In this document: piece after piece, positions 1 to 64,000 of the stretch | Position numbering within the stretch: position 1 is the first letter of the stretch | How the letters are laid out: every line of letters begins with the position of its first letter | The notes under the pieces: generated by a model | The model's database searches: none | Told to the model about the DNA's origin: nothing | The model's input: the letters and a program-made list of their open reading frames with translations, nothing else | From: an uncultured Bacteroidales bacterium | Lineage (GTDB): Bacteria; Bacteroidota; Bacteroidia; Bacteroidales; Paludibacteraceae | Direction of reading: 5' to 3' | Assembly: GCA_946404495.1 (NCBI GenBank) | Contig: CAMJDT010000005.1 | Coordinates: 1-64,000, forward strand | DNA: 64,000 nucleotides | Translations under genes and position numbers: made by a program

Positions 1-35
1 TAAAATTATGCTCAATACATAAAGCAAATTAAGCT

Positions 36-1241
36 ATGAAAAATCTGATTGACAAGCATGTGCGTTACTACAAACAAACGCCGATGACGATCATTCGTCA
101 ATGTGGAACGGAGATTAACTGGGATGTGCCTCTGTTGGCGATACGCGGCCCCAAGGGCGTCGGTAAAAGTACGATTATGCGCCAGTATATCCGGCAGCAC
201 TACTCTGTGTCGGACAGGTCGGTGCTTTATTGCTCGTGTGATGGTGCGTATTTTGCGTCGCACACCTTGCTGGATTTGGCGGATCAGTTCTACAAGAACG
301 GCGGTAAACATTTGTTCTTGGACGAGATTCACAAATATCCCAATTGGAGCCGTGAGATCAAAGAGATGGCCGACTTGTATTCGGACATGCGAATCGTCAT
401 TAGCGGTAGTTCGTTGTTAAGCATGCAGCAAGGAGATGCTGATCTGAGCAGAAGGTGTATTAATCATGATATTCATGGGCTTAGTTTCAGGGAGTTCTTG
501 CGTTTTTATAAAAACATAGACCTGCCCAGATATACATTGGAGCAGATTCTTGAGAACCCCTGGCTATTAGCCGAAGAGGTGAATAATCAATGTCGGCCGC
601 TCCAGTATTTCTCGGAGTACTTACGGTATGGCTATTATCCGTATTTCCTGCAATTGAAAAACATCGTGGATTATTACTCGGCAATCGAGAATACAGTTAG
701 TTATATCATTGACGATGAACTGCCGCGTATCTGTAAAGTTGCAGTCGAAAACACACGGAAAATCAAGGCACTGGTGAATATATTAGCTAACTCGGTGCCG
801 TACGATATCGATATCAAACGTCTGTCCGTACAAAGCGGATTGCAACGTGCAACCATCTTGGAGTACCTCACTTATCTGGACAAAGCTAAGATTCTTCGGC
901 TTATCTATTCCGATTATGCGAACGCCAAGAAAATGCAGAAACCGGATAAGGTGCTCATGGATAACAGTAACATGTTGTATGCCTTAGCCGCGCAAGAACC
1001 CAATATCGGAACTGTTCGCGAGTGTTTTGCTGCCAATCAATTGGCTTTCGCTCATTTGGTAGAGTACGGCAAGAATCACGGTGACTTTAAGATTGACGGC
1101 AAGTACACTTTTGAGGTGGGTGGTGTATACAAAGACTATGAACAAATCGCAGACCTGCCCGATTCATACATCCTGGCTGACGATATGGAATTCCCTTATG
1201 GTCACAAACTTCCGTTGTGGATTATCGGCTTCTTGTATTGA
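36..1241 (+). CDS. AAA_14/DUF4143-like ATPase
   Basis: Walker A GPKGVGKST, Walker B LFLDEIH, ISGSS motif; ORF 401 aa. Confidence 0.85.
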   Translation: MKNLIDKHVRYYKQTPMTIIRQCGTEINWDVPLLAIRGPKGVGKSTIMRQYIRQHYSVSDRSVLYCSCDGAYFASHTLLDLADQFYKNGGKHLFLDEIHKYPNWSREIKEMADLYSDMRIVISGSSLLSMQQGDADLSRRCINHDIHGLSFREFLRFYKNIDLPRYTLEQILENPWLLAEEVNNQCRPLQYFSEYLRYGYYPYFLQLKNIVDYYSAIENTVSYIIDDELPRICKVAVENTRKIKALVNILANSVPYDIDIKRLSVQSGLQRATILEYLTYLDKAKILRLIYSDYANAKKMQKPDKVLMDNSNMLYALAAQEPNIGTVRECFAANQLAFAHLVEYGKNHGDFKIDGKYTFEVGGVYKDYEQIADLPDSYILADDMEFPYGHKLPLWIIGFLY

Positions 1242-1429
1242 CGATGGAGTATGCACCATAAGAACACGGGAATACCGGCATGCCTACAAGGGATAGAATA
1301 TGCGCCGCTGAGATTCGTCTCAGGGGCGCTTTCATTATGTGGGGCGGTGGGAACGGGCGGAACTGTATCTCGCAAGAGACGACACGTGGTAAATAAAAAA
1401 ATCCTAAAATATTTGCAAATAAGGACGAA

Positions 1430-1855
1430 CTACGTCACCTCGCCACCCTCGGCATCACTTCCATCACCTGATGTCTGCTCTTGCTTCAGGACGGCTTTGA
1501 CATAGCCCTGAAACTGCTTGTAGTGATTCGGCTCCGATAACTGGGCTTTCCATCGGTGATAGAGCTCCATGTAGCGAGGATGATTCTTGTCGCGAAGAAT
1601 CGGCATAGCGTCTTGACATGCTTTTTGCCAATCGCCATGATTCCGTTTCTCGTTCTCCGATAGCGGATGTTCCTTCAGATCACGCTTGCGCAGAACATAC
1701 ATCTCCTTCGGACCCAAATCAACCACTTCTCCGGTCAACGGATCCTTAATCTTCTTGCGACGAGTGATCGACAGTTCATTTACTCCCGGATTTTTCCGTT
1801 TACTTATTGCACCGGTTATTTCCTCCAAACCGGTTCTTTCTTTAAAATGTGCCAT
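1430..1855 (-). CDS. Hypothetical protein (start taken as MAHFKERTG)
   Basis: ORF; the N-terminal extension of the 173-aa ORF is read from a nonamer repeat, so the internal ATG at 1855 is preferred. Confidence 0.55.
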   Translation of the reverse strand: MAHFKERTGLEEITGAISKRKNPGVNELSITRRKKIKDPLTGEVVDLGPKEMYVLRKRDLKEHPLSENEKRNHGDWQKACQDAMPILRDKNHPRYMELYHRWKAQLSEPNHYKQFQGYVKAVLKQEQTSGDGSDAEGGEVT

Positions 1856-1879
1856 AATTATTTGTATTAAAATTTTGCA

Positions 1880-1952
1880 TTGCACTTTTTGCACTTTTTG
1901 CACTTTCTGCATTTTTAGGGCTTCAAAGTGCAAAAAGTGCAAAAAGTGCAAA
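1880..1952. repeat. Inverted pair of three nonamers (TTGCACTTT x3 / AAAGTGCAA x3)
   Basis: 27-nt arms 1880-1906 and 1925-1951 are complementary, 18-nt spacer. Confidence 0.9.
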
Positions 1953-2049
1953 GCGATTTTTTATAGTTTTTAGTCATTTAAACCTCACAAAGGTTATAGA
2001 TTCTTTATACATTCTTTAACCATTCATTAATGATTCCCGATAGTGTTAC

Positions 2050-2487
2050 CTATGCAACAGCATACTGTTTCCTATATATTCCATGCTTGATCTTGATGAC
2101 GATGCCGTGTTCCTGCCATTCATCATTCCATCGAAAAGCGGTTCTTTCCTTCAATCCCTGTGCCTTCGCTTCATCCAATAGCATCTTACTCTCAAACTCT
2201 TCAGGCAGCAGACTCAGCAGTATCTGTTTCTGATCCAGCGGCTTCACCTTAGGTTGCTCTACCTTCACCGTCCCTTTCACCAACTGATATGCCTGCGCCA
2301 TATGCAATATGAGCTTATTCCCCACCATCTCTGCCGTCTGATAGTCCTCATCCGAGCATGAGAGAGCTTCGTTCGTTTTGCCGAATAATATTCGGCTTTT
2401 TTCTTCCATTTCAGGCGAATGGCATTCGCCGCTCGTCATCCTCAGCGCCGTGAGAATCATCGCGATCCTTTCAATATGCACCGCCAT
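2050..2487 (-). pseudogene. C-terminal remnant of a DUF3987-like primase/helicase-associated protein
   Basis: HIERIAMILTALR...SDEDYQTAEMVGNKLILHMAQAYQL resembles DUF3987 C-terminus; no N-terminal part upstream. Confidence 0.55.
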
Positions 2488-2596
2488 CCTTAGTACTACG
2501 GAGTGGAAGTCTCCCTCTTTATATAGCCGGAATATGCGAGCTGTGATAGGTATTAGCGGTCATTGGCTGCCAGTGGCCGGCATTGGCTGAAATAGT

Positions 2597-2626
2597 CCAA
2601 CGACCAACGACTAACGACCAACGACC
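2597..2626. repeat. Heptamer array (C/T)AACGAC x4
   Basis: Direct 7-bp periodicity. Confidence 0.9.
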
Positions 2627-2627
2627 G

Positions 2628-2664
2628 AAAAATCGCAGGTTTTTGCATAAAATCTGCGATTTTT
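2628..2664. promoter_or_regulatory. Inverted repeat AAAAATCGCAG...CTGCGATTTTT upstream of ffh promoter
   Basis: 11-bp perfect arms, 15-nt loop. Confidence 0.7.
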
Positions 2665-2697
2665 CTTGCATATATCAAAAAAAAGTCGTACCTTTGC
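2665..2697 (+). promoter_or_regulatory. Bacteroidota-type promoter for ffh
   Basis: CTTGCATATATC...N20 spacing...TACCTTTG. Confidence 0.75.
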
Positions 2698-2762
2698 AGG
2701 CTCATTGCGTGCTGCGCGTATGTGGGCAGGTATGTAGGCGGGTGCGCACAAGCGTATATATA

Positions 2763-2810
2763 AGCGTAAATGCAGGCGTACACACGAGCGTAAATGCAGG
2801 CGTACGCACG
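2763..2810 (+). repeat. 24-bp tandem duplication in ffh 5' leader
   Basis: agcgtaaatgcaggcgtacacacg / agcgtaaatgcaggcgtacgcacg. Confidence 0.9.
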
Positions 2811-2848
2811 AGTATTTTTGGATACGAAAATTAGATAAAGAAAGATAT

Positions 2849-4147
2849 ATGTTTGATAATTTATCGGAAAGATTAGAGCGGAGTTTTAAGATCCTGAAGG
2901 GTGAGGGCCGCATCACCGAGATTAACGTAGCCGAAACGGTGAAGGATATCCGTAAGGCATTGTTGGAAGCCGATGTCAACTACAAGACGGCGAAGCAGTT
3001 TACCGACCGCGTGAAGGAGAAAGCGCTGGGTCAGAACGTGATAACGAGTCTGCGTCCGGGTCAGCTGATGGTCAAGATCACGCACGATGAGTTGGCCGAT
3101 CTGATGGGCGGCGACACGGTAGAAATGAACCTGAAAGGCAGTCCGGCAATCATACTGATGGCAGGTCTGCAGGGTTCGGGTAAGACGACCCACGCGGCGA
3201 AACTGGCGCAGTACTTGCAGACCAAGAAGGGCAAGAAAGTGATGCTGGCCGCCTGCGACGTATACCGTCCCGCAGCCATCGAGCAGTTGCGCGTATTGGG
3301 CGAACAGGTGGGTGCCAAAGTATACACGGAGGAGACGGAGAGTAACCCTGTGGAGAAAGCCAAGAAGGCGGTAAAGGAAGCGCGTACGTACGGCTACGAC
3401 GTGCTGATCGTGGATACCGCCGGTCGTCTGGCCATTGACGAAGCGATGATGCAGGAGATCGCGGCCATCAAGGCGGCGATTGAGCCGAGCGAGACGCTGT
3501 TCGTAGTAGATGCCATGACCGGTCAGGATGCCGTCAATACGGCCAAGGAGTTCAACGACCGTCTCGACTTCGACGGTGTGATCCTGACCAAGTTGGACGG
3601 TGACGCCCGCGGCGGTGCTGCGCTGAGTATCAGGAGCGTCGTGGAGAAGCCGATCAAGTTCATCGGTACGGGTGAGAAGATGGACGCCCTGGATGTGTTC
3701 CACCCCAGCCGTATGGCCGACCGAATATTAGGAATGGGAGACGTAGTCAGCCTCGTAGAGCGTGCGCAAGAGCAGTACGACGAAGAGGAAGCGCGCCGTA
3801 TCTCGAAGAAGATCGCCAAGAACCAGTTTGACTTCAACGACTTCCTCGCGCAGCTGAAGCAGGTCAAGAAGATGGGTTCGATGAAGGACCTGATCGGCAT
3901 GATCCCGGGTGCAGACAAGGCGCTGAAGGGCGTGGAGATCAACGACGATGCGTTCAAACCCGTGGAGGCTATCATCGGCTCGATGACGCCGTACGAGCGG
4001 ACGCACCCCGAGTGCCTGAACGGTAGCCGCAAGAACCGTATCGCCAAGGGATCGGGTACGACGATCGTGGAGGTGAACCGATTCCTCAAGCAGTTCGAGC
4101 AGATGAGTAAGATGATGCGTAAGATCCAACAAATAAAGCGTCGTTAA
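2849..4147 (+). CDS. ffh: Signal recognition particle protein Ffh (SRP54)
   Basis: GLQGSGKTT, DTAGR, TKLDGDARGG; M-domain at C-terminus. Confidence 0.97.
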   Translation: MFDNLSERLERSFKILKGEGRITEINVAETVKDIRKALLEADVNYKTAKQFTDRVKEKALGQNVITSLRPGQLMVKITHDELADLMGGDTVEMNLKGSPAIILMAGLQGSGKTTHAAKLAQYLQTKKGKKVMLAACDVYRPAAIEQLRVLGEQVGAKVYTEETESNPVEKAKKAVKEARTYGYDVLIVDTAGRLAIDEAMMQEIAAIKAAIEPSETLFVVDAMTGQDAVNTAKEFNDRLDFDGVILTKLDGDARGGAALSIRSVVEKPIKFIGTGEKMDALDVFHPSRMADRILGMGDVVSLVERAQEQYDEEEARRISKKIAKNQFDFNDFLAQLKQVKKMGSMKDLIGMIPGADKALKGVEINDDAFKPVEAIIGSMTPYERTHPECLNGSRKNRIAKGSGTTIVEVNRFLKQFEQMSKMMRKIQQIKRR

Positions 4148-4794
4148 TGCGGTTTAAGAAGCGATATGTGATAGTGCCGCTGGTGGTGGCAGGCATCGTC
4201 GGACTGGCATCCATGGTCGGCGGTTTTGTCCATGAGCAAGTGGAGGAAGCCGAGGAAATAGCGGAGTTGGAGGAATTAGCCCGCGATGAGATGGTGCCCT
4301 ACGAACGGCTGTTTCGCGAGTTGGCTCCCTCGCTCGGTTGGGAGTGGGAGACGCTGGCGGCAGTAGCCTGGGAGGAGAGCCATTTCCGACACGATGCACG
4401 CTCAAGTATGGGTGCCAAAGGCATAATGCAGCTGATGGATCATACGGCACAGCGCTTCGGACTGAACGACTCGACGGTGTGGATTGCCGAGGAAAATATC
4501 CGCGCGGGAGTACGCTATATCCAGTTCCTGCAGGATAGTTGGGCGTTCATATCCAATAAGGATGAACAGACCAAGTTTGTATTGGCTTCGTACAACGCAG
4601 GCCCGGGAGGGGTGTTTGCCGCCAGAAGAGTGGTGCGCGACTCCGGAGGCAACTCGTATGTGTGGAGCGAAGTAGAACCCTATGTGGAGCCGGCGAGCGT
4701 GTGTCAATATGTGCACAAGGTGCTCAGGACGGCTCGTAAGTATAAGGATGAGAGTATTAGACGGGAAAGCGACAGCAGCCGCGATCAGGAGTGA
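4147..4794 (+). CDS. Lytic transglycosylase, SLT/MltF-like
   Basis: WEESHF...GAKGIMQLM...ASYNAGPG motifs; TAATG overlap with ffh. Confidence 0.88.
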   Translation: MRFKKRYVIVPLVVAGIVGLASMVGGFVHEQVEEAEEIAELEELARDEMVPYERLFRELAPSLGWEWETLAAVAWEESHFRHDARSSMGAKGIMQLMDHTAQRFGLNDSTVWIAEENIRAGVRYIQFLQDSWAFISNKDEQTKFVLASYNAGPGGVFAARRVVRDSGGNSYVWSEVEPYVEPASVCQYVHKVLRTARKYKDESIRRESDSSRDQE

Positions 4795-5626
4795 GTTGCG
4801 CGCACAGTGCGAAGCGATGCAGGCACGCGGAGAGCGGGTGCCGAAGATGGCGGTGGTGTTGGTAGGCGACGACGAAGCGAGCGCCCTCTACGTACAGCAT
4901 AAGCTGGACGCCTGCCTAAGCGTCGGTATCGAGGCGGAGTGTATCCACCTCTCGGGCGAGACCTCCGAGTCGGCGCTGATCGATATCGTGGAGCGCCTGA
5001 ATGCGGATACGAGCATCGACGGCTACCTGGTACAACTGCCGCTGCCGAAGCATATATCGGAGGGTCGCGTGCTGGAGAGGATCAGTTGGCGGAAAGATGT
5101 GGACGGCCTGACGGCGGAGAATATCGGCCGAAGTGTATTGGGCAAGACCGCTATCGAGAGCGCGACACCGCGCGGCATACGCGAACTGATGGCCCGCTAC
5201 GGTATCACGACCGAAGGCAAACATATCGTCGTGGTAGAACGCGATACGGAGGACGGCGAGGCGAGTCTATTGCTGCCCAACGTAGTGGATAAACCGCTGG
5301 CGAGCCTGATGCTGCTGAACTCGCTGGAGAGGAATGCTACGGTCAGCCTCTGTCACGCCGGCAGTCCGAACCTCAAGGAGATGTGCCGAACGGCCGATAT
5401 ACTCATCGTCGCAGCCAGCCGCCCGGGACTGATCAAGGGCGACATGGTAAAAGAGGGCGCCGTCATCATCGATGTAGGCATGACGCGCATCAACGGACAG
5501 ATGCACGGCGACGTGGATAGAGAGAGCGTAGCGGAAAAATGCGGCTATCTCTCGCCCGTACCGGGTGGAGTAGGGCCGATGACGGTGGCAGCGCTGCTGA
5601 TGAACATCGTCGAAGCGACAAAATAA
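4748..5626 (+). CDS. folD: FolD methylenetetrahydrofolate dehydrogenase/cyclohydrolase (divergent NADP loop)
   Basis: YVQHKLDAC, DGYLVQLPLPKH, KDVDGLTAENIGR, PVPGGVGPMTVA. Confidence 0.92.
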   Translation: MRVLDGKATAAAIRSELRAQCEAMQARGERVPKMAVVLVGDDEASALYVQHKLDACLSVGIEAECIHLSGETSESALIDIVERLNADTSIDGYLVQLPLPKHISEGRVLERISWRKDVDGLTAENIGRSVLGKTAIESATPRGIRELMARYGITTEGKHIVVVERDTEDGEASLLLPNVVDKPLASLMLLNSLERNATVSLCHAGSPNLKEMCRTADILIVAASRPGLIKGDMVKEGAVIIDVGMTRINGQMHGDVDRESVAEKCGYLSPVPGGVGPMTVAALLMNIVEATK

Positions 5627-5665
5627 TTGATAATTGATAATTGATAATTGATATTTGATATATGA
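5624..5665 (+). repeat. Heptamer array TAATTGA x4 plus TATTTGA, TATATGA
   Basis: First unit contains folD TAA stop, last contains ATG of next ORF (5662). Confidence 0.95.
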
Positions 5666-6315
5666 AAACAATGGTATTGATTCTGCTGAGTTCGGTGTGG
5701 AGTTCGTATTCGAACAAGACCTTCCACACGCTCAGTGAATGTGAGTTTAATGTGCCGGAAGAAAGGGTGATGGAGGTAGTGGATAAGTTCGTGTATGAGT
5801 TTCAGGCCGATGTGCAGGAACTCTTCACCTGGGCCTATATCGGCACGGGCAACGAGGGCAACTCGGAGCGCGATGCCCTAGCTATCAACTACAAGGAGAG
5901 TCACTACGACCCCGTGACCCGCGAGTCGTACAATATCCTGGACGTGATCGTCAACGGCAAGCCGATGTTTAAGGACCGACGAATAGGCGGTCACTACAAC
6001 GACACCGTCATCAACGGAACCTACCACTCGCGCCTGGATATCGACTACTCGGGCTCGATGCTGGATAAGGCCAACGCGCAGTTCCATATCACGCCGCTGG
6101 ACAGCGCCCGCGTACGCGTGCAACTGGAGATCAATATGCGATTCGGGTGGTTCTTCAATATATTTGTCACCAACCGCGTCTGGACCAACAATGTAGAATG
6201 GCGCGTAGGCGTCGTGCTGGATAATATCAAGGAGTACGCCGAGACGGGAACGGTGACGAAGAAGAACCAGTCGCAAGCCATTAAGAAAGTGAGGAGCAAG
6301 AGAAAGCTTGAATAA
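5662..6315 (+). CDS. Hypothetical protein
   Basis: 217-aa ORF, ATG in repeat tail. Confidence 0.7.
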   Translation: MKTMVLILLSSVWSSYSNKTFHTLSECEFNVPEERVMEVVDKFVYEFQADVQELFTWAYIGTGNEGNSERDALAINYKESHYDPVTRESYNILDVIVNGKPMFKDRRIGGHYNDTVINGTYHSRLDIDYSGSMLDKANAQFHITPLDSARVRVQLEINMRFGWFFNIFVTNRVWTNNVEWRVGVVLDNIKEYAETGTVTKKNQSQAIKKVRSKRKLE

Positions 6316-6368
6316 ATTGATAATTGATAATTGATAATTGATATTGACAATTGATAATTGATATTATG
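6313..6368 (+). repeat. Heptamer array TTGATAA family
   Basis: 7-bp periodicity spanning stop of 5662 ORF and start of M16 peptidase. Confidence 0.95.
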
Positions 6369-9266
6369 AAGAAGCAATTCGTATTGCTACTGGCGGCGAT
6401 GATGGCCGTGGTAGCGCAGGGAATTAACTACCAGAGTGTAAAGGGTGATCCGACGGAGACGAGGATCTATACCCTGGACAACGGTCTGACCGTCTATCTG
6501 TCGCGCAACGACGTGAAACCGGAGATTCAGACCTACATAGCCGTACGTGCCGGCGGACAGAACGACCCCTTGGAGTCGACCGGTCTGGCACACTATCAGG
6601 AGCATATCATGTTCAAGGGTACCACCCACTACGGCACCACGGACTATGAGAAGGAGAAAGAGTTCCTGGATCAGATAGACGAGCTCTACGAGCAGTACGG
6701 CAAGACCACTGACCCCGCCGAGCGCAAGGCCATCTACAAGATGATCGACAGCGTATCGTATCTGAGTTCGCAGGTCGCTATCGCCAATGAGTTTGACAAA
6801 CTGATGCAGCTCATCGGTGCTACCGGCGTGAATGCCTACACCTCCACGGATCGCACCTGCTACCACGAGGTGATCCCTGCCGGAGAGTTGGAGCGCTGGG
6901 CGATGATCGAGAGCGACCGGTTCCAGAACCTCGTCGTACGCGGCTTCCACACCGAGCTGGAGACCGTATATGAGGAGTTCAATATGTACTCCACGATGGA
7001 TCAGGATAAGGTGCTGATGGCTATCAACCAGGCTCTCTATCCCGATATACCGTATCGTCAACACGATGTCATCGGTACGCAAGAGCACCTGAAGAATCCC
7101 AGCCTGAAGAATATCAAACGTTTCTACCAAGAGTACTACCGTCCCAACAATGTGGCTATCATCCTCGCGGGCGACTTTGAGTACGACCACGCAATGGAGA
7201 TCATTCAGCGCTACTTCGGCGACTGGAAACCTAACAAGGATATCAAGCCCTTTGAGGCTCCCGACCATAAGCCGCTCAAGGCCCACAAGGACACGATCGT
7301 GTACGGCAACGAGGCACCCGAAGTATGGCTGACTTGGACGATGCCCAATGTGAAGAGCGAGGATATACCGGCGCTGAGAATGATGGACGCCGTATTGAGC
7401 AACGGTAAGTGCGGTCTCATTGATGTGGATATCACCCAGAAACAGCGTCTCTTGGGTTCGTTTGCCGCGCTGGACGAGGGCAATGACTTCTCGGAGTTCT
7501 ATATGGTAGGTCAGGCTAAGACCAAACAGAAGAAGGAAGAGGTGAAGCAGATTCTGCTGGACGAGATCGAGAAACTCAAACGCGGTGAGTTTGACGAGGA
7601 GCTGCTGAAAGCCATCGTCAACAACAAACGCCGCTACGAGATGTCGAGCCTGGATAACAACAGCAGCCGCGTCTATACCTGCCTCAGCAGCTTCATCTAC
7701 GGTATCCCCTACGAGCAGGTGCTCTTTAGTACCGACCTTCTGGAGAAAGTGACCAAAGATGATGTGGTAAAGATGGCCAATAAGTACTTCGGCGACAACT
7801 ACGTGTGCGTCTATAAGGAGCAAGGCGAAGGCGCGCTGCCTCCCGCGATCGAGAAACCGACCATCACGCCGATCGAGATGAATCGGGATAAGACCTCGGA
7901 CTTTGTGCAGAAACTGAGCGAGATGCACGCCGAGCCGATCGAGCCGCGATTCCTGGATATGGAGAACGATGTGCTGGTCAAGGAGATGGAAGGCGGACAG
8001 GAGTTTGTGTATAAGATGAACACCCAGAACCGTTTGTTTGAGTTGACCTTCACCTTCGACAAGGGTTCGGCACAGATGCCCGAACTCGGACTGCTCTCCG
8101 ACTATATCGACTATCTCGGAACGGGCAACATGACGGCCGATGAGCGTCAGCGTCAGCTCTATATGCTGGCCTCGGAGATGTGGGTGTCGGTAGGCGAGAA
8201 CGAGACGACCGTAGGTATATACGGTCTGGAGGAGAATATGCAGCCTTCGCTGGAACTGCTGGAAGACTGGCTCCTGACCTCCACAGCCGATGAGAACGCC
8301 TTCCGCGAGGTGGTCAACGACCGCATCAAAGCGCATAACGACCTCAAGAGCGACCAGCGCTCCTGCTTCTCGGCGCTGATGCAGAGCGGTATGTACGGTC
8401 TGGATGCCCGCAAGCAACAGATCCTGACGCCCAAACAGATGAAGAAACTGTCGGGTCAGCAATTGCTCGCTACCTTCCGCGCACAACTGCCCGGTATCAA
8501 GCACGTGATCTATTACGGTGCCACCGCCGGCGACAAGGCGATGGATATGATCGTCAAGGACAGCCGTCTGCTGCAACTCGCCAACCGCGACCAGATGACC
8601 GAACCCAAACATATTCTGCCCCTTGAGATCAAGCAATCCGACGTGTGGGTAGCTCCCTATAAGGCCAATAACATCTACCTGGTGACCTATGCAAACTGGG
8701 GCGAAGTGTACACGCCGAAAGATGAAGCCGTCATCCGCCTGTTCAACGAATACTTCGACGGTTCGATGGGCGGCATCGTATTCCAGGAGATGCGCGAGAG
8801 CCGCGCGCTGTGCTATGCCTCGGGCGCGAACTTCTGCACGCCCGACTATCAGAACGAACAGAACTACTTCTACACCTTCATCCTCTCGCAGAACGATAAG
8901 CTGCAGGAGTGCGTAGAGACCTTCCGTCAGATCTGCAACGATATGCCTAAGTCGGAAGCCGCCTTTGAGCAGGCTAAGACCTCGCTACTGAAGAAAATGG
9001 AGAAGAAACGCTACGTGGGCTACGGTGCCATCAGCGCCTACCTCTACTTCCGCGACCTGGGCTGGGACCACGACTGGAACGAGGATGTCTATAAGGCCGT
9101 TCAGGAGATGACGCTGGAGGATGTGCTCAACTTTCAACGCGAGCGTATCGCTAACCGTACCTACCGCTACATGGTATTAGGCGACCCCAAGAAGATCGAC
9201 ATGAACTACCTGAAGACCAAAGGTCAGTTGAAGCAACTGAAGATTAACGATATATTTGTCTATTAA
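6366..9266 (+). CDS. M16 family metallopeptidase
   Basis: HYQEH zinc motif; signal peptide MKKQFVLLLAAMMAVVAQG. Confidence 0.93.
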   Translation: MKKQFVLLLAAMMAVVAQGINYQSVKGDPTETRIYTLDNGLTVYLSRNDVKPEIQTYIAVRAGGQNDPLESTGLAHYQEHIMFKGTTHYGTTDYEKEKEFLDQIDELYEQYGKTTDPAERKAIYKMIDSVSYLSSQVAIANEFDKLMQLIGATGVNAYTSTDRTCYHEVIPAGELERWAMIESDRFQNLVVRGFHTELETVYEEFNMYSTMDQDKVLMAINQALYPDIPYRQHDVIGTQEHLKNPSLKNIKRFYQEYYRPNNVAIILAGDFEYDHAMEIIQRYFGDWKPNKDIKPFEAPDHKPLKAHKDTIVYGNEAPEVWLTWTMPNVKSEDIPALRMMDAVLSNGKCGLIDVDITQKQRLLGSFAALDEGNDFSEFYMVGQAKTKQKKEEVKQILLDEIEKLKRGEFDEELLKAIVNNKRRYEMSSLDNNSSRVYTCLSSFIYGIPYEQVLFSTDLLEKVTKDDVVKMANKYFGDNYVCVYKEQGEGALPPAIEKPTITPIEMNRDKTSDFVQKLSEMHAEPIEPRFLDMENDVLVKEMEGGQEFVYKMNTQNRLFELTFTFDKGSAQMPELGLLSDYIDYLGTGNMTADERQRQLYMLASEMWVSVGENETTVGIYGLEENMQPSLELLEDWLLTSTADENAFREVVNDRIKAHNDLKSDQRSCFSALMQSGMYGLDARKQQILTPKQMKKLSGQQLLATFRAQLPGIKHVIYYGATAGDKAMDMIVKDSRLLQLANRDQMTEPKHILPLEIKQSDVWVAPYKANNIYLVTYANWGEVYTPKDEAVIRLFNEYFDGSMGGIVFQEMRESRALCYASGANFCTPDYQNEQNYFYTFILSQNDKLQECVETFRQICNDMPKSEAAFEQAKTSLLKKMEKKRYVGYGAISAYLYFRDLGWDHDWNEDVYKAVQEMTLEDVLNFQRERIANRTYRYMVLGDPKKIDMNYLKTKGQLKQLKINDIFVY

Positions 9267-10366
9267 TGGATATACTGGAACGCATAGACGGTCTGGAGGC
9301 TAAGTTTCATGAGGTGAGTCTCCTACTAACCGACCCCGCCGTAATTGCCGATCAGGCTCGCTATGTGCGACTGAACCGCGAGTACCACGACCTGGAACGC
9401 GTGTTGGAAGCAGCAGGTCGCTATCGCAAGGCTGTGCATGCCTTGGAGGACGCGCGGCAGGTGTTCTTCAACGAGACGGATGCCGAACTGAAGGAGATGG
9501 CGCGTGCGGAGATCGATGAGCTGGAACCCCAACTGCCCAAACTGGAGGAAGAGGTCAAACTCATGCTCCTGCCGCAAGATCCCGAGGACGGTAAGAACGT
9601 CGTTATGGAGATTCGCGGCGGAACGGGCGGCGACGAGGCAGCATTGTTTGCCGGCGATCTCTTCCGCATGTACACCAAGTACTTCGAGCTCAAGGGTTTC
9701 AAGTACTCGGTGTCCTCCTTCTCGGAAGGTGCCGTGGGCGGCTATAAGGAGATCATCTTCAATGTAACCGGCCAGAACGTATACGGCACGCTCAAGTATG
9801 AGAGCGGAGTGCACCGCGTGCAGCGCGTACCCGTGACGGAGACGCAAGGCCGCGTGCATACCTCGGCGGCCACGGTAGCCGTACTGCCCGAAGCCGATGA
9901 GTTTGAGGTGCATATCAACGAGGGCGAGATCCGCTGGGACTACTTCCGCAGCGGAGGTGCCGGCGGACAGAACGTCAATAAGGTGGAGTCGGGTGTCAGG
10001 CTGCGCTATAACTGGAAGAACCCCAATACCGGCGAGGTACAGGAGATACTGATCGAGTGCACCGAGACGCGCGACCAACCTAAAAATAAGGAACGCGCGC
10101 TCGCGCGCCTGCGCACGCAGATATATGATAAGGAGCATCAGAAATATATCGATGACATAGCCGCCCGCCGTAAGACGATGGTCTCGACCGGCGACCGTTC
10201 GGCGAAGATACGTACCTACAACTATCCGCAGGGACGCATCACCGATCACCGTATCGGCTATACCATCTATAACCTCGCGGCGTTCATGGACGGCGATATC
10301 CAAGGCGTCATCGATGCCCTGACCGTTGCCGAGAACGCAGAGCGACTGAAAGAGAGTGAACTCTAA
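9266..10366 (+). CDS. prfA: Peptide chain release factor 1
   Basis: GGAGGQNVNK; RVPVTETQGRVHTSAATVAVLPE (PxT type). Confidence 0.95.
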   Translation: MDILERIDGLEAKFHEVSLLLTDPAVIADQARYVRLNREYHDLERVLEAAGRYRKAVHALEDARQVFFNETDAELKEMARAEIDELEPQLPKLEEEVKLMLLPQDPEDGKNVVMEIRGGTGGDEAALFAGDLFRMYTKYFELKGFKYSVSSFSEGAVGGYKEIIFNVTGQNVYGTLKYESGVHRVQRVPVTETQGRVHTSAATVAVLPEADEFEVHINEGEIRWDYFRSGGAGGQNVNKVESGVRLRYNWKNPNTGEVQEILIECTETRDQPKNKERALARLRTQIYDKEHQKYIDDIAARRKTMVSTGDRSAKIRTYNYPQGRITDHRIGYTIYNLAAFMDGDIQGVIDALTVAENAERLKESEL

Positions 10367-10370
10367 GGGA

Positions 10371-10389
10371 ATGATGTAATGATGTAATG
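10371..10389 (+). repeat. Octamer array ATGATGTA x2.4 between prfA and rsmE
   Basis: Direct repeat; third partial unit holds rsmE ATG. Confidence 0.8.
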
Positions 10390-11100
10390 TATTTGTTCTA
10401 TTGTCCGAATATTGAGACGTGTCAGGTGCTGTCCGAGGAGGAGAGCGGTCACGCCGTGCGGGTGCTGCGCTACGGGGTAGGGGACGAGATCCTCATCACC
10501 GACGGCCGCGGTACGACCTACAAGGCGGTCATCACGGCTGCGCATCCCAAGAAATGCGAATATCGTATCCTCTCGTCCGAACGCCAGCAGCGCGGACACG
10601 ACTTCTATCTGCATATTGCGATCGCACCGACCAAGAACATCGAGCGACTGGAATGGATGATCGAGAAATGCACCGAGATTGGTGTGGACGAGATCACTCC
10701 CTTGCTCTGCCGTTTCTCCGAACGCAAGCAACTGCGTACTGATCGACTGGAGAAGATCATCCTCTCCGCCGCCAAGCAGAGCCTGACGCCCTATCTGCCT
10801 ACGTTGAACGAGCTGACTGCGTACGATACCTTTGTCCGCGAGCATCGTCCCGACCCGAACTCGCAGTGCTTCATCGCACATTGCTACGAGAGTGAGAAAC
10901 GACTGTTACGCAACGAGATCGTCTTGGGTAAGAATATCACCGTACTGATAGGTCCGGAGGGCGATTTCTCCGAAAAGGAAGTGCAGGACGCACTCGCGGC
11001 GGGCTACCTGCCGGTGTCGCTGGGCAATTCGCGGCTCAGAACCGAGACGGCAGGCGTAGTAGCGTGTCACACGGCAATCCTATTGAACGAAAAAGAATAG
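10387..11100 (+). CDS. rsmE: 16S rRNA m3U1498 methyltransferase RsmE
   Basis: SGHAVRVLR, IAPTKNIERLEWMIEKCTEIGV, IGPEGDFS, SLGNSRLRTETA. Confidence 0.95.
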   Translation: MYLFYCPNIETCQVLSEEESGHAVRVLRYGVGDEILITDGRGTTYKAVITAAHPKKCEYRILSSERQQRGHDFYLHIAIAPTKNIERLEWMIEKCTEIGVDEITPLLCRFSERKQLRTDRLEKIILSAAKQSLTPYLPTLNELTAYDTFVREHRPDPNSQCFIAHCYESEKRLLRNEIVLGKNITVLIGPEGDFSEKEVQDALAAGYLPVSLGNSRLRTETAGVVACHTAILLNEKE

Positions 11101-11745
11101 ATGAACTCTCTCATAGAGATAGACCAAGCCTGGCTGCTGTGGATCAATGCGCAGCATAGCTCGTGGGCAGATGTACTGATGTGGTATATCAGTTCGCGTT
11201 GGCTGTGGATTCCGCTCTATGTAGGAATAGCCGCCCTCATCTGGTGGCGCTTCGGCTGGCGGCGTGCCCTGTGGATCATAGCAATCATGGGCTGCGCCGT
11301 AGGTCTGGCCGATTGGCTGACAACGCTGATGAAGCACACCATTTGCCGTCCGCGTCCGACCCATGAACCGGCACTGGAGGGAATGATTCATATCGTCAAC
11401 GGCTACACGGGAGGACAGTACGGTTTTCCCTCGTCGCATGCCTCCAACACCTGTGTGGTAGCGCTGCTCTTCTCGCTGATATGGACGCGCCCTGAGCCGG
11501 TAGCGGCACGAAAAATCAGCCGCGCCTCGTGGGCGTGGCTGCTATGGATCTGGGTAGCGCTGAACTGCTACTCGCGCATGTATCTCGGGGTGCATTATCC
11601 TGGGGATATAGCGGTGGGCCTCATTGTGGGGGCGGCGGTGGCGGCAGGAGCATACGCGTTGTATCGGGTAAGTCCTCCGGCACGCTTAAGCGGTTCATCG
11701 GCGGCTGCGGCATGCGCGGATGCGCCGCAGAACGGTGGTTCATAA
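11101..11745 (+). CDS. PAP2 superfamily phosphatase
   Basis: KHTICRPRP, FPSSHASN, RMYLGVHYPGD. Confidence 0.93.
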   Translation: MNSLIEIDQAWLLWINAQHSSWADVLMWYISSRWLWIPLYVGIAALIWWRFGWRRALWIIAIMGCAVGLADWLTTLMKHTICRPRPTHEPALEGMIHIVNGYTGGQYGFPSSHASNTCVVALLFSLIWTRPEPVAARKISRASWAWLLWIWVALNCYSRMYLGVHYPGDIAVGLIVGAAVAAGAYALYRVSPPARLSGSSAAAACADAPQNGGS

Positions 11746-12043
11746 ACCGGTCGAACTGCTCGGGACTCAGTATCTGCTTCAGCTCCTCGGTAGCCTGCTG
11801 CATGTACTGCAAGTTCTCCGCTCGCGTAAGGCCCTTATGACGCAGCACGGCATACTTGAGGTGCAAGCGATAGAGGGTGTCGCGCGTCAGGGTATCGGTG
11901 ATATCCAACTCACGCGTCAGACGTTCGGTCTGCTTGAGCGCTTCCTCTTCCGCCGTACGCGGAGGCAGCTTCTCTTCCGGAGGTTCCTGCGCAAAGGCCG
12001 TCGAGGCTAACAGGAATAGAATGATGAGGATACTGTTTCTCAT
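11621..12043 (-). CDS. Secreted Spy/CpxP-like small protein
   Basis: Signal peptide; helical LSPEQFDRFMNH; overlaps PAP2 gene 3' end by 125 nt. Confidence 0.65.
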   Translation of the reverse strand: MRNSILIILFLLASTAFAQEPPEEKLPPRTAEEEALKQTERLTRELDITDTLTRDTLYRLHLKYAVLRHKGLTRAENLQYMQQATEELKQILSPEQFDRFMNHRSAAHPRMPQPPMNRLSVPEDLPDTTRMLLPPPPPPQ

Positions 12044-12090
12044 TTGTAAACAAGGTTAAAACCGCAATACTAACAACAAAAACCGTGCCA

Positions 12091-13308
12091 ATGAAGGCCG
12101 AAACATTCATAGCAAGACGCCTCTATTACGGCAATACGTCGTCGCACGCCAAACCGGCGGTGCGTGTCGCATTGATAGGTATGATCATCGGAGTGATGGT
12201 GATGATGATAACGGTATCCGTCGTAGTAGGCTTCAAGCGAACGATCGTGAGCAAGGTCACGGGTTTCGGCGCGCATATTCAGGTGGTCAGTTTCCGCTCC
12301 AACAATACCTACGAATACGAACCTATCTCTGTCTCGGATACGCTCGTTGAGCAATTGAGGACGATTCCGCACGTAAGCGAGGTCAATGTGTTTGCCACCA
12401 AACCCGGTATCGTCAAGACGGACAGTGCTTTTCAAGGCGTCGTGTTTAAGGGTACGGATTACTGGCGTTGGTTTGAGGACAACCTCGTGCGCGGCACGTT
12501 GCCGGAAGGGGAGCGGGAGGTGATGATCAGTCAGCGGCTCGGACGGCTGATGAAGCTGGATGTGGATAGCTCTATGCTCTGCTATTTCGTCGGCGACGAG
12601 GTGCGCGTGCGTAAGTTCCGTATATCTGGAATCTATGAGACCGGCCTCGGCGAGTTTGACGAACGCTTTGTACTGGGTGCGGTGTCGGTAGTAAGACGCC
12701 TCAACGACTGGGACGACGACGAGGTGTCGGGCATCGAGATACTCATCGACGATATGCGCCATTTAGAGGAGACCCGCGATGCCGTCTATTTCGCTACCGC
12801 CAACCGCTTTGACGAAGACGACCCGCAGCCGCTCTATACGCGCGATCTGGTGGATCTGAACTATCAGATATTCTCCTGGCTCGACCTCTTGGATATGAAC
12901 GTGTGGGTGATCCTGATCTTGATGCTCTCGGTCAGCGGATTCAATATCGTATCGGGTCTCATCATTATGATGCTGGATAATATCCGCCTGATCGGTCTGC
13001 TGAAATCGCTGGGTGCGGACAACCGTTTCATCCGGCGTATCTTCATCACCGACGCCTGTATGCTGGTGCTGAAAGGTATGCTTTGGGGCAATGTGATAGC
13101 GCTTATTCTTTGCGCCGTGCAATACTTCACTCACGTGCTGCCGCTGGATGCCGCTACCTACTATGTGTCCTCTGTGCCCGTTGCCTTCCCCTGGCTCGGA
13201 TTCGTGGCACTCAATGCCGGCATACTACTCGTCAGCTTCCTCGTGCTGCTCGCTCCCTCCGCGATCGTTACCCGTATATCCCCCGCCCAAGTAATGCGTT
13301 TTGAATAA
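12091..13308 (+). CDS. FtsX-like (LolC/E-type) ABC transporter permease
   Basis: MKAETFIARRLYYG N-terminus, FtsX membrane topology, C-terminal ISPAQVMRFE. Confidence 0.9.
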   Translation: MKAETFIARRLYYGNTSSHAKPAVRVALIGMIIGVMVMMITVSVVVGFKRTIVSKVTGFGAHIQVVSFRSNNTYEYEPISVSDTLVEQLRTIPHVSEVNVFATKPGIVKTDSAFQGVVFKGTDYWRWFEDNLVRGTLPEGEREVMISQRLGRLMKLDVDSSMLCYFVGDEVRVRKFRISGIYETGLGEFDERFVLGAVSVVRRLNDWDDDEVSGIEILIDDMRHLEETRDAVYFATANRFDEDDPQPLYTRDLVDLNYQIFSWLDLLDMNVWVILILMLSVSGFNIVSGLIIMMLDNIRLIGLLKSLGADNRFIRRIFITDACMLVLKGMLWGNVIALILCAVQYFTHVLPLDAATYYVSSVPVAFPWLGFVALNAGILLVSFLVLLAPSAIVTRISPAQVMRFE

Positions 13309-13312
13309 TGAA

Positions 13313-13335
13313 CTAATTTTTAATTTTTAATTTTG
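13313..13335 (+). repeat. Heptamer array AATTTTT x2 + AATTTTG
   Basis: TAA at 13314, 13321, 13328 (three frames); TTG of GSCFA gene at 13333. Confidence 0.9.
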
Positions 13336-14127
13336 AACTTCTTCACCCCTATATCGATTCCCCGTTCCGAGTGGACAATTACGTATGACGATAAGTTGCT
13401 GCTGCTCGGTTCGTGTTTTGCGAATAACATAGCTCGCAAACTCAGGGAGTACTTTTTCCGCGTGACGGTCAATCCGACGGGTACGCTCTATAACCCCGTT
13501 TCGATTGCGCGGCATATCGATTTGATCGCCGAGCACGATGTGGCGATTATTACCTTTGGCACCGCTTGGGTGTATGTGGATAAGGCTACGGGCGAGGTAG
13601 TGGACAACTGTCAGAAGCGTCCGGCAAGCGATTTTATTCGCCGTCGAATGAGCGTAGATGAGATCGTAGAGTTGTGGCAAAGTGTCGTTGAAAAGCATGC
13701 GAATAAACGATTTGTGTTTACGGTATCTCCTATTCGTCATCTAAAAGACGGTCTGCACGAGAATCAACTATCGAAGGCAACCCTGCTGCTCGCCATTGAA
13801 AAACTGAACAATATCAACTGTCAATTGTCAACTATCAATTACTTCCCGTCCTACGAAATCCTGATGGATGAGCTGCGTGACTACCGCTTCTATGCCTCGG
13901 ATATGATGCATCCCTCCGAGACCGCAATCGACTATATTTGGGAGCGGTTTGAGAAGACCTATTTATATAAGGATGAGAACCGCGAGACAATGCGCGTCTT
14001 GCATCAGTTGTATCTCGACCGCAACCACCGGCCGCTCTATCCCGATAGCGACGACTATCGCCGCTTTCAGGCCGCGACCGAAGCCCGTGCGGATGAGCTG
14101 AGAAAACGTTATCCCTGGATAGAATAA
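13333..14127 (+). CDS. GSCFA domain-containing protein
   Basis: LLLGSCFANNI, VSPIRHLKDGLHENQLSKATLLLA, YFPSYEI, DMMHPSE. Confidence 0.92.
   Translation: MNFFTPISIPRSEWTITYDDKLLLLGSCFANNIARKLREYFFRVTVNPTGTLYNPVSIARHIDLIAEHDVAIITFGTAWVYVDKATGEVVDNCQKRPASDFIRRRMSVDEIVELWQSVVEKHANKRFVFTVSPIRHLKDGLHENQLSKATLLLAIEKLNNINCQLSTINYFPSYEILMDELRDYRFYASDMMHPSETAIDYIWERFEKTYLYKDENRETMRVLHQLYLDRNHRPLYPDSDDYRRFQAATEARADELRKRYPWIE
13805..13839 (+). repeat. Heptamer array TATCAAC/TGTCAAT embedded in GSCFA CDS
   Basis: Encodes NNINCQLSTIN in frame. Confidence 0.85.
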
Positions 14128-14183
14128 ATATCAATTATCAAATAATCGTTCCGAAAGGATAAGAATTGTCAATTATCAATTGT
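14128..14183 (+). repeat. Two short TATCAAT heptamer segments (14128-14142, 14163-14183)
   Basis: 7-bp periodicity, stop-free units. Confidence 0.75.
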
Positions 14184-14184
14184 T

Positions 14185-14862
14185 GTGACCGTACTCTACG
14201 AAGACAATCATATCATAGCCGTCAACAAGACCTGTAACGAGATCGTGCAGGGCGATAAGACGGGTGACACGCCGCTGAGCGAGACCGTCAAGGCCTATAT
14301 CAAGGACAAATACCATAAGCCCGGTGAGGTTTTCTTGGGCGTGACGCATCGTCTGGACCGTCCTACGAGCGGGGTAGTGCTCTTTGCCCGTACCTCGAAG
14401 GCGCTGACGCGGCTGAACGATATGTTCCGCTCGCACGATCAGATACGCAAAACCTATTGGGCCATCGTGCAGGGCGTACCCAAAGCCGCAGAAGCCAGAC
14501 TGGAGAACTACCTCGTAAGAAACGAGAAACTCAATAAATCCTTTATCACGCGTGCCGATACCAAGGATGCCAAACTTGCGGTACTGAGTTACCGCACGCT
14601 GGCGGTAGGGGAGCGCTACTCGCTACTGGAGATCGACCTCGAGACCGGACGGCATCATCAGATCCGCTGCCAACTCGCTGCTATCGGTTGCCCGATTAAG
14701 GGCGACCTCAAGTACGGAGCGCACCGTTCGAATCCGGACGGAGGCATCTCGCTCCACGCCCGCAGTATCCGATTCATTCATCCCGTATCCAAACAGGAGA
14801 TCACCATCGAAGCTCCCGTGCCCGACGATCCCCTATGGCATACCCTAACCACTAACCTATAA
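14185..14862 (+). CDS. RluA family pseudouridine synthase
   Basis: HRLDRPTSGVVLFARTSKA; GRHHQIR. Confidence 0.93.
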   Translation: MTVLYEDNHIIAVNKTCNEIVQGDKTGDTPLSETVKAYIKDKYHKPGEVFLGVTHRLDRPTSGVVLFARTSKALTRLNDMFRSHDQIRKTYWAIVQGVPKAAEARLENYLVRNEKLNKSFITRADTKDAKLAVLSYRTLAVGERYSLLEIDLETGRHHQIRCQLAAIGCPIKGDLKYGAHRSNPDGGISLHARSIRFIHPVSKQEITIEAPVPDDPLWHTLTTNL

Positions 14863-14886
14863 CCTATAACCAATAACCTATAACCT
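14845..14886 (+). repeat. Heptamer array CTAACCA/ATAACCT
   Basis: Encodes LTTNL* of the RluA-family gene; TAA in every unit. Confidence 0.92.
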
Positions 14887-14954
14887 TTATCCGTTCACCG
14901 TTATATTCCGAATTTGAAAGAGTGTTGTCCAAATCTCAAATAATGAATGATTTA

Positions 14955-14987
14955 TTTGTGTATTTGACAAAAAATCGCTATCTTTGC
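14955..14987 (+). promoter_or_regulatory. Promoter for acyl-CoA ligase
   Basis: TTTG-N20-TATCTTTG. Confidence 0.65.
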
Positions 14988-15013
14988 AGCCGCTTTTGAT
15001 GATAATAAGGAAT

Positions 15014-16669
15014 ATGAATACGCCAAATAGACATCTCTTTTCATTTTTGAATGAGACAATTCCCGCAAATTGGGAGCGTCCCGCCTTTACCGACTACGGA
15101 CGTCCGACGGCTTATACATACGCACAAGCATCGGAAACGATGGCTCGATTGAGCCTGTTATATACTCAGTATGATATCCAACGTGGCGACCGTATAGCGC
15201 TGTACGGACCCAACTCGTCCAACTGGGCGGTAGCGTTCTTCTCGATACTGGCGCACGGAGCGGTGGTAGTAAGTATCCTGCCGGATTTCACGCCCGAGGA
15301 TGCGGCTAAGTTGGTTAACCACAGCGAAACGAAACTGCTATTGGCTTCGTCGGCGCTGATTGCCAAGATGGATCGCGAGTCGATGCCGGATCTGAAGGCC
15401 GTGGTTTCGCTCAATGACTTCAGCGAACTGCCCGAATTGGAGCAAGCGTTGACCCCCGCGGATATACACTATCGAGACGATAACTTCGACGAGCTCGCGC
15501 TCATCAACTATACCTCCGGCACGACCAGCAGCCCCAAGGGCGTGATGCTGACCTACCGCTCGCTATCGACCAATCTCACCTTCATCACCGAACATTTCTA
15601 TACTACACCTGATATGAAGTATGTGTCAATCCTTCCGTTGGCGCATATGTTTGGTATGTCGTTTGAGTTGATCTATCACTTCGCGGCGGGTGTACCTCTG
15701 TACTTCTTGACCAAACTGGCCGCACCGATCGTGCTGCAGGCCTATCAGGAGTGCAAACCGTATCTGGTATTCTCCGTTCCGATGGTATTGGAGAAGATTT
15801 ATCAGAAGAAACTCAGAGACATCGTGACGAAGCCTTTGTTCCGCTTCTGCTGGAATATCCCGGGAATAGGAATGCTGATTCGCCGACGTATCGGCAAGGA
15901 GTTGCGCGCTGCCTTTGGCGGTAATATCCAGAAGGTGATCATCGGCGGTGCTGCATTGAACGAGGAGGTGGAGCGTTGCCTGATGGATGTGGGTTTCCCG
16001 CTCATCGTAGGCTACGGCCTGACGGAGTGCGGACCGCTGATCGGCTACAGCGACTGGAAGGAGTTCAAGCCCCGCAGTTGCGGTAAGGTAGTAGATAGGA
16101 TGGAACTCAGAATCGACTCCTCGGATCCCACAACGATTGCGGGTGAGGTGCAGGTACGCGGCGAGGCCGTCATGACCGGCTATTATCGCAACGAGGAAGC
16201 TACGGCTGCCACCTTCACCAAGGACGGTTGGCTGCGTACGGGCGACTTAGGTGTCGTGGATAAAGAAGGAAATATCTTCCTCCGCGGTCGCTGCAAGACG
16301 ATGTTGCTGTCCTCTAGCGGACAGAATATCTACCCCGAGGAGATCGAGTCACTACTGAATATGCAGCCCGGTATTGCCGAGTCGCTCATCGTTCAGCGTG
16401 ATAACAAACTGGTGGCACTCATCTATCCCGACCAGGAAGCGGAGAAGAAGGAGCGTGCACGCAATCGTCATCGTAAGGGTGCGCATACGCGTACGAAGGA
16501 ACAGGTGGCGGAGGCCGTAACGAAGGATATAATGACAGCCATAGAACACGCCGTCAAGCATGTAAACGAACATCTGCCGCAGTATAGCCAGATCTTGTCG
16601 TACGAACTGAGGACTGAAGAGTTTAAGAAGACCCCGAAACGGTCTATCAAGCGTTTCTTGTATTCCTAA
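15014..16669 (+). CDS. AMP-binding long-chain acyl-CoA ligase
   Basis: YTSGTTSSPKGVML, GYGLTECGP, GWLRTGDLG, KKTPKRSIKRFLY. Confidence 0.93.
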   Translation: MNTPNRHLFSFLNETIPANWERPAFTDYGRPTAYTYAQASETMARLSLLYTQYDIQRGDRIALYGPNSSNWAVAFFSILAHGAVVVSILPDFTPEDAAKLVNHSETKLLLASSALIAKMDRESMPDLKAVVSLNDFSELPELEQALTPADIHYRDDNFDELALINYTSGTTSSPKGVMLTYRSLSTNLTFITEHFYTTPDMKYVSILPLAHMFGMSFELIYHFAAGVPLYFLTKLAAPIVLQAYQECKPYLVFSVPMVLEKIYQKKLRDIVTKPLFRFCWNIPGIGMLIRRRIGKELRAAFGGNIQKVIIGGAALNEEVERCLMDVGFPLIVGYGLTECGPLIGYSDWKEFKPRSCGKVVDRMELRIDSSDPTTIAGEVQVRGEAVMTGYYRNEEATAATFTKDGWLRTGDLGVVDKEGNIFLRGRCKTMLLSSSGQNIYPEEIESLLNMQPGIAESLIVQRDNKLVALIYPDQEAEKKERARNRHRKGAHTRTKEQVAEAVTKDIMTAIEHAVKHVNEHLPQYSQILSYELRTEEFKKTPKRSIKRFLYS

Positions 16670-17543
16670 ATTCCGTAGGCGAGACGCCGACGGCTTTCTT
16701 GAAGAACTTGCAGAAACTGCTTTCGCTGCCGAAGTTGAGCGCGAAGGCGGTTTCTTTTATGGAGGCCTCGGGACTGCTGAGCCGCTGTTTGGCCTCCTTG
16801 AGAATCATCTGACTGATGATCTGTTGGGGCGAGTCACCCGTGGTCTCGGTGCAGATATGATGCAGGTAGGCGGGAGTGATATGCATCTGCTCGGCGTACC
16901 AACCTACGCGGCGTTCGACCAATCCGTAGGTGTAGAGCAACTCATAGAATCGGAGGTACAGCTCTTTGGTTCGCTCTCCGCTGGTGCGTTCGCTGTTGGT
17001 CATCTGCCTCTCGTCGTTATCTTTGTCCACATCGATCCAACTCATGAACTCCAGCACGATCGCTTGACCTTGTAGAAAAGCGATACGGCGCCGCATCCGT
17101 TCAACCTTTGATGTCTTAGTCTCGACAATATTATCCGCATAGAAATGGATGAGCCCCTCGTAGGCACTGATGAGGCGTACCTGTCGGCGTGTGAGATGCA
17201 GGATAGGGTGGACCAGCACGTAGCGCAACTTGCGCATCCAGTTCGGCTCCTCCTTCATGCAGGCGTAGAGGATATCATCCAGCGACTTGGCTTTCAGCGC
17301 ATAGATGGTACAGCGGAAATCCTCCGACTCAACCCGTTCATTGGGCACCTGGTCGGCCGCCGACATCAGCAAGTCGAACTTACCGATATGCTTCTTCTCA
17401 CCGCGATAGATCATCTCCATATGTCCGCTCTGACAGAGTAGCATATACGCGCTATCAGGGTGCTCCTGCCGGTGTTCCAGCAGAGCCTCCACGCTACTGA
17501 GCGTCACAATATCCCTGAATGTCCATCGCTTGGTAACGATCAT
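16647..17543 (-). CDS. AraC-family transcriptional regulator
   Basis: C-terminal AraC HTH: IKETAFALNFGSESSFCKFFKKAVGVSPTEFR. Confidence 0.9.
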   Translation of the reverse strand: MIVTKRWTFRDIVTLSSVEALLEHRQEHPDSAYMLLCQSGHMEMIYRGEKKHIGKFDLLMSAADQVPNERVESEDFRCTIYALKAKSLDDILYACMKEEPNWMRKLRYVLVHPILHLTRRQVRLISAYEGLIHFYADNIVETKTSKVERMRRRIAFLQGQAIVLEFMSWIDVDKDNDERQMTNSERTSGERTKELYLRFYELLYTYGLVERRVGWYAEQMHITPAYLHHICTETTGDSPQQIISQMILKEAKQRLSSPEASIKETAFALNFGSESSFCKFFKKAVGVSPTEFRNTRNA

Positions 17544-17550
17544 TGGTGAA

Positions 17551-17588
17551 TATCAATTATCAATTGTCAACTGTCAATTATCAACTGT
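17551..17588 (-). repeat. Heptamer array (minus strand AATTGAT/AGTTGAC)
   Basis: Contains TGA stop of the YigZ-like gene. Confidence 0.93.
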
Positions 17589-17958
17589 TCTCGAGTGCTG
17601 CTTTTGCGGCTTCGCGGTAGGCCACCATCAAGCCGCCTGTTCCCAGCAGCGTTCCGCCGAAGTAACGCACCACAACGACCAGCACCTTATCCAGATTCCG
17701 TGCATCGATGCTGCGCAGTATTGGCAGACCCGCCGTGCCGTGCGGTTCGCCGTCGTCCTTGGTGCGCCAGAGATCTTCGCCTAAGCGATAGGCGTAGCAT
17801 ACATGTCGCGCGTCGTGGTATTTCTTCTTGTACCACGCGATACGCGCCTTGGCGGCATCCTCGTCGGCGATAGGCTCTGCAAAAGCGAGAAACTTACTCC
17901 CGCGATCCTTGTAGATCCCTTTGCCGGAACCCGTGTATATTTGTCGTTCGTTGGCCAT
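17581..17958 (-). CDS. YigZ/IMPACT (UPF0029) family protein, N-terminal domain only
   Basis: ARHVCYAYRLG, DDGEPHGTAGLPIL, VVVRYFGGTLLGTGGL. Confidence 0.88.
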   Translation of the reverse strand: MANERQIYTGSGKGIYKDRGSKFLAFAEPIADEDAAKARIAWYKKKYHDARHVCYAYRLGEDLWRTKDDGEPHGTAGLPILRSIDARNLDKVLVVVVRYFGGTLLGTGGLMVAYREAAKAALENS

Positions 17959-17966
17959 CGTTATAC

Positions 17967-18000
17967 TAAAAAACAGAAGCGAGTGAATCTCACCCGCTTC
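17967..18000 (-). terminator. Intrinsic terminator after tRNA-Lys
   Basis: Minus strand GAAGCGGGTGA-GATTC-ACTCGCTTC followed by TGTTTTTT. Confidence 0.75.
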
Positions 18001-18006
18001 CTCTTT

Positions 18007-18082
<76 letters not shown>

Positions 18083-18125
18083 CTGCTTTTTAGGTGCCAA
18101 AAGGCATTTTTTCTCAAAAGCGGGT

Positions 18126-18158
18126 GCAAAAGTACTGCTTTTTTTTGATATATGCAAA
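18126..18158 (-). promoter_or_regulatory. Promoter for tRNA-Lys
   Basis: TTTGCATATATCAAAAAAAAGCAGTACTTTTGC on minus strand. Confidence 0.75.
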
Positions 18159-18183
18159 TTTTTTGACAAAAAAAGTATTTTTT

Positions 18184-18216
18184 TTTGCATATTTGCAATA
18201 TTTGTTGTAAATTTGC
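18184..18216 (+). promoter_or_regulatory. Promoter for CHAT gene
   Basis: TTTGCATATTTGCAATATTTGTTGTAAATTTGC. Confidence 0.7.
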
Positions 18217-18247
18217 ACCGAATTTTGGCCCTGAAAGGAGAAAAACT

Positions 18248-20530
18248 ATGCAGAAACGCCTATTTTTAGCATCCGTCCTATTGTGCTGCGCGATGATGTG
18301 CGCGAGTCTGAAATCGAAGGCTGCTCCGACGATGGATCCCACTCGAGCGGATTCGCTCATCGAACTCGGTATCCGTGATACGCAGTTCGGTCGTTTTCAG
18401 GAAGGTGAACAGCACCTCTCGGAGGCACTCCGTATCCGTCGCAAACTGCTCGGACGTCTGGATCCCGATTGTGCTGTGGTGTTGCAGTACATGGCAGACC
18501 TTTATCTATCCGTAGGCGACTACGCACGCGCGGAGCAATATGCCAATGATGCACTCAATATCCAAAAGGAGGTATCCGGCGAGCATAGCCGCGAATATGC
18601 CGCTGCGCTCACGACCGTAGGCCGACTCTGCATCCGTCAGCAGAAACTCAAGCGGGCCGAGATGCTGCTCAAGCGGGCGCAAGAAATCTATCAGTTGGAT
18701 CTCCCCTCCGAAGATGCAGCCGGCTATGCAGATACGCAACTCGAGTTGGCCGATGTGTATCTGAGTTTGAATAAGTCGATGCAGGCCTACGATGAGATAT
18801 TGGAGGCACAACGGGCTGCGCAGAGCGCGTATGGCGACCGTCATCCCCTCTTCGCAGCCGTTTTGGCCAAACGAGCAGAGACCGCTTTCAAGGGTCAGGG
18901 CGACGGCGGAACGGCGATGGAATATTGCCGGCAGGCCTTGGATATATGGCGCGCGAGCGTAGGCGAACACTATCTGCCGTATATTAGAACCGTAGCACTG
19001 ATGGGACAGATATCGGCCTCTACGGGCGATATAGCAACGGCCAAAACAGAGTTCCTCCAATCTATGAAACTCTGCCGCGAACTCTATGCTTCCTCGCTCG
19101 ATTATATGTCCGAATATCAGCGTGAGGCCTTCTGGCTGTCGATGTCGGATCTGGTGGAACGCCTGTTTACCGGTTTCGGTACCTCCTATATAGAGAACGA
19201 TCCGACGTTGGCAGGGTTGCTCTACGACAACGAACTCTTCCGCAAGGGGCTGCTCCTGCAGTCGACGAAGGAGGTGCGCAACGCGATTCTGACTTGCGGC
19301 GACGAAACCCTCATCGCCCGTTGGCGGGAGTTAGGCGAGCTGAAGAGTCAGCTGGCCTACGAGCGGACGCATGCATCAGATAAGTCGTTCCGCCAGCGTC
19401 AAATGCAGGATCGTATCAATCAGCTCGAGAGCCAATTCACTTCCTCTGCAGCTGCCTATCGCAAGGCGAAGGCGGTACAACAGACGACCTGGCGCGATAT
19501 AAGCAGTGTGTTGCAGGAAAGGCATATTGCCATCGAGTTCTTTACCACAGACAATGCCGAGGGGCGTATGTACTATGCCTTGCTTCTGCGCGCTCGTGCC
19601 GAACGGCCGATGCTCGTACCGCTCTTCACGGAAAAAGAACTGGAAGCTCTATTATTAGGCGCTAACGGTCGGCCTTTGCCGCCTACTATGCTATACGATG
19701 CGAATTATCAGGGAAAGGCGCTCGCCAAACTCATCTATAAGCCCCTCTTCCCGTACTTGAAACCGGGTGTGACGGTGTCTTTTGCTCCGGCGGGCTACCT
19801 CCATCAATTGGCGCTGGAGTATCTGCCATATGATGAGAGCAGAACCGTAGGCGAGGTCTATGACCTCAGACGTGTGTCTTCTACGCGAATTATTAAGAGT
19901 AATCCAATAGCTGCGCAGCCGACCGGTGCGGCTATCTTCGGCGGTATTGACTATACACCTGCGGAGAATATACCGGCCTTGCCGGCTTCGCTGACGGAGG
20001 CAGAGGCTATTCATAAACTGCTCACGCAGGCCGGCTGCAGGGCAGAGATCTATACCGCCCGCAATGCCACCAAAGATGCACTCAAGGCGCTGTCGGGACA
20101 AAACACTTCACTCGTGCATATTGCAACGCACGGCTACTACCTGCCTAACGACAAACATGCCTACACCCTGCAGAAGGGCGGACTCTATATGACAGCCGGC
20201 GAAAGGATGACCGCTTGGGATATCGCCCTTATGGATATGAGCCGTACCGAACTGGTAGCCCTGTCGGCCTGCAAGACCGGTCTCGGACTCATTTCCGGGG
20301 AAGGGGTCTTTGGCCTTCAGCGCGGATTCAAACTGGCCGGAGCACGTTCGCTCATTATGTCACTATGGAAGGTGGATGATGGCGCTACACGGCTATTGAT
20401 GACCACGTTCTATACCAAATGGCTCATCGAAAAGAGGGACAGACATACTGCTTTCAAAGAAGCGGTGCGCGCAGTCCGGGATACTTACGAAGCACCCGAG
20501 TATTGGGCCGCATTTATCATGCTGGATTGA
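18248..20530 (+). CDS. TPR + CHAT (caspase-like) protein with signal peptide
   Basis: TPR-like N-terminal half; HIATHGYY and LSACKTGLG catalytic motifs; RGFKLAGARSLIMSLWKVDD. Confidence 0.92.
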   Translation: MQKRLFLASVLLCCAMMCASLKSKAAPTMDPTRADSLIELGIRDTQFGRFQEGEQHLSEALRIRRKLLGRLDPDCAVVLQYMADLYLSVGDYARAEQYANDALNIQKEVSGEHSREYAAALTTVGRLCIRQQKLKRAEMLLKRAQEIYQLDLPSEDAAGYADTQLELADVYLSLNKSMQAYDEILEAQRAAQSAYGDRHPLFAAVLAKRAETAFKGQGDGGTAMEYCRQALDIWRASVGEHYLPYIRTVALMGQISASTGDIATAKTEFLQSMKLCRELYASSLDYMSEYQREAFWLSMSDLVERLFTGFGTSYIENDPTLAGLLYDNELFRKGLLLQSTKEVRNAILTCGDETLIARWRELGELKSQLAYERTHASDKSFRQRQMQDRINQLESQFTSSAAAYRKAKAVQQTTWRDISSVLQERHIAIEFFTTDNAEGRMYYALLLRARAERPMLVPLFTEKELEALLLGANGRPLPPTMLYDANYQGKALAKLIYKPLFPYLKPGVTVSFAPAGYLHQLALEYLPYDESRTVGEVYDLRRVSSTRIIKSNPIAAQPTGAAIFGGIDYTPAENIPALPASLTEAEAIHKLLTQAGCRAEIYTARNATKDALKALSGQNTSLVHIATHGYYLPNDKHAYTLQKGGLYMTAGERMTAWDIALMDMSRTELVALSACKTGLGLISGEGVFGLQRGFKLAGARSLIMSLWKVDDGATRLLMTTFYTKWLIEKRDRHTAFKEAVRAVRDTYEAPEYWAAFIMLD

Positions 20531-20540
20531 GGGTTTCGAA

Positions 20541-20570
20541 AAAAAATTGCACGTCCGGGTGCAATTTTTT
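20541..20570 (+). terminator. Intrinsic terminator
   Basis: AAAAAATTGCAC-GTCCGG-GTGCAATTTTTT. Confidence 0.85.
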
Positions 20571-20578
20571 GTTTTTTA

Positions 20579-20611
20579 TTTGCGTATGTCAAAAATTTTT
20601 TGTAACTTTGC
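20579..20611 (+). promoter_or_regulatory. Promoter for iorA operon
   Basis: TTTGCGTATGTC...TAACTTTGC, 20-nt spacing. Confidence 0.7.
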
Positions 20612-20676
20612 CCCCGAAATCGGAAAAAGCCGATAATTATATGTTGTAAAACATTTTAACCGTAAAAAATACTAAC

Positions 20677-22284
20677 ATGAAACACTTACTTCTTGGAGAC
20701 GAGGCTATCGCTCAAGGTGCTATCGATGCAGGTCTGAGCGGCGTATATGCGTACCCCGGCACTCCTTCTACGGAAATCACCGAGTACATTCAAATGCGTG
20801 AAGCGAAGCGTCCGGAAGGTCAGGCTCCGATCTTCTGCAAATGGGCAGCCAATGAGAAGACTGCCATGGAGGCTGCACTCGGTATGTCTTACATGGGAAA
20901 ACGTGCGCTCGTGTGCATGAAACACGTGGGCATGAACGTTTGTATGGATGCCTTTATGGCAGGCAGTATCACCGGCGCGAACGGCGGTTTGGTGGTCGTA
21001 GCAGCTGACGATCCCTCGATGCACTCGTCGCAGAACGAGCAGGACAGCCGCTTCTATGCCAAGTTTGCCATGATTCCGTGCTTTGAGCCCTCTAATCAAC
21101 AGGAGGCTTATGACATGGTTCAGGAGGCATTTGAGCTGTCGGAGAAGATTCATTATCCGATTCTGCTGCGTGTGACGACCCGTATGGCCCACAGCCGCGC
21201 TGTGGTAGAGACGCGCGAGAATACGCCTAAGCAGAATACGATGAAGATGCCTGACAATGTGAAGCACTTCATCCTGCTGCCCGCTTTCGCCAAAGGTAAT
21301 TATGCCGAGTTGGTAGCTGCGCAAGATTCGTTCGTCACACTCAGCAACGAGAGCAGCCACAACTGCTACGTCAAGGGCTCTAATCCCAAGAAAGCGATCA
21401 TCGCTACGGGTATTGCCTATAACTATCTGATGGAGAACTATCGTCCCGAAATGGGTTATTCGATCCTGAAGGTCAGCCAGTATCCGCTGCCCGTAGCCCT
21501 CATCGACCAAATGGTGAAGGACGGCACGGAGGAAGTTATGGTGATCGAAGAAGGTCAGCCCGTGGTGGAGGAACTCATCCGCGGATTGGTACCCTCTACG
21601 GTAAAGGTGATCGGTCGTCTCACGGGTGCGCTGCCGAGAATGGGAGAACTCAGTCCTGACTGCGTACGTGCCGCCCTCGGTCTGGAGGCGCTGCCTACGC
21701 GCGAAGCAGATACACTCGTCGTTAACCGTCCGCCCGCGCTTTGCCAAGGTTGCGGTCACCGCGATATGTATTCCGCCCTCAATGAGGTGCTCAAGGAGTA
21801 CAAGAATCCCCGCGTATTCGGCGATATCGGTTGCTATACCCTCGGTGCTCTGCCTCCCTATCAGGCATTGCACGCTACCCTCGAAATGGGAGCATCGGTT
21901 ACGATGGCCAAAGGTGCTGCCGATGCCGGCCAGCATCCCTCTATCGGCGTTATCGGTGACTCGACCTTTACGCATAGCGGTATGACCGGTCTGCTGGACT
22001 GCGTGAATAGCAAGAGCAATGTCGTTATCATCATCTCCGATAACCTCACCACCGGTATGACGGGTGGTCAGGACTCTGCCGGTACAGGTCGCCTGGAGGC
22101 TATCTGCACGGGTCTGGGCGTAGAACCGGAACACCTACGCGTCGTTGTGCCTCTGCCTAAGAATATGGAGGAGATCAAGCAAGTACTGCGCGAGGAGATT
22201 GACTACAACGGCACTTCCGTTGTGATTGCTCGCCGTGAGTGCATCCAGACGCTCAAACGTCACCTCAAAGCCGCAAAGAAATAA
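20677..22284 (+). CDS. iorA: Indolepyruvate ferredoxin oxidoreductase alpha subunit
   Basis: GVYAYPGTPSTEI, RPPALCQGCGHRDMY, GDIGCYTLG, GDSTFTHSG. Confidence 0.94.
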   Translation: MKHLLLGDEAIAQGAIDAGLSGVYAYPGTPSTEITEYIQMREAKRPEGQAPIFCKWAANEKTAMEAALGMSYMGKRALVCMKHVGMNVCMDAFMAGSITGANGGLVVVAADDPSMHSSQNEQDSRFYAKFAMIPCFEPSNQQEAYDMVQEAFELSEKIHYPILLRVTTRMAHSRAVVETRENTPKQNTMKMPDNVKHFILLPAFAKGNYAELVAAQDSFVTLSNESSHNCYVKGSNPKKAIIATGIAYNYLMENYRPEMGYSILKVSQYPLPVALIDQMVKDGTEEVMVIEEGQPVVEELIRGLVPSTVKVIGRLTGALPRMGELSPDCVRAALGLEALPTREADTLVVNRPPALCQGCGHRDMYSALNEVLKEYKNPRVFGDIGCYTLGALPPYQALHATLEMGASVTMAKGAADAGQHPSIGVIGDSTFTHSGMTGLLDCVNSKSNVVIIISDNLTTGMTGGQDSAGTGRLEAICTGLGVEPEHLRVVVPLPKNMEEIKQVLREEIDYNGTSVVIARRECIQTLKRHLKAAKK

Positions 22285-22331
22285 TGGCGAATGGCGAAAG
22301 GTTAATGGCTAATGTTTAATTGTTAATCGAA
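22283..22331 (+). repeat. Degenerate heptamer array AATGGCG to AATTGTT
   Basis: Gradation AATGGCG, AATGGCG, AAAGGTT, AATGGCT, AATGTTT, AATTGTT. Confidence 0.88.
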
Positions 22332-22337
22332 AAGAAT

Positions 22338-22919
22338 ATGAAAAAAGATATAATTCTGGCCGGTGTAGGTGGCCAAGGTATTCTCTCCATCGCAACCGTA
22401 GTGGGCGAAGCCGCTCTGACTGAGGGACTCTATTTGAAACAGGCCGAGGTGCACGGAATTTCACAACGTGGCGGTGACGTGCAGTCGAATCTGCGTATCA
22501 GCAGCGAGCCTATTTGTTCTGACCTGATTCCCAAGGGTGGGGCAGACCTTATCATCTCGCTCGAACCGATGGAGGCTCTCCGCTATGTGTCGTACCTCAA
22601 ACCCGACGGATGGATCGTTACCTCCAATGCTCCCTTCGTTAATATCCCCAACTATCCCGATATGGAGGAGCTGAACAAGCATCTGGCAGCCGTTAAGAAC
22701 CACGTGGCACTCGATGTGGAGACGCTGGCTAAGGAAGCCGGAGCTCCCTCGCAGGCAGCAAACATGGTATTGCTCGGAGCTGCTATTCCGATGTTGGGTA
22801 TCGACCACGATAAGATGATTGCCGGTGTGCGCCGCGTCTTTGCACGTAAGGGCGAAGCCATCGTCGAAAGCAACGTAGCCGCTGTTGAAGCCGGCTATAA
22901 GAACGGAATCAAATTATAA
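22338..22919 (+). CDS. iorB: Indolepyruvate oxidoreductase beta subunit
   Basis: AGVGGQGILSIATVVGEAA; EVHGISQRGGDVQSNLR. Confidence 0.94.
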   Translation: MKKDIILAGVGGQGILSIATVVGEAALTEGLYLKQAEVHGISQRGGDVQSNLRISSEPICSDLIPKGGADLIISLEPMEALRYVSYLKPDGWIVTSNAPFVNIPNYPDMEELNKHLAAVKNHVALDVETLAKEAGAPSQAANMVLLGAAIPMLGIDHDKMIAGVRRVFARKGEAIVESNVAAVEAGYKNGIKL

Positions 22920-22923
22920 GACC

Positions 22924-24261
22924 ATGAACAAAATACCACTGGATAAACAACTTGTGGACCAGACCTGTGTGAACTTCGGTCTGAGAAACGCACACGAATT
23001 GGGCGCAGCTACGATACGTCAGTTGGTGGGTGTTGTCAAGGATATCGAGAAGGCTACAGGTATCGAGTTTGTCCACATGGAATTGGGCGAACCCGGTCTG
23101 CCGGCCGAGCAAATCGGTATCGAAGCCGAACACAAAGCACTCTTGGCCGGCAAAGGATCCAAATATCCCATTATCACGGGTATACCCGAGGTGAAGCATT
23201 GGGGACATGAGTTCATCAAGGCCTTTATTAACCTCGATATCCCTGAGGAGTGCATCGTGCCCTCCGTAGGCGGTATGCAGGCGGCCTTTGCGCTGAATAC
23301 CACGATGAGCCAGGTATCCAAACAGAAGGACACCGTCCTGTTTGTGGATCCCTGCTTCCCTGTGCAGAAACAGCAGTGTAAGGTCATCGGTGTGCGCGTG
23401 GATGCCTTCGACGTGGCGGATTTCCGCGGCGACAAGCTGGAGGCCGAACTGGAGCGTCACTTCAAGACCGGACGTATTGCTGCGATGCTCTTCTCCAACC
23501 CCAATAACCCGAGTTGGATGTGCCTCACGGAGCAGGAACTGGAGACTATCGGTCGCTTGGCTACGAAATATGATGTCATTGTCATCGAAGACCTGGCGTA
23601 CCTCAATATGGACTTCCGCGAGAAACGCGGCGTACCGTATCAGCCGCCTTATCAGCCGACCGTAGGACGCTATACCAAGAACTGCGTGCATGTCATCTCG
23701 TGCTCGAAGATGTTCTCATATGCCGGTCAGCGTGGTGCCATCATCGCCGTTGAACCCGAGTTGGCCGAGAAATGCTATCCGCTGCTCGGCGAACGCTACG
23801 GCAACGACGGACAGTTCATGCGCAACTTCATCTACATGATTCTCTACTCGCTGTCGTCGGGCGTGACGCACTCCGTACAGTTTGGCATGGCAGCGATGTT
23901 CGAGGCGGCATGCAAGGGTCAACTGCGTTTTGTGGAGAACACGCGCGAGTACGCGCGCCGCGCGCAAAAGATTAAGGAGATCATGCTCCGCAACGGTTTC
24001 CGCGTAGTCTATGACAAGGATGCCGACGGACGTCCCGTAGGTGACGGCTTCTTCTTTACCTTTGGTTATAAGAACTGGACGGGAGAGAGACTGCTCAATA
24101 AACTCATCTATTACGGTATCTCCGCCATCTCGCTCTCATCGACCGGAGCAATGCGTGAAGGACTGCGTGGCTGCTCCAGCGCTATTCGTGACGATCAGTA
24201 CGAAGCCCTCGAACAAAGACTGAGACAATTCAATGAGGATTACAAAAACGTAGAAGAATAA
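22924..24261 (+). CDS. PLP-dependent class I/II aminotransferase
   Basis: SNPNNPSW, DLAYLNMDF, SCSKMFSYAGQR. Confidence 0.92.
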   Translation: MNKIPLDKQLVDQTCVNFGLRNAHELGAATIRQLVGVVKDIEKATGIEFVHMELGEPGLPAEQIGIEAEHKALLAGKGSKYPIITGIPEVKHWGHEFIKAFINLDIPEECIVPSVGGMQAAFALNTTMSQVSKQKDTVLFVDPCFPVQKQQCKVIGVRVDAFDVADFRGDKLEAELERHFKTGRIAAMLFSNPNNPSWMCLTEQELETIGRLATKYDVIVIEDLAYLNMDFREKRGVPYQPPYQPTVGRYTKNCVHVISCSKMFSYAGQRGAIIAVEPELAEKCYPLLGERYGNDGQFMRNFIYMILYSLSSGVTHSVQFGMAAMFEAACKGQLRFVENTREYARRAQKIKEIMLRNGFRVVYDKDADGRPVGDGFFFTFGYKNWTGERLLNKLIYYGISAISLSSTGAMREGLRGCSSAIRDDQYEALEQRLRQFNEDYKNVEE

Positions 24262-24263
24262 GT

Positions 24264-25565
24264 ATGGCTCAATATAATTATGTAACGCCTGCGGAGGCGG
24301 TCAAACTGGTCAAGAGCGGTGATACCATTGTGGTGCAAGGCTCCACCTCTATTCCGACCGTACTGCTCAAGGCTCTGACTGCACGGGCTCCCGAGCTTAG
24401 AGACGTCAAACTCATAAGCGGTTTTGGCGTAGATCCCGAAGATGCACCATACGCCAAGAAGGAACTCATCGACTCCTTCCGTGCGCTATCCATCTTTGTG
24501 CCGAACAATCTCCGCAATGCGATGCGAGAGGGTGTAGCAGACACGATTCCCTGCTTCCTGGGCGAGGTTCCGAGTCTGTTCCGCAGCGGACTGATTCCTG
24601 TAGATGTCACCTTCCTCAATGTATCCGAACCGGATGAGGACGGCTACTGTTCCTACGGCGTGTCGGCCGATATTGCTTTCTCCGGCGCAGAGTGCTCCAA
24701 GACGATCATCGCGCAGGTCAATAAATACATGCCTCGCACTTTTGGTGATCCGGTCATTCATGTGTCAAAGATCTCTGCTATGTGCCGCGGCGACGTGCCT
24801 CTGGTAGAAGTGCCTACGCCCGTGCCTTCGCCTATTGAGACCAAGATAGGTAACTATATCGCTAACGAGATACCCGACGGCGCAACGATTCAAATCGGCG
24901 TAGGTGGTATTCCCAATGCCGTCATCAACGCACTGAGCGGACACCAACACCTCGGCTTGCATACAGAGGCCATCACCGACGGCGTGCTGCCTCTGATAGA
25001 GAAGGGTATTATCGATAACTCGCTCAAGAAGATATTGCCCGGCAAGTCGGTAGGTAGCCTGATTCTGGGCTCGCGCAACCTGTACGACTACGTGGACGGC
25101 AATCGCGACTTTGTCATCCGTGACGTGGCGTGGACCAACGATCCGCAGATTATTCGCCAGAACCCGAAGGCTATGTCCATCAACTCGGCTATCGAGGTGG
25201 ACCTTACCGGCCAAATCTGCGCCGACTCTATCGGCGAGACCGTCATCTCGGGCGTAGGCGGACAGCACGACTTCTTCTACGGTTCAGCTCTCTCCGAGGG
25301 CGGTAAGTGCTTCCTCGCACTCACCTCTATGACCAACAAAGGCAAGTCCAAGATCGTACCGCGCCTCGCACCCGGTGCAGGCGTTGTCACGACCCGCTTC
25401 CAGGCACAGTATATCGTTACTGAGCACGGTATCGCGTTCTTGCGTAATTTGCCGCTTGCAGACCGCGCGAAGGCACTCATCAAGATTGCTGACCCGTCTG
25501 TTCGCGAAGAATTGGAGCGCGCAGCCGTTGAGCGTTTCGGCCTCGGATTCCTTCGTTTAAAATAA
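24264..25565 (+). CDS. Acetyl-CoA hydrolase/CoA-transferase family protein
   Basis: IQIGVGGIPNAV, GLHTEAITDGV, SGVGGQHDFF, YIVTEHGIAFLR. Confidence 0.93.
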   Translation: MAQYNYVTPAEAVKLVKSGDTIVVQGSTSIPTVLLKALTARAPELRDVKLISGFGVDPEDAPYAKKELIDSFRALSIFVPNNLRNAMREGVADTIPCFLGEVPSLFRSGLIPVDVTFLNVSEPDEDGYCSYGVSADIAFSGAECSKTIIAQVNKYMPRTFGDPVIHVSKISAMCRGDVPLVEVPTPVPSPIETKIGNYIANEIPDGATIQIGVGGIPNAVINALSGHQHLGLHTEAITDGVLPLIEKGIIDNSLKKILPGKSVGSLILGSRNLYDYVDGNRDFVIRDVAWTNDPQIIRQNPKAMSINSAIEVDLTGQICADSIGETVISGVGGQHDFFYGSALSEGGKCFLALTSMTNKGKSKIVPRLAPGAGVVTTRFQAQYIVTEHGIAFLRNLPLADRAKALIKIADPSVREELERAAVERFGLGFLRLK

Positions 25566-25580
25566 TAAATCAATAGCATA

Positions 25581-26750
25581 ATGGAACTTAACGAACTAAA
25601 ACAAGCCTTCCAGAAGGCTTACGACAAGGAAGCTACACACGCTTTCTTCTCGCCCGGTCGCGTCAACCTGATCGGCGAACATACAGACTACAACGGTGGT
25701 CACGTCTTCCCCTGCGCGCTGAGTTTCGGCACATGGCTGCTGGCTGCGCCGAATGATGCCGAAGTGATTCGTTTTCGCTCGCTCAATATACCCGATGTGG
25801 TAACGGTGGAGTTTGACTGCCTCACAACCCCTCTGCCTGACAAGTCGTGGGTGAACTATCCTTTGGGATGCTTGGCGCAGTTCGTGAAGAAAGGCGTGGA
25901 GGTAAAACAAGGCTACGACTTGCTCTTCTACGGTAACGTACCTCCCGGAGCCGGACTGAGTTCGTCAGCTGCCCTTGAGGTGGTGACGGCTTATGCCTTC
26001 AATGTGCTGCTCGGTACCGGATATGATCGTACGCAACTGGCGCTCATCGGTCAGGCTTCCGAACATGAGTTCGCCGGTGTTAACTGCGGTATCATGGATC
26101 AGTTCGCTTCGGCGCAAGGCAAGAAAGATCATGCTATCGACCTCGATTGCGCTACCTTGCAGTTTGAGCTCGTGCCCGTCAAACTCGACGGTGTGAAGGT
26201 TGTTATCTCCAATACGCACTCTCCGCATCATCTCGACTCGGGTGCCTATAACGACCGCGTGCGCCAATGCGGCGAAGCATTGCGTGAGATACGCGAACTG
26301 CTGCACAAACCCGAACTCAAGGACCTGGCTTCCCTCACCGCTGAGGAGTTCCACTCTATAGAGGATCAGATGACCGACCCCGTAGCCCGCAAGCGTGCGC
26401 GCCACGTCGTAGGCGAGGTGCGTCGCACGCAGGACGCTATCGCCGCCTTGAAGAAGGGCGATATCCTAACAATGGGTAAACTGATGAATCAGAGCCATGT
26501 CTCGCTCCGCGATGACTATGAGGTGACCGGCCCCGAACTCGATGCATTGGCTGAAGCAGCTTGGCAGGTAGAGGGCGTCATCGGTAGTCGTATGACCGGA
26601 GGCGGATTTGGCGGATGTACCGTATCGCTTGTCAAGGAAGAGGCGATTCCTACCTTTATCGAAGAGGTAGGTAAGGCTTATACCTCCAAGACCGGACTGA
26701 AGGCTGATTTCTATATCGCTGAGATATCCGATGGAGCCAGACAGTTATAA
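25581..26750 (+). CDS. galK: Galactokinase
   Basis: SPGRVNLIGEHTDYNGG; PPGAGLSSSAALEV; RMTGGGFGGCTVSL. Confidence 0.97.
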   Translation: MELNELKQAFQKAYDKEATHAFFSPGRVNLIGEHTDYNGGHVFPCALSFGTWLLAAPNDAEVIRFRSLNIPDVVTVEFDCLTTPLPDKSWVNYPLGCLAQFVKKGVEVKQGYDLLFYGNVPPGAGLSSSAALEVVTAYAFNVLLGTGYDRTQLALIGQASEHEFAGVNCGIMDQFASAQGKKDHAIDLDCATLQFELVPVKLDGVKVVISNTHSPHHLDSGAYNDRVRQCGEALREIRELLHKPELKDLASLTAEEFHSIEDQMTDPVARKRARHVVGEVRRTQDAIAALKKGDILTMGKLMNQSHVSLRDDYEVTGPELDALAEAAWQVEGVIGSRMTGGGFGGCTVSLVKEEAIPTFIEEVGKAYTSKTGLKADFYIAEISDGARQL

Positions 26751-26946
26751 AAGCTGTCCCCGTTGCGGGGCAGGATTCCTGTGCCAACACGACACCCCCG
26801 CCATTTGTCAATGTGCGGGGGTGTCGCTCTCTTCCTCGGCGCGGGCTTGGTTGCGTGCAACCTATCCGGGACAATGTCTCTGCCGTCGTTGCCTCGAGGA
26901 AATCAGTATTACATATACGGATTCTGCTGCTTCTCTTGTCCGATAG
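26731..26946 (+). CDS. Cysteine-rich CWC-like small protein
   Basis: CPRCGAGFLCQ...CQCAG...CLCRRCL; overlaps galK by 20 nt. Confidence 0.75.
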   Translation: MEPDSYKSCPRCGAGFLCQHDTPAICQCAGVSLSSSARAWLRATYPGQCLCRRCLEEISITYTDSAASLVR

Positions 26947-27475
26947 TGGTAGGATAGCCGTGCCCGGCATAGACTACAGTCGTGTCGGGCAATTGTTTCA
27001 GTATATTGAGCGATTTCATCAATTCCTTCATATCCCCTCCCGGCAGGTCGGTGCGTCCGACGCTGCCCTCAAAGAGTGTGTCGCCGGTGAATAGAATATA
27101 ATCGTCCTCAAAGTAATAGCAGACCGAGTCTTCTTTATGACCGGGTGTTATTAAGATGCGGAATCGCAGCCCTGCTATCTCTTGCATGGCATCGATATCA
27201 TCCGGCATCGCGAACTTAAGGCCGATGATTGGTACGTCAGGCCAACGTTTCAAAAGGCAATCCAGACCGCAGACATGGTCTGGATGTTTGTGCGTAATGA
27301 GAATTGCCGCAGGCACCAAACTATGTTCGTCCAGGTACTTCATCACCCGCATCTCTTCCTTCTCACCGAACATACCGGGGTCGATGATGATGCACTCCTT
27401 ACTATCATCTGCTACTGCATGTAGCACGTACGTACATTCTCTATACGGGTTGCAGTAAAAGGTTTTTATCTCCAT
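26909..27475 (-). CDS. MBL-fold metallohydrolase (glyoxalase II-like)
   Basis: THKHPDHVCGL; TPGHKEDSVCY; FTGDTLF; GHGYPTTI. Confidence 0.93.
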   Translation of the reverse strand: MEIKTFYCNPYRECTYVLHAVADDSKECIIIDPGMFGEKEEMRVMKYLDEHSLVPAAILITHKHPDHVCGLDCLLKRWPDVPIIGLKFAMPDDIDAMQEIAGLRFRILITPGHKEDSVCYYFEDDYILFTGDTLFEGSVGRTDLPGGDMKELMKSLNILKQLPDTTVVYAGHGYPTTIGQEKQQNPYM

Positions 27476-27487
27476 ATCAACTATCCA

Positions 27488-27786
27488 TTAAAACAAGCCT
27501 AATCCGTGCAGGAAAATCACAAATATTGCTGCAGGAACGATGGTACGAATCGCGATGAGCCAAATGCGGAACAGGCATTACCTCCGCCTCGTCTACCGAT
27601 GATAAACTCACTCATCATCACCGGTACTCCGATAGCAACGATACAGATAATATAGACCAATAAAAAAGCACCACCGCCGTTTTCGCCCGTCAGGTAAGGG
27701 AAACGCCACACGTTTCCCTTACCGACGACACTACCGGCAGTAGCCATTACTACGCCTAATTTACCGGCAAACTGATGCTTCTCCAT
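27488..27786 (-). pseudogene. SNF/NSS transporter remnant: N-terminus joined out of frame to C-terminus
   Basis: GSVVGKGNVWRFPYLTGENGGGAFLLVY; other frame WLIAIRTIVPAAIFVIFLHGLGLF*. Confidence 0.88.
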
Positions 27787-27800
27787 AGGAGTACAGGTGT

Positions 27801-28880
27801 TTACTTAACCACAGTAGCGGGGCAGAGCTTTTCGCGGATCTTGATGTAGATAACCGTGTCGGGCTCTTTGTAAGCTATCTTCACGTATCCCATGCCTATG
27901 CCCTGTTTCGTATTGGGCAACATGATACCGGATGTTACGTTACCGATTACTTCGCCCTCGGCGTTGCATATCTCGTATCCATTACGCGGAATAGCGCGCT
28001 CCTGCATGATGAAGTGCACGAGTTTGCGGGTCAGACCCTGCTCTTTCTGCTTCAGAAGGAACTCCTTATCGATGAAGTCTTTGGCGTTGAGCTTGGTGAT
28101 CCAACCCAATCCTGCTTCCAGCGGCGACGTGGTATCGTCGATGTCGTGACCGTAGAGGCAGAACCATTTCTCGAGACGTAGACTGTCGCGGGCACCCAAT
28201 CCGATAGGAGCCAGGTCGAAATCTTTACCTACTTCGAACAGTGCATCCCAGATCTGCTTGCCGTACTCCTTCGGGAAATACAACTCAAATCCGCCTGCTC
28301 CCGTGTAACCCGTGTTACTCAAAATGACACCCGGTACACCTGCGAAACTCCACTCACGGAAGCTATAGTACGGGATCGCGCTCAGTTCGGCATCCGTCAA
28401 CTTCTGCAGCATCTCCGTTGCCTTCGGACCTTGTACGGCGAGTTGACCGTATTTGTCGCTGGCATTCTCGAGCGATACGTTGAAGCGCGCGTCGTTGTGT
28501 TGGTTGACCCAAGCCCAGTCTTTGTCGATATTGCCGGCATTAACTACGAGCAGGTACTTGGTGGTGGAATACATATATAGAATAAGGTCATCCACAATAC
28601 CGCCTTTTCCGTTCGGGAAGCAGGTGTATTGCGCCTTGCCGGCTTCCAGTTTCGATACGTCATTAGAGGTGATGTACTGCAGGAAATCCAAGGCTTTTTC
28701 GCCTTTTACCCAAAACTCACCCATATGACTAACGTCAAACACACCTACGCCTTCGCGTACGATCATGTGCTCACGATTGATGCCTGTCGGATACTGAATA
28801 GGCATGTTAAAACCAGCAAAATCTGCCATCTTAGCGCCCAACGCAATGTGGGTTGCTGTAAACGGTGTTTCTTTCAACAT
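27801..28880 (-). CDS. gcvT: Glycine cleavage system T protein
   Basis: [35 protein letters not shown]. Confidence 0.96.
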
Positions 28881-28919
28881 AGTATTTTGATTTTATAAAA
28901 AATTATTTATCTGTTTTGT

Positions 28920-30149
28920 TTACTTCGCCATCTCTGCGATTTGAATTACCACTTCCATTGCTTTCTCCATACTTGGGATCGGCAGGTACTCAAATCGGCT
29001 GTGGAAATTCATGCCGCCGGTGAAGATATTGGGGCAGGGTAGGTTCATGAAACTGAGCCGTGCGCCGTCCGTGCCGCCGCGAATAGGTTGCACCTTAGGC
29101 GTAACGCCTACCGCCTTCATCGCCTCTTTCGCCAAGTCAATCACCTGCTCGTGGTCGCGCATGATTTCCAGCATGTTGTAGTACTGATCCTTGATCTCGG
29201 CTTCTACCGTTCCTTCGCCATATTCGCGGTTGAGGATAGCCACCATCTCTTCGATGCAGGCCTTACGTGCCTCAAAGTGCTCGCGATCGTGGTCACGGAT
29301 GATATAATTGAGTACTGTCTCCTCTACCGATCCTTGCATGCCGATCAGGTGGAAGAATCCCTCGTATGCCTGCGTATGAGCGGGCGTTTCGTCGGGCGGA
29401 AGCAGGTACATGAAGCGGTTGGCAATCAGCTGCGAATTCTTCATCTTCTTATACCCGTAACCTGGATGTACGTTCACACCGTGGAAGGTGATTTTCGCCT
29501 TTGCGGCGTTGAAGTTTTCGTATTCTAACTCTCCGATTGCACCGCCGTCTATGGTATAAGCAAAGTCAGCACCGAATTTCGCTACATCAAAATGGTCGGG
29601 GCCTTCTCCTATTTCTTCGTCTGGCGTGAAGCCGACGCGTATCTTACCGTGCTTGATTTCGGGGTGCTGAATCAGGTATTCCATTGCACTCACAATAGCT
29701 GCAACTCCGGCTTTATCGTCCGCGCCCAACAGCGTCGTTCCGTCCGTCACGATGATATCTTGCCCCTGATAGTCCAATATCTCGGGATACGCTTTGGCCT
29801 CCAATACGATGTTTTCAGCCTCATTTAGGACGATGTCTTTGCCGTCAAATGCGCGCACGATCCTTGCTTTTACATGCTCGCCCGATGCATCCGGTGCGGT
29901 ATCCATATGTGCGATAAAACCGATAGTCGGTATCCGCTTATCGTTACTTGGCAACGTTGCCATTACATATCCGTTCTCATCCAAACTGACATCTTCCAAG
30001 CCGAGATGCATGAGTTCATCTCTCAGATAGCGTGCTAAATCCAACTGACGTTCCGTACTCGGGGTTCTACCCGTCGTATCATCCGAGGTCGTCCAGATGC
30101 TGACGTACTTCAGAAATCGTTCCACGAGCTTACTATTCTCCTCTTTCAT
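28920..30149 (-). CDS. pepT: Peptidase T
   Basis: [43 protein letters not shown]. Confidence 0.96.
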
Positions 30150-30184
30150 GGTTTTCTATGTTTGGCGTTTATTGTTTCAGCGCA

Positions 30185-30216
30185 CAAAGGTACAATTTTT
30201 TTTTGGATAATCCAAA
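30185..30216 (-). promoter_or_regulatory. Promoter for pepT with palindrome at -33
   Basis: TACCTTTG preceded by perfect palindrome TTTGGATWATCCAAA (30202-30216). Confidence 0.7.
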
Positions 30217-30392
30217 TTATTCTTGGAAATAATCATTTTTTGCCATGCAAAATGACTACTTTTTTTCTTAAACGCTTGTGAAATCGTATTTTTTGCGGTA
30301 AAAACTAATGTTTTAGTGTCATGAATGCATTTTATCATAGGGTAGAGGCAAAATGAGATTTTTATGAATTTGAGTAAAAAAATGCTTTTTTA

Positions 30393-30425
30393 TTTGCATA
30401 TGTCAAAAAAAAGCTGTACCTTTGC
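30393..30425 (+). promoter_or_regulatory. Promoter for 30444 gene/acyl-CoA ligase
   Basis: TTTGCATATGTCAAAAAAAAGCTGTACCTTTGC. Confidence 0.78.
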
Positions 30426-30443
30426 ACGCTAATTTGAAAAATT

Positions 30444-30869
30444 ATGACAACACGAGGAAAAGTTTTTACCTGGCTGACAGTTATTGTACTGCTTGTATTG
30501 GCCGGATATGTGTACGTAAAGTTCTGCTATGTATATAGCGAAGGTATTAACGAGGGAGACATCAATTACTTCCAGAAAGAGGGTTTTATCTTCAAGACCT
30601 ACGAGGGAAAGATGATCCAAACCGGATACAACAGCAAGAGTGCGCAGAACACGATTCAATCTAATGAGTTCCACTTTTCGGTAGCTGACGAGCGGGTGGC
30701 TCAATCGCTAATCGAGGCTCCCAGTCGTCAGGTTAAATTGCATTGGAAGCGCTACCTCGGTACGCTGCCCTGGAGAGGCAACAGCCAATTCGTGGTAGAC
30801 AGTGTCATCGTATCTAGGAACACTCCTGTAGAGGGTGATCCGTTCCCGGATGTTCCTTCTATGAATTAG
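30444..30869 (+). CDS. Conserved small membrane protein, unknown function
   Basis: N-terminal TM helix; 141 aa. Confidence 0.75.
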   Translation: MTTRGKVFTWLTVIVLLVLAGYVYVKFCYVYSEGINEGDINYFQKEGFIFKTYEGKMIQTGYNSKSAQNTIQSNEFHFSVADERVAQSLIEAPSRQVKLHWKRYLGTLPWRGNSQFVVDSVIVSRNTPVEGDPFPDVPSMN

Positions 30870-30899
30870 GATAACTAAAATTTGATTTCAATAATAAGA

Positions 30900-32594
30900 A
30901 TGTTAAGCGAAGAAAAAAATAATCTTGTTAAGATGTACGAGAACTCGTTCCGCCAGAACTGGGAATTGCCGGCACTGACGGATTGGGGAACCACAAATAC
31001 GCTGAGTTACGGTGAGTTGGCTACTCAGATTGCGCGCTTACATGTGCTATTCGAACGCGTAGGCCTGCAAAAAGATGATAAGGTGAGCTTGATGGGTAAG
31101 AATACCTGCAATTGGTGTTCCGTCTATCTGGCTACCGTTACATACGGAGCAATCATCGTACCTATCCTGCAGGATTTTAAGCCGGATGATGCAGTACATA
31201 TTATTAACCACTCGGAGTCGAAGTTACTATTCATCCATGACTCTATTTGGGACGGATTGGAGTTGGAGCAGATTCCTCAGATCGTAGGCGTGTGGTCGCT
31301 GACGAACTATAAGACCTTAGCCGGTCGTATAGATAACGAACTGCTCTCGTGGGAGCAAGCCGGCGAGACACTCAAGGCCCGTTATCCGAAAGGCTATAAC
31401 CGTGACGATGTCCGCTACGATGAGCGTGACAACTCGTGCGTAGCGAGCATTAACTATACGAGCGGTACGACGGGATTCTCGAAGGGTGTAGTGACTCCTG
31501 CTAATGCATTAGCCGGTAATATCCGTTTTGCTATCGATGCGAAACTCTTCTATCGCGAGTGTCGTCAGGTGGCATTCCTGCCTTTGGCGCACTCGTATGG
31601 ATGCGCGATTGATTTCCTGACCACTTTGGTAGCCGGCGGACATATCTATTTGATAGGTCGCACGCCCGCTCCCAAGATCCTATTGAAGGCTTTCCAGGAG
31701 GTTAAACCGACTACGATTCTCTCTGTACCTTTGGTGCTGGAGAAGATCTATCGCAAGCAAATCGTGCCGCAGATAAGTAAGCCACCCGTGAGTTGGGTAC
31801 TCAAGGTGCCGTACTTGGACGAGATTGTACTAAATAAGATTCGTCAGTCGCTTGTAGATGCTTTAGGCGGTGAGTTTAGCATGATGATTATTGGTGGCGC
31901 ACCGCTCAATAGTGAGGTGGAAGCTTTTCTGCATAAGATTAAGTTCCCCCTGGCCGTAGGCTACGGTATGACAGAGTGTGCTCCGCTTATCTCCTTCACG
32001 CCCTGCTTTGGCGATAAGTATGGCACCAACGGATGCAGTTACCGTCCGTACTCCTGCGGTCAGCCGATGAAAGGACAGATGGAAGCTAAGATCGACAATC
32101 CTAATGCTGAGGGAATAGGCGAGATACTTGTGCGCGGTGAGCATACAATGTACGGCTATTATAAGAACGAGGAAGCTACACGTCAAGCCTTCACCGAAGA
32201 CGGATGGCTGCGTACGGGTGATCTCGGTATTATTGATGAGGACGGATATATCTTCATTAAAGGACGTAACAAAACAATGCTCTTAGGCGCCAACGGACAG
32301 AATATCTATCCTGAGGAGATTGAGTCGAAACTCAATAATATGCCCTATGTAATGGAGAGTCTTGTTATTCAGGAGGGAGATTCGCTTGTAGCACTGGTCT
32401 ATCCCGACTTGGAGAATATAGATTCCAGTCATCTGACGCCCGACCAAGTTGAGGCCTTTATGGAGGAGAATCGTAAGAACCTGAACCGTCAGATTGCTTC
32501 TTATGAGCAGATATCCAAGATTCGGCTCTATCCTCATGAGTTTGAGAAAACTCCTAAGAAGAGTATCAAACGTTTCTTGTATACACATAGTTAA
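30900..32594 (+). CDS. AMP-binding acyl-CoA ligase (paralogue of 15014 gene)
   Basis: NYTSGTTGFSKGV, GYGMTECAPLI, GWLRTGDLG. Confidence 0.93.
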   Translation: MLSEEKNNLVKMYENSFRQNWELPALTDWGTTNTLSYGELATQIARLHVLFERVGLQKDDKVSLMGKNTCNWCSVYLATVTYGAIIVPILQDFKPDDAVHIINHSESKLLFIHDSIWDGLELEQIPQIVGVWSLTNYKTLAGRIDNELLSWEQAGETLKARYPKGYNRDDVRYDERDNSCVASINYTSGTTGFSKGVVTPANALAGNIRFAIDAKLFYRECRQVAFLPLAHSYGCAIDFLTTLVAGGHIYLIGRTPAPKILLKAFQEVKPTTILSVPLVLEKIYRKQIVPQISKPPVSWVLKVPYLDEIVLNKIRQSLVDALGGEFSMMIIGGAPLNSEVEAFLHKIKFPLAVGYGMTECAPLISFTPCFGDKYGTNGCSYRPYSCGQPMKGQMEAKIDNPNAEGIGEILVRGEHTMYGYYKNEEATRQAFTEDGWLRTGDLGIIDEDGYIFIKGRNKTMLLGANGQNIYPEEIESKLNNMPYVMESLVIQEGDSLVALVYPDLENIDSSHLTPDQVEAFMEENRKNLNRQIASYEQISKIRLYPHEFEKTPKKSIKRFLYTHS

Positions 32595-32603
32595 ATTGTC
32601 CGA

Positions 32604-33338
32604 ATGAATATCTGTATTGACCAAGGAAACTCACGCACGAAGGTGGCGCTATTCAATGCTGAGGGCAAGGTGGTAAAGAACTTTGTATATAAGTCTTTTA
32701 CCTCGTCTGACGTAGAGCGCCTCTTCAAACTCTATCCGATTACTGACAGTATTATCTCGTCGGTAGTCAATTTGGAGTCAAGTGTGGTCAATACACTCAA
32801 TCGTCTCTCACAACGCTTTGTGCTCTTCGACCACGAGACACCCGTGCCAATCATCAATGACTACGACTCGCCTGCCACGCTTGGCCATGATCGTCTGGCG
32901 GCTGCCGTAGGTGCCAATTACTTGTTGCCGAACGAAAATCTGCTGATCATTGATGCAGGCTCGGCCATTACCTATGATTTCCTCACAGAGGACGGACACT
33001 ACGTAGGCGGTAACATTGCTCCGGGTATCAAGATGCGTTTTACATCGCTGCGTCAGATGACCAAGAAACTGCCGCAAGTGGAGGCTGAGGAGAACGAACT
33101 GATACCTCTTTTTGGTAAAAATACGCGAGATGCTATTGCAGCCGGAGTGATTCGTGGCATAGTTTTTGAAGTAAAAGGATATATGCGTACAGTCGGCGAA
33201 CAAGTGGAACGCTTTCAGACCGTAATAACCGGCGGTAACGCACCTTATATAATAAATAATGTACAAACACCGTTGCGGCACGAACGTCAATTGGTATTGA
33301 TCGGACTGAACCGCATATTGGAATACAACAAGAAATGA
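32604..33338 (+). CDS. coaX: Type III pantothenate kinase
   Basis: IDQGNSRTKVALF; GHDRLAAAVGA; IIDAGSAITYD. Confidence 0.94.
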   Translation: MNICIDQGNSRTKVALFNAEGKVVKNFVYKSFTSSDVERLFKLYPITDSIISSVVNLESSVVNTLNRLSQRFVLFDHETPVPIINDYDSPATLGHDRLAAAVGANYLLPNENLLIIDAGSAITYDFLTEDGHYVGGNIAPGIKMRFTSLRQMTKKLPQVEAEENELIPLFGKNTRDAIAAGVIRGIVFEVKGYMRTVGEQVERFQTVITGGNAPYIINNVQTPLRHERQLVLIGLNRILEYNKK

Positions 33339-34558
33339 CGCTGCAAAAGATAAGATATGTGTTGATAGGCCTCCTTCTGATAGGTGGAGTAGGGCAAAGC
33401 GTGGCGCAGAATGCGACCTCGTCTCCCTCCTCTCGATTTGGATTAGGTGAACTCAACGACAATATCCCCGGTACGTTCCGCGCTATGGGAGGGGTGAGCA
33501 CGGGTATGCGTTCGCGCGTAGCCATCAACCCCTCGCAGCCCGCTTCGTATACAGGCTGTGACACATTGGCCTTTATGATGGATGTAGCCGGTAGCGTGAT
33601 GTGGACCAATTACGGTGATGCGAACGGCAAGAAGAACAAGGCGAACGGTAACTTTGAGTACCTGATGCTGCGTTTCCCGATTTATAGGCGTTATATATCC
33701 TTCTCCGCCGGCGTGATGCCGTACTCAAGTATGGGATATGATTTCGTCTTGACGGGTGCTGTAAGCGGCTACGATTATTCTGTCACGTACTATGGCGAGG
33801 GTAATATCGCGCAAGCCTACGGGGGATTGAGTTTTAATCTCTTTGACTGGGTAGCCCTTGGCGGTAACTTCTATTATATGTTCGGTTCGCTGGAGAATAT
33901 CACGGGACTCACCTTCTCTGACGGTTCTCTTTCATCCACTGTAATGTATCGTTCGATGAGTATATCCTCTTGGCGCGGACGTTATGGCATACAGGCCTTT
34001 CATACTTTCGCCAAGAAACACGACATCGTCCTCGGTGCTATCTTCGAGTCTAAGTTGCCGTTGCGTGGCGAGTACATACAATACGAATTCAATACCTTGG
34101 ACTCCGTCTTGGTTACCAGCGAAGGCTTCGACCTGCCGATGATGTGGGGGGTAGGAGCCAGTTATACGTACGATAACCGTCTCGTTGTAGCATTCGACTA
34201 TACGCAGACCAATTGGGGGGAGGCTCGCTATTTCGGTCAGACAGGTGAGTTGCGCAATAGAGGCAAATATGCCCTCGGTGTTGAATACCGCCATAACCCG
34301 TACGGTCGTAACTATGCAGAACGTGTTCGTTGGCGCGTCGGAGCCTCGCTGCAGGATCCTTATACACCTGCTACATCTGGCAAGGACTTCACCGTTTCGA
34401 TGGGATTTGGTTTCCCGCTCCGCACCTCGGCTACGCTGTTTAACGCTACGGTCGAATATACTCGGCGAACGAGTATGGCAACAGTGCAGGAGAACGTACT
34501 GAAACTGACGCTCAATGCGGCCATCAACGAGACATGGTTTATGAAACGAAAACTTTAA
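33335..34558 (+). CDS. Outer membrane beta-barrel protein
   Basis: Signal peptide; NATSSPSSRFGLGELND; repeated amphipathic strands. Confidence 0.75.
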   Translation: MTLQKIRYVLIGLLLIGGVGQSVAQNATSSPSSRFGLGELNDNIPGTFRAMGGVSTGMRSRVAINPSQPASYTGCDTLAFMMDVAGSVMWTNYGDANGKKNKANGNFEYLMLRFPIYRRYISFSAGVMPYSSMGYDFVLTGAVSGYDYSVTYYGEGNIAQAYGGLSFNLFDWVALGGNFYYMFGSLENITGLTFSDGSLSSTVMYRSMSISSWRGRYGIQAFHTFAKKHDIVLGAIFESKLPLRGEYIQYEFNTLDSVLVTSEGFDLPMMWGVGASYTYDNRLVVAFDYTQTNWGEARYFGQTGELRNRGKYALGVEYRHNPYGRNYAERVRWRVGASLQDPYTPATSGKDFTVSMGFGFPLRTSATLFNATVEYTRRTSMATVQENVLKLTLNAAINETWFMKRKL

Positions 34559-34597
34559 TATATAATATAATAAGGAATAATTAAAACTCTTACAGAT

Positions 34598-36040
34598 ATG
34601 AATACCAAAACGATTGCTATTGCTGTATTGGCGCTGGCTGTTCCGTTTGCCGCGCTCACAGCTAAACCCAAAGATCCGAAGAAAGGGGTTGAAACCAACG
34701 AGGTATCGGCTCAGACCGCACCCGCAGTTTCCGAACCTGAAGAAGAGGCTCCTACCGTAACGGAGGAGTGCGTAGTCAATATGTCGCTCTTTAACGAAAG
34801 CTGCAAGAACAAAATGTTTGCCGAAGCTTACGAACCCTGGTGGAGTGTCTATACCACGTGTCCGAACGCCAACAAGGTCATCTATACGCAAGGCGCTAAG
34901 ATTGTAGATTGGATGTATTCCAACGCCAAGGACGAAGCAGAAAAGGAACGCCTTAGAAACCTCATCATGGAGATGCATGACAAGCGTATCAAATATTTCG
35001 GCGACGATCCGCGTTACCCGCGTGCTTATGTGCTCGGCTTGAAGGGATTGGACTATTGCCAATACTTCGAGAACGACACTCTCAAGTTGCCGGCTTACGC
35101 TTGGCTCAAGGAGTCGATTGAGAAAATCGGTCCCCAATCGCAGATCAACGTACTCGTTAAGTTCTTTGAGGTATCGCACGGTCTGTACCGCTCTGATCCC
35201 GACAAATACGGAGAACAGTATTTGGCAGACTACGCTATAGTGTCCGGCTACCTACAGAAGATATCCGAGGATCCAAAGCATAAGAATGCTTCGGCTGCTG
35301 CGCAACGTAAGGAGTATGTGGAGAACCTCTTCGCTGTATCCGGAGCTGCCAGCTGCGATAAGTTGGATGAACTGTTCGGCCCCTTCGTGGATGAACACGA
35401 GGAGATCATCGATGATCTGATGCGCGTGATTCGTCTCTATCGTCGTGTGGGATGCACAGAGTCAGACGTCTATTTCGAGGCTTCGTCTGATGCCCACAAA
35501 CTGCAACCCACCGAGGAGTCTGCTGCCGGCTGCGCATTTATGTGCCTCAAGAAAGAGGAGTGGGAGAATGCCATCGAGTATTATAAGGAGGCTATCACCC
35601 TCTGCGAAGACCCCGACGATGAAGACATTGCTGATTACTACTATCGCATTGGTATCATCTATTATGACAAGTTGCACCGCTATATGGATGCCCGTACGTA
35701 TGCTAATCGTAGTCTGGACCAGAAAGCCGGACAGGGCCGTTGCTACACGCTTATCGGACTCTGCTATGCTGCCTCCAAGCCCTATTCGGAAGCCGACTAC
35801 GGAGCTGCTAAGGCTGCAATCCTGAATAAGACCGTCTTCTGGGTAGCTGTGGATAAGTTCATCAAGGCGAAGACCATCGATCCCTCTTGCGCAGACGAAG
35901 CTAACAAACTCATCGCGTCCTACTCTAAGTACTTCCCCACCAAGGAAGAGATGTTTGACCTTCCTAATGAGTTCGGTTCGGGTACCTTTACTATAGGCGG
36001 CTGGATCAATGAGAGCACCACTTGTCGTCCTGCTAAGTAG
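34598..36040 (+). CDS. TPR repeat protein with signal peptide
   Basis: DYYYRIGIIYYDKLHRYMDARTYANRSL; helical repeats. Confidence 0.75.
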   Translation: MNTKTIAIAVLALAVPFAALTAKPKDPKKGVETNEVSAQTAPAVSEPEEEAPTVTEECVVNMSLFNESCKNKMFAEAYEPWWSVYTTCPNANKVIYTQGAKIVDWMYSNAKDEAEKERLRNLIMEMHDKRIKYFGDDPRYPRAYVLGLKGLDYCQYFENDTLKLPAYAWLKESIEKIGPQSQINVLVKFFEVSHGLYRSDPDKYGEQYLADYAIVSGYLQKISEDPKHKNASAAAQRKEYVENLFAVSGAASCDKLDELFGPFVDEHEEIIDDLMRVIRLYRRVGCTESDVYFEASSDAHKLQPTEESAAGCAFMCLKKEEWENAIEYYKEAITLCEDPDDEDIADYYYRIGIIYYDKLHRYMDARTYANRSLDQKAGQGRCYTLIGLCYAASKPYSEADYGAAKAAILNKTVFWVAVDKFIKAKTIDPSCADEANKLIASYSKYFPTKEEMFDLPNEFGSGTFTIGGWINESTTCRPAK

Positions 36041-36566
36041 TATAATCCTGCTTGCATCGTGCAGCAAGGATGTGAGATTGAGTGCCGGCGCGGTAGAAGA
36101 CCGTGCCGGCACCCCTGTACTCGATACACGTGATGTCACGACACTCATATCTGACTCTGGTGTCATCCGTTATCGCATCCAGACCGCTGTCTGGCAAATC
36201 TACGATAAGGCGGAACCCGCATACTGGGAGTTCCCTGTCGGTATCTTCCTCGAGCGATTCAACGAAGACCTATCTGTGGATGCCTCGCTGCATGCAGACT
36301 ATGCCATCTATAACCAACCTGATCAACTATGGCGCTTGGACGGTAACGTGCACGCGCTCAACCTCGAGGGAGAGGAGTTCGTGACCGAACAACTCTATTG
36401 GGATCAACGCGCTGAGCAGATCTATACCGATTCGCTCATTACCGTTACCAAGACCTCCTCCGTCATCGTAGGTGTAGGATTCGTCTCTGACCAATCGATG
36501 TCCAAATATACGATTCTGCATCCTACCGGATATTTTCCGATTGATGATGAAGAAGACCGTGAATAA
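36009..36566 (+). CDS. lptC: LPS export periplasmic protein LptC (lipoprotein)
   Basis: Lipobox LLASCS; DSGVIRYRI...WEFPVGIFLERF...LWRLDGNVHALN. Confidence 0.82.
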   Translation: MRAPLVVLLSSIILLASCSKDVRLSAGAVEDRAGTPVLDTRDVTTLISDSGVIRYRIQTAVWQIYDKAEPAYWEFPVGIFLERFNEDLSVDASLHADYAIYNQPDQLWRLDGNVHALNLEGEEFVTEQLYWDQRAEQIYTDSLITVTKTSSVIVGVGFVSDQSMSKYTILHPTGYFPIDDEEDRE

Positions 36567-36585
36567 TTGATAAATCAAGAAGAAT

Positions 36586-37326
36586 ATGCTTTTACAGAAT
36601 AAAACCGCCCTCATTACCGGCGCTGCCCGTGGCATTGGCAAGCAGATCGCGCTCTGCTTTGCTAAGGAGGGTTGTAACATCGCTTTTACCGACCTGGTCA
36701 TAGACGATGTAGCCCGTGCTACGGAGACCGAACTCACAGCACTCGGCATCATCTGCCGTGCCTATGCCTCCGATGCCTCCGACTACGATGCTGCACACGC
36801 TGTGGTAAAGCAAGTTCAGGCCGACTTTGGTCGTATCGATATATTGGTCAACAATGCTGGTATCACCCGCGATTCTCTTCTGCTCCGCATGACCGAACAA
36901 CAATGGGATGCCGTTCTTACGGTCAACCTTAAGTCGGCCTTCAATTTCATTCACTCCGTGGCTCCTATTATGCTGCGCCAACGTGCCGGCTCTATCATCT
37001 CGATGTCATCCGTGGTAGGCCTCAACGGTAATGCCGGTCAGGCTAACTATGCGGCATCCAAGGCCGGTATCATCGCGCTGACCAAATCTACAGCTAAGGA
37101 ACTTGGATCCCGAGGCGTACGCGCGAATGCGATTGCGCCTGGCTATATCCTTACCGACATGACAGCTGCGCTACCCGAAGCCGTACGTGAGGAGTTCGTT
37201 AAGATGATTCCCCTGCACCGAGGCGGTACGCCTCAAGAGGTGGCTAACGTTGCCCTTTTCCTCGCCTCAGACCTCTCGTCTTACGTCTCCGGCGAAGTGA
37301 TTCAGGTTAACGGCGCGATGGCCTAA
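36586..37326 (+). CDS. fabG: 3-oxoacyl-ACP reductase
   Basis: TGAARGIGKQIA, NNAGITRDSLL, YAASKAGI, GYILTDMTAALPE. Confidence 0.94.
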   Translation: MLLQNKTALITGAARGIGKQIALCFAKEGCNIAFTDLVIDDVARATETELTALGIICRAYASDASDYDAAHAVVKQVQADFGRIDILVNNAGITRDSLLLRMTEQQWDAVLTVNLKSAFNFIHSVAPIMLRQRAGSIISMSSVVGLNGNAGQANYAASKAGIIALTKSTAKELGSRGVRANAIAPGYILTDMTAALPEAVREEFVKMIPLHRGGTPQEVANVALFLASDLSSYVSGEVIQVNGAMA

Positions 37327-37353
37327 TCATTGCATGGAATAAATTATAAAAAA

Positions 37354-37381
37354 ATACCCGGCGTATTACAACGTCGGGTAT
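37354..37381. terminator. Bidirectional terminator between convergent genes
   Basis: ATACCCGGCGT-attaca-ACGTCGGGTAT with flanking A/T tracts. Confidence 0.8.
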
Positions 37382-37416
37382 TTTAATTTTATAACAAAAT
37401 TTAAGACAAATATTAT

Positions 37417-37782
37417 TTAACGCTTCACAGCGATTCTTCTCTTTATCGCGATTCCTCCTGCCATCATCAGCGCAAAGAGGAAAAGAATAGTCGGTTCGCC
37501 GATGGGGAATTCGTCTGATTTGCCAGTTTCAGCACCTGTATCAAATCCTCGATTCGGCCCGTTTGGATTGATGTCAATCACCTCATCGTATGTAGTCGAT
37601 GCGATACTCGGTACGGCAGTAGCCCCGATAGGCGACAGATTTCCGGATCCATCTTGCGTCTGGAAGCCCTCAATGTAAGTCTGATCGTACTGCGTACCTT
37701 TGTGGTGCGTACCATATGTCTGAGCAGCCGCCGAAATAGCGACTAATACCATAAAATATGTCAAAAAAACGATTCTTTTCAT
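37417..37782 (-). CDS. Small secreted protein with C-terminal TM/basic tail
   Basis: Signal peptide; C-terminus PIGEPTILFLFALMMAGGIAIKRRIAVKR. Confidence 0.7.
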   Translation of the reverse strand: MKRIVFLTYFMVLVAISAAAQTYGTHHKGTQYDQTYIEGFQTQDGSGNLSPIGATAVPSIASTTYDEVIDINPNGPNRGFDTGAETGKSDEFPIGEPTILFLFALMMAGGIAIKRRIAVKR

Positions 37783-37802
37783 CAATTCAACCAAAATTCG
37801 TT

Positions 37803-37835
37803 GCAAAGGTAGCCTTTTTTTTTGATATATACAAA
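37803..37835 (-). promoter_or_regulatory. Promoter for 37417 gene
   Basis: TTTGTATATATCAAAAAAAAAGGCTACCTTTGC (minus strand). Confidence 0.75.
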
Positions 37836-37861
37836 TATTTTTGCAAAAAAATGAGAAAAAA

Positions 37862-37894
37862 GTTGCATATATGCAATATTTTTTGTAATTTTGC
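37862..37894 (+). promoter_or_regulatory. Promoter for GH13 gene
   Basis: GTTGCATATATGCAATATTTTTTGTAATTTTGC. Confidence 0.7.
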
Positions 37895-37934
37895 GCTCGA
37901 AAAGAGAAAAAATGACTCAAAAACAAAGATACGT

Positions 37935-39773
37935 ATGAAAAAAACAGTTCTTTTTGTCCTGCTATTCGCTACCTCGCTGGCGGCTGCAGCAATCAATGTG
38001 AAACGTGTGGAACCTCTCTCTTGGTGGACGGGAATGAAGATGCCCCTTACCCTGATGGTTTATGGTGAAGATTTGGCTGACGCGCAAGTCTCTATCGAAC
38101 TCATCGATGGCAAGAAATTGATTGCCGACCAGAAGGGTCTGCTCTACAACGGTCAGCATAATGCCGAGAGCCGGAACTACCTCTTCATCGACCTCGATGT
38201 GCGCAAGGAGGGTACGTATAAAATCACGATGAAGAAAGGAAAAAAGACCACTTCGTTCAACTATGTCATCTCCGCTCGTCGCGATACGAAGGGTAGGGAG
38301 TCGTTCTCGTCGAAGGACGTAGTCTATCTCATCACGCCCGACCGCTTCCGTGACGGTGATCCTGCTAACAACAGTGCGCCGGATATGCTTGAAGTGACCG
38401 ATAAAAACAATATCCACGGTCGTCAGGGAGGTGATATACAAGGTATCATTGACGAGCTCGACCATATCGTGGAGACCGGCGCTACCGCCATCTGGCCTAC
38501 GCCGCTTACCGTTGATAACGATCGCACTTTCTCGTACCACGGATATGCCTGCTCCGATTACTATCATATTGACCCCCGCTTTGGTACGAACGAGCTGTAT
38601 TGCCAACTCGTGGAGCAAGCACACAAGAAGGGTATCAAAATGATTTGGGACGTAGTGACGAATCACAGCGGAACGACGCATTGGTGGTGGAAAGATCTGC
38701 CGTATAAGGATTGGGTGCATCAGTTCAATGAATATACCGGTACCAACAATGCCTTCACGACCTGGTACGATCCCAACGCTTCACAGTATGACTGCCACGT
38801 CAACGCGGAAGGGTGGTTTGATCATCATATGGCCGATATGAACCTCGATAATCCCGATCTGCTGCATTATTTCCAGCAGTGGGCTATCTGGTGGATTGAG
38901 TATGCCAATCTGGACGGCTTGCGTGTAGATACGTATCCGTATAATGAAAAGGAGCCGATGTCGCAGTGGTGTGCAGCCGTGCGTAGAGAGTATCCTTGGA
39001 TCAATATCGTAGGCGAGTGCTGGACACGTCCCGCCAGCGCCGTAGCATATTGGCAGGCTGATGCCAAGAACTTTGACGGCTTCAATTCCAATCTGCCTAC
39101 CGTGATGGACTTCCCTGTAGAGGAGGCTATCCGTCAGGCACTCGAGAACGACGGACAAGGTTGGGGTAATGGTATGACACGCGTTTACGACGCCCTTGCT
39201 ATGGACGGACTCTATGCCAATACCAATAATCTGCTCGTCTTTGTTGGCAATCACGACATGGATCGCTTTGCCGATGTAGTCAAGGACAACGACTTGCGTC
39301 GTGTGCTCATTGGGCATGTGCTGATGGCTACGCTTCGTGGTATCCCGCAACTCTATGCGGGCGACGAGTATGGCCAGCGTAGCAAGGATATCACGACCGG
39401 TCACTCCGGCCTGCGTCAACCTCTGCCTTCTAAGGGCGAACTAAGTGATTCGCAACTCAAACTCTATGAGCAGATATCGCATCTGTTGAATTGGCGCAAG
39501 GGCGAACCCGCTATTTGGAACGGCCGTACGATGCATTTCATGAGTCGTGACAACACCTACGCCTATTTCCGTTATCTCGACAACGAGGCTGTATTCGTTT
39601 ATATCAACGCTTCTGACGAGACGCGTCTGATTCCCGTGGAGCACTACGCTGAGATTTTGCCCAAATACAATCGGGTAGGCTACGAGGTGCTGACCAACCG
39701 CGAGATCGATTTCGGTAAGAAAGAGTTAGCAGTTGAGCCGCTGAGCGTGATAGTCGTTAAGTTGAAGAAATGA
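37935..39773 (+). CDS. GH13 alpha-amylase / neopullulanase-like
   Basis: DVVTNHSG, DGLRVDTYPY, FVGNHDMDRF; signal peptide. Confidence 0.94.
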   Translation: MKKTVLFVLLFATSLAAAAINVKRVEPLSWWTGMKMPLTLMVYGEDLADAQVSIELIDGKKLIADQKGLLYNGQHNAESRNYLFIDLDVRKEGTYKITMKKGKKTTSFNYVISARRDTKGRESFSSKDVVYLITPDRFRDGDPANNSAPDMLEVTDKNNIHGRQGGDIQGIIDELDHIVETGATAIWPTPLTVDNDRTFSYHGYACSDYYHIDPRFGTNELYCQLVEQAHKKGIKMIWDVVTNHSGTTHWWWKDLPYKDWVHQFNEYTGTNNAFTTWYDPNASQYDCHVNAEGWFDHHMADMNLDNPDLLHYFQQWAIWWIEYANLDGLRVDTYPYNEKEPMSQWCAAVRREYPWINIVGECWTRPASAVAYWQADAKNFDGFNSNLPTVMDFPVEEAIRQALENDGQGWGNGMTRVYDALAMDGLYANTNNLLVFVGNHDMDRFADVVKDNDLRRVLIGHVLMATLRGIPQLYAGDEYGQRSKDITTGHSGLRQPLPSKGELSDSQLKLYEQISHLLNWRKGEPAIWNGRTMHFMSRDNTYAYFRYLDNEAVFVYINASDETRLIPVEHYAEILPKYNRVGYEVLTNREIDFGKKELAVEPLSVIVVKLKK

Positions 39774-41812
39774 TGAAGCGCACTCTCGTACTGATATTGC
39801 TTGCTTTGCCGTTCGGGTTACACGCGGACTTATTGAGTGACCTGCTTAAGGGCGAATACAATGCTGAGACTCTTGCGGCTGATAAGCAGGACTCCATCCT
39901 TGCTACGATGGTAAAGTCGCCCGAAGAACCCTGCCGCTATCGCTTGGAGTATGAGAACAAGGTTGGATTGTTCCGTCACTCCTTCGTAGCAGATTGGTAT
40001 CTGGTGGATAACGAGAAAGGTACGCGTACCCACCTTAGCGACGGCCCCGTTCGCGACGCGGTTCTCTCGCCTAACGGAAAGTACGTGGCATACGCCAAGG
40101 CGAATAACCTCTATGTCTATAAGACCGACTTCAATACGGAGATAGCGGTTACTGCAGACGAGAACCCTGAGATCATCAACGGTACCGCCGATTGGCTTTA
40201 CGAGGAGGAGTTTGCCATCACCTGTCTCTTTGCTTTCTCGCCTGATAGCAAGCTGCTGGCCTTTGTTAAACTCGATGAGACCGAAGTACCCTCGTTCTGC
40301 TGGCAGGATTACTTCAATACGAACGAGCAACCGTTGCGTTATCCCGAGCTCGACTGCTTGCGTTATCCCAAAGCCGGCGATCCGAATGCTCAGGCATCCG
40401 TGTGCGTGTATGATATTTTATATAAAGGTGTCAAGACGATGCAGACGGGCGAACTGGAGGACGGATACCTGCCGCGTATCTTCTGGCAAGGTGAGAATCT
40501 CATTATCGAGAAGATGAACCGCGACCAGAATCGCTTGGAACTTCTATCCGGCAATCCCAAGACTACTATCTGCCGTCCGCTCTATCGCGAGCAGAGTGAC
40601 AAGTACTATGTGGATTACAGCTTCGTGGATCAATGGTTGTGGCTCGCTGACGGACGCTTTATCGTAATGAGCGAAAAGAGCGGTTGGGCAGCAGCCTATC
40701 TCTATAGCGCAGACGGAACGGAGCTGAAGCAACTGACGCCCGACGGCATAGACCTGACTGCCCTCTACGGCATAGATGAGAAAGCCGGCAAACTATACTA
40801 TCAGGCTGCCGTTACTCCGATGGAGCGGCAGGCTTTCGTGGTCGATATCAAGAAAGGTGCCATCACGCGTCTGACTGTAGAGGCCGGTACACACGACCTG
40901 CGTTTCTCGTCCGATATGAAATACTATATCGACTGCTATCAAAGTGTAACGACTCCTAATCGCTATACCCTCTATCGTGCGGACGGCAAACTCGTACGCG
41001 AACTGCTCAACAACGATGCCTTGCAGCAACGTTGGGAGGCCCTTGCGCTGCCTAAGACCGAGTTTACCCGTATTCCAACCGAACGCGGCGATACGCTCAA
41101 TGCGTATACCATCATGCCTACCGATATGCAGGAGGGTAAGCAGTATCCCGTTATCCTGATTCAATATAGCGGTCCCGGCAGTCAGCGTGTGCTCAACCGT
41201 TGGCGCAAGCGTTGGGGAACCTATCTCGCTACGCAAGGCTATATCGTCGTAGATGCCGATGGCCGTGGCACAGCATGTCGCGGACGTCAATGGTGTAACG
41301 AGACCTATATGAACTTAGGTCAGAAAGAGGCGGAAGATCAGATCAGCGTAGCGCGCTATATCGGTCGCATGCCTTATGCTGACTCTACACGCATCGCAAT
41401 GATAGGGTGGAGCTACGGAGGTTTCCAGACGATACGGACGATGTCGGAATATAATAGCCCGATTCGCTGTGGTATCGCAATTGCACCCGTCATCGACTGG
41501 CGACTCTACGATAGCGCTTACACAGAACGCTATATGCGTCGTCCGCAGGTGAATGATTGGGGCTACGATCATGCCGACCTTACGTTGCGTGCTCGTGACC
41601 TGAATGGCAAACTGCTCATCGTGCACGGATTGGCTGACGATAATGTGCATGCGCAGAATACCTTGCTCTATATTGATGCCTTGGTGCAGGCCGGTAAGCA
41701 GTTTGAGATGCAACTCTATCCCGACGACAATCATTTCCTGCGTCGTCGCGCGAACTACGAGCATTTGCACAGACGACTGATGCTGTTCCTGAACGAAAAT
41801 CTGGCACATTAA
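39770..41812 (+). CDS. S9 family peptidase, DPP IV-like
   Basis: GWSYGGFQTIRTMSEY; DDNVHAQNT; DDNHFLRR. Confidence 0.94.
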   Translation: MMKRTLVLILLALPFGLHADLLSDLLKGEYNAETLAADKQDSILATMVKSPEEPCRYRLEYENKVGLFRHSFVADWYLVDNEKGTRTHLSDGPVRDAVLSPNGKYVAYAKANNLYVYKTDFNTEIAVTADENPEIINGTADWLYEEEFAITCLFAFSPDSKLLAFVKLDETEVPSFCWQDYFNTNEQPLRYPELDCLRYPKAGDPNAQASVCVYDILYKGVKTMQTGELEDGYLPRIFWQGENLIIEKMNRDQNRLELLSGNPKTTICRPLYREQSDKYYVDYSFVDQWLWLADGRFIVMSEKSGWAAAYLYSADGTELKQLTPDGIDLTALYGIDEKAGKLYYQAAVTPMERQAFVVDIKKGAITRLTVEAGTHDLRFSSDMKYYIDCYQSVTTPNRYTLYRADGKLVRELLNNDALQQRWEALALPKTEFTRIPTERGDTLNAYTIMPTDMQEGKQYPVILIQYSGPGSQRVLNRWRKRWGTYLATQGYIVVDADGRGTACRGRQWCNETYMNLGQKEAEDQISVARYIGRMPYADSTRIAMIGWSYGGFQTIRTMSEYNSPIRCGIAIAPVIDWRLYDSAYTERYMRRPQVNDWGYDHADLTLRARDLNGKLLIVHGLADDNVHAQNTLLYIDALVQAGKQFEMQLYPDDNHFLRRRANYEHLHRRLMLFLNENLAH

Positions 41813-41848
41813 TATTGTATAATAAATTAACCAATAAATATTTGTATT

Positions 41849-42805
41849 ATGGAAAAACCGTATGTTTTAGGTCTTGATATGGGCGGAACAAATTCCGTAT
41901 TGGGTATCGTAGATGCTCGCGGTCAGGTGATTTCCCGTATCTCTATTAAAACACAGCAGTACAAGGACATCAACGTCTATGTTGACACCTTGTACGAAGA
42001 AGCAACTAAGATTGTGGATCCTATCGGCGGATTCGAGATGATTCGCGGTATTGGTGCGGGCGCTCCTAACGCCAATTACTACACCGGTAACATTGAGCAG
42101 GCTCCTAATCTGCCGTGGAAGGGCATCGTTCCTTTTGCAGAGTTGCTCTCCAAGCGTTTTGGTATGCCGGCGCATATCACCAACGACGCCAACGCAGCCG
42201 CAATGGGTGAGATGATCTACGGTGCTGCTCGTGGCATGAAGGACTTCATCATGATCACCTTAGGTACCGGTGTAGGTGGCGGTGTTGTAGTGGACGGTAA
42301 GGTGCTCTACGGTCATGACGGTTTTGCCGGTGAGTTGGGTCACGTGACGGTGGATTACTCCGAGAACGCCCGCATGTGCGGTTGCGGTCATAAGGGCCAC
42401 CTGGAGGCATATGCTTCTGCTACAGGTGTGGCACGTACGGCTAAGGAGATCGTGACCACTACGAAGAAGAAAACCCTGCTTCGTGACCTCGATCCCGACC
42501 AGATTACTTCAAAGGATGTGTTTGATGCAGCAGAGAAAGGCGATGTCGTAGCCAAGGAGATCTTCGACTACACCGGTATGATGCTGGGTCGCGCTTTTGC
42601 CGACTTCATCCATTTCTCCGCTCCCGAGGCCATCATCCTCTTTGGCGGTCTGACCAAAGCCGGTAAGTATATCCTCGATCCGGTCGTAAAGGCGATGAAT
42701 GACAATGTCATGACCATCTGGAAGGATAAGGTCAAAGTGATGTTCTCCGATCTAAAAGAGGCTGACGCCGCCGTCCTTGGCGCATCGGCATTAGCTTGGG
42801 AGTAA
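41849..42805 (+). CDS. ROK family sugar kinase (glucokinase-like)
   Basis: GLDMGGTNSVLGIVD; TLGTGVGGGVVVDG; CGCGHKGHLEAYAS. Confidence 0.93.
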   Translation: MEKPYVLGLDMGGTNSVLGIVDARGQVISRISIKTQQYKDINVYVDTLYEEATKIVDPIGGFEMIRGIGAGAPNANYYTGNIEQAPNLPWKGIVPFAELLSKRFGMPAHITNDANAAAMGEMIYGAARGMKDFIMITLGTGVGGGVVVDGKVLYGHDGFAGELGHVTVDYSENARMCGCGHKGHLEAYASATGVARTAKEIVTTTKKKTLLRDLDPDQITSKDVFDAAEKGDVVAKEIFDYTGMMLGRAFADFIHFSAPEAIILFGGLTKAGKYILDPVVKAMNDNVMTIWKDKVKVMFSDLKEADAAVLGASALAWE

Positions 42806-43485
42806 TGTTTCTGAGTCGATTGTTATATCAATTCCCTACGTTTCTGCAACGCCTCTATCGGGGCGTTGTGTGGCGTGGGGATACCTCTCATAAGTGCGTA
42901 TATCTGACCTTTGATGACGGCCCTAAGCCCGAAGTGACGGAGCCGCTGCTGGATATCCTTGACCGCTACGGAGTGAAGGCTACCTTCTTTTGGGTAGGGG
43001 AGAACGTATGGCGTTATCCGGATATGGCGCGCGAGGTCGTTCGCCGAGGGCACACAGTCGGCAATCATACCTTCAATCATCTGCCCGGTATGAAGAACCG
43101 CCGTATGCTTTACTGCGATAATGTCTTCCTCGCAGAAGATATGATGCAGCATACATTAGGTCCCGATTGGCAGTCTCACCACCTCTTCCGTCCGCCATAC
43201 GGACGTATGCGTCAGCGTCAAAAACGCATCCTTCGAAAGCATTTTACCATCGTGCTTTGGGACTTCATTACGCACGACTATAATCCTAATTATAACAGCG
43301 AACGTATATTGAGCCTAACCAAGAAGTTTGTTCGCAATGGTTCGGTCATTGTTTTCCATGATAGCCTCAAAGCCAAGAATCAGATGCTCTCGGCCGTTCC
43401 CTTGGTAATAGAATACCTACAGAAAGAGGGCTACGAATTCCGTACTGTGGATACGATCATGCCTCGCGTTGACGCGTCCAACTGA
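42805..43485 (+). CDS. Polysaccharide deacetylase
   Basis: YLTFDDGPKPEVT; VGNHTFNH; RPPYGR. Confidence 0.94.
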   Translation: MFLSRLLYQFPTFLQRLYRGVVWRGDTSHKCVYLTFDDGPKPEVTEPLLDILDRYGVKATFFWVGENVWRYPDMAREVVRRGHTVGNHTFNHLPGMKNRRMLYCDNVFLAEDMMQHTLGPDWQSHHLFRPPYGRMRQRQKRILRKHFTIVLWDFITHDYNPNYNSERILSLTKKFVRNGSVIVFHDSLKAKNQMLSAVPLVIEYLQKEGYEFRTVDTIMPRVDASN

Positions 43486-44125
43486 TCCACCCGTACACGC
43501 AATTGATACACCAGAAGATGTATTGCATCAGCATACATCCGTTACCTGCTTGTGCCCACAATACGACATAGACGATATCGATAAGGAACCACAATATCCA
43601 TTGCTCGCTGTAGGCCATAACGAGCAGAACTTGCGCCGCAATAGCCGGAACGGTGGTGAAGGCATCTAGGTAGGGCTGCGGGTCGTCGGTGTAAGTGTCG
43701 AGAATATATCCGGTCGCGAGAGATACCAGGGCGATACCACCTATCAGCAGCATCCACACGCTGCGTTTCAGATGTCGTGTCTCTACGGCCTCCTTCATGC
43801 CTGCACCACGCTTGCGCCATAGGTAGATACCGTATATCTGACTGAGGAAATAGAAGGCGTTGATGCCGATATTGCCGTATAGGTGATTCAGGTAGCAGAT
43901 ATAGGTGTACGTAATGATCTGCGCAAAGCCGAAGAGGAACGTAAAGATATTGCCTACGGAGCAGAGAATGACTGAACAAATACCAAGCATGCCGCTCACG
44001 AGCGACAGAGGGGTGTCAGGCATCCATAGGTAAGCAACCACTTGCACCGTCAGTCCGGTCACGAGAAAGACGGTGGCAAAAATCCTATTTGCGTTTTTCG
44101 TCAGAGGCATCTTTGCGAATGGCAT
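43457..44125 (-). CDS. pnuC: Nicotinamide mononucleotide/riboside transporter PnuC
   Basis: Multi-TM; QIYGIYLWRKR; YLDAFTTVPAIAAQVLL; WILWFLIDIVYVVLW. Confidence 0.88.
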   Translation of the reverse strand: MPFAKMPLTKNANRIFATVFLVTGLTVQVVAYLWMPDTPLSLVSGMLGICSVILCSVGNIFTFLFGFAQIITYTYICYLNHLYGNIGINAFYFLSQIYGIYLWRKRGAGMKEAVETRHLKRSVWMLLIGGIALVSLATGYILDTYTDDPQPYLDAFTTVPAIAAQVLLVMAYSEQWILWFLIDIVYVVLWAQAGNGCMLMQYIFWCINCVYGWISWTRQREA

Positions 44126-45956
44126 CCGGTTTCTGGTCCAGTAACGGGATATTCTTCCAGTCAAATATCTCCTCAAAGTCCCAATTAGCCTTGAGCGTCA
44201 GTTTGCGTTGGAAATAGAAGACTTGCTCCGGCTGGCGTCGCGTCATATAATCACCCGTAGTCCATTTGCCGTTGCCGTCCTCATCGATAAAGAGTCTCAG
44301 GTAGTAAGTCTTAGGTGCCAGATACGTGAAGACGGTACCGTCTCTGCGGGCGCGAAGCGAACGAATCGGTTTGTCGTGTTCGTCGAGCAGTTGGATGACG
44401 GCGCGTTCGTCCCAATCCGCCAGTTGCACCTTGAGCGTAGCATATTCGTTTATATTCTTCACTTTCACCTGAAACGCTTTCTTTTCGTTCATCTTACCGT
44501 ATACATCTTCTATCGCGGCGGTGTCGGCTGATAGTTTGTATTCTGCGCCGGGCTCGAGGTGGAAGAGTACGCGCAGTCTCGTGTGCGCCGAATCCGCCAT
44601 CGTGAGGGTGAATGGAACGTCGTTCCACAATGTATCATGCTTCATCTGCAGGTGGATGCTATCCTTCTCGTAGCGAGCAATAGGTTGGGGCGAGATGATC
44701 AGGAGTGTGTCGTAGACCTCAAATCCCGACTTACCGTTACTCGATAGCTGCAGCGGCGTGCGGGCTTCCTTCTTCTGCTGATTGGCGCGCGCTTTGTCCG
44801 ACATACGCGGAGCGCGATAGATGACCTGAACTGTGTCTGTCTGCGGTTGCAACTCGTAGAGGGAGTCTGTTTTGCTGTACTGCATCTCAAATCGGATCGT
44901 ATCCATCCTGAGGGCGGCGGAATCGATGAGCCAATAGACGAGTGTGTCGTTGGTCTTATTGGCTTGCAGGAGAGTGTACTTGGTGAAGTCCACCCAGTTG
45001 GTGTCCGTAGCGAGGCTGTCGCTCTCCAATCGGAGCGCGCGCAAGGTTGGAAGTGTATCTTGTGGCGCCGAGAAATAGAGTGTGAAATAGTGCGCCTTGT
45101 CGCGTACTGCTCGTTGGAAATAGAGGCTCTTTTTGTCCTCATAGAAGAAACGCAGCAGAATATTCGACGGTTCGTAGTAGTAATATTCCACCGTAGTTAT
45201 GCTATCGGGAATAAGCGTGCTGTCGGCCGATAGGGTATCCTTCAGGTAGATAGTGTCATATACGGTCTCTATATGAATATAAGGTGTGATGAGACTGTCC
45301 AGTAGGGCGATACCTTCCCCCGGTTGGTAACAATAATCGCGGCTCACATCGTTCAGTCCGAACAGGCGATACGTGCCCGGCGGGATGTTCTTTATCGAGA
45401 ACTCGCCTTCTTTGTTGGTCTTACCGATCCGGTCGAAGGGCAGTCGTTCAAAGGCGGTGTCGTTGAGATTGCTGTGATAGCCTACTATGACGCCCGATAT
45501 CGGATTCAGGTTCTCTGCATTAATCATCATCCCGTATATCTCGAGCGAGTCAATGTGATTGCCGGTCGAGAAGGAGTAATGATAGTCGTTCAGAGGATTG
45601 CGTTCGTTGTTATCGCGCAAGGCTTCGCCAAAGTCGATGGTATAGGTTGTGCTATCCTTGAGGGGTTCCTTGAACTCGATGCGCACTTTCTTGCCCACGG
45701 CTTTGATCTCCGGAGGATACTGTTGAGGAGGCGATACCAGCACGTTTTTGCTGACGTCGTCGAGTACGATATACTCATCGAACTGAATCTCAATTCGTTT
45801 GGCATCAAAACCGAGCGTACCGTTCTCGGGAGTCTCTTTCATGACGCGTGGAGGCGTCTCATCTTTCGGACCGCCTTGCGGACCCAAACCCCTGTTCGCG
45901 CAGGCATTCATCAATGCCAGCACAACGGCAATATATATGTACCTTTCACTTTTCAC
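44085..45956 (-). CDS. Ig-like domain lipoprotein
   Basis: Lipobox LMNACAN; GGPKDETPPRVMKETPENGT...FDEYIVLDDVSKNVLVSPP. Confidence 0.85.
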   Translation of the reverse strand: MKSERYIYIAVVLALMNACANRGLGPQGGPKDETPPRVMKETPENGTLGFDAKRIEIQFDEYIVLDDVSKNVLVSPPQQYPPEIKAVGKKVRIEFKEPLKDSTTYTIDFGEALRDNNERNPLNDYHYSFSTGNHIDSLEIYGMMINAENLNPISGVIVGYHSNLNDTAFERLPFDRIGKTNKEGEFSIKNIPPGTYRLFGLNDVSRDYCYQPGEGIALLDSLITPYIHIETVYDTIYLKDTLSADSTLIPDSITTVEYYYYEPSNILLRFFYEDKKSLYFQRAVRDKAHYFTLYFSAPQDTLPTLRALRLESDSLATDTNWVDFTKYTLLQANKTNDTLVYWLIDSAALRMDTIRFEMQYSKTDSLYELQPQTDTVQVIYRAPRMSDKARANQQKKEARTPLQLSSNGKSGFEVYDTLLIISPQPIARYEKDSIHLQMKHDTLWNDVPFTLTMADSAHTRLRVLFHLEPGAEYKLSADTAAIEDVYGKMNEKKAFQVKVKNINEYATLKVQLADWDERAVIQLLDEHDKPIRSLRARRDGTVFTYLAPKTYYLRLFIDEDGNGKWTTGDYMTRRQPEQVFYFQRKLTLKANWDFEEIFDWKNIPLLDQKPDAIRKDASDEKRK

Positions 45957-45971
45957 TTTTCACTTTTCAAT
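45942..45971 (-). repeat. Heptamer array (minus strand AGTGAAA x4)
   Basis: Contains S41 peptidase TGA and the GTG of the downstream lipoprotein (GTGA overlap). Confidence 0.93.
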
Positions 45972-47521
45972 TCTTCTTTGGCTTTCTTGAGCGTCTTATC
46001 ATAGCGCAGAATAAAGGCTACGCGGCCTCGTTGGTAGTAGTAGCGCTCGATAATTTCCTCGCTGAGCAGTTGTTTTACTTCGTCTTTGCGACGCATAATG
46101 ACCTCGCGGTAGTCGGGCGTGAGACGTACCTTGAGTGCCTTCAGTTCGCTCACCAGCACGGTATCGATATCTTCGTGCGAAGCGATATCGAGTACTTCGT
46201 CGATATATTTACCCGTCTCGGTTTCGTAGGTATAGTTTTTCTCGCCGAGGAAGCGGATAAAGTCCTCCAGTTCCTCGTCACTCAATTCAAAGGTCTCGGG
46301 GCTTGCGATCGTCGGATGTGTAGCGTGGTAGCGGGTAGCGTAGTCGAAGAAGAGTTGCTTCCTGTAGAGCGAATAGGTGATATCCACCTTGCTCGAGTCG
46401 GTCATCACGATGTCGGGCAGGATTCCTCCGGCCGTATCTTTCTTGAGTTCATTCCCTTTCTGCCGCTCGCTGTAGTCGATTGCTTGTATGCATCGTCCGG
46501 AAGGCAGGTAATAGTGTGCGGTAGTGACCTTGAGGTGTCCGTCGTAGGCTACGGGACGAATACTCTGCACCAATCCTTTGCCGAAGGTTCGCGTACCGAT
46601 GAGCTTGGCGCGCTTTAGGTCTTGCAGGCTACCGCTCACGATCTCCGAGGCGGATGCGGTCTGGTCATCTACGAGCAGCACCAGCGGCATACTGCGGTAG
46701 AGCGGGGTAGCGGATGTCGTATAGACGCGATTGGATTGCGGTATCTTACCTTTGGTGCTGACCACGTCCGTACCTTTGTCCACAAAGTATCCTACGATAC
46801 GTATCGCCTCATCGATGATGCCGCCACCGTTGCCACGCAGGTCGATCACAAGTTTCTCAATGCCCTGATTCTTCACCATATCTTCTACGGCCAGCAGGAA
46901 ATCTTGCGACGATGATGAGGTGAACTCCGAGAAGAGGATATATCCGATCTTATTATCTAATGCTGTGTAGTAAGTCACGGCGGGCATATGAATCTCGCTA
47001 CGGAGGAACCGACGCACGATGACGCTGTCCACGCCTTCGCGGCGCAGTTTGATGCAGACCTCTGTACCGGGTTTGCCACGCAGTTGGTCGCTCACTTCTT
47101 TGGTATTCTTCTTGAAGCAATCCATCCCGTCCACTTCGAGGAGCGTATCGCCGGCCTGAATATCGTTCATAGCCGCGGGCATACCTTCGTACGGCTCGCT
47201 GATGACTACTACCGAGTCGCGTTGCATGATGATAGCACCTATGCCGCCGTACTTACCTGTGGTCATCATCTTGAGGCTCTCGTCCTCTTCCTTGGGGATA
47301 TAGACAGTATAAGGATCTATTTTATAGAGCATCTGATTGATAGCCGTCTTGGTCAGCAGGTTATAATCCAAGGTGTCGGTATAGTTCATATCCAGCTGAC
47401 GCATCACGTCGGTATAGATGCCGACACACTTATGGATATCTGCCGTTTCGGGTTCGTCGGCGCGTACGTACAAACTTAGGCTCACAAGGAGCGCGAGTGA
47501 GAGTATTCTGATCTGTTTCAT
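45953..47521 (-). CDS. S41 family C-terminal processing peptidase
   Basis: PDZ domain; LRGNGGGIIDEAIRI; LVDDQTASASEIVSGSLQD; TFGKGLVQ. Confidence 0.94.
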   Translation of the reverse strand: MKQIRILSLALLVSLSLYVRADEPETADIHKCVGIYTDVMRQLDMNYTDTLDYNLLTKTAINQMLYKIDPYTVYIPKEEDESLKMMTTGKYGGIGAIIMQRDSVVVISEPYEGMPAAMNDIQAGDTLLEVDGMDCFKKNTKEVSDQLRGKPGTEVCIKLRREGVDSVIVRRFLRSEIHMPAVTYYTALDNKIGYILFSEFTSSSSQDFLLAVEDMVKNQGIEKLVIDLRGNGGGIIDEAIRIVGYFVDKGTDVVSTKGKIPQSNRVYTTSATPLYRSMPLVLLVDDQTASASEIVSGSLQDLKRAKLIGTRTFGKGLVQSIRPVAYDGHLKVTTAHYYLPSGRCIQAIDYSERQKGNELKKDTAGGILPDIVMTDSSKVDITYSLYRKQLFFDYATRYHATHPTIASPETFELSDEELEDFIRFLGEKNYTYETETGKYIDEVLDIASHEDIDTVLVSELKALKVRLTPDYREVIMRRKDEVKQLLSEEIIERYYYQRGRVAFILRYDKTLKKAKEELKSEK

Positions 47522-47967
47522 ATTTGTGATTGGGGTAGGTAGGGGGTTATATCTTTGTGGTAACTGTAGAGGTCGCGCACGAGTGTCGAACTGACGTGTG
47601 CGTACTCCGGACGGGTGTAGAGCAGTATCGTCTCTACGTCGCCCAACTGCTTATTGGCCTCGGCCATATTACGTTCGTATTCGAAGTCTGCCACGCAGCG
47701 AATGCCTCGCAGGATGAATTGCGCATCGTGTTCGCGAGCGAAATCCACCGTCAGACTATCGTATACCTCCACCTCTACGCGAGGGTTATCGCGGAAGACA
47801 CGATGAATGGCATCCAGCCGTTGCTGCAGGGGGAAGCACTCCTTCTTCTCGCTATTGCGACCGATACCAATCACAATCTTATCGAAGAGATCGAGTCCGC
47901 GGATGACGATGTCGTAGTGTCCTATCGTAAAGGGGTCAAACGACCCGGGAAAAATAGCAGTTCTCAT
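47518..47967 (-). CDS. coaD: Pantetheine-phosphate adenylyltransferase
   Basis: AIFPGSFDPFTIGHYDI; SSTLVRDL. Confidence 0.96.
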   Translation of the reverse strand: MRTAIFPGSFDPFTIGHYDIVIRGLDLFDKIVIGIGRNSEKKECFPLQQRLDAIHRVFRDNPRVEVEVYDSLTVDFAREHDAQFILRGIRCVADFEYERNMAEANKQLGDVETILLYTRPEYAHVSSTLVRDLYSYHKDITPYLPQSQI

Positions 47968-48962
47968 TGTAGTGCAGCTTGTTTGTTGATAACGGGATTA
48001 TTGTACATCTCATGAAGTTTGTCCATGAGGAAGGCTTCATCCTTGTTGGGGATATCGATAAGCGCAAGACGACTCTTCAAGTAGGCCTCAAACTCGGGCG
48101 AGGTACGGTCGTAGTCCTCGTAGTTAGCATGAATCTGATGGTCTATCTGCCGGCAGATGGCATCGATCTGCTGATTGCGGTTCATCGTGCGCAGCTCCTC
48201 TTCGTTGGCATCGATCCAACCATTGATAGAAGGCGTGAAGTGATAGACCACGCGACCTTTCTGCCCCTTGATACCGGTAGCCATCGATAGGATATCGTCC
48301 TGCTTCGTCTTCTTCCACGTTGCATCATCCCGCTTGAGTTGCATCTCCTGTGCCTTGAGGTAGTCGCAGGGATCGTACTCGTAGTTGATGCTGACGGGAC
48401 AGATATTGAGTTCGCGTACCTTCTGCAGTAGGTCTTTCGATTCGCCGGACATCGTGAGCATCTTGATGACCGAGGGCTGCGTGCGGTCGTTGCCGTCTTT
48501 GGCGCGACCTTCCCGTTGCGCCAGCCATACGGAGCGACCGTGCTCAATCTGCTCGCGGATATATTCCGAGAGTAGTTGTGAGTTAGCCATCTGTTCGTGC
48601 AGTCCCTTGCTGTCGCGAATGACGACGAAACAACGCATCAGCCTAACCACCGGTTCGATCCACCATTTGCCGAACAAATTATTTCCGATGCCCATAAATG
48701 GCCGAATATTCTTCTCCTGACGCAGCATGACGCTCATATAGGCCGCGTCCAGCACGATGTCACGATGGTTGGTCAGAAACAGATGCCCGGGATGCTTCGG
48801 AAAGGGCCAAAAGCGTTGACGAACGTGCTCTGCCCCCTTGACACGGACCGACGAAGTGGTACGGTGCATATTGAGGTAGATGCCCGGAAAGACGATAGGC
48901 CAGTCGATTAATTGCAGCAGCCAGCCGCAACGATAGGCACGTATTTTGCTGAATTTATCCAT
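47964..48962 (-). CDS. Lysophospholipid acyltransferase-like protein
   Basis: LFLTNHRDIVLDAAY; AQREGRAKDG. Confidence 0.85.
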   Translation of the reverse strand: MDKFSKIRAYRCGWLLQLIDWPIVFPGIYLNMHRTTSSVRVKGAEHVRQRFWPFPKHPGHLFLTNHRDIVLDAAYMSVMLRQEKNIRPFMGIGNNLFGKWWIEPVVRLMRCFVVIRDSKGLHEQMANSQLLSEYIREQIEHGRSVWLAQREGRAKDGNDRTQPSVIKMLTMSGESKDLLQKVRELNICPVSINYEYDPCDYLKAQEMQLKRDDATWKKTKQDDILSMATGIKGQKGRVVYHFTPSINGWIDANEEELRTMNRNQQIDAICRQIDHQIHANYEDYDRTSPEFEAYLKSRLALIDIPNKDEAFLMDKLHEMYNNPVINKQAALQ

Positions 48963-50526
48963 TTTGTAATAGTTCTTTCGCATTATTGATGGCAGCCTCG
49001 GTAGGTGTATTACCGGATAGCAGGGTAGCTATCTCGTGGATACGTTCCTCGCTGTTGAGCACCCGGATGGAGGTCTCGGTACGGGTATCCGTATCGTTCT
49101 TATAGACCTTGATGTGTTGAGCGCCGAGGGCTGCTATCTGAGGCAGGTGGGTGATGGCGATGATCTGTTGCGTGCGTGCCATATCTTGCATAATGAGTCC
49201 CATCTGCGTAGCGATTTCGCCGCTGACGCCGGTGTCTATCTCATCGAAGATAAGGGTCTCCGTCGTGCCGCCCACGAGGGCTTTGATGCACAGCATCAGT
49301 CGGCTCATCTCGCCGCCGGAGGCTACTTCGCTTACGCGACGAAGCGACTGATTGAGGTTAGCGGCAAAGAGCAGTTGCACCTCATCCCGTCCGGTCTCGT
49401 TCCAGTCGAGTAGGGGACGTATCTCGAGGGCTACGTGTGCGTGCTTGACACCTAATTTACCCAAGTCGTTCGCCAGACGTTGGCACATCGGTCCGCCTAC
49501 TTTCTCACGGCTGTCGTGTAGCACTTTGGTACGTTCCTCCAGCGTGCTACGCTCCGCCGTCAGACGCTTCTCCAGCTCCGCGATATCGAGATCGTAGGAG
49601 TCGAGCCGTTGCGTCTGCTCGGCCAGTTCGTCGCGTTTTTGGATGAGTTCGTCTACCGTCTGACATCTGTGTTTCTGCATCAGCCGATTCAGTAGATCGA
49701 TTCGTTCCTCTACCTCCGCGAGCCGTGCGGGATTCATCTCGATGGTGTCGTATAGGTGGCGTGCATCGTGCAGGATATCCTTCAACTCTATCTCCACGCT
49801 GCGCAGTCGTTCCTCCAGTTCGCGATTCGCATCGCCTATACGACTATTGTGCAATCGGCTGATGGCACCGTTCTCGTCGTCGATATTGGCGATCGTTTCG
49901 CCTATACTGCTCTTCAGGCTCTCTGCATTCGAGAGACGGTAAGACTCTTCCTGCAGCTCGTCCCACTCGCCTTCGTGCAGATCCGCATCCTTGAGTTGCT
50001 GATACTGAAAGAGGATATAGTCGGCATCCTGCTTGGCTTTTTCGGCCTGCTGACGCAAGGTACTCAGTTCGGCCTCCGTAGCGCGATATGCCTCGTAGGC
50101 AGCCGTATAGGCTGTGCGCTCCGTTTCGTTTTGCGCTAAGGTATCGACGATATCGAGTTGGAACCGGTTGTCCGCCAATAGCAAGGTCTCATGCTGCGAA
50201 TGGATGTCGATGAGTCGTTTGGCAAGTACCTTGAGTTCGGCTTGCGTGGTGAGTTCATCGTTGACGAAGATACGGCTTCTGCCGTTGCGATTGAGTTCGC
50301 GACGAATCAAATAGTCGCCGAAGTCGGCCTCTATCACACATCTGTCCTCGCCCTCCGTAATGGTCTTGGTATCTACTCTTCCGCCGAGTAGCAATCCGAG
50401 TGCTCCTAATATGATGCTCTTACCGGCACCCGTCTCACCCGTCAGTACGGTCAGTCCCGACGCAAAGTCGATATCCAGATTGGATATCAAGGCGTAGTTC
50501 TGTATATGTAAATGCTGCAGCATCAA
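48955..50526 (-). CDS. recN: DNA repair protein RecN
   Basis: LTGETGAGKSIILGAL; ASGGEMSRLMLCIK; IFDEIDTGVSGEIA. Confidence 0.95.
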   Translation of the reverse strand: MMLQHLHIQNYALISNLDIDFASGLTVLTGETGAGKSIILGALGLLLGGRVDTKTITEGEDRCVIEADFGDYLIRRELNRNGRSRIFVNDELTTQAELKVLAKRLIDIHSQHETLLLADNRFQLDIVDTLAQNETERTAYTAAYEAYRATEAELSTLRQQAEKAKQDADYILFQYQQLKDADLHEGEWDELQEESYRLSNAESLKSSIGETIANIDDENGAISRLHNSRIGDANRELEERLRSVEIELKDILHDARHLYDTIEMNPARLAEVEERIDLLNRLMQKHRCQTVDELIQKRDELAEQTQRLDSYDLDIAELEKRLTAERSTLEERTKVLHDSREKVGGPMCQRLANDLGKLGVKHAHVALEIRPLLDWNETGRDEVQLLFAANLNQSLRRVSEVASGGEMSRLMLCIKALVGGTTETLIFDEIDTGVSGEIATQMGLIMQDMARTQQIIAITHLPQIAALGAQHIKVYKNDTDTRTETSIRVLNSEERIHEIATLLSGNTPTEAAINNAKELLQNG

Positions 50527-50533
50527 AAATAAA

Positions 50534-50575
50534 TATCAATTATCAATTATCAATTATCAATTGTCAATTATCAAC
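50534..50575 (-). repeat. Heptamer array (minus strand ATTGATA, 6 units)
   Basis: Between DUF4835 stop and recN start. Confidence 0.95.
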
Positions 50576-51486
50576 TATTTACCTCCTTTTATCTTCTCGT
50601 ACTGTGCCTGCCTAGTGGGGTCAACGGCATTCAGGGTCTCGTATACCAGGTCTTTCTCCGAGGACGTGCCTTGCGAGAAGATATTGATCAACTCATCCGA
50701 CTTGGCATCCAAGAACACATTCACCGCATAGGTCGCCGGCCGAGCCTTGTTCGTCTCGCGCAGGATCGTGATGCCCTCGGCAATACGAGCGCGACCGTTG
50801 GCTACGTTCTGCGACATCTCGTCCAGTCCGAGACGGTGGTACTCGTAGTAGTAGTTACGAAAGTCGCGGAAGGCCTCGTCCATCAGATTATTGATGAGTG
50901 CATAGCGATTGCGGTTGCTGTCGAACGCCTTCCATCCCTTCACCTCTGCGTCGTCTATCGAAGCCGACTGAGCTGTCGAGACGATACCCTCGCACTCCTG
51001 GAAATACGGCGTACCGCCCAGGCGGGAGTAGGAGTCCATGTCATAGCCGATCAGCAGATAGCAGTAGTAGGCCACCAGTTCGGCGATATTCGTTGTAAAC
51101 ACGCCGGGAGTGTACTCCAGACGGTCGAACTCCTGATAGAGGAAGTTAAACTGCGCATCGCGCATATTGACCATCGTGGAGTAGTACGCGGTATTATATA
51201 CCGGACGGCGGCTCTGGATCTGCATCTCGCAGTGGTAGACGTTGTTATCCACCGAGTTGACGATGATCATCATGCTGCAGTCGATACGTTCCTTCTCGGC
51301 AAAGGTGAGATTGGTCCAGCGGGTCGTGTTGATATACTCCTCCAGGGTCTGGCGAAGCGTCTCATATACCGACTTGTTCGAACCCTCTATCTTGTCCGAA
51401 TTGATGGTCACCTTACAGCGCAACTCCTGAGCGGAGACGAATAGCGCCGTGAGCAGCAATATACTAACGAAGCAGAGTCTTTTCAT
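50575..51486 (-). CDS. DUF4835 / PorD-like protein
   Basis: QELRCKVTINSDKI...YINTTRWTNLTF. Confidence 0.85.
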   Translation of the reverse strand: MKRLCFVSILLLTALFVSAQELRCKVTINSDKIEGSNKSVYETLRQTLEEYINTTRWTNLTFAEKERIDCSMMIIVNSVDNNVYHCEMQIQSRRPVYNTAYYSTMVNMRDAQFNFLYQEFDRLEYTPGVFTTNIAELVAYYCYLLIGYDMDSYSRLGGTPYFQECEGIVSTAQSASIDDAEVKGWKAFDSNRNRYALINNLMDEAFRDFRNYYYEYHRLGLDEMSQNVANGRARIAEGITILRETNKARPATYAVNVFLDAKSDELINIFSQGTSSEKDLVYETLNAVDPTRQAQYEKIKGGK

Positions 51487-52222
51487 ACAGCGTCTTGTGA
51501 TTGTAGATTATCCTATAGGTTCTCTTTTTCTCCACCTCGATATAGGTAGGCGGAGTCTTCTTCTTGGCATTCTCGTCGATGATCTGTTGGCGCTCTTTCT
51601 CCACCTTCAGTTCCACGCGGATCGGTTCGCCGCTGAGGTCGTCCTTATCCACGGGGCCGGCTATCTTCGAGAAACGGAGTGCCACGTTCTTTCCCTCCTG
51701 CAGGCTGTCGCACACGATATAGAGGCTGTGTTCGGTCACGGTCGTCGTGCCCACGAACAGAGCTGTCAGTTTCTCCTCTTCCTCGTTGAGGGTCGTGAGT
51801 ACCAACTGCATCGACATACCGTCTGCCGGCATATGATCCGTCTCGCCGGAGAGGGTGTTGACGCGTGCTTCGCGCAGACGGTATATCTGCTTGGCTACGC
51901 ATTCTGCCATCTTCATCGTGCTGCCGGCCAGGATAGCGTCCTCCGACAGCGGCGCTTGCCGTGCTACCGTCTTCTCTTGCTGACCCTCCACGGGTGCTAC
52001 GGGCTCCATCTCCGGTTTCTCGGCTACGATGCACACGTTCTCCAGTACATAAACCGTGCCATCCTCCGTGATGACCTGCCCGGCGTTGAGATAACGGTGG
52101 GCGTATTGATACAGCGGACCGCGTTCGGTCGTGATCTCCTTGTAATCAACCCTGAGACATACCTGTCCCTGCATCGTAAGGCTCATCATCGCGAGCAAGA
52201 TTCCAAAAAACAGTCTTTTCAT
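51464..52222 (-). CDS. DUF4831 family protein
   Basis: ERGPLYQYAHRYLN; REARVNTLSGETDHMPADG; GLP-like LTTLNEEEEKLTALFVG. Confidence 0.83.
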   Translation of the reverse strand: MKRLFFGILLAMMSLTMQGQVCLRVDYKEITTERGPLYQYAHRYLNAGQVITEDGTVYVLENVCIVAEKPEMEPVAPVEGQQEKTVARQAPLSEDAILAGSTMKMAECVAKQIYRLREARVNTLSGETDHMPADGMSMQLVLTTLNEEEEKLTALFVGTTTVTEHSLYIVCDSLQEGKNVALRFSKIAGPVDKDDLSGEPIRVELKVEKERQQIIDENAKKKTPPTYIEVEKKRTYRIIYNHKTLYEKTLLR

Positions 52223-52240
52223 ATGATCAATAATGAAATA

Positions 52241-52284
52241 TTCTTTAATCTTTATTCTTTAATCTTTATTCTTTATTCTTTATT
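52241..52284 (-). repeat. Heptamer array (minus strand TAAAGAA/TAAAGAT, 6 units)
   Basis: Encodes NKE* at aroE C-terminus. Confidence 0.95.
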
Positions 52285-53004
52285 CCAAATCTTCCACGCC
52301 TCATCTGCCTGAATGAGCAGCATCTCCATTCCGTTTTTAGTCCGTGCTCCCTTTTCGCGTCCGTTACGGAGGAAGAGCGTCTCCTCGGGATTATAGATGC
52401 AGTCGAATAGCAGATGCTCCGGCGTCAGTCCTTGATAGGGTATGTCGGGACACTCCTCCGTCTTCGGCCACATGCCTACCGGCGTACAGTTGACGATCAC
52501 TTGCCACCTCTGCATATCCTCCGCCTTCAAGTCGCTGTAAGTATAAACCTTCACGCTATCTACCAACGACCAACGACCAACGACCAACGACTTACGGCTG
52601 ACCACGTCGGTCGTCAGCCCCAACTGCTGCAAGGCGTACACGACAGCTTTGGCCGCTCCACCTGTTCCGAGCACGAGTGCGTGCGTGTCGCGCGCGTGCA
52701 AAAGAGGCTGTATAGAGCGGGTAAATCCGATCCAGTCGGTGTTGTATCCGCGCGTACCTTTCACCACGTTGACCGCTCCGATCTGTTTGGCTACGGGGTC
52801 GAGTGAACTCAGGTAGGGGAGGATAGCCTCCTTGTACGGTATCGTGACGGAATAGCCGTCGCGGTCCGTAGGCAAAGCCTCCAGGGACGCTATCTCCAGC
52901 GCCTCGTATACGGCATCTGCTCCCTCGCGCGCAATCTTATCCGTAAAGTACTGCGCCGAATAGGAGTGCCCCAAGTATTTCCCTATGAGTCCGTATCGCT
53001 TCAA
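52273..53004 (-). CDS. aroE: Shikimate dehydrogenase
   Basis: GLIGKYLGHSYSAQYF; YNTDWIGF; LGTGGAAKAVVYAL; NCTPVGMWP. Confidence 0.93.
   Translation of the reverse strand: MKRYGLIGKYLGHSYSAQYFTDKIAREGADAVYEALEIASLEALPTDRDGYSVTIPYKEAILPYLSSLDPVAKQIGAVNVVKGTRGYNTDWIGFTRSIQPLLHARDTHALVLGTGGAAKAVVYALQQLGLTTDVVSRKSLVVGRWSLVDSVKVYTYSDLKAEDMQRWQVIVNCTPVGMWPKTEECPDIPYQGLTPEHLLFDCIYNPEETLFLRNGREKGARTKNGMEMLLIQADEAWKIWNKE
52563..52591 (-). repeat. Heptamer array (GTCGTTG x4) embedded in aroE
   Basis: Encodes KSLVVGRWSLV in frame. Confidence 0.93.
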
Positions 53005-53006
53005 TA

Positions 53007-53034
53007 TTCTTTAATCTTTATTCTTTAATCTTTA
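53007..53034 (-). repeat. Heptamer array TAAAGAT/TAAAGAA x4
   Basis: Contains tilS stop; aroE TTG start directly follows. Confidence 0.95.
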
Positions 53035-53758
53035 AATATGCTTCTTGCATATGTTCCGCCAGCTGTGCAATGTGTTCTATCTCCGCCTTGCTGTAATGGC
53101 TCAATTCTTCGCGAATGGCATTTCGCTTATAGCGCGTATCGCTATTCGTGGAATCCTCCACCCAATTTATACCCCGTATATCCTTCAGATAGTGGCAGAT
53201 ATAATCATGCGTTGTACATAGCAGCGGCCGTATCACTCTGCAATCACCTTTCACCTTTAATTCCGTCACCGGCCACATCCCGCACATCCCTTTCAGTCCG
53301 CAACCGCGGCGCATATGCAGTAGGATGGTCTCCGCCTGGTCGTTCATGTGGTGGGCTACCGCTACGCTCTTGCATCCTCGTTCTTCCGCCAACTCGCTGA
53401 ACCACGCATAGCGCAACTCACGGGCGGCCATCTCGATGCTCTGCTTGGTCTTGCGCGCGTACGTAATGGTATCAAAGTCCCGCACATGCACCTCTATGCC
53501 TTTCTCCATCCATTTAGGACGGATCTTCAGCCGTTCGGCCAGTTCTACTGCTGTCTGTCTCACGAACTGCTCGTCCCGATCGCTCTCCTCGCCGCGCAGG
53601 TGGAAATTACAATGTGCCACCACGCACTCATAGCCGCTCCTGAGCAACACATCCAATAGTGCGATGCTGTCTGCACCTCCGCTTACGGCCGCCAGTACGC
53701 GCTCGCCTGCGCTCAGCATCTCGTGGTCACGGATATATTTTTGCACCCTGCGTAACAC
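53018..53758 (-). CDS. tilS: tRNA(Ile)-lysidine synthase, N-terminal ATPase domain only
   Basis: AVSGGADSIALLDVL; HCNFHLRGEESDRDE; AHHMNDQAET; WVEDSTNSD. Confidence 0.93.
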   Translation of the reverse strand: MLRRVQKYIRDHEMLSAGERVLAAVSGGADSIALLDVLLRSGYECVVAHCNFHLRGEESDRDEQFVRQTAVELAERLKIRPKWMEKGIEVHVRDFDTITYARKTKQSIEMAARELRYAWFSELAEERGCKSVAVAHHMNDQAETILLHMRRGCGLKGMCGMWPVTELKVKGDCRVIRPLLCTTHDYICHYLKDIRGINWVEDSTNSDTRYKRNAIREELSHYSKAEIEHIAQLAEHMQEAYLKIKE

Positions 53759-53790
53759 CTTTCAACTTTCACCTTTCAATTTTCAATTTC
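53754..53790 (-). repeat. Heptamer array (minus strand TTGAAA / GGTGAAA)
   Basis: Contains stop of 53776 gene and GTG start of tilS. Confidence 0.92.
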
Positions 53791-54585
53791 CACAAGTCGA
53801 TTGACGATTGCATAAATGGTCAATCCCGCCGGCGAGTGGATATTCAGCTTCTGCATGATGTTCTTGCGATGCGAGATGACGGTATGCGTCGAGATGCAGA
53901 GTTTGTCGCCGATCTCTTTGTTGCTGAGCCCGTGGACCAACTCGATGAGCACCTCTTTCTCTCTTTCGCTCAGGTTCGTCTCGCCTTTCTCCGCACGCTC
54001 TTTCCGAAGCGCAGGCAGTAGGATATCGTCCTCGATGGAACAGTGTAGCGCCAACTCTTTCTCGATCTCAAATATATCCTGTAGCGCTGCATATAGCAGT
54101 CCGTTATGCCGCGGGGCGGGGTAGTATTTGATGATGAGGTTCTTGAGTTCGTTGAGTTTGGCAGCTATCTGTTCATCGTCGTGAGCGTGTTCCTGGAAAT
54201 CGCGCGCGTTCTCGTGCGCCACGTGCGTGCGCACTTCCTCTACATATTCGTCGTAGAAACGGATGATGAGTAGCGGAATCTGACTGCCTGTCTGCACGCT
54301 GCTGATGGCCTCGATGAGCTCCTGACGGATGCGGGGCAACTGGAAGTCGAGGAAGTAACGGTGAGCGTTTCTCAGGTACACCATCAGGCTCTCCACCTCG
54401 ATCCGGTCGCTGTTCGTATGATTGACCACAGCCAGAAACGTAGTGGTATGAATGCCGTTCTCGCGGCACACCTCATCGATCGTCTTGTCCTCCACACCTA
54501 ATGGCAGGCCAAACCGACTCACGATCTGCAGCGTCTCCTTCGACGACGCAATCAACTCACTTATTTTATCCTTCGCTGTATACAC
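53776..54585 (-). CDS. Hemerythrin/ScdA-like domain + LuxR-type HTH regulator
   Basis: HVAHENARDF, HCSIEDDILLPALRK; C-terminal LSEREKEVLIELVHGLSNKEIGDKLCISTHTVISHRKNIMQKL. Confidence 0.85.
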   Translation of the reverse strand: MYTAKDKISELIASSKETLQIVSRFGLPLGVEDKTIDEVCRENGIHTTTFLAVVNHTNSDRIEVESLMVYLRNAHRYFLDFQLPRIRQELIEAISSVQTGSQIPLLIIRFYDEYVEEVRTHVAHENARDFQEHAHDDEQIAAKLNELKNLIIKYYPAPRHNGLLYAALQDIFEIEKELALHCSIEDDILLPALRKERAEKGETNLSEREKEVLIELVHGLSNKEIGDKLCISTHTVISHRKNIMQKLNIHSPAGLTIYAIVNRLVEIEN

Positions 54586-54622
54586 CTTTCACTTTTCACC
54601 TTTCACTTTTCACCTTTCAACT
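54581..54622 (-). repeat. Heptamer array (minus strand GGTGAAA/AGTGAAA, 6 units)
   Basis: Contains nrdJ TGA stop and GTG start of the HTH gene. Confidence 0.95.
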
Positions 54623-57262
54623 TCCGCACTTGCTATACCCGCACTCGCGGCAATGCATGCATCCCTCCTCAAATACGAGCGGCGAACCGCAGTTGGGGCA
54701 TACCTGTCCTTGCACCACGGTACCGTCTTGTATGTATTTCTTCAGGGCGCGTTCTACACCCACTTTCCAGCTATTGATACTCTCCGAATCCATCTGCAGG
54801 CCGCTGATCATCTTGATGACCTGGTCGATCGGCATACCGTAGCGCAGCACGCCGGAGATGAGTTTGGCGTAGTTCCAGAACTCCTTGTCGAACTTATAGC
54901 TCAGTCCCTCCATCGTGGTCTTGAAGCCGCGGGCGTTGACGAACTGGAAGTCGTAGCGCTTCGTGCCGTCCTCTTGTACCACGCGGATGATCTTACCCTT
55001 CGTAACGGACTTAGGCAGCAGCAGTCCCTCTTCGTCGTCGGCCAGACCCGTGAAGATCTCGTACGGCATACCGTCCTTCAGGCCGACAAAGGCGATCCAT
55101 TTGTCCTTGTTGTTCTGGAATCGAACGACATCGCACTCCAGCTCGGCCGGACGTATCCGCACTTTGTTATCGAAGCATACGCAGTTCGTTCCTTCGCCTT
55201 TCGCCTTTTCGCCATTCGCCTTTTCGCCATTATCGCCTTTCGTCTTCTTCTTCGAGATACCCTCTAATACATTACCCCGGCTGCCGTCGCGATAGACCGT
55301 GCAACCCTTGCAACCGCATCGCCAGGCTTCCTCATAGAGTTTGCCTACCAGCTCTTCGCTCACGTCGTTAGGCAGGTTGATGGTGACGGAGATGGAGTGG
55401 TCCACCCATTTCTGAATCGCACCTTGCATCCGCACCTTGGCCAGCCAATCTACGTCATTGGCCGTAGCGTGGTAGTAGGGCGACTCCTTGACGAGCGCCT
55501 CCACCTCTTCCGTCGTATAACGATGTGCGGGGTCGTAGGTATGTCCGTTGGCGTTCATCCAGGTGATGAAATTATGGTGGAACACGATGTATTCCTCAAA
55601 GCTGTCGCCTACGTCGTCTACGTAGTCCACATGCACGTTCTTATCGTTGGGGTTGACTTTCCTGCGACGACGATAGACGGGTTGGAACACGGGTTCGATA
55701 CCGCTCGTAGTCTGCGTCATGATGCTGGTCGTGCCCGTAGGAGCGATCGTCAGGCAGGCGATGTTGCGCCGGCCTACCTTCACCATCTCTTCGTACAATG
55801 CCGGATCGGCTTCTCTCAGCCGCTGTATATAGGGATTATTCTCCTCGCGTTTGGCGTCGTAGATCTTAAAGGCGCCGCGCTCTTTGGCCATCTCTACGCT
55901 GCTGCGATAGGCGGCCAGCGCGAGGGTCTTATGTACCTCCACGCTGAATCGTGTAGCCTCGTCCGTACCGTAGGTCAGACCCATTGCGGCCAGCATATCG
56001 CCTTCCGCCGTGGTGCCTACACCCGTACGACGACCCTGCGAGGTCTTCTTCATGATCTTCTCCCACAGCTCCCGTTCTACGCGTTTGATCACATCGTCCT
56101 CGGGGTCGTTGGCGATCTTGAGTAGGATCTTATCGATCTTCTCCATCTCCAGGTCGATGATATCGTCCATCATGCGTTGGGCGTAGCCCACGTGCTTGCG
56201 GAATAGCTCCCAGTCGAACTCGGCCTCCTTGGTGAAGGGGTTCTTGACGTAGGAATAGAGGTTGATAGCCAGCAGTCTGCAGCTGTCGTACGGACACAAG
56301 GGTATCTCGCCGCAGGGATTGGTGCTGACGGTACGGTAGCCGAGGTCGGCATAGCAATCCGGCACGCTCTCGCGGATGATCGTGTCCCAAAACAGCACAC
56401 CCGGTTCGGCACTCTTCCAGGCATTGTGGATGATCTTCTTCCACAGCGCCTTGGCGTCGATCTCTTTCTTATACAACGGATTATTGGAGAAGATAGGGTA
56501 CTCCTGTTGGTATCTGCCGTCGGCAAAGACGGCTTCCATAAAATCGTCGTGTATCTTGACGCTCACGTTAGCGCCCGTTACCTTGCCTTGCTCCATCTTG
56601 GCATCGATGAAGGCCTCGCTATCGGGGTGCTTGATGCTCACGGTCAACATCAGCGCGCCGCGTCTGCCGTCCTGTGCTACCTCGCGCGTCGAGTTGCTGT
56701 AGCGCTCCATGAAGGGCACAATACCCGTACTCGTCAGCGCCGAGTTCTTCACCGGACTGCCTTTCGGACGAAGATGACTGAGGTCGTGACCTACACCGCC
56801 GCGACGTTTCATCAGTTGCACCTGCTCCTCGTCCAATTGGATGATGCCACCGTAGGAGTCTGCCTCGCTGTCCTGACCGATTACAAAGCAGTTACTCAGG
56901 CTTGCTACCTGAAAGTCATTACCTATACCCGTCATCGGACTGCCTTGCGGCACGATGTAGCGGAAGTCCTTCATCAACTCATACAGCTCCTCCTCACTCA
57001 GCGGATGACTCTCGCCTTTCGTCCTCTTGCCATATTTGGCCTCTATGCGACCGATCTCACGAGCCATGCGGTGGTGCATATCGTCGGGCGTGAGCTCATA
57101 CAGGTGCCCGTAACTGTCTTTTAATGCGTACTTGGTGCTCCAAACGCGAGCGGCTAACTCGTCTCCCCGGAAGTACGCGACCGATGCCTCTTCGGCTTCT
57201 TTCTGTGTATATGTTGTATTTTCCATATCTATATTATAGGTGTTTTCCAATCCATCTTTCAT
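54617..57262 (-). CDS. nrdJ: Adenosylcobalamin-dependent ribonucleotide reductase
   Basis: NPCGEIPLCPYDSCRL; APTGTTSIMTQTTSGIEPVF; C-terminal CPNCG...CRECGYSKCGS. Confidence 0.94.
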   Translation of the reverse strand: MKDGLENTYNIDMENTTYTQKEAEEASVAYFRGDELAARVWSTKYALKDSYGHLYELTPDDMHHRMAREIGRIEAKYGKRTKGESHPLSEEELYELMKDFRYIVPQGSPMTGIGNDFQVASLSNCFVIGQDSEADSYGGIIQLDEEQVQLMKRRGGVGHDLSHLRPKGSPVKNSALTSTGIVPFMERYSNSTREVAQDGRRGALMLTVSIKHPDSEAFIDAKMEQGKVTGANVSVKIHDDFMEAVFADGRYQQEYPIFSNNPLYKKEIDAKALWKKIIHNAWKSAEPGVLFWDTIIRESVPDCYADLGYRTVSTNPCGEIPLCPYDSCRLLAINLYSYVKNPFTKEAEFDWELFRKHVGYAQRMMDDIIDLEMEKIDKILLKIANDPEDDVIKRVERELWEKIMKKTSQGRRTGVGTTAEGDMLAAMGLTYGTDEATRFSVEVHKTLALAAYRSSVEMAKERGAFKIYDAKREENNPYIQRLREADPALYEEMVKVGRRNIACLTIAPTGTTSIMTQTTSGIEPVFQPVYRRRRKVNPNDKNVHVDYVDDVGDSFEEYIVFHHNFITWMNANGHTYDPAHRYTTEEVEALVKESPYYHATANDVDWLAKVRMQGAIQKWVDHSISVTINLPNDVSEELVGKLYEEAWRCGCKGCTVYRDGSRGNVLEGISKKKTKGDNGEKANGEKAKGEGTNCVCFDNKVRIRPAELECDVVRFQNNKDKWIAFVGLKDGMPYEIFTGLADDEEGLLLPKSVTKGKIIRVVQEDGTKRYDFQFVNARGFKTTMEGLSYKFDKEFWNYAKLISGVLRYGMPIDQVIKMISGLQMDSESINSWKVGVERALKKYIQDGTVVQGQVCPNCGSPLVFEEGCMHCRECGYSKCGS
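55193..55242 (-). repeat. 7/8-bp (15-bp) repeat array GGCGAAA(A)/GGCGAAT in nrdJ linker
   Basis: Encodes GDNGEKANGEKAKGEG. Confidence 0.88.
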
Positions 57263-57280
57263 TCAAGCACAAAATGCGCT

Positions 57281-57313
57281 GCAAAGGTACAACATTTTTT
57301 TCAAATATGCAAG
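57281..57313 (-). promoter_or_regulatory. Promoter for nrdJ
   Basis: CTTGCATATTTGAAAAAAATGTTGTACCTTTGC (minus strand). Confidence 0.72.
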
Positions 57314-57336
57314 CATTCTTCGAAAAAAAATTAAAT

Positions 57337-57364
57337 TTCAATTGTCAATTATCAATTATCAATT
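57337..57364 (+). repeat. Heptamer array TCAATTG/TCAATTA
   Basis: 4 units upstream of 57411 gene. Confidence 0.92.
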
Positions 57365-57410
57365 ATTTTTCGTATCTTTGCACGCAGAAACGCGAAAATG
57401 GTTTATGTCT

Positions 57411-57926
57411 ATGATGAAACGCTTATTCGTTATCCTCCTTGCGGCGACGTGCCTGGTTGCCTGCGGGAGTCAGAAACAGTTGACGGATACTCAGTATGCG
57501 CAGTCTGTGCAAAACGATCTGCCGTTCCGGGTGAGTGAATTCCGGCAAGTCAAGCCGGAGGTCTATGCTTTCCGATGCGATCGGTACGTAAGTCTTGCGC
57601 CTGACTACGAGGTAGATGATGAAGGGGCGCAGATGATTCACCGAACCACTTTCTCTTCGTCTTCCAATGCGCCGCAACCGCCGCAATATATCTGGCGCAA
57701 CATCGTGATCGACCGCAAGATGTGCCGCGTCCTGTGCATCGATCGTCTGCTAAAAGACGGCAAGACCTTCGGGTATGTCTATGTCTTGCAGGGCGAAACG
57801 AAAACGATCCCCAACGGCTACCATTGGGATGTGACCGACCCGCGCCATCTGCTGATGGTCGCCCCGATCCTCCAAGACCAATCCGCCCTCTCCCTCGAAT
57901 CCCTCAAAGCCTTACTCGGAAAATAA
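57411..57926 (+). CDS. Hypothetical lipoprotein
   Basis: Lipobox CLVACGS; TATCTTTG upstream. Confidence 0.72.
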   Translation: MMKRLFVILLAATCLVACGSQKQLTDTQYAQSVQNDLPFRVSEFRQVKPEVYAFRCDRYVSLAPDYEVDDEGAQMIHRTTFSSSSNAPQPPQYIWRNIVIDRKMCRVLCIDRLLKDGKTFGYVYVLQGETKTIPNGYHWDVTDPRHLLMVAPILQDQSALSLESLKALLGK

Positions 57927-57929
57927 CCT

Positions 57930-57960
57930 GGCACAATCGAAAGGTTGTGCCTTTCTTTTT
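57930..57960 (+). terminator. Intrinsic terminator
   Basis: GGCACAA-TCGAAAGG-TTGTGCC then TTTCTTTTT. Confidence 0.82.
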
Positions 57961-58000
57961 GTTCAAATTAGCGTGTTTCGCCTGAAAATTTGAAAAAAGA

Positions 58001-58033
58001 TTTGCATATGTGAGAAAAATGTAGTACCTTTGC
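58001..58033 (+). promoter_or_regulatory. Promoter for R-M gene
   Basis: TTTGCATATGTGAGAAAAATGTAGTACCTTTGC. Confidence 0.78.
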
Positions 58034-58067
58034 AGCGCAGAAATCAGATAACATAAAACCATATACT

Positions 58068-61000
58068 ATGTTTTTTCAGAATAGCGTCATTAAGAAGTAC
58101 CTCGCGGCGGGCGATAAGGAGCAGGTGACAAAAGCGTGGGAAGTGTACCAGGCGTATTTTCTCAACAAGGAGATCCAAGACAATATCCGTTCGTCCAAAG
58201 AGGAGCAGTTCCAGGAAGGATTCCTACGCGAGCTGTTCGTCAAGGTATTCGGCTATACGCTTAACCCCTCGCCCAACTTCAACCTCATCACCGAGCAGAA
58301 GAACGAGACCGATGCCAAGAAAGCCGACGGCGCTATTCTGCGTAACGACAAAGTCATCGGCGTCATCGAGCTCAAGGACCACAAGACCACCGATCTCAGC
58401 CACGTAGAGCGGCAGGCCTTCGGCTACAAGAGCCAGCACAAGGATACGCGCTACGTGGTCATCTCCAACTTCGAGAAACTGCGATTCTATATAGACAACG
58501 CCGTCGAGCACATCGAGTGGAACCTGTTCACGCTCACGGAGGACGACTTCCGGCTGCTGTATTTCTGCCTCGCGTGGACGAACATAAGTGCCGACCTCCC
58601 GCTTCGCGCCAAGCAGGAGAGCGTCAGCAACGAGGACCAGATCACCCAGCAACTCTATCGCGACTACTCGGCCTTCAAGCGCGAGATATTTGCGGACATC
58701 CTCTCGCATAACACCTCCAATGATACCCCCAAAGAGCAGATTCTGCTCCTCTTCCGTAAGACCCAGAAACTGCTCGACCGGCTGCTGTTCATCTTCTTCG
58801 CCGAAGACTGCGGTCTGTTGCCGCCCAACTCGATGGTCGAGATCCTCAACCAGTGGGAGCAACTCAAGGAGATGGATGCTTATATCCCCCTCTACGACCG
58901 CATCAAGAAATACTTCGGCTATATGAACACCGGCCATCAGGGCAAACGCTACGAGATCTTCGCCTACAACGGAGGGCTGTTCAAACCCGATAGCGTGCTC
59001 GACAGCCTCACGATCAGCGACGATATCCTCGCCCGCTTTACGCGCCGCCTCGCCGACTACGACTATTCCACCGAGGTCGATGTCAATATCCTTGGACATA
59101 TCTTTGAGAACTCTCTTTCAGAGATAGAGGAAGTAACTGCACAAATCAACGCAGGTGAGGCTCCTACTGTCAGCAAACGCAAGCGGGATGGTGTCTTCTA
59201 TACCCCGCAGTATATCACCAAGTACATCGTCGAGAACACCGTCGGCAGGCTCTGCGCGGAGAAGAAAAGCGAGCTGGGGATCAATGAGGCGGAGTATTTT
59301 GCTGACAAAAACCGCCAGATGGCCACGAAGAAACGCCTCCTGGATCAGCTGACTACGTACCGCGAGTGGTTGCTCGGTATCACGATCTGTGATCCCGCCT
59401 GCGGAAGTGGTGCTTTCCTCAATGCCGCGCTGCAGTTCCTGATGGCGGAGCATAAACTCATTGATGAGATGGAAGCCAAGATCACCGGTTCGGCGATCGC
59501 TTTCCAAGCCGTGGAGAACTCGATTCTGGAGAACAACCTCTACGGCGTCGACATCAACGAAGAGAGCGTCGAGATCGCCCGTCTCGCCTTGTGGCTCCGT
59601 ACCGCCAAACCCCACCGCAAACTCAACTCCCTCAACAACAACATCAAGTGTGGCAACTCGCTGATCTCCGATCCCGCAATCGCCGGCGACAAGGCTTTCG
59701 ACTGGCAGAAAGAGTTCCCGCAAGTCTTCGAGAAGGGTGGTTTTGATATAGTAATCGGCAATCCGCCGTATGTGCAGCTGCAGTCAATGGGAGCGATGAG
59801 CGATGTCTATGCACGATGCGGCTATGAGGTATATAATAAGAGTGCCGACCTGTATTGCCTATTCACAGAGCGCGGATACAGCCTCCTGAAAGAGGGCGGC
59901 TATCAGTCCTTCATTATGCCGAATAAGTGGATGTTGGTTGCATATGGCAAAGAGCTCCGACGCTTTATGGCAAATACCAACCTGCAACAGATCGTTAATT
60001 TCGGCGATGTGCAGTTCTTCGAAGGAGCAGCTACGATCGTTTGTATATTTGTTACCAAGAAAGGTGGTACGCCTTGTGATGTAGAGGCGCTGTCGCTGAA
60101 TAATAAGACCTATAACGGTGACTTCATTAACGAAGTGAAAGCCGGTCTGGAATTATTCCCGCACGACGAGTTCGGTGAGGCGGAGTGGAGTATCCAACCT
60201 CGCGCGCATTTGAACATCCTCAAAAAAATGAAACAAGGCACGCCGCTAAAGGAATTGCCGGTAGAAATATATCGAGGCGCCTTGACAGGTTTTAACGATG
60301 CTTTCTATATTGATGAGGAGACACGCAAGCGTTTGATTAGCGAAGATCCGAAAAGTGCTGAACTTATAAAACCTTTCTTGCGAGGAAGAGATTTAAAAGC
60401 TTGGTATTCACGTAGTGAAGGGCAGTATATGATATGTACTTTCCCTGCTTTGTCTCTTGATATAGAGAATTATCCTGCTATTAAAAATCATCTTTTGTCA
60501 TTTGGCTATGAACGATTAGAGCAATCGGGCAAACCCGGATCTCGGAAAAAGACTGCAAATAAGTGGTTTGAAACGCAAGATACAATAGGCTATCATAACG
60601 AATTTTCGAAACCTAAGATAGTATATTGTGAAATAACTGCCTTCTTCCCATTTGTGTACGAAGAAGAGCCGATGATTTGCAATAATAAGGCGTTTATAAT
60701 GACCGCCAAAGATGAGTCGGTTAGTCTGAAATTCCTGACGGCTATATTTAATTCTAAGCTGTGTAAGTTGTGGATTTGGTATAATTGTCCGGAACTATTG
60801 GGCGGTACGCGCGAAATACGGAAGGTCTATTTTGAGAATTTCTGCATCCCTGCCTGCTCCAATCAGCAGCCGTTTATTGACCTTGCGGATCGCATGCTTA
60901 CTCTGAACCGAGATCTCCAGACCAAGCGTGCGCGGTTCTTGAAGCGGTTGCAGGATAATATACCGGAGGTGAAGGTGACGGGAGCGTTGGAGACCTTTGA

Positions 61001-61217
61001 TAGTCTGGATTTCGCGGGCTTCGTGGCGGAGCTGAAGAAGCAGAAGATAAAGCTGAGCCTCTCCCAACAAGACGAGTGGGACGAGTACTTCACGATCTAC
61101 AAAGATGCCCTCAACGACATCTCCGCCCAGATTGCCGAGACCGACCGCGACATCGATAGCCTCGTCTATGCCCTCTACGGCCTCACGGATGACGAGAGAA
61201 AGGTGATAGAAGGATGA
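58068..61217 (+). CDS. Single-chain restriction-modification enzyme (Eco57I/type IIG-like)
   Basis: DGAILRNDKVIGVIELKDHK (PD-ExK), DPACGSGAFLNAAL, VIGNPPYVQLQ, C-terminal TaqI-like specificity region. Confidence 0.9.
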   Translation: MFFQNSVIKKYLAAGDKEQVTKAWEVYQAYFLNKEIQDNIRSSKEEQFQEGFLRELFVKVFGYTLNPSPNFNLITEQKNETDAKKADGAILRNDKVIGVIELKDHKTTDLSHVERQAFGYKSQHKDTRYVVISNFEKLRFYIDNAVEHIEWNLFTLTEDDFRLLYFCLAWTNISADLPLRAKQESVSNEDQITQQLYRDYSAFKREIFADILSHNTSNDTPKEQILLLFRKTQKLLDRLLFIFFAEDCGLLPPNSMVEILNQWEQLKEMDAYIPLYDRIKKYFGYMNTGHQGKRYEIFAYNGGLFKPDSVLDSLTISDDILARFTRRLADYDYSTEVDVNILGHIFENSLSEIEEVTAQINAGEAPTVSKRKRDGVFYTPQYITKYIVENTVGRLCAEKKSELGINEAEYFADKNRQMATKKRLLDQLTTYREWLLGITICDPACGSGAFLNAALQFLMAEHKLIDEMEAKITGSAIAFQAVENSILENNLYGVDINEESVEIARLALWLRTAKPHRKLNSLNNNIKCGNSLISDPAIAGDKAFDWQKEFPQVFEKGGFDIVIGNPPYVQLQSMGAMSDVYARCGYEVYNKSADLYCLFTERGYSLLKEGGYQSFIMPNKWMLVAYGKELRRFMANTNLQQIVNFGDVQFFEGAATIVCIFVTKKGGTPCDVEALSLNNKTYNGDFINEVKAGLELFPHDEFGEAEWSIQPRAHLNILKKMKQGTPLKELPVEIYRGALTGFNDAFYIDEETRKRLISEDPKSAELIKPFLRGRDLKAWYSRSEGQYMICTFPALSLDIENYPAIKNHLLSFGYERLEQSGKPGSRKKTANKWFETQDTIGYHNEFSKPKIVYCEITAFFPFVYEEEPMICNNKAFIMTAKDESVSLKFLTAIFNSKLCKLWIWYNCPELLGGTREIRKVYFENFCIPACSNQQPFIDLADRMLTLNRDLQTKRARFLKRLQDNIPEVKVTGALETFDSLDFAGFVAELKKQKIKLSLSQQDEWDEYFTIYKDALNDISAQIAETDRDIDSLVYALYGLTDDERKVIEG

Positions 61218-62170
61218 GCGAACTGGAATATACGGAGCACGGCTGGAGGATGACGACCGATAAGGAGCGGCATCATCGAAGTAATCGCTGGGACTATAAG
61301 GGAGAAGGCGTTTACCATCTGACGATGACGGTAGCGGAGCGTTTCCCGCTATTTGGAGAGTTGGTCGGCGATAGTCCTGACGAGGCGCGGATAGATCTAA
61401 ATCCATTTGGTAAACGCATCGAGCGTATGTTACGCGATCTGCCGTCGTTCTATGCTTCTAAGGATATCGATATAAAAGTGCTCGCAGTACAGGTGATGCC
61501 GGATCATATACATCTGGTAATACAGGTGTTGCGACCTATGAAGCGGTCGGTCGGTGAGATTGTTCGTAGCTTCAAAAGCGCCGCGACATCGCTCTATAAA
61601 CGGGAATATGATATCATAGCAGCTAATGGCGGCAATAATGCCGCCAAATGGAACGCCTCTGTAGAGCGAGAGAATCCTATCATAGCAGCTAATGGCGGCA
61701 ATAATGCCGCCAAATGGAACGCCTCCTCAGAGCGAGAGAATCCGCCGCAGGCGGTCGTTGCATTTGCTTGCATTTTTGCGAGCATTGGCTCACTGTGGCA
61801 ATCAATACCGGCCGGATATCATGATCGATTTTTATATGAGCGAGGCCAATTGCGACATATGATCGACTATGTCCACGACAACCCCCGTCGGCTGTGGCTC
61901 AAGCGCGCCAATCCCGACCTCTTCCGTATCAAGCAGGACAAACTCATCGCTAATACCCCCTGCCTCGTATTAGGCAATATCTTCCTCGCCGAAAATCCCC
62001 AGAAGGCGGTCTTGCAATGCTCGCGCCGCATGTCGCAGGCCGAGATAGATGCCCGTAAAGCCGACTGCCTTAGCGCTGCTGCCAACGGCACCGTCTTTGT
62101 CAGCGGCGCCATCTCGGAGGGCGAGAAGCAGATCTGCCGCGCATTGCGCGAGGGGGGGGGTATCAATTGA
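61214..62170 (+). CDS. IS200-like Y1 (RAYT-type) transposase with C-terminal extension, interrupted at G9 tract
   Basis: VMPDHIHLVIQV HUH motif; GSLWQSIPAGYHDRFLYERGQLRHMIDYVHDNPRR; ATGA overlap with R-M gene. Confidence 0.85.
   Translation: MSELEYTEHGWRMTTDKERHHRSNRWDYKGEGVYHLTMTVAERFPLFGELVGDSPDEARIDLNPFGKRIERMLRDLPSFYASKDIDIKVLAVQVMPDHIHLVIQVLRPMKRSVGEIVRSFKSAATSLYKREYDIIAANGGNNAAKWNASVERENPIIAANGGNNAAKWNASSERENPPQAVVAFACIFASIGSLWQSIPAGYHDRFLYERGQLRHMIDYVHDNPRRLWLKRANPDLFRIKQDKLIANTPCLVLGNIFLAENPQKAVLQCSRRMSQAEIDARKADCLSAAANGTVFVSGAISEGEKQICRALREGGGIN
61612..61743 (+). repeat. 66-bp tandem duplication (2 copies) in transposase CDS, each with GGCGGCA-ATAA-TGCCGCC hairpin
   Basis: Near-identical copies starting 61612 and 61678. 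Confidence 0.95.
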
Positions 62171-62427
62171 TCATCCTCCTCACCGAGGGCTTCCCCGCTC
62201 CCGATAGTCCTCACTATAAGTATTACAAACCTACCGGCGCGTATTTCGAGGCTTGCGCGGCAGGCCGGTTGTTGCTCGTACAGCCGGATCCATCGGCGCT
62301 CGAGCGGGAGGATATCGTCGCGCGCGTCACTGCCAAAACGGGCAACATCCCCCACGACAGCCAACGCTACCGCTTCGTCGCCATGAACATCATCGCCGAA
62401 GACATCGCAGCCGCACACGGAAAATAA
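62167..62427 (+). other. Frame-displaced C-terminal part of the 61214 protein (DprA/LOG-like?)
   Basis: QLIILLTEGFPAPDSPHYKYYKPTGAYFEACAAGRLLLVQPDP continues TVFVSGAISEGEKQICRALREGG. Confidence 0.75.
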
Positions 62428-62436
62428 TATTCCATT

Positions 62437-63237
62437 ATGGAAAACGAACCCAACAAACCCAGGAAAAAACGTCTTACGTTAAAAGATTGTCTCCAAGATT
62501 GGACGCATTGCCCTTTTTTTGATGGCGAAAAAGATATCTACGAATCACTTACGCCAGACGAGGTCGAAGAAATGCGAAAAAATTCATTCAGCTATTCGGT
62601 GTGTGATCGTATATACTCGGATATGTGTTATGACTACTTTATGTTTGATTATAATAACGATAAAATCCACCAATATATGGAGGAACATAAGTGGTCAGAG
62701 CATGATGTTCAGTTTGAGGGCTTAGTCAAAATGTTCAACGATGGATGGCTTAAGTCTCCCGCTTATGTTGATTGGAAGGAGGAAATGTATTTTGCGATCG
62801 AACCTCGTCTCATTGAGAATCTCTTAAGGTCGATAGACAATCCTTCAATGCGCGTACAAATCCTGCAATTTATTGTGGATAATGCAGAATACCTCCTCGA
62901 TGAATCGGATATAGACCAGTTGCCCTACTATGAATACCTATTGTCGGTTCATCGCATAGATGCGCAGATCTCTCTGCAGGATAAGGAATATGAAGAATTC
63001 CTAAAATATACCAAACCGCAAGCAGGAGATTATAATGCTATCCGAAAATATCTGGAAGCCAAACTCAAAACCGATCCTGCCTTCCAACATTACTATAAAG
63101 AACACCCTTTGAAGGATGTATGCGAAAAACTCAAGGCAGAATTGCATATAGATATCAATGATGATTCCCTTCGAAAGAACATTAATCGGCACCAAAATCG
63201 CCTAAATATGGCACAAAAGGACAAAAGGACAGAATAG
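62437..63237 (+). CDS. Hypothetical orphan protein
   Basis: 266-aa ORF; no recognised motif. Confidence 0.7.
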   Translation: MENEPNKPRKKRLTLKDCLQDWTHCPFFDGEKDIYESLTPDEVEEMRKNSFSYSVCDRIYSDMCYDYFMFDYNNDKIHQYMEEHKWSEHDVQFEGLVKMFNDGWLKSPAYVDWKEEMYFAIEPRLIENLLRSIDNPSMRVQILQFIVDNAEYLLDESDIDQLPYYEYLLSVHRIDAQISLQDKEYEEFLKYTKPQAGDYNAIRKYLEAKLKTDPAFQHYYKEHPLKDVCEKLKAELHIDINDDSLRKNINRHQNRLNMAQKDKRTE

Positions 63238-63260
63238 GACATAATTTAGGGACTGATGTC

Positions 63261-63293
63261 CTTGGTCATGTTACAAAAAAGCAGTACCTTTGC
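63261..63293 (+). promoter_or_regulatory. Promoter for 63412 gene
   Basis: CTTGGTCATGTTACAAAAAAGCAGTACCTTTGC. Confidence 0.68.
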
Positions 63294-63411
63294 AGCGTCT
63301 TTCATTGGAGAGGCGCTGTTATTTATTGTTTAATCGCAAGGTTTTGCTTTGGCTTGGATCCATAAAAACGCGTTTTGCTGAAACAGAGCTGAGCATAAAA
63401 CTTGTGAAAAA

Positions 63412-63684
63412 ATGAAAACTTATTATGATGCCATTACGGCACAAATCAATGCAGGACTCTGGGAGGACTGCATGGCGATGTTTGATCGCGCTTGGACGTT
63501 AGATTTCTACTACCGTCTTTACAGCCTCGTGCTCCGTTACGAACCCTATCGCACCTACGGCTACCAAAAACGTATCGTTTACACCAAGGCTATCATCAGC
63601 CAAATGGGAGGTGCTTATCGGGAGATAGAGCCGCATACCGTGTCGATGGCCATCAAAAAAATGGAGGCACCCTGCGAGCTTTAA
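63412..63684 (+). CDS. Hypothetical small protein
   Basis: 90-aa ORF with upstream promoter. Confidence 0.55.
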   Translation: MKTYYDAITAQINAGLWEDCMAMFDRAWTLDFYYRLYSLVLRYEPYRTYGYQKRIVYTKAIISQMGGAYREIEPHTVSMAIKKMEAPCEL

Positions 63685-63820
63685 AACCAGCCGCCAACGC
63701 GCGCACGTTAACATTTTCTACGACAAACATGGGGTCACTGACTGATCTCATGTTTTGTTTTAAAAGCCGTACCTTTGCAGCGCCTTTCGGAGATAACATC
63801 CCTCCGAGTGGCGATGCATT

Positions 63821-64000
63821 ATGAACAAAGTTTTAGGTTTTAACGGAACGCAGCTACATCCCGTTTCCCGTGAACCGGATAACGGCTACCGGTTCTATGT
63901 CTCATGCGACGGAGAGATAGGTCTGCGCATCGCGCCTGATGGCGTTAAGACCTTGATAAAAGGCACTCCAACCACTAGCGCGAATAGCAAGGATCCATCC
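63821..64000 (+). CDS. 5' end of ORF running off the window (MNKVLGFNGTQLHPVSREPDNGYRFYVSCDGEIGLRIAPDG...)
   Basis: Open for 60 codons; TACCTTTG motif 63770-63777 upstream. Confidence 0.5.
   Translation, partial: MNKVLGFNGTQLHPVSREPDNGYRFYVSCDGEIGLRIAPDGVKTLIKGTPTTSANSKDPS

Follow-up and report, generated by a model that had tools for sequence, protein, structure and literature searches.

Seven-base repeats are over-represented in bacteria, an observation still in need of an explanation, for which one published proposal reportedly invokes polymerase slippage on a 7-nt register. Rickettsia palindromic elements are longer palindromic repeats that many unrelated proteins contain, and tolerate, as in-frame insertions. 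The arrays described here resemble these elements in being in frame and tolerated in unrelated proteins, but they consist of 7-bp tandem units and form no palindrome.

According to PMC4679880, heptanucleotide simple sequence repeats of prokaryotes were treated by Mrazek et al. (2007). The available part of PMC4679880 reports TAACTGA arrays in Beggiatoaceae, Cyanobacteria and Bacteroidetes, with just an occasional set inside a gene, near the end of a purC-like one. The present arrays have in common with the repeats in that part of the source the seven-base unit, the many dispersed and mostly short sets, the occurrence in scattered taxa including Bacteroidetes, the frequent position just before start codons and the single readable direction. 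Unlike the repeats covered there, several families coexist in the genome studied here, many arrays lie in frame in conserved genes, and different heptamers recur in one protein loop. A literature search on heptamer repeats and Bacteroidetes returned nothing beyond PMC4679880. Heptanucleotide repeats are already known; their repeated colonisation of one protein loop appears to be undescribed.

The GGGAATC and GGGGAYT arrays of Xanthomonas and Nostoc are G-rich and have been proposed to form quadruplexes (PMC4692102). The present arrays are similar to them in their heterogeneous heptamers, mostly about four units, their dispersal and their intragenic minority, whereas the TTGAYAR family is AT-rich and without G-runs. 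In Haemophilus influenzae, heptamer tracts lie in the hmw1A and hmw2A promoters and one, (AATTTTG)14, lies inside hmw1a; the survey criterion was at least three uninterrupted units, and the hmw tracts had 13-38 copies (PMC2651432). These are likewise seven-base tandem units near or in genes. However, the hmw tracts are long, perfect and strain-variable, whereas the array described below has four imperfect units and is known from one genome.

The heptamer array and its host gene

The window, i.e., the whole stretch of DNA that was analysed, comprises 64,000 nucleotides (positions 1 to 64,000 of contig CAMJDT010000005.1) of an uncultured Bacteroidales bacterium of the Paludibacteraceae. The following features were located at the GSCFA-family gene:

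13314..13334, + strand: another heptamer array, (TAATTTT)x3, that extends into the TTG start of the GSCFA gene (Tandem Repeats Finder, TRF)
13333..14127, + strand: GSCFA-family gene, 264 aa, SGNH-hydrolase-like fold, TTG start (ORF, Pfam, AlphaFold2, PDB fold matches)
13812..13839, + strand: four-unit imperfect heptamer array TATCAAC-TGTCAAT-TGTCAAC-TATCAAT (sequence letters, TRF period 7 and 14, shuffles, structure)
13900..13911, + strand: invariant D190-x-x-H193, presumed SGNH DxxH motif, 3' of the array (invariant columns)
14128..14184, + strand: intergenic TATCAAT/TGTCAAT heptamer remnants immediately 3' of the GSCFA stop codon (sequence letters)

The ORF at 13333-14127 matches the Pfam family GSCFA (PF08885) with E=4e-70. 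The AlphaFold2 model, built with 48 aligned relatives, is confident (pLDDT 94.8, pTM 0.91), and its best fold matches in the PDB are TesA, PatB and other GDSL/SGNH hydrolases. Invariant columns of the alignment include G26-S27-C28-F29, D190 and H193, and the protein thus has both the GSCF nucleophile block and the DxxH block of GSCFA/SGNH hydrolases. This is consistent with the two being the SGNH catalytic blocks, although the catalytic role is attributed to them by analogy with the SGNH family. In a protein search the close relatives belong to a rumen/gut genus of the Bacteroidales, the named ones being mostly metagenome-assembled genomes of Paludibacteraceae. The genus has two GSCFA subgroups, one including the window gene (L016-L028) and one comprising L029-L045. 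Following residue 62, the former lacks some 40 residues (GGxWHSxxHHGxFS region) that are present in the latter as well as in more distant relatives.

An initial annotation had placed a heptamer array within 13805-13839, inside the GSCFA gene, and four units were indeed located at 13812-13818, 13819-13825, 13826-13832 and 13833-13839. Both period 7 and period 14 were called for this array by TRF, and it is imperfect because all adjacent units differ. The array encodes residues 160-169 (NINCQLSTIN); the annotated peptide NNINCQLSTIN (residues 159-169) stands, as claimed, directly before YFPSYEI (170-176). In the AlphaFold2 model, a helix (141-161) is followed by a strand (168-171) leading to YFPSYEI, so that the array encodes the connector together with its edges, with residues 160-169 covering the predicted loop 162-167. 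As a variable loop, this connector is probably surface-exposed.

The GSCFA gene has a lag-7 self-match score of 9. When the whole gene is shuffled, this score is reached in 0.42% of Markov (dinucleotide) and 0.18% of codon shuffles; when just the loop is shuffled, it is never reached in 2000 trials. The locus shares two traits with prokaryotic heptanucleotide tandem repeats, namely a period 7 above chance in a genome rich in this period and a unit from a dispersed family of its own genome. Reverse-complemented, the unit is TTGAYAR, the commonest heptamer family of the genome, which bears out the annotated kinship with the intergenic TTGATAA arrays, the GSCFA array being read in the opposite, stop-free direction. 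Elsewhere in the window, TRF calls TTGAYAR-family arrays near 5623, 6315, 17551, 50534 and 57334.

Variation of the loop among orthologues

The loop was compared among the best-matching orthologues out of 158 matching genomes, which gave 55 distinct loops. The connector has 4-18 residues, is in frame in every case and is the most length-variable stretch of an otherwise conserved C-terminal half. In the nearest orthologue (genome G049, 71% identity) the loop is an unrelated INNDAAIY, 12 bp shorter and without an array. Because 12 bp is not a multiple of 7, the array cannot be described as one clean unit insertion. The annotated reading of the segment as inserted, or as having overwritten an earlier loop, is supported: it is not shared with G049, and among orthologues the region varies in sequence and length.

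A lag-7 score of at least 9 was found in four of the 55 loops, and a fifth one is weaker, with a score of 8. No lag between 4 and 15 other than 7 and 14 reaches a score of 7 in any of the 55 loops. The units of the five loops differ: CAATTRT in the window (L016), CCAATAT in L006, CACCAAT and AATCAGA in L005, CAACTTT-like in L007 and CTACACG-like in the weaker L043. Two more species have a GGGGAGGTCGGGTGGGGT segment at this site, and sequences similar to it, with up to 3 mismatches, are present elsewhere in G015 and G049. Since differing arrays and GGGGAGGTCGGGTGGGGT segments occupy it, the GSCFA loop is a recurrent site for repeat DNA. The loop peptides are very different, as seen from NINCQLSTINY, SSISNIQYSIY, TNRQSPIY, NAYY (L008) and SSLEGRSGGVLY, and one among those listed resembles a different dispersed repeat. 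Different heptamers repeatedly entering one loop provide natural replicates for how arrays originate and how proteins absorb them. In L043, a second variable loop of GSCFA also contains a peptide of heptamer-like appearance, GERLAVSGER.

Several pairs of loci share identical loops (among them L005/L059, L006/L058 and L007/L060) and were considered as strain pairs. However, they are 100% identical over the whole shared length and are thus apparently the same genomes, so that they carry no information on copy-number variation. Internal stop codons in some matches were rejected as array frameshifts; the matches concerned belong to the longer GSCFA subgroup and mostly end near query residue 236-242, far from the loop.

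Heptamer arrays in the genome and in other genes

The genome survey covers 1.53 of 2.13 Mb. In these 1.53 Mb, 149 runs of at least 12 matches were found at lag 7; other lags, multiples of 7 aside, give no more than 28, and a Markov shuffle gives none. With mismatches allowed, 267 period-7 arrays were detected and period 7 dominates the tandem repeats. The 267 arrays draw on just 50 of about 1170 possible units, and the five biggest families account for 214 of them. At least three tandem TTGAYAR units are present at 127 overlapping positions in the genome. Three-unit TTGAYAR arrays were detected in 52 of 295 genomes of the order (40 of 183 genera), the count of 127 being the highest; therefore, this heptamer class is patchy in the order and strongly developed in the genome of the window. 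The related G049 has 235 period-7 arrays per Mb, with partly different families. Within the window, a cluster of heptamer arrays (TATTCTT, ACCAACG, TCTTTAA, CTTTCAA, CACCTTT and TTCGCCT) spans about 3 kb at 52239-55246, and a 66-bp unit is present in two tandem copies with 95% matching at 61612-61743.

ORFs were called mechanically, and the coding status of the other in-gene arrays was taken from codon usage and, for ten proteins, from Pfam. Inside such ORFs lie 59 of the 267 arrays; as ORFs make up a fraction of 92%, some of them are over-called. Besides the GSCFA array, 28 have codon-usage support on both sides, in agreement with the earlier claim that arrays land within genes. Host proteins recognised by Pfam include a class I tRNA synthetase with the domain layout of IleRS, a DNA topoisomerase, LpxB, a RadA-like protein, a MutS-domain protein and an M24 peptidase. 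The counterparts that could be read in G049 show mostly conserved flanks around an array segment that usually differs in sequence or length. For example, the array of the LpxB loop consists of AAAGGTG units in the genome of the window, while G049 has GGTTATC units there; in IleRS, both genomes have the same array, of equal length. Orthologues of LpxB and of the RadA-like protein were located across the genus. On contig 17 of G000 (14379-14451, L113), a 73-bp array of CCAATCA/CCAATAA units codes in frame for (NQSPITN)n, in an ORF with a PG_1098 ferredoxin-like/THUMP-like domain and two additional heptamer arrays.

The annotation had further held that such arrays are tolerated only in the open orientation, which is too strong. 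In the TTATCAA direction there is no stop codon in any frame, while the complement has a stop in every frame over three units. The closed direction is thus expected by construction to be missing from the middle of intact ORFs, and at three or more units the statement is nearly a tautology. Moreover, AAAGGTG-family arrays occupy genes in the stop-bearing direction. In five in-gene AAAGGTG arrays, the unit that would place TGA in frame is altered to an AAAGGTT-like unit (TTA) in 6/6 cases, compared with 1/12 for units in the other phases. The change from TGA to TTA shows how these arrays stay open; the two ratios do not form an independent test of selection, as they are conditioned on an open frame.

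Origin of the array

We consider it probable, at roughly 75%, that the GSCFA array is the product of a genome-wide process generating and/or spreading heptamers and is tolerated in a permissive loop. The period-7 dominance, the shared families, the differing arrays at one loop, the in-frame conservation and the predicted loop location are direct observations behind this reading. A process acting throughout the genome in this Bacteroidales lineage would make and/or spread seven-base tandem repeats, and copies in coding sequence would survive only where the net change is in frame, free of stops and situated in a loop able to accommodate additional residues. The helix-strand connector of GSCFA would be such a permissive loop, filled by different heptamers in several species, apparently independently. 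Mutationally, the arrays could arise through slippage on a 7-nt register, through copying of other arrays or through the two together, and the encoded loop peptide would be neutral. A more far-reaching version, which we put forward tentatively and think rather doubtful, is that the arrays spread by sequence-specific copying that reuses few 7-base units and keep donating short in-frame peptides, so that in conserved and even essential proteins the same loops are rewritten repeatedly.

The annotation had also named the array a phase-variation candidate, and the premise is correct: a change of -7, +7, -14 or +14 bp would end the GSCFA protein at 174-181 aa, any 7-bp frameshift in the array losing D190-x-x-H193. 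Heptamer gain or loss would then switch the enzyme off and on as in a contingency locus, and heptanucleotide phase variation is known in H. influenzae (PMC2651432). However, the GSCFA array has no identical neighbouring units, whereas PMC2651432 demands at least three uninterrupted ones. In addition, none of the 55 distinct orthologous loops is out of frame, the length of the IleRS array is constant across species, and arrays of the same class lie in the IleRS, topoisomerase and LpxB genes, which are presumably essential, so that switching them off should be lethal. For these reasons, a phase-variation switch is not supported and we regard it as very unlikely. Heptamer arrays in genes should generally not be taken as such switches unless variation has been seen.

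An adaptive role of the loop, in which a polar peptide was recruited to alter substrate access or partner binding of GSCFA, would fit its position in the helix-strand connector and its being the most length-variable part of the conserved C-terminal half. It is nevertheless unlikely, as very different peptides occupy the site, one of them resembling a different dispersed repeat, and similar arrays occur in unrelated proteins. That AT-rich codons gave a weak period-7 pattern by chance agrees with an array of just four imperfect units and with whole-gene shuffles that reach its score in 0.2-0.4% of cases. This reading is disfavoured and, in our view, extremely improbable, since the unit belongs to the heptamer family that is commonest in the genome and the same loop carries other heptamers in some other species, with no other period appearing there.

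Heptamers are also present at the 5' end of the GSCFA gene. The start codon is ATG in 58/58 other aligned orthologue loci, a few of which represent the same genome twice, and TTG only in the window, where the (TAATTTT)x3 array may have taken the place of the ancestral ATG or other start. The TAACTGA repeats in the available part of PMC4679880 are likewise often placed just before start codons. Among orthologues, a heptamer array lies at most 60 bp 5' of the start codon in 7/49 distinct upstream regions, while shuffles predict 0.06.
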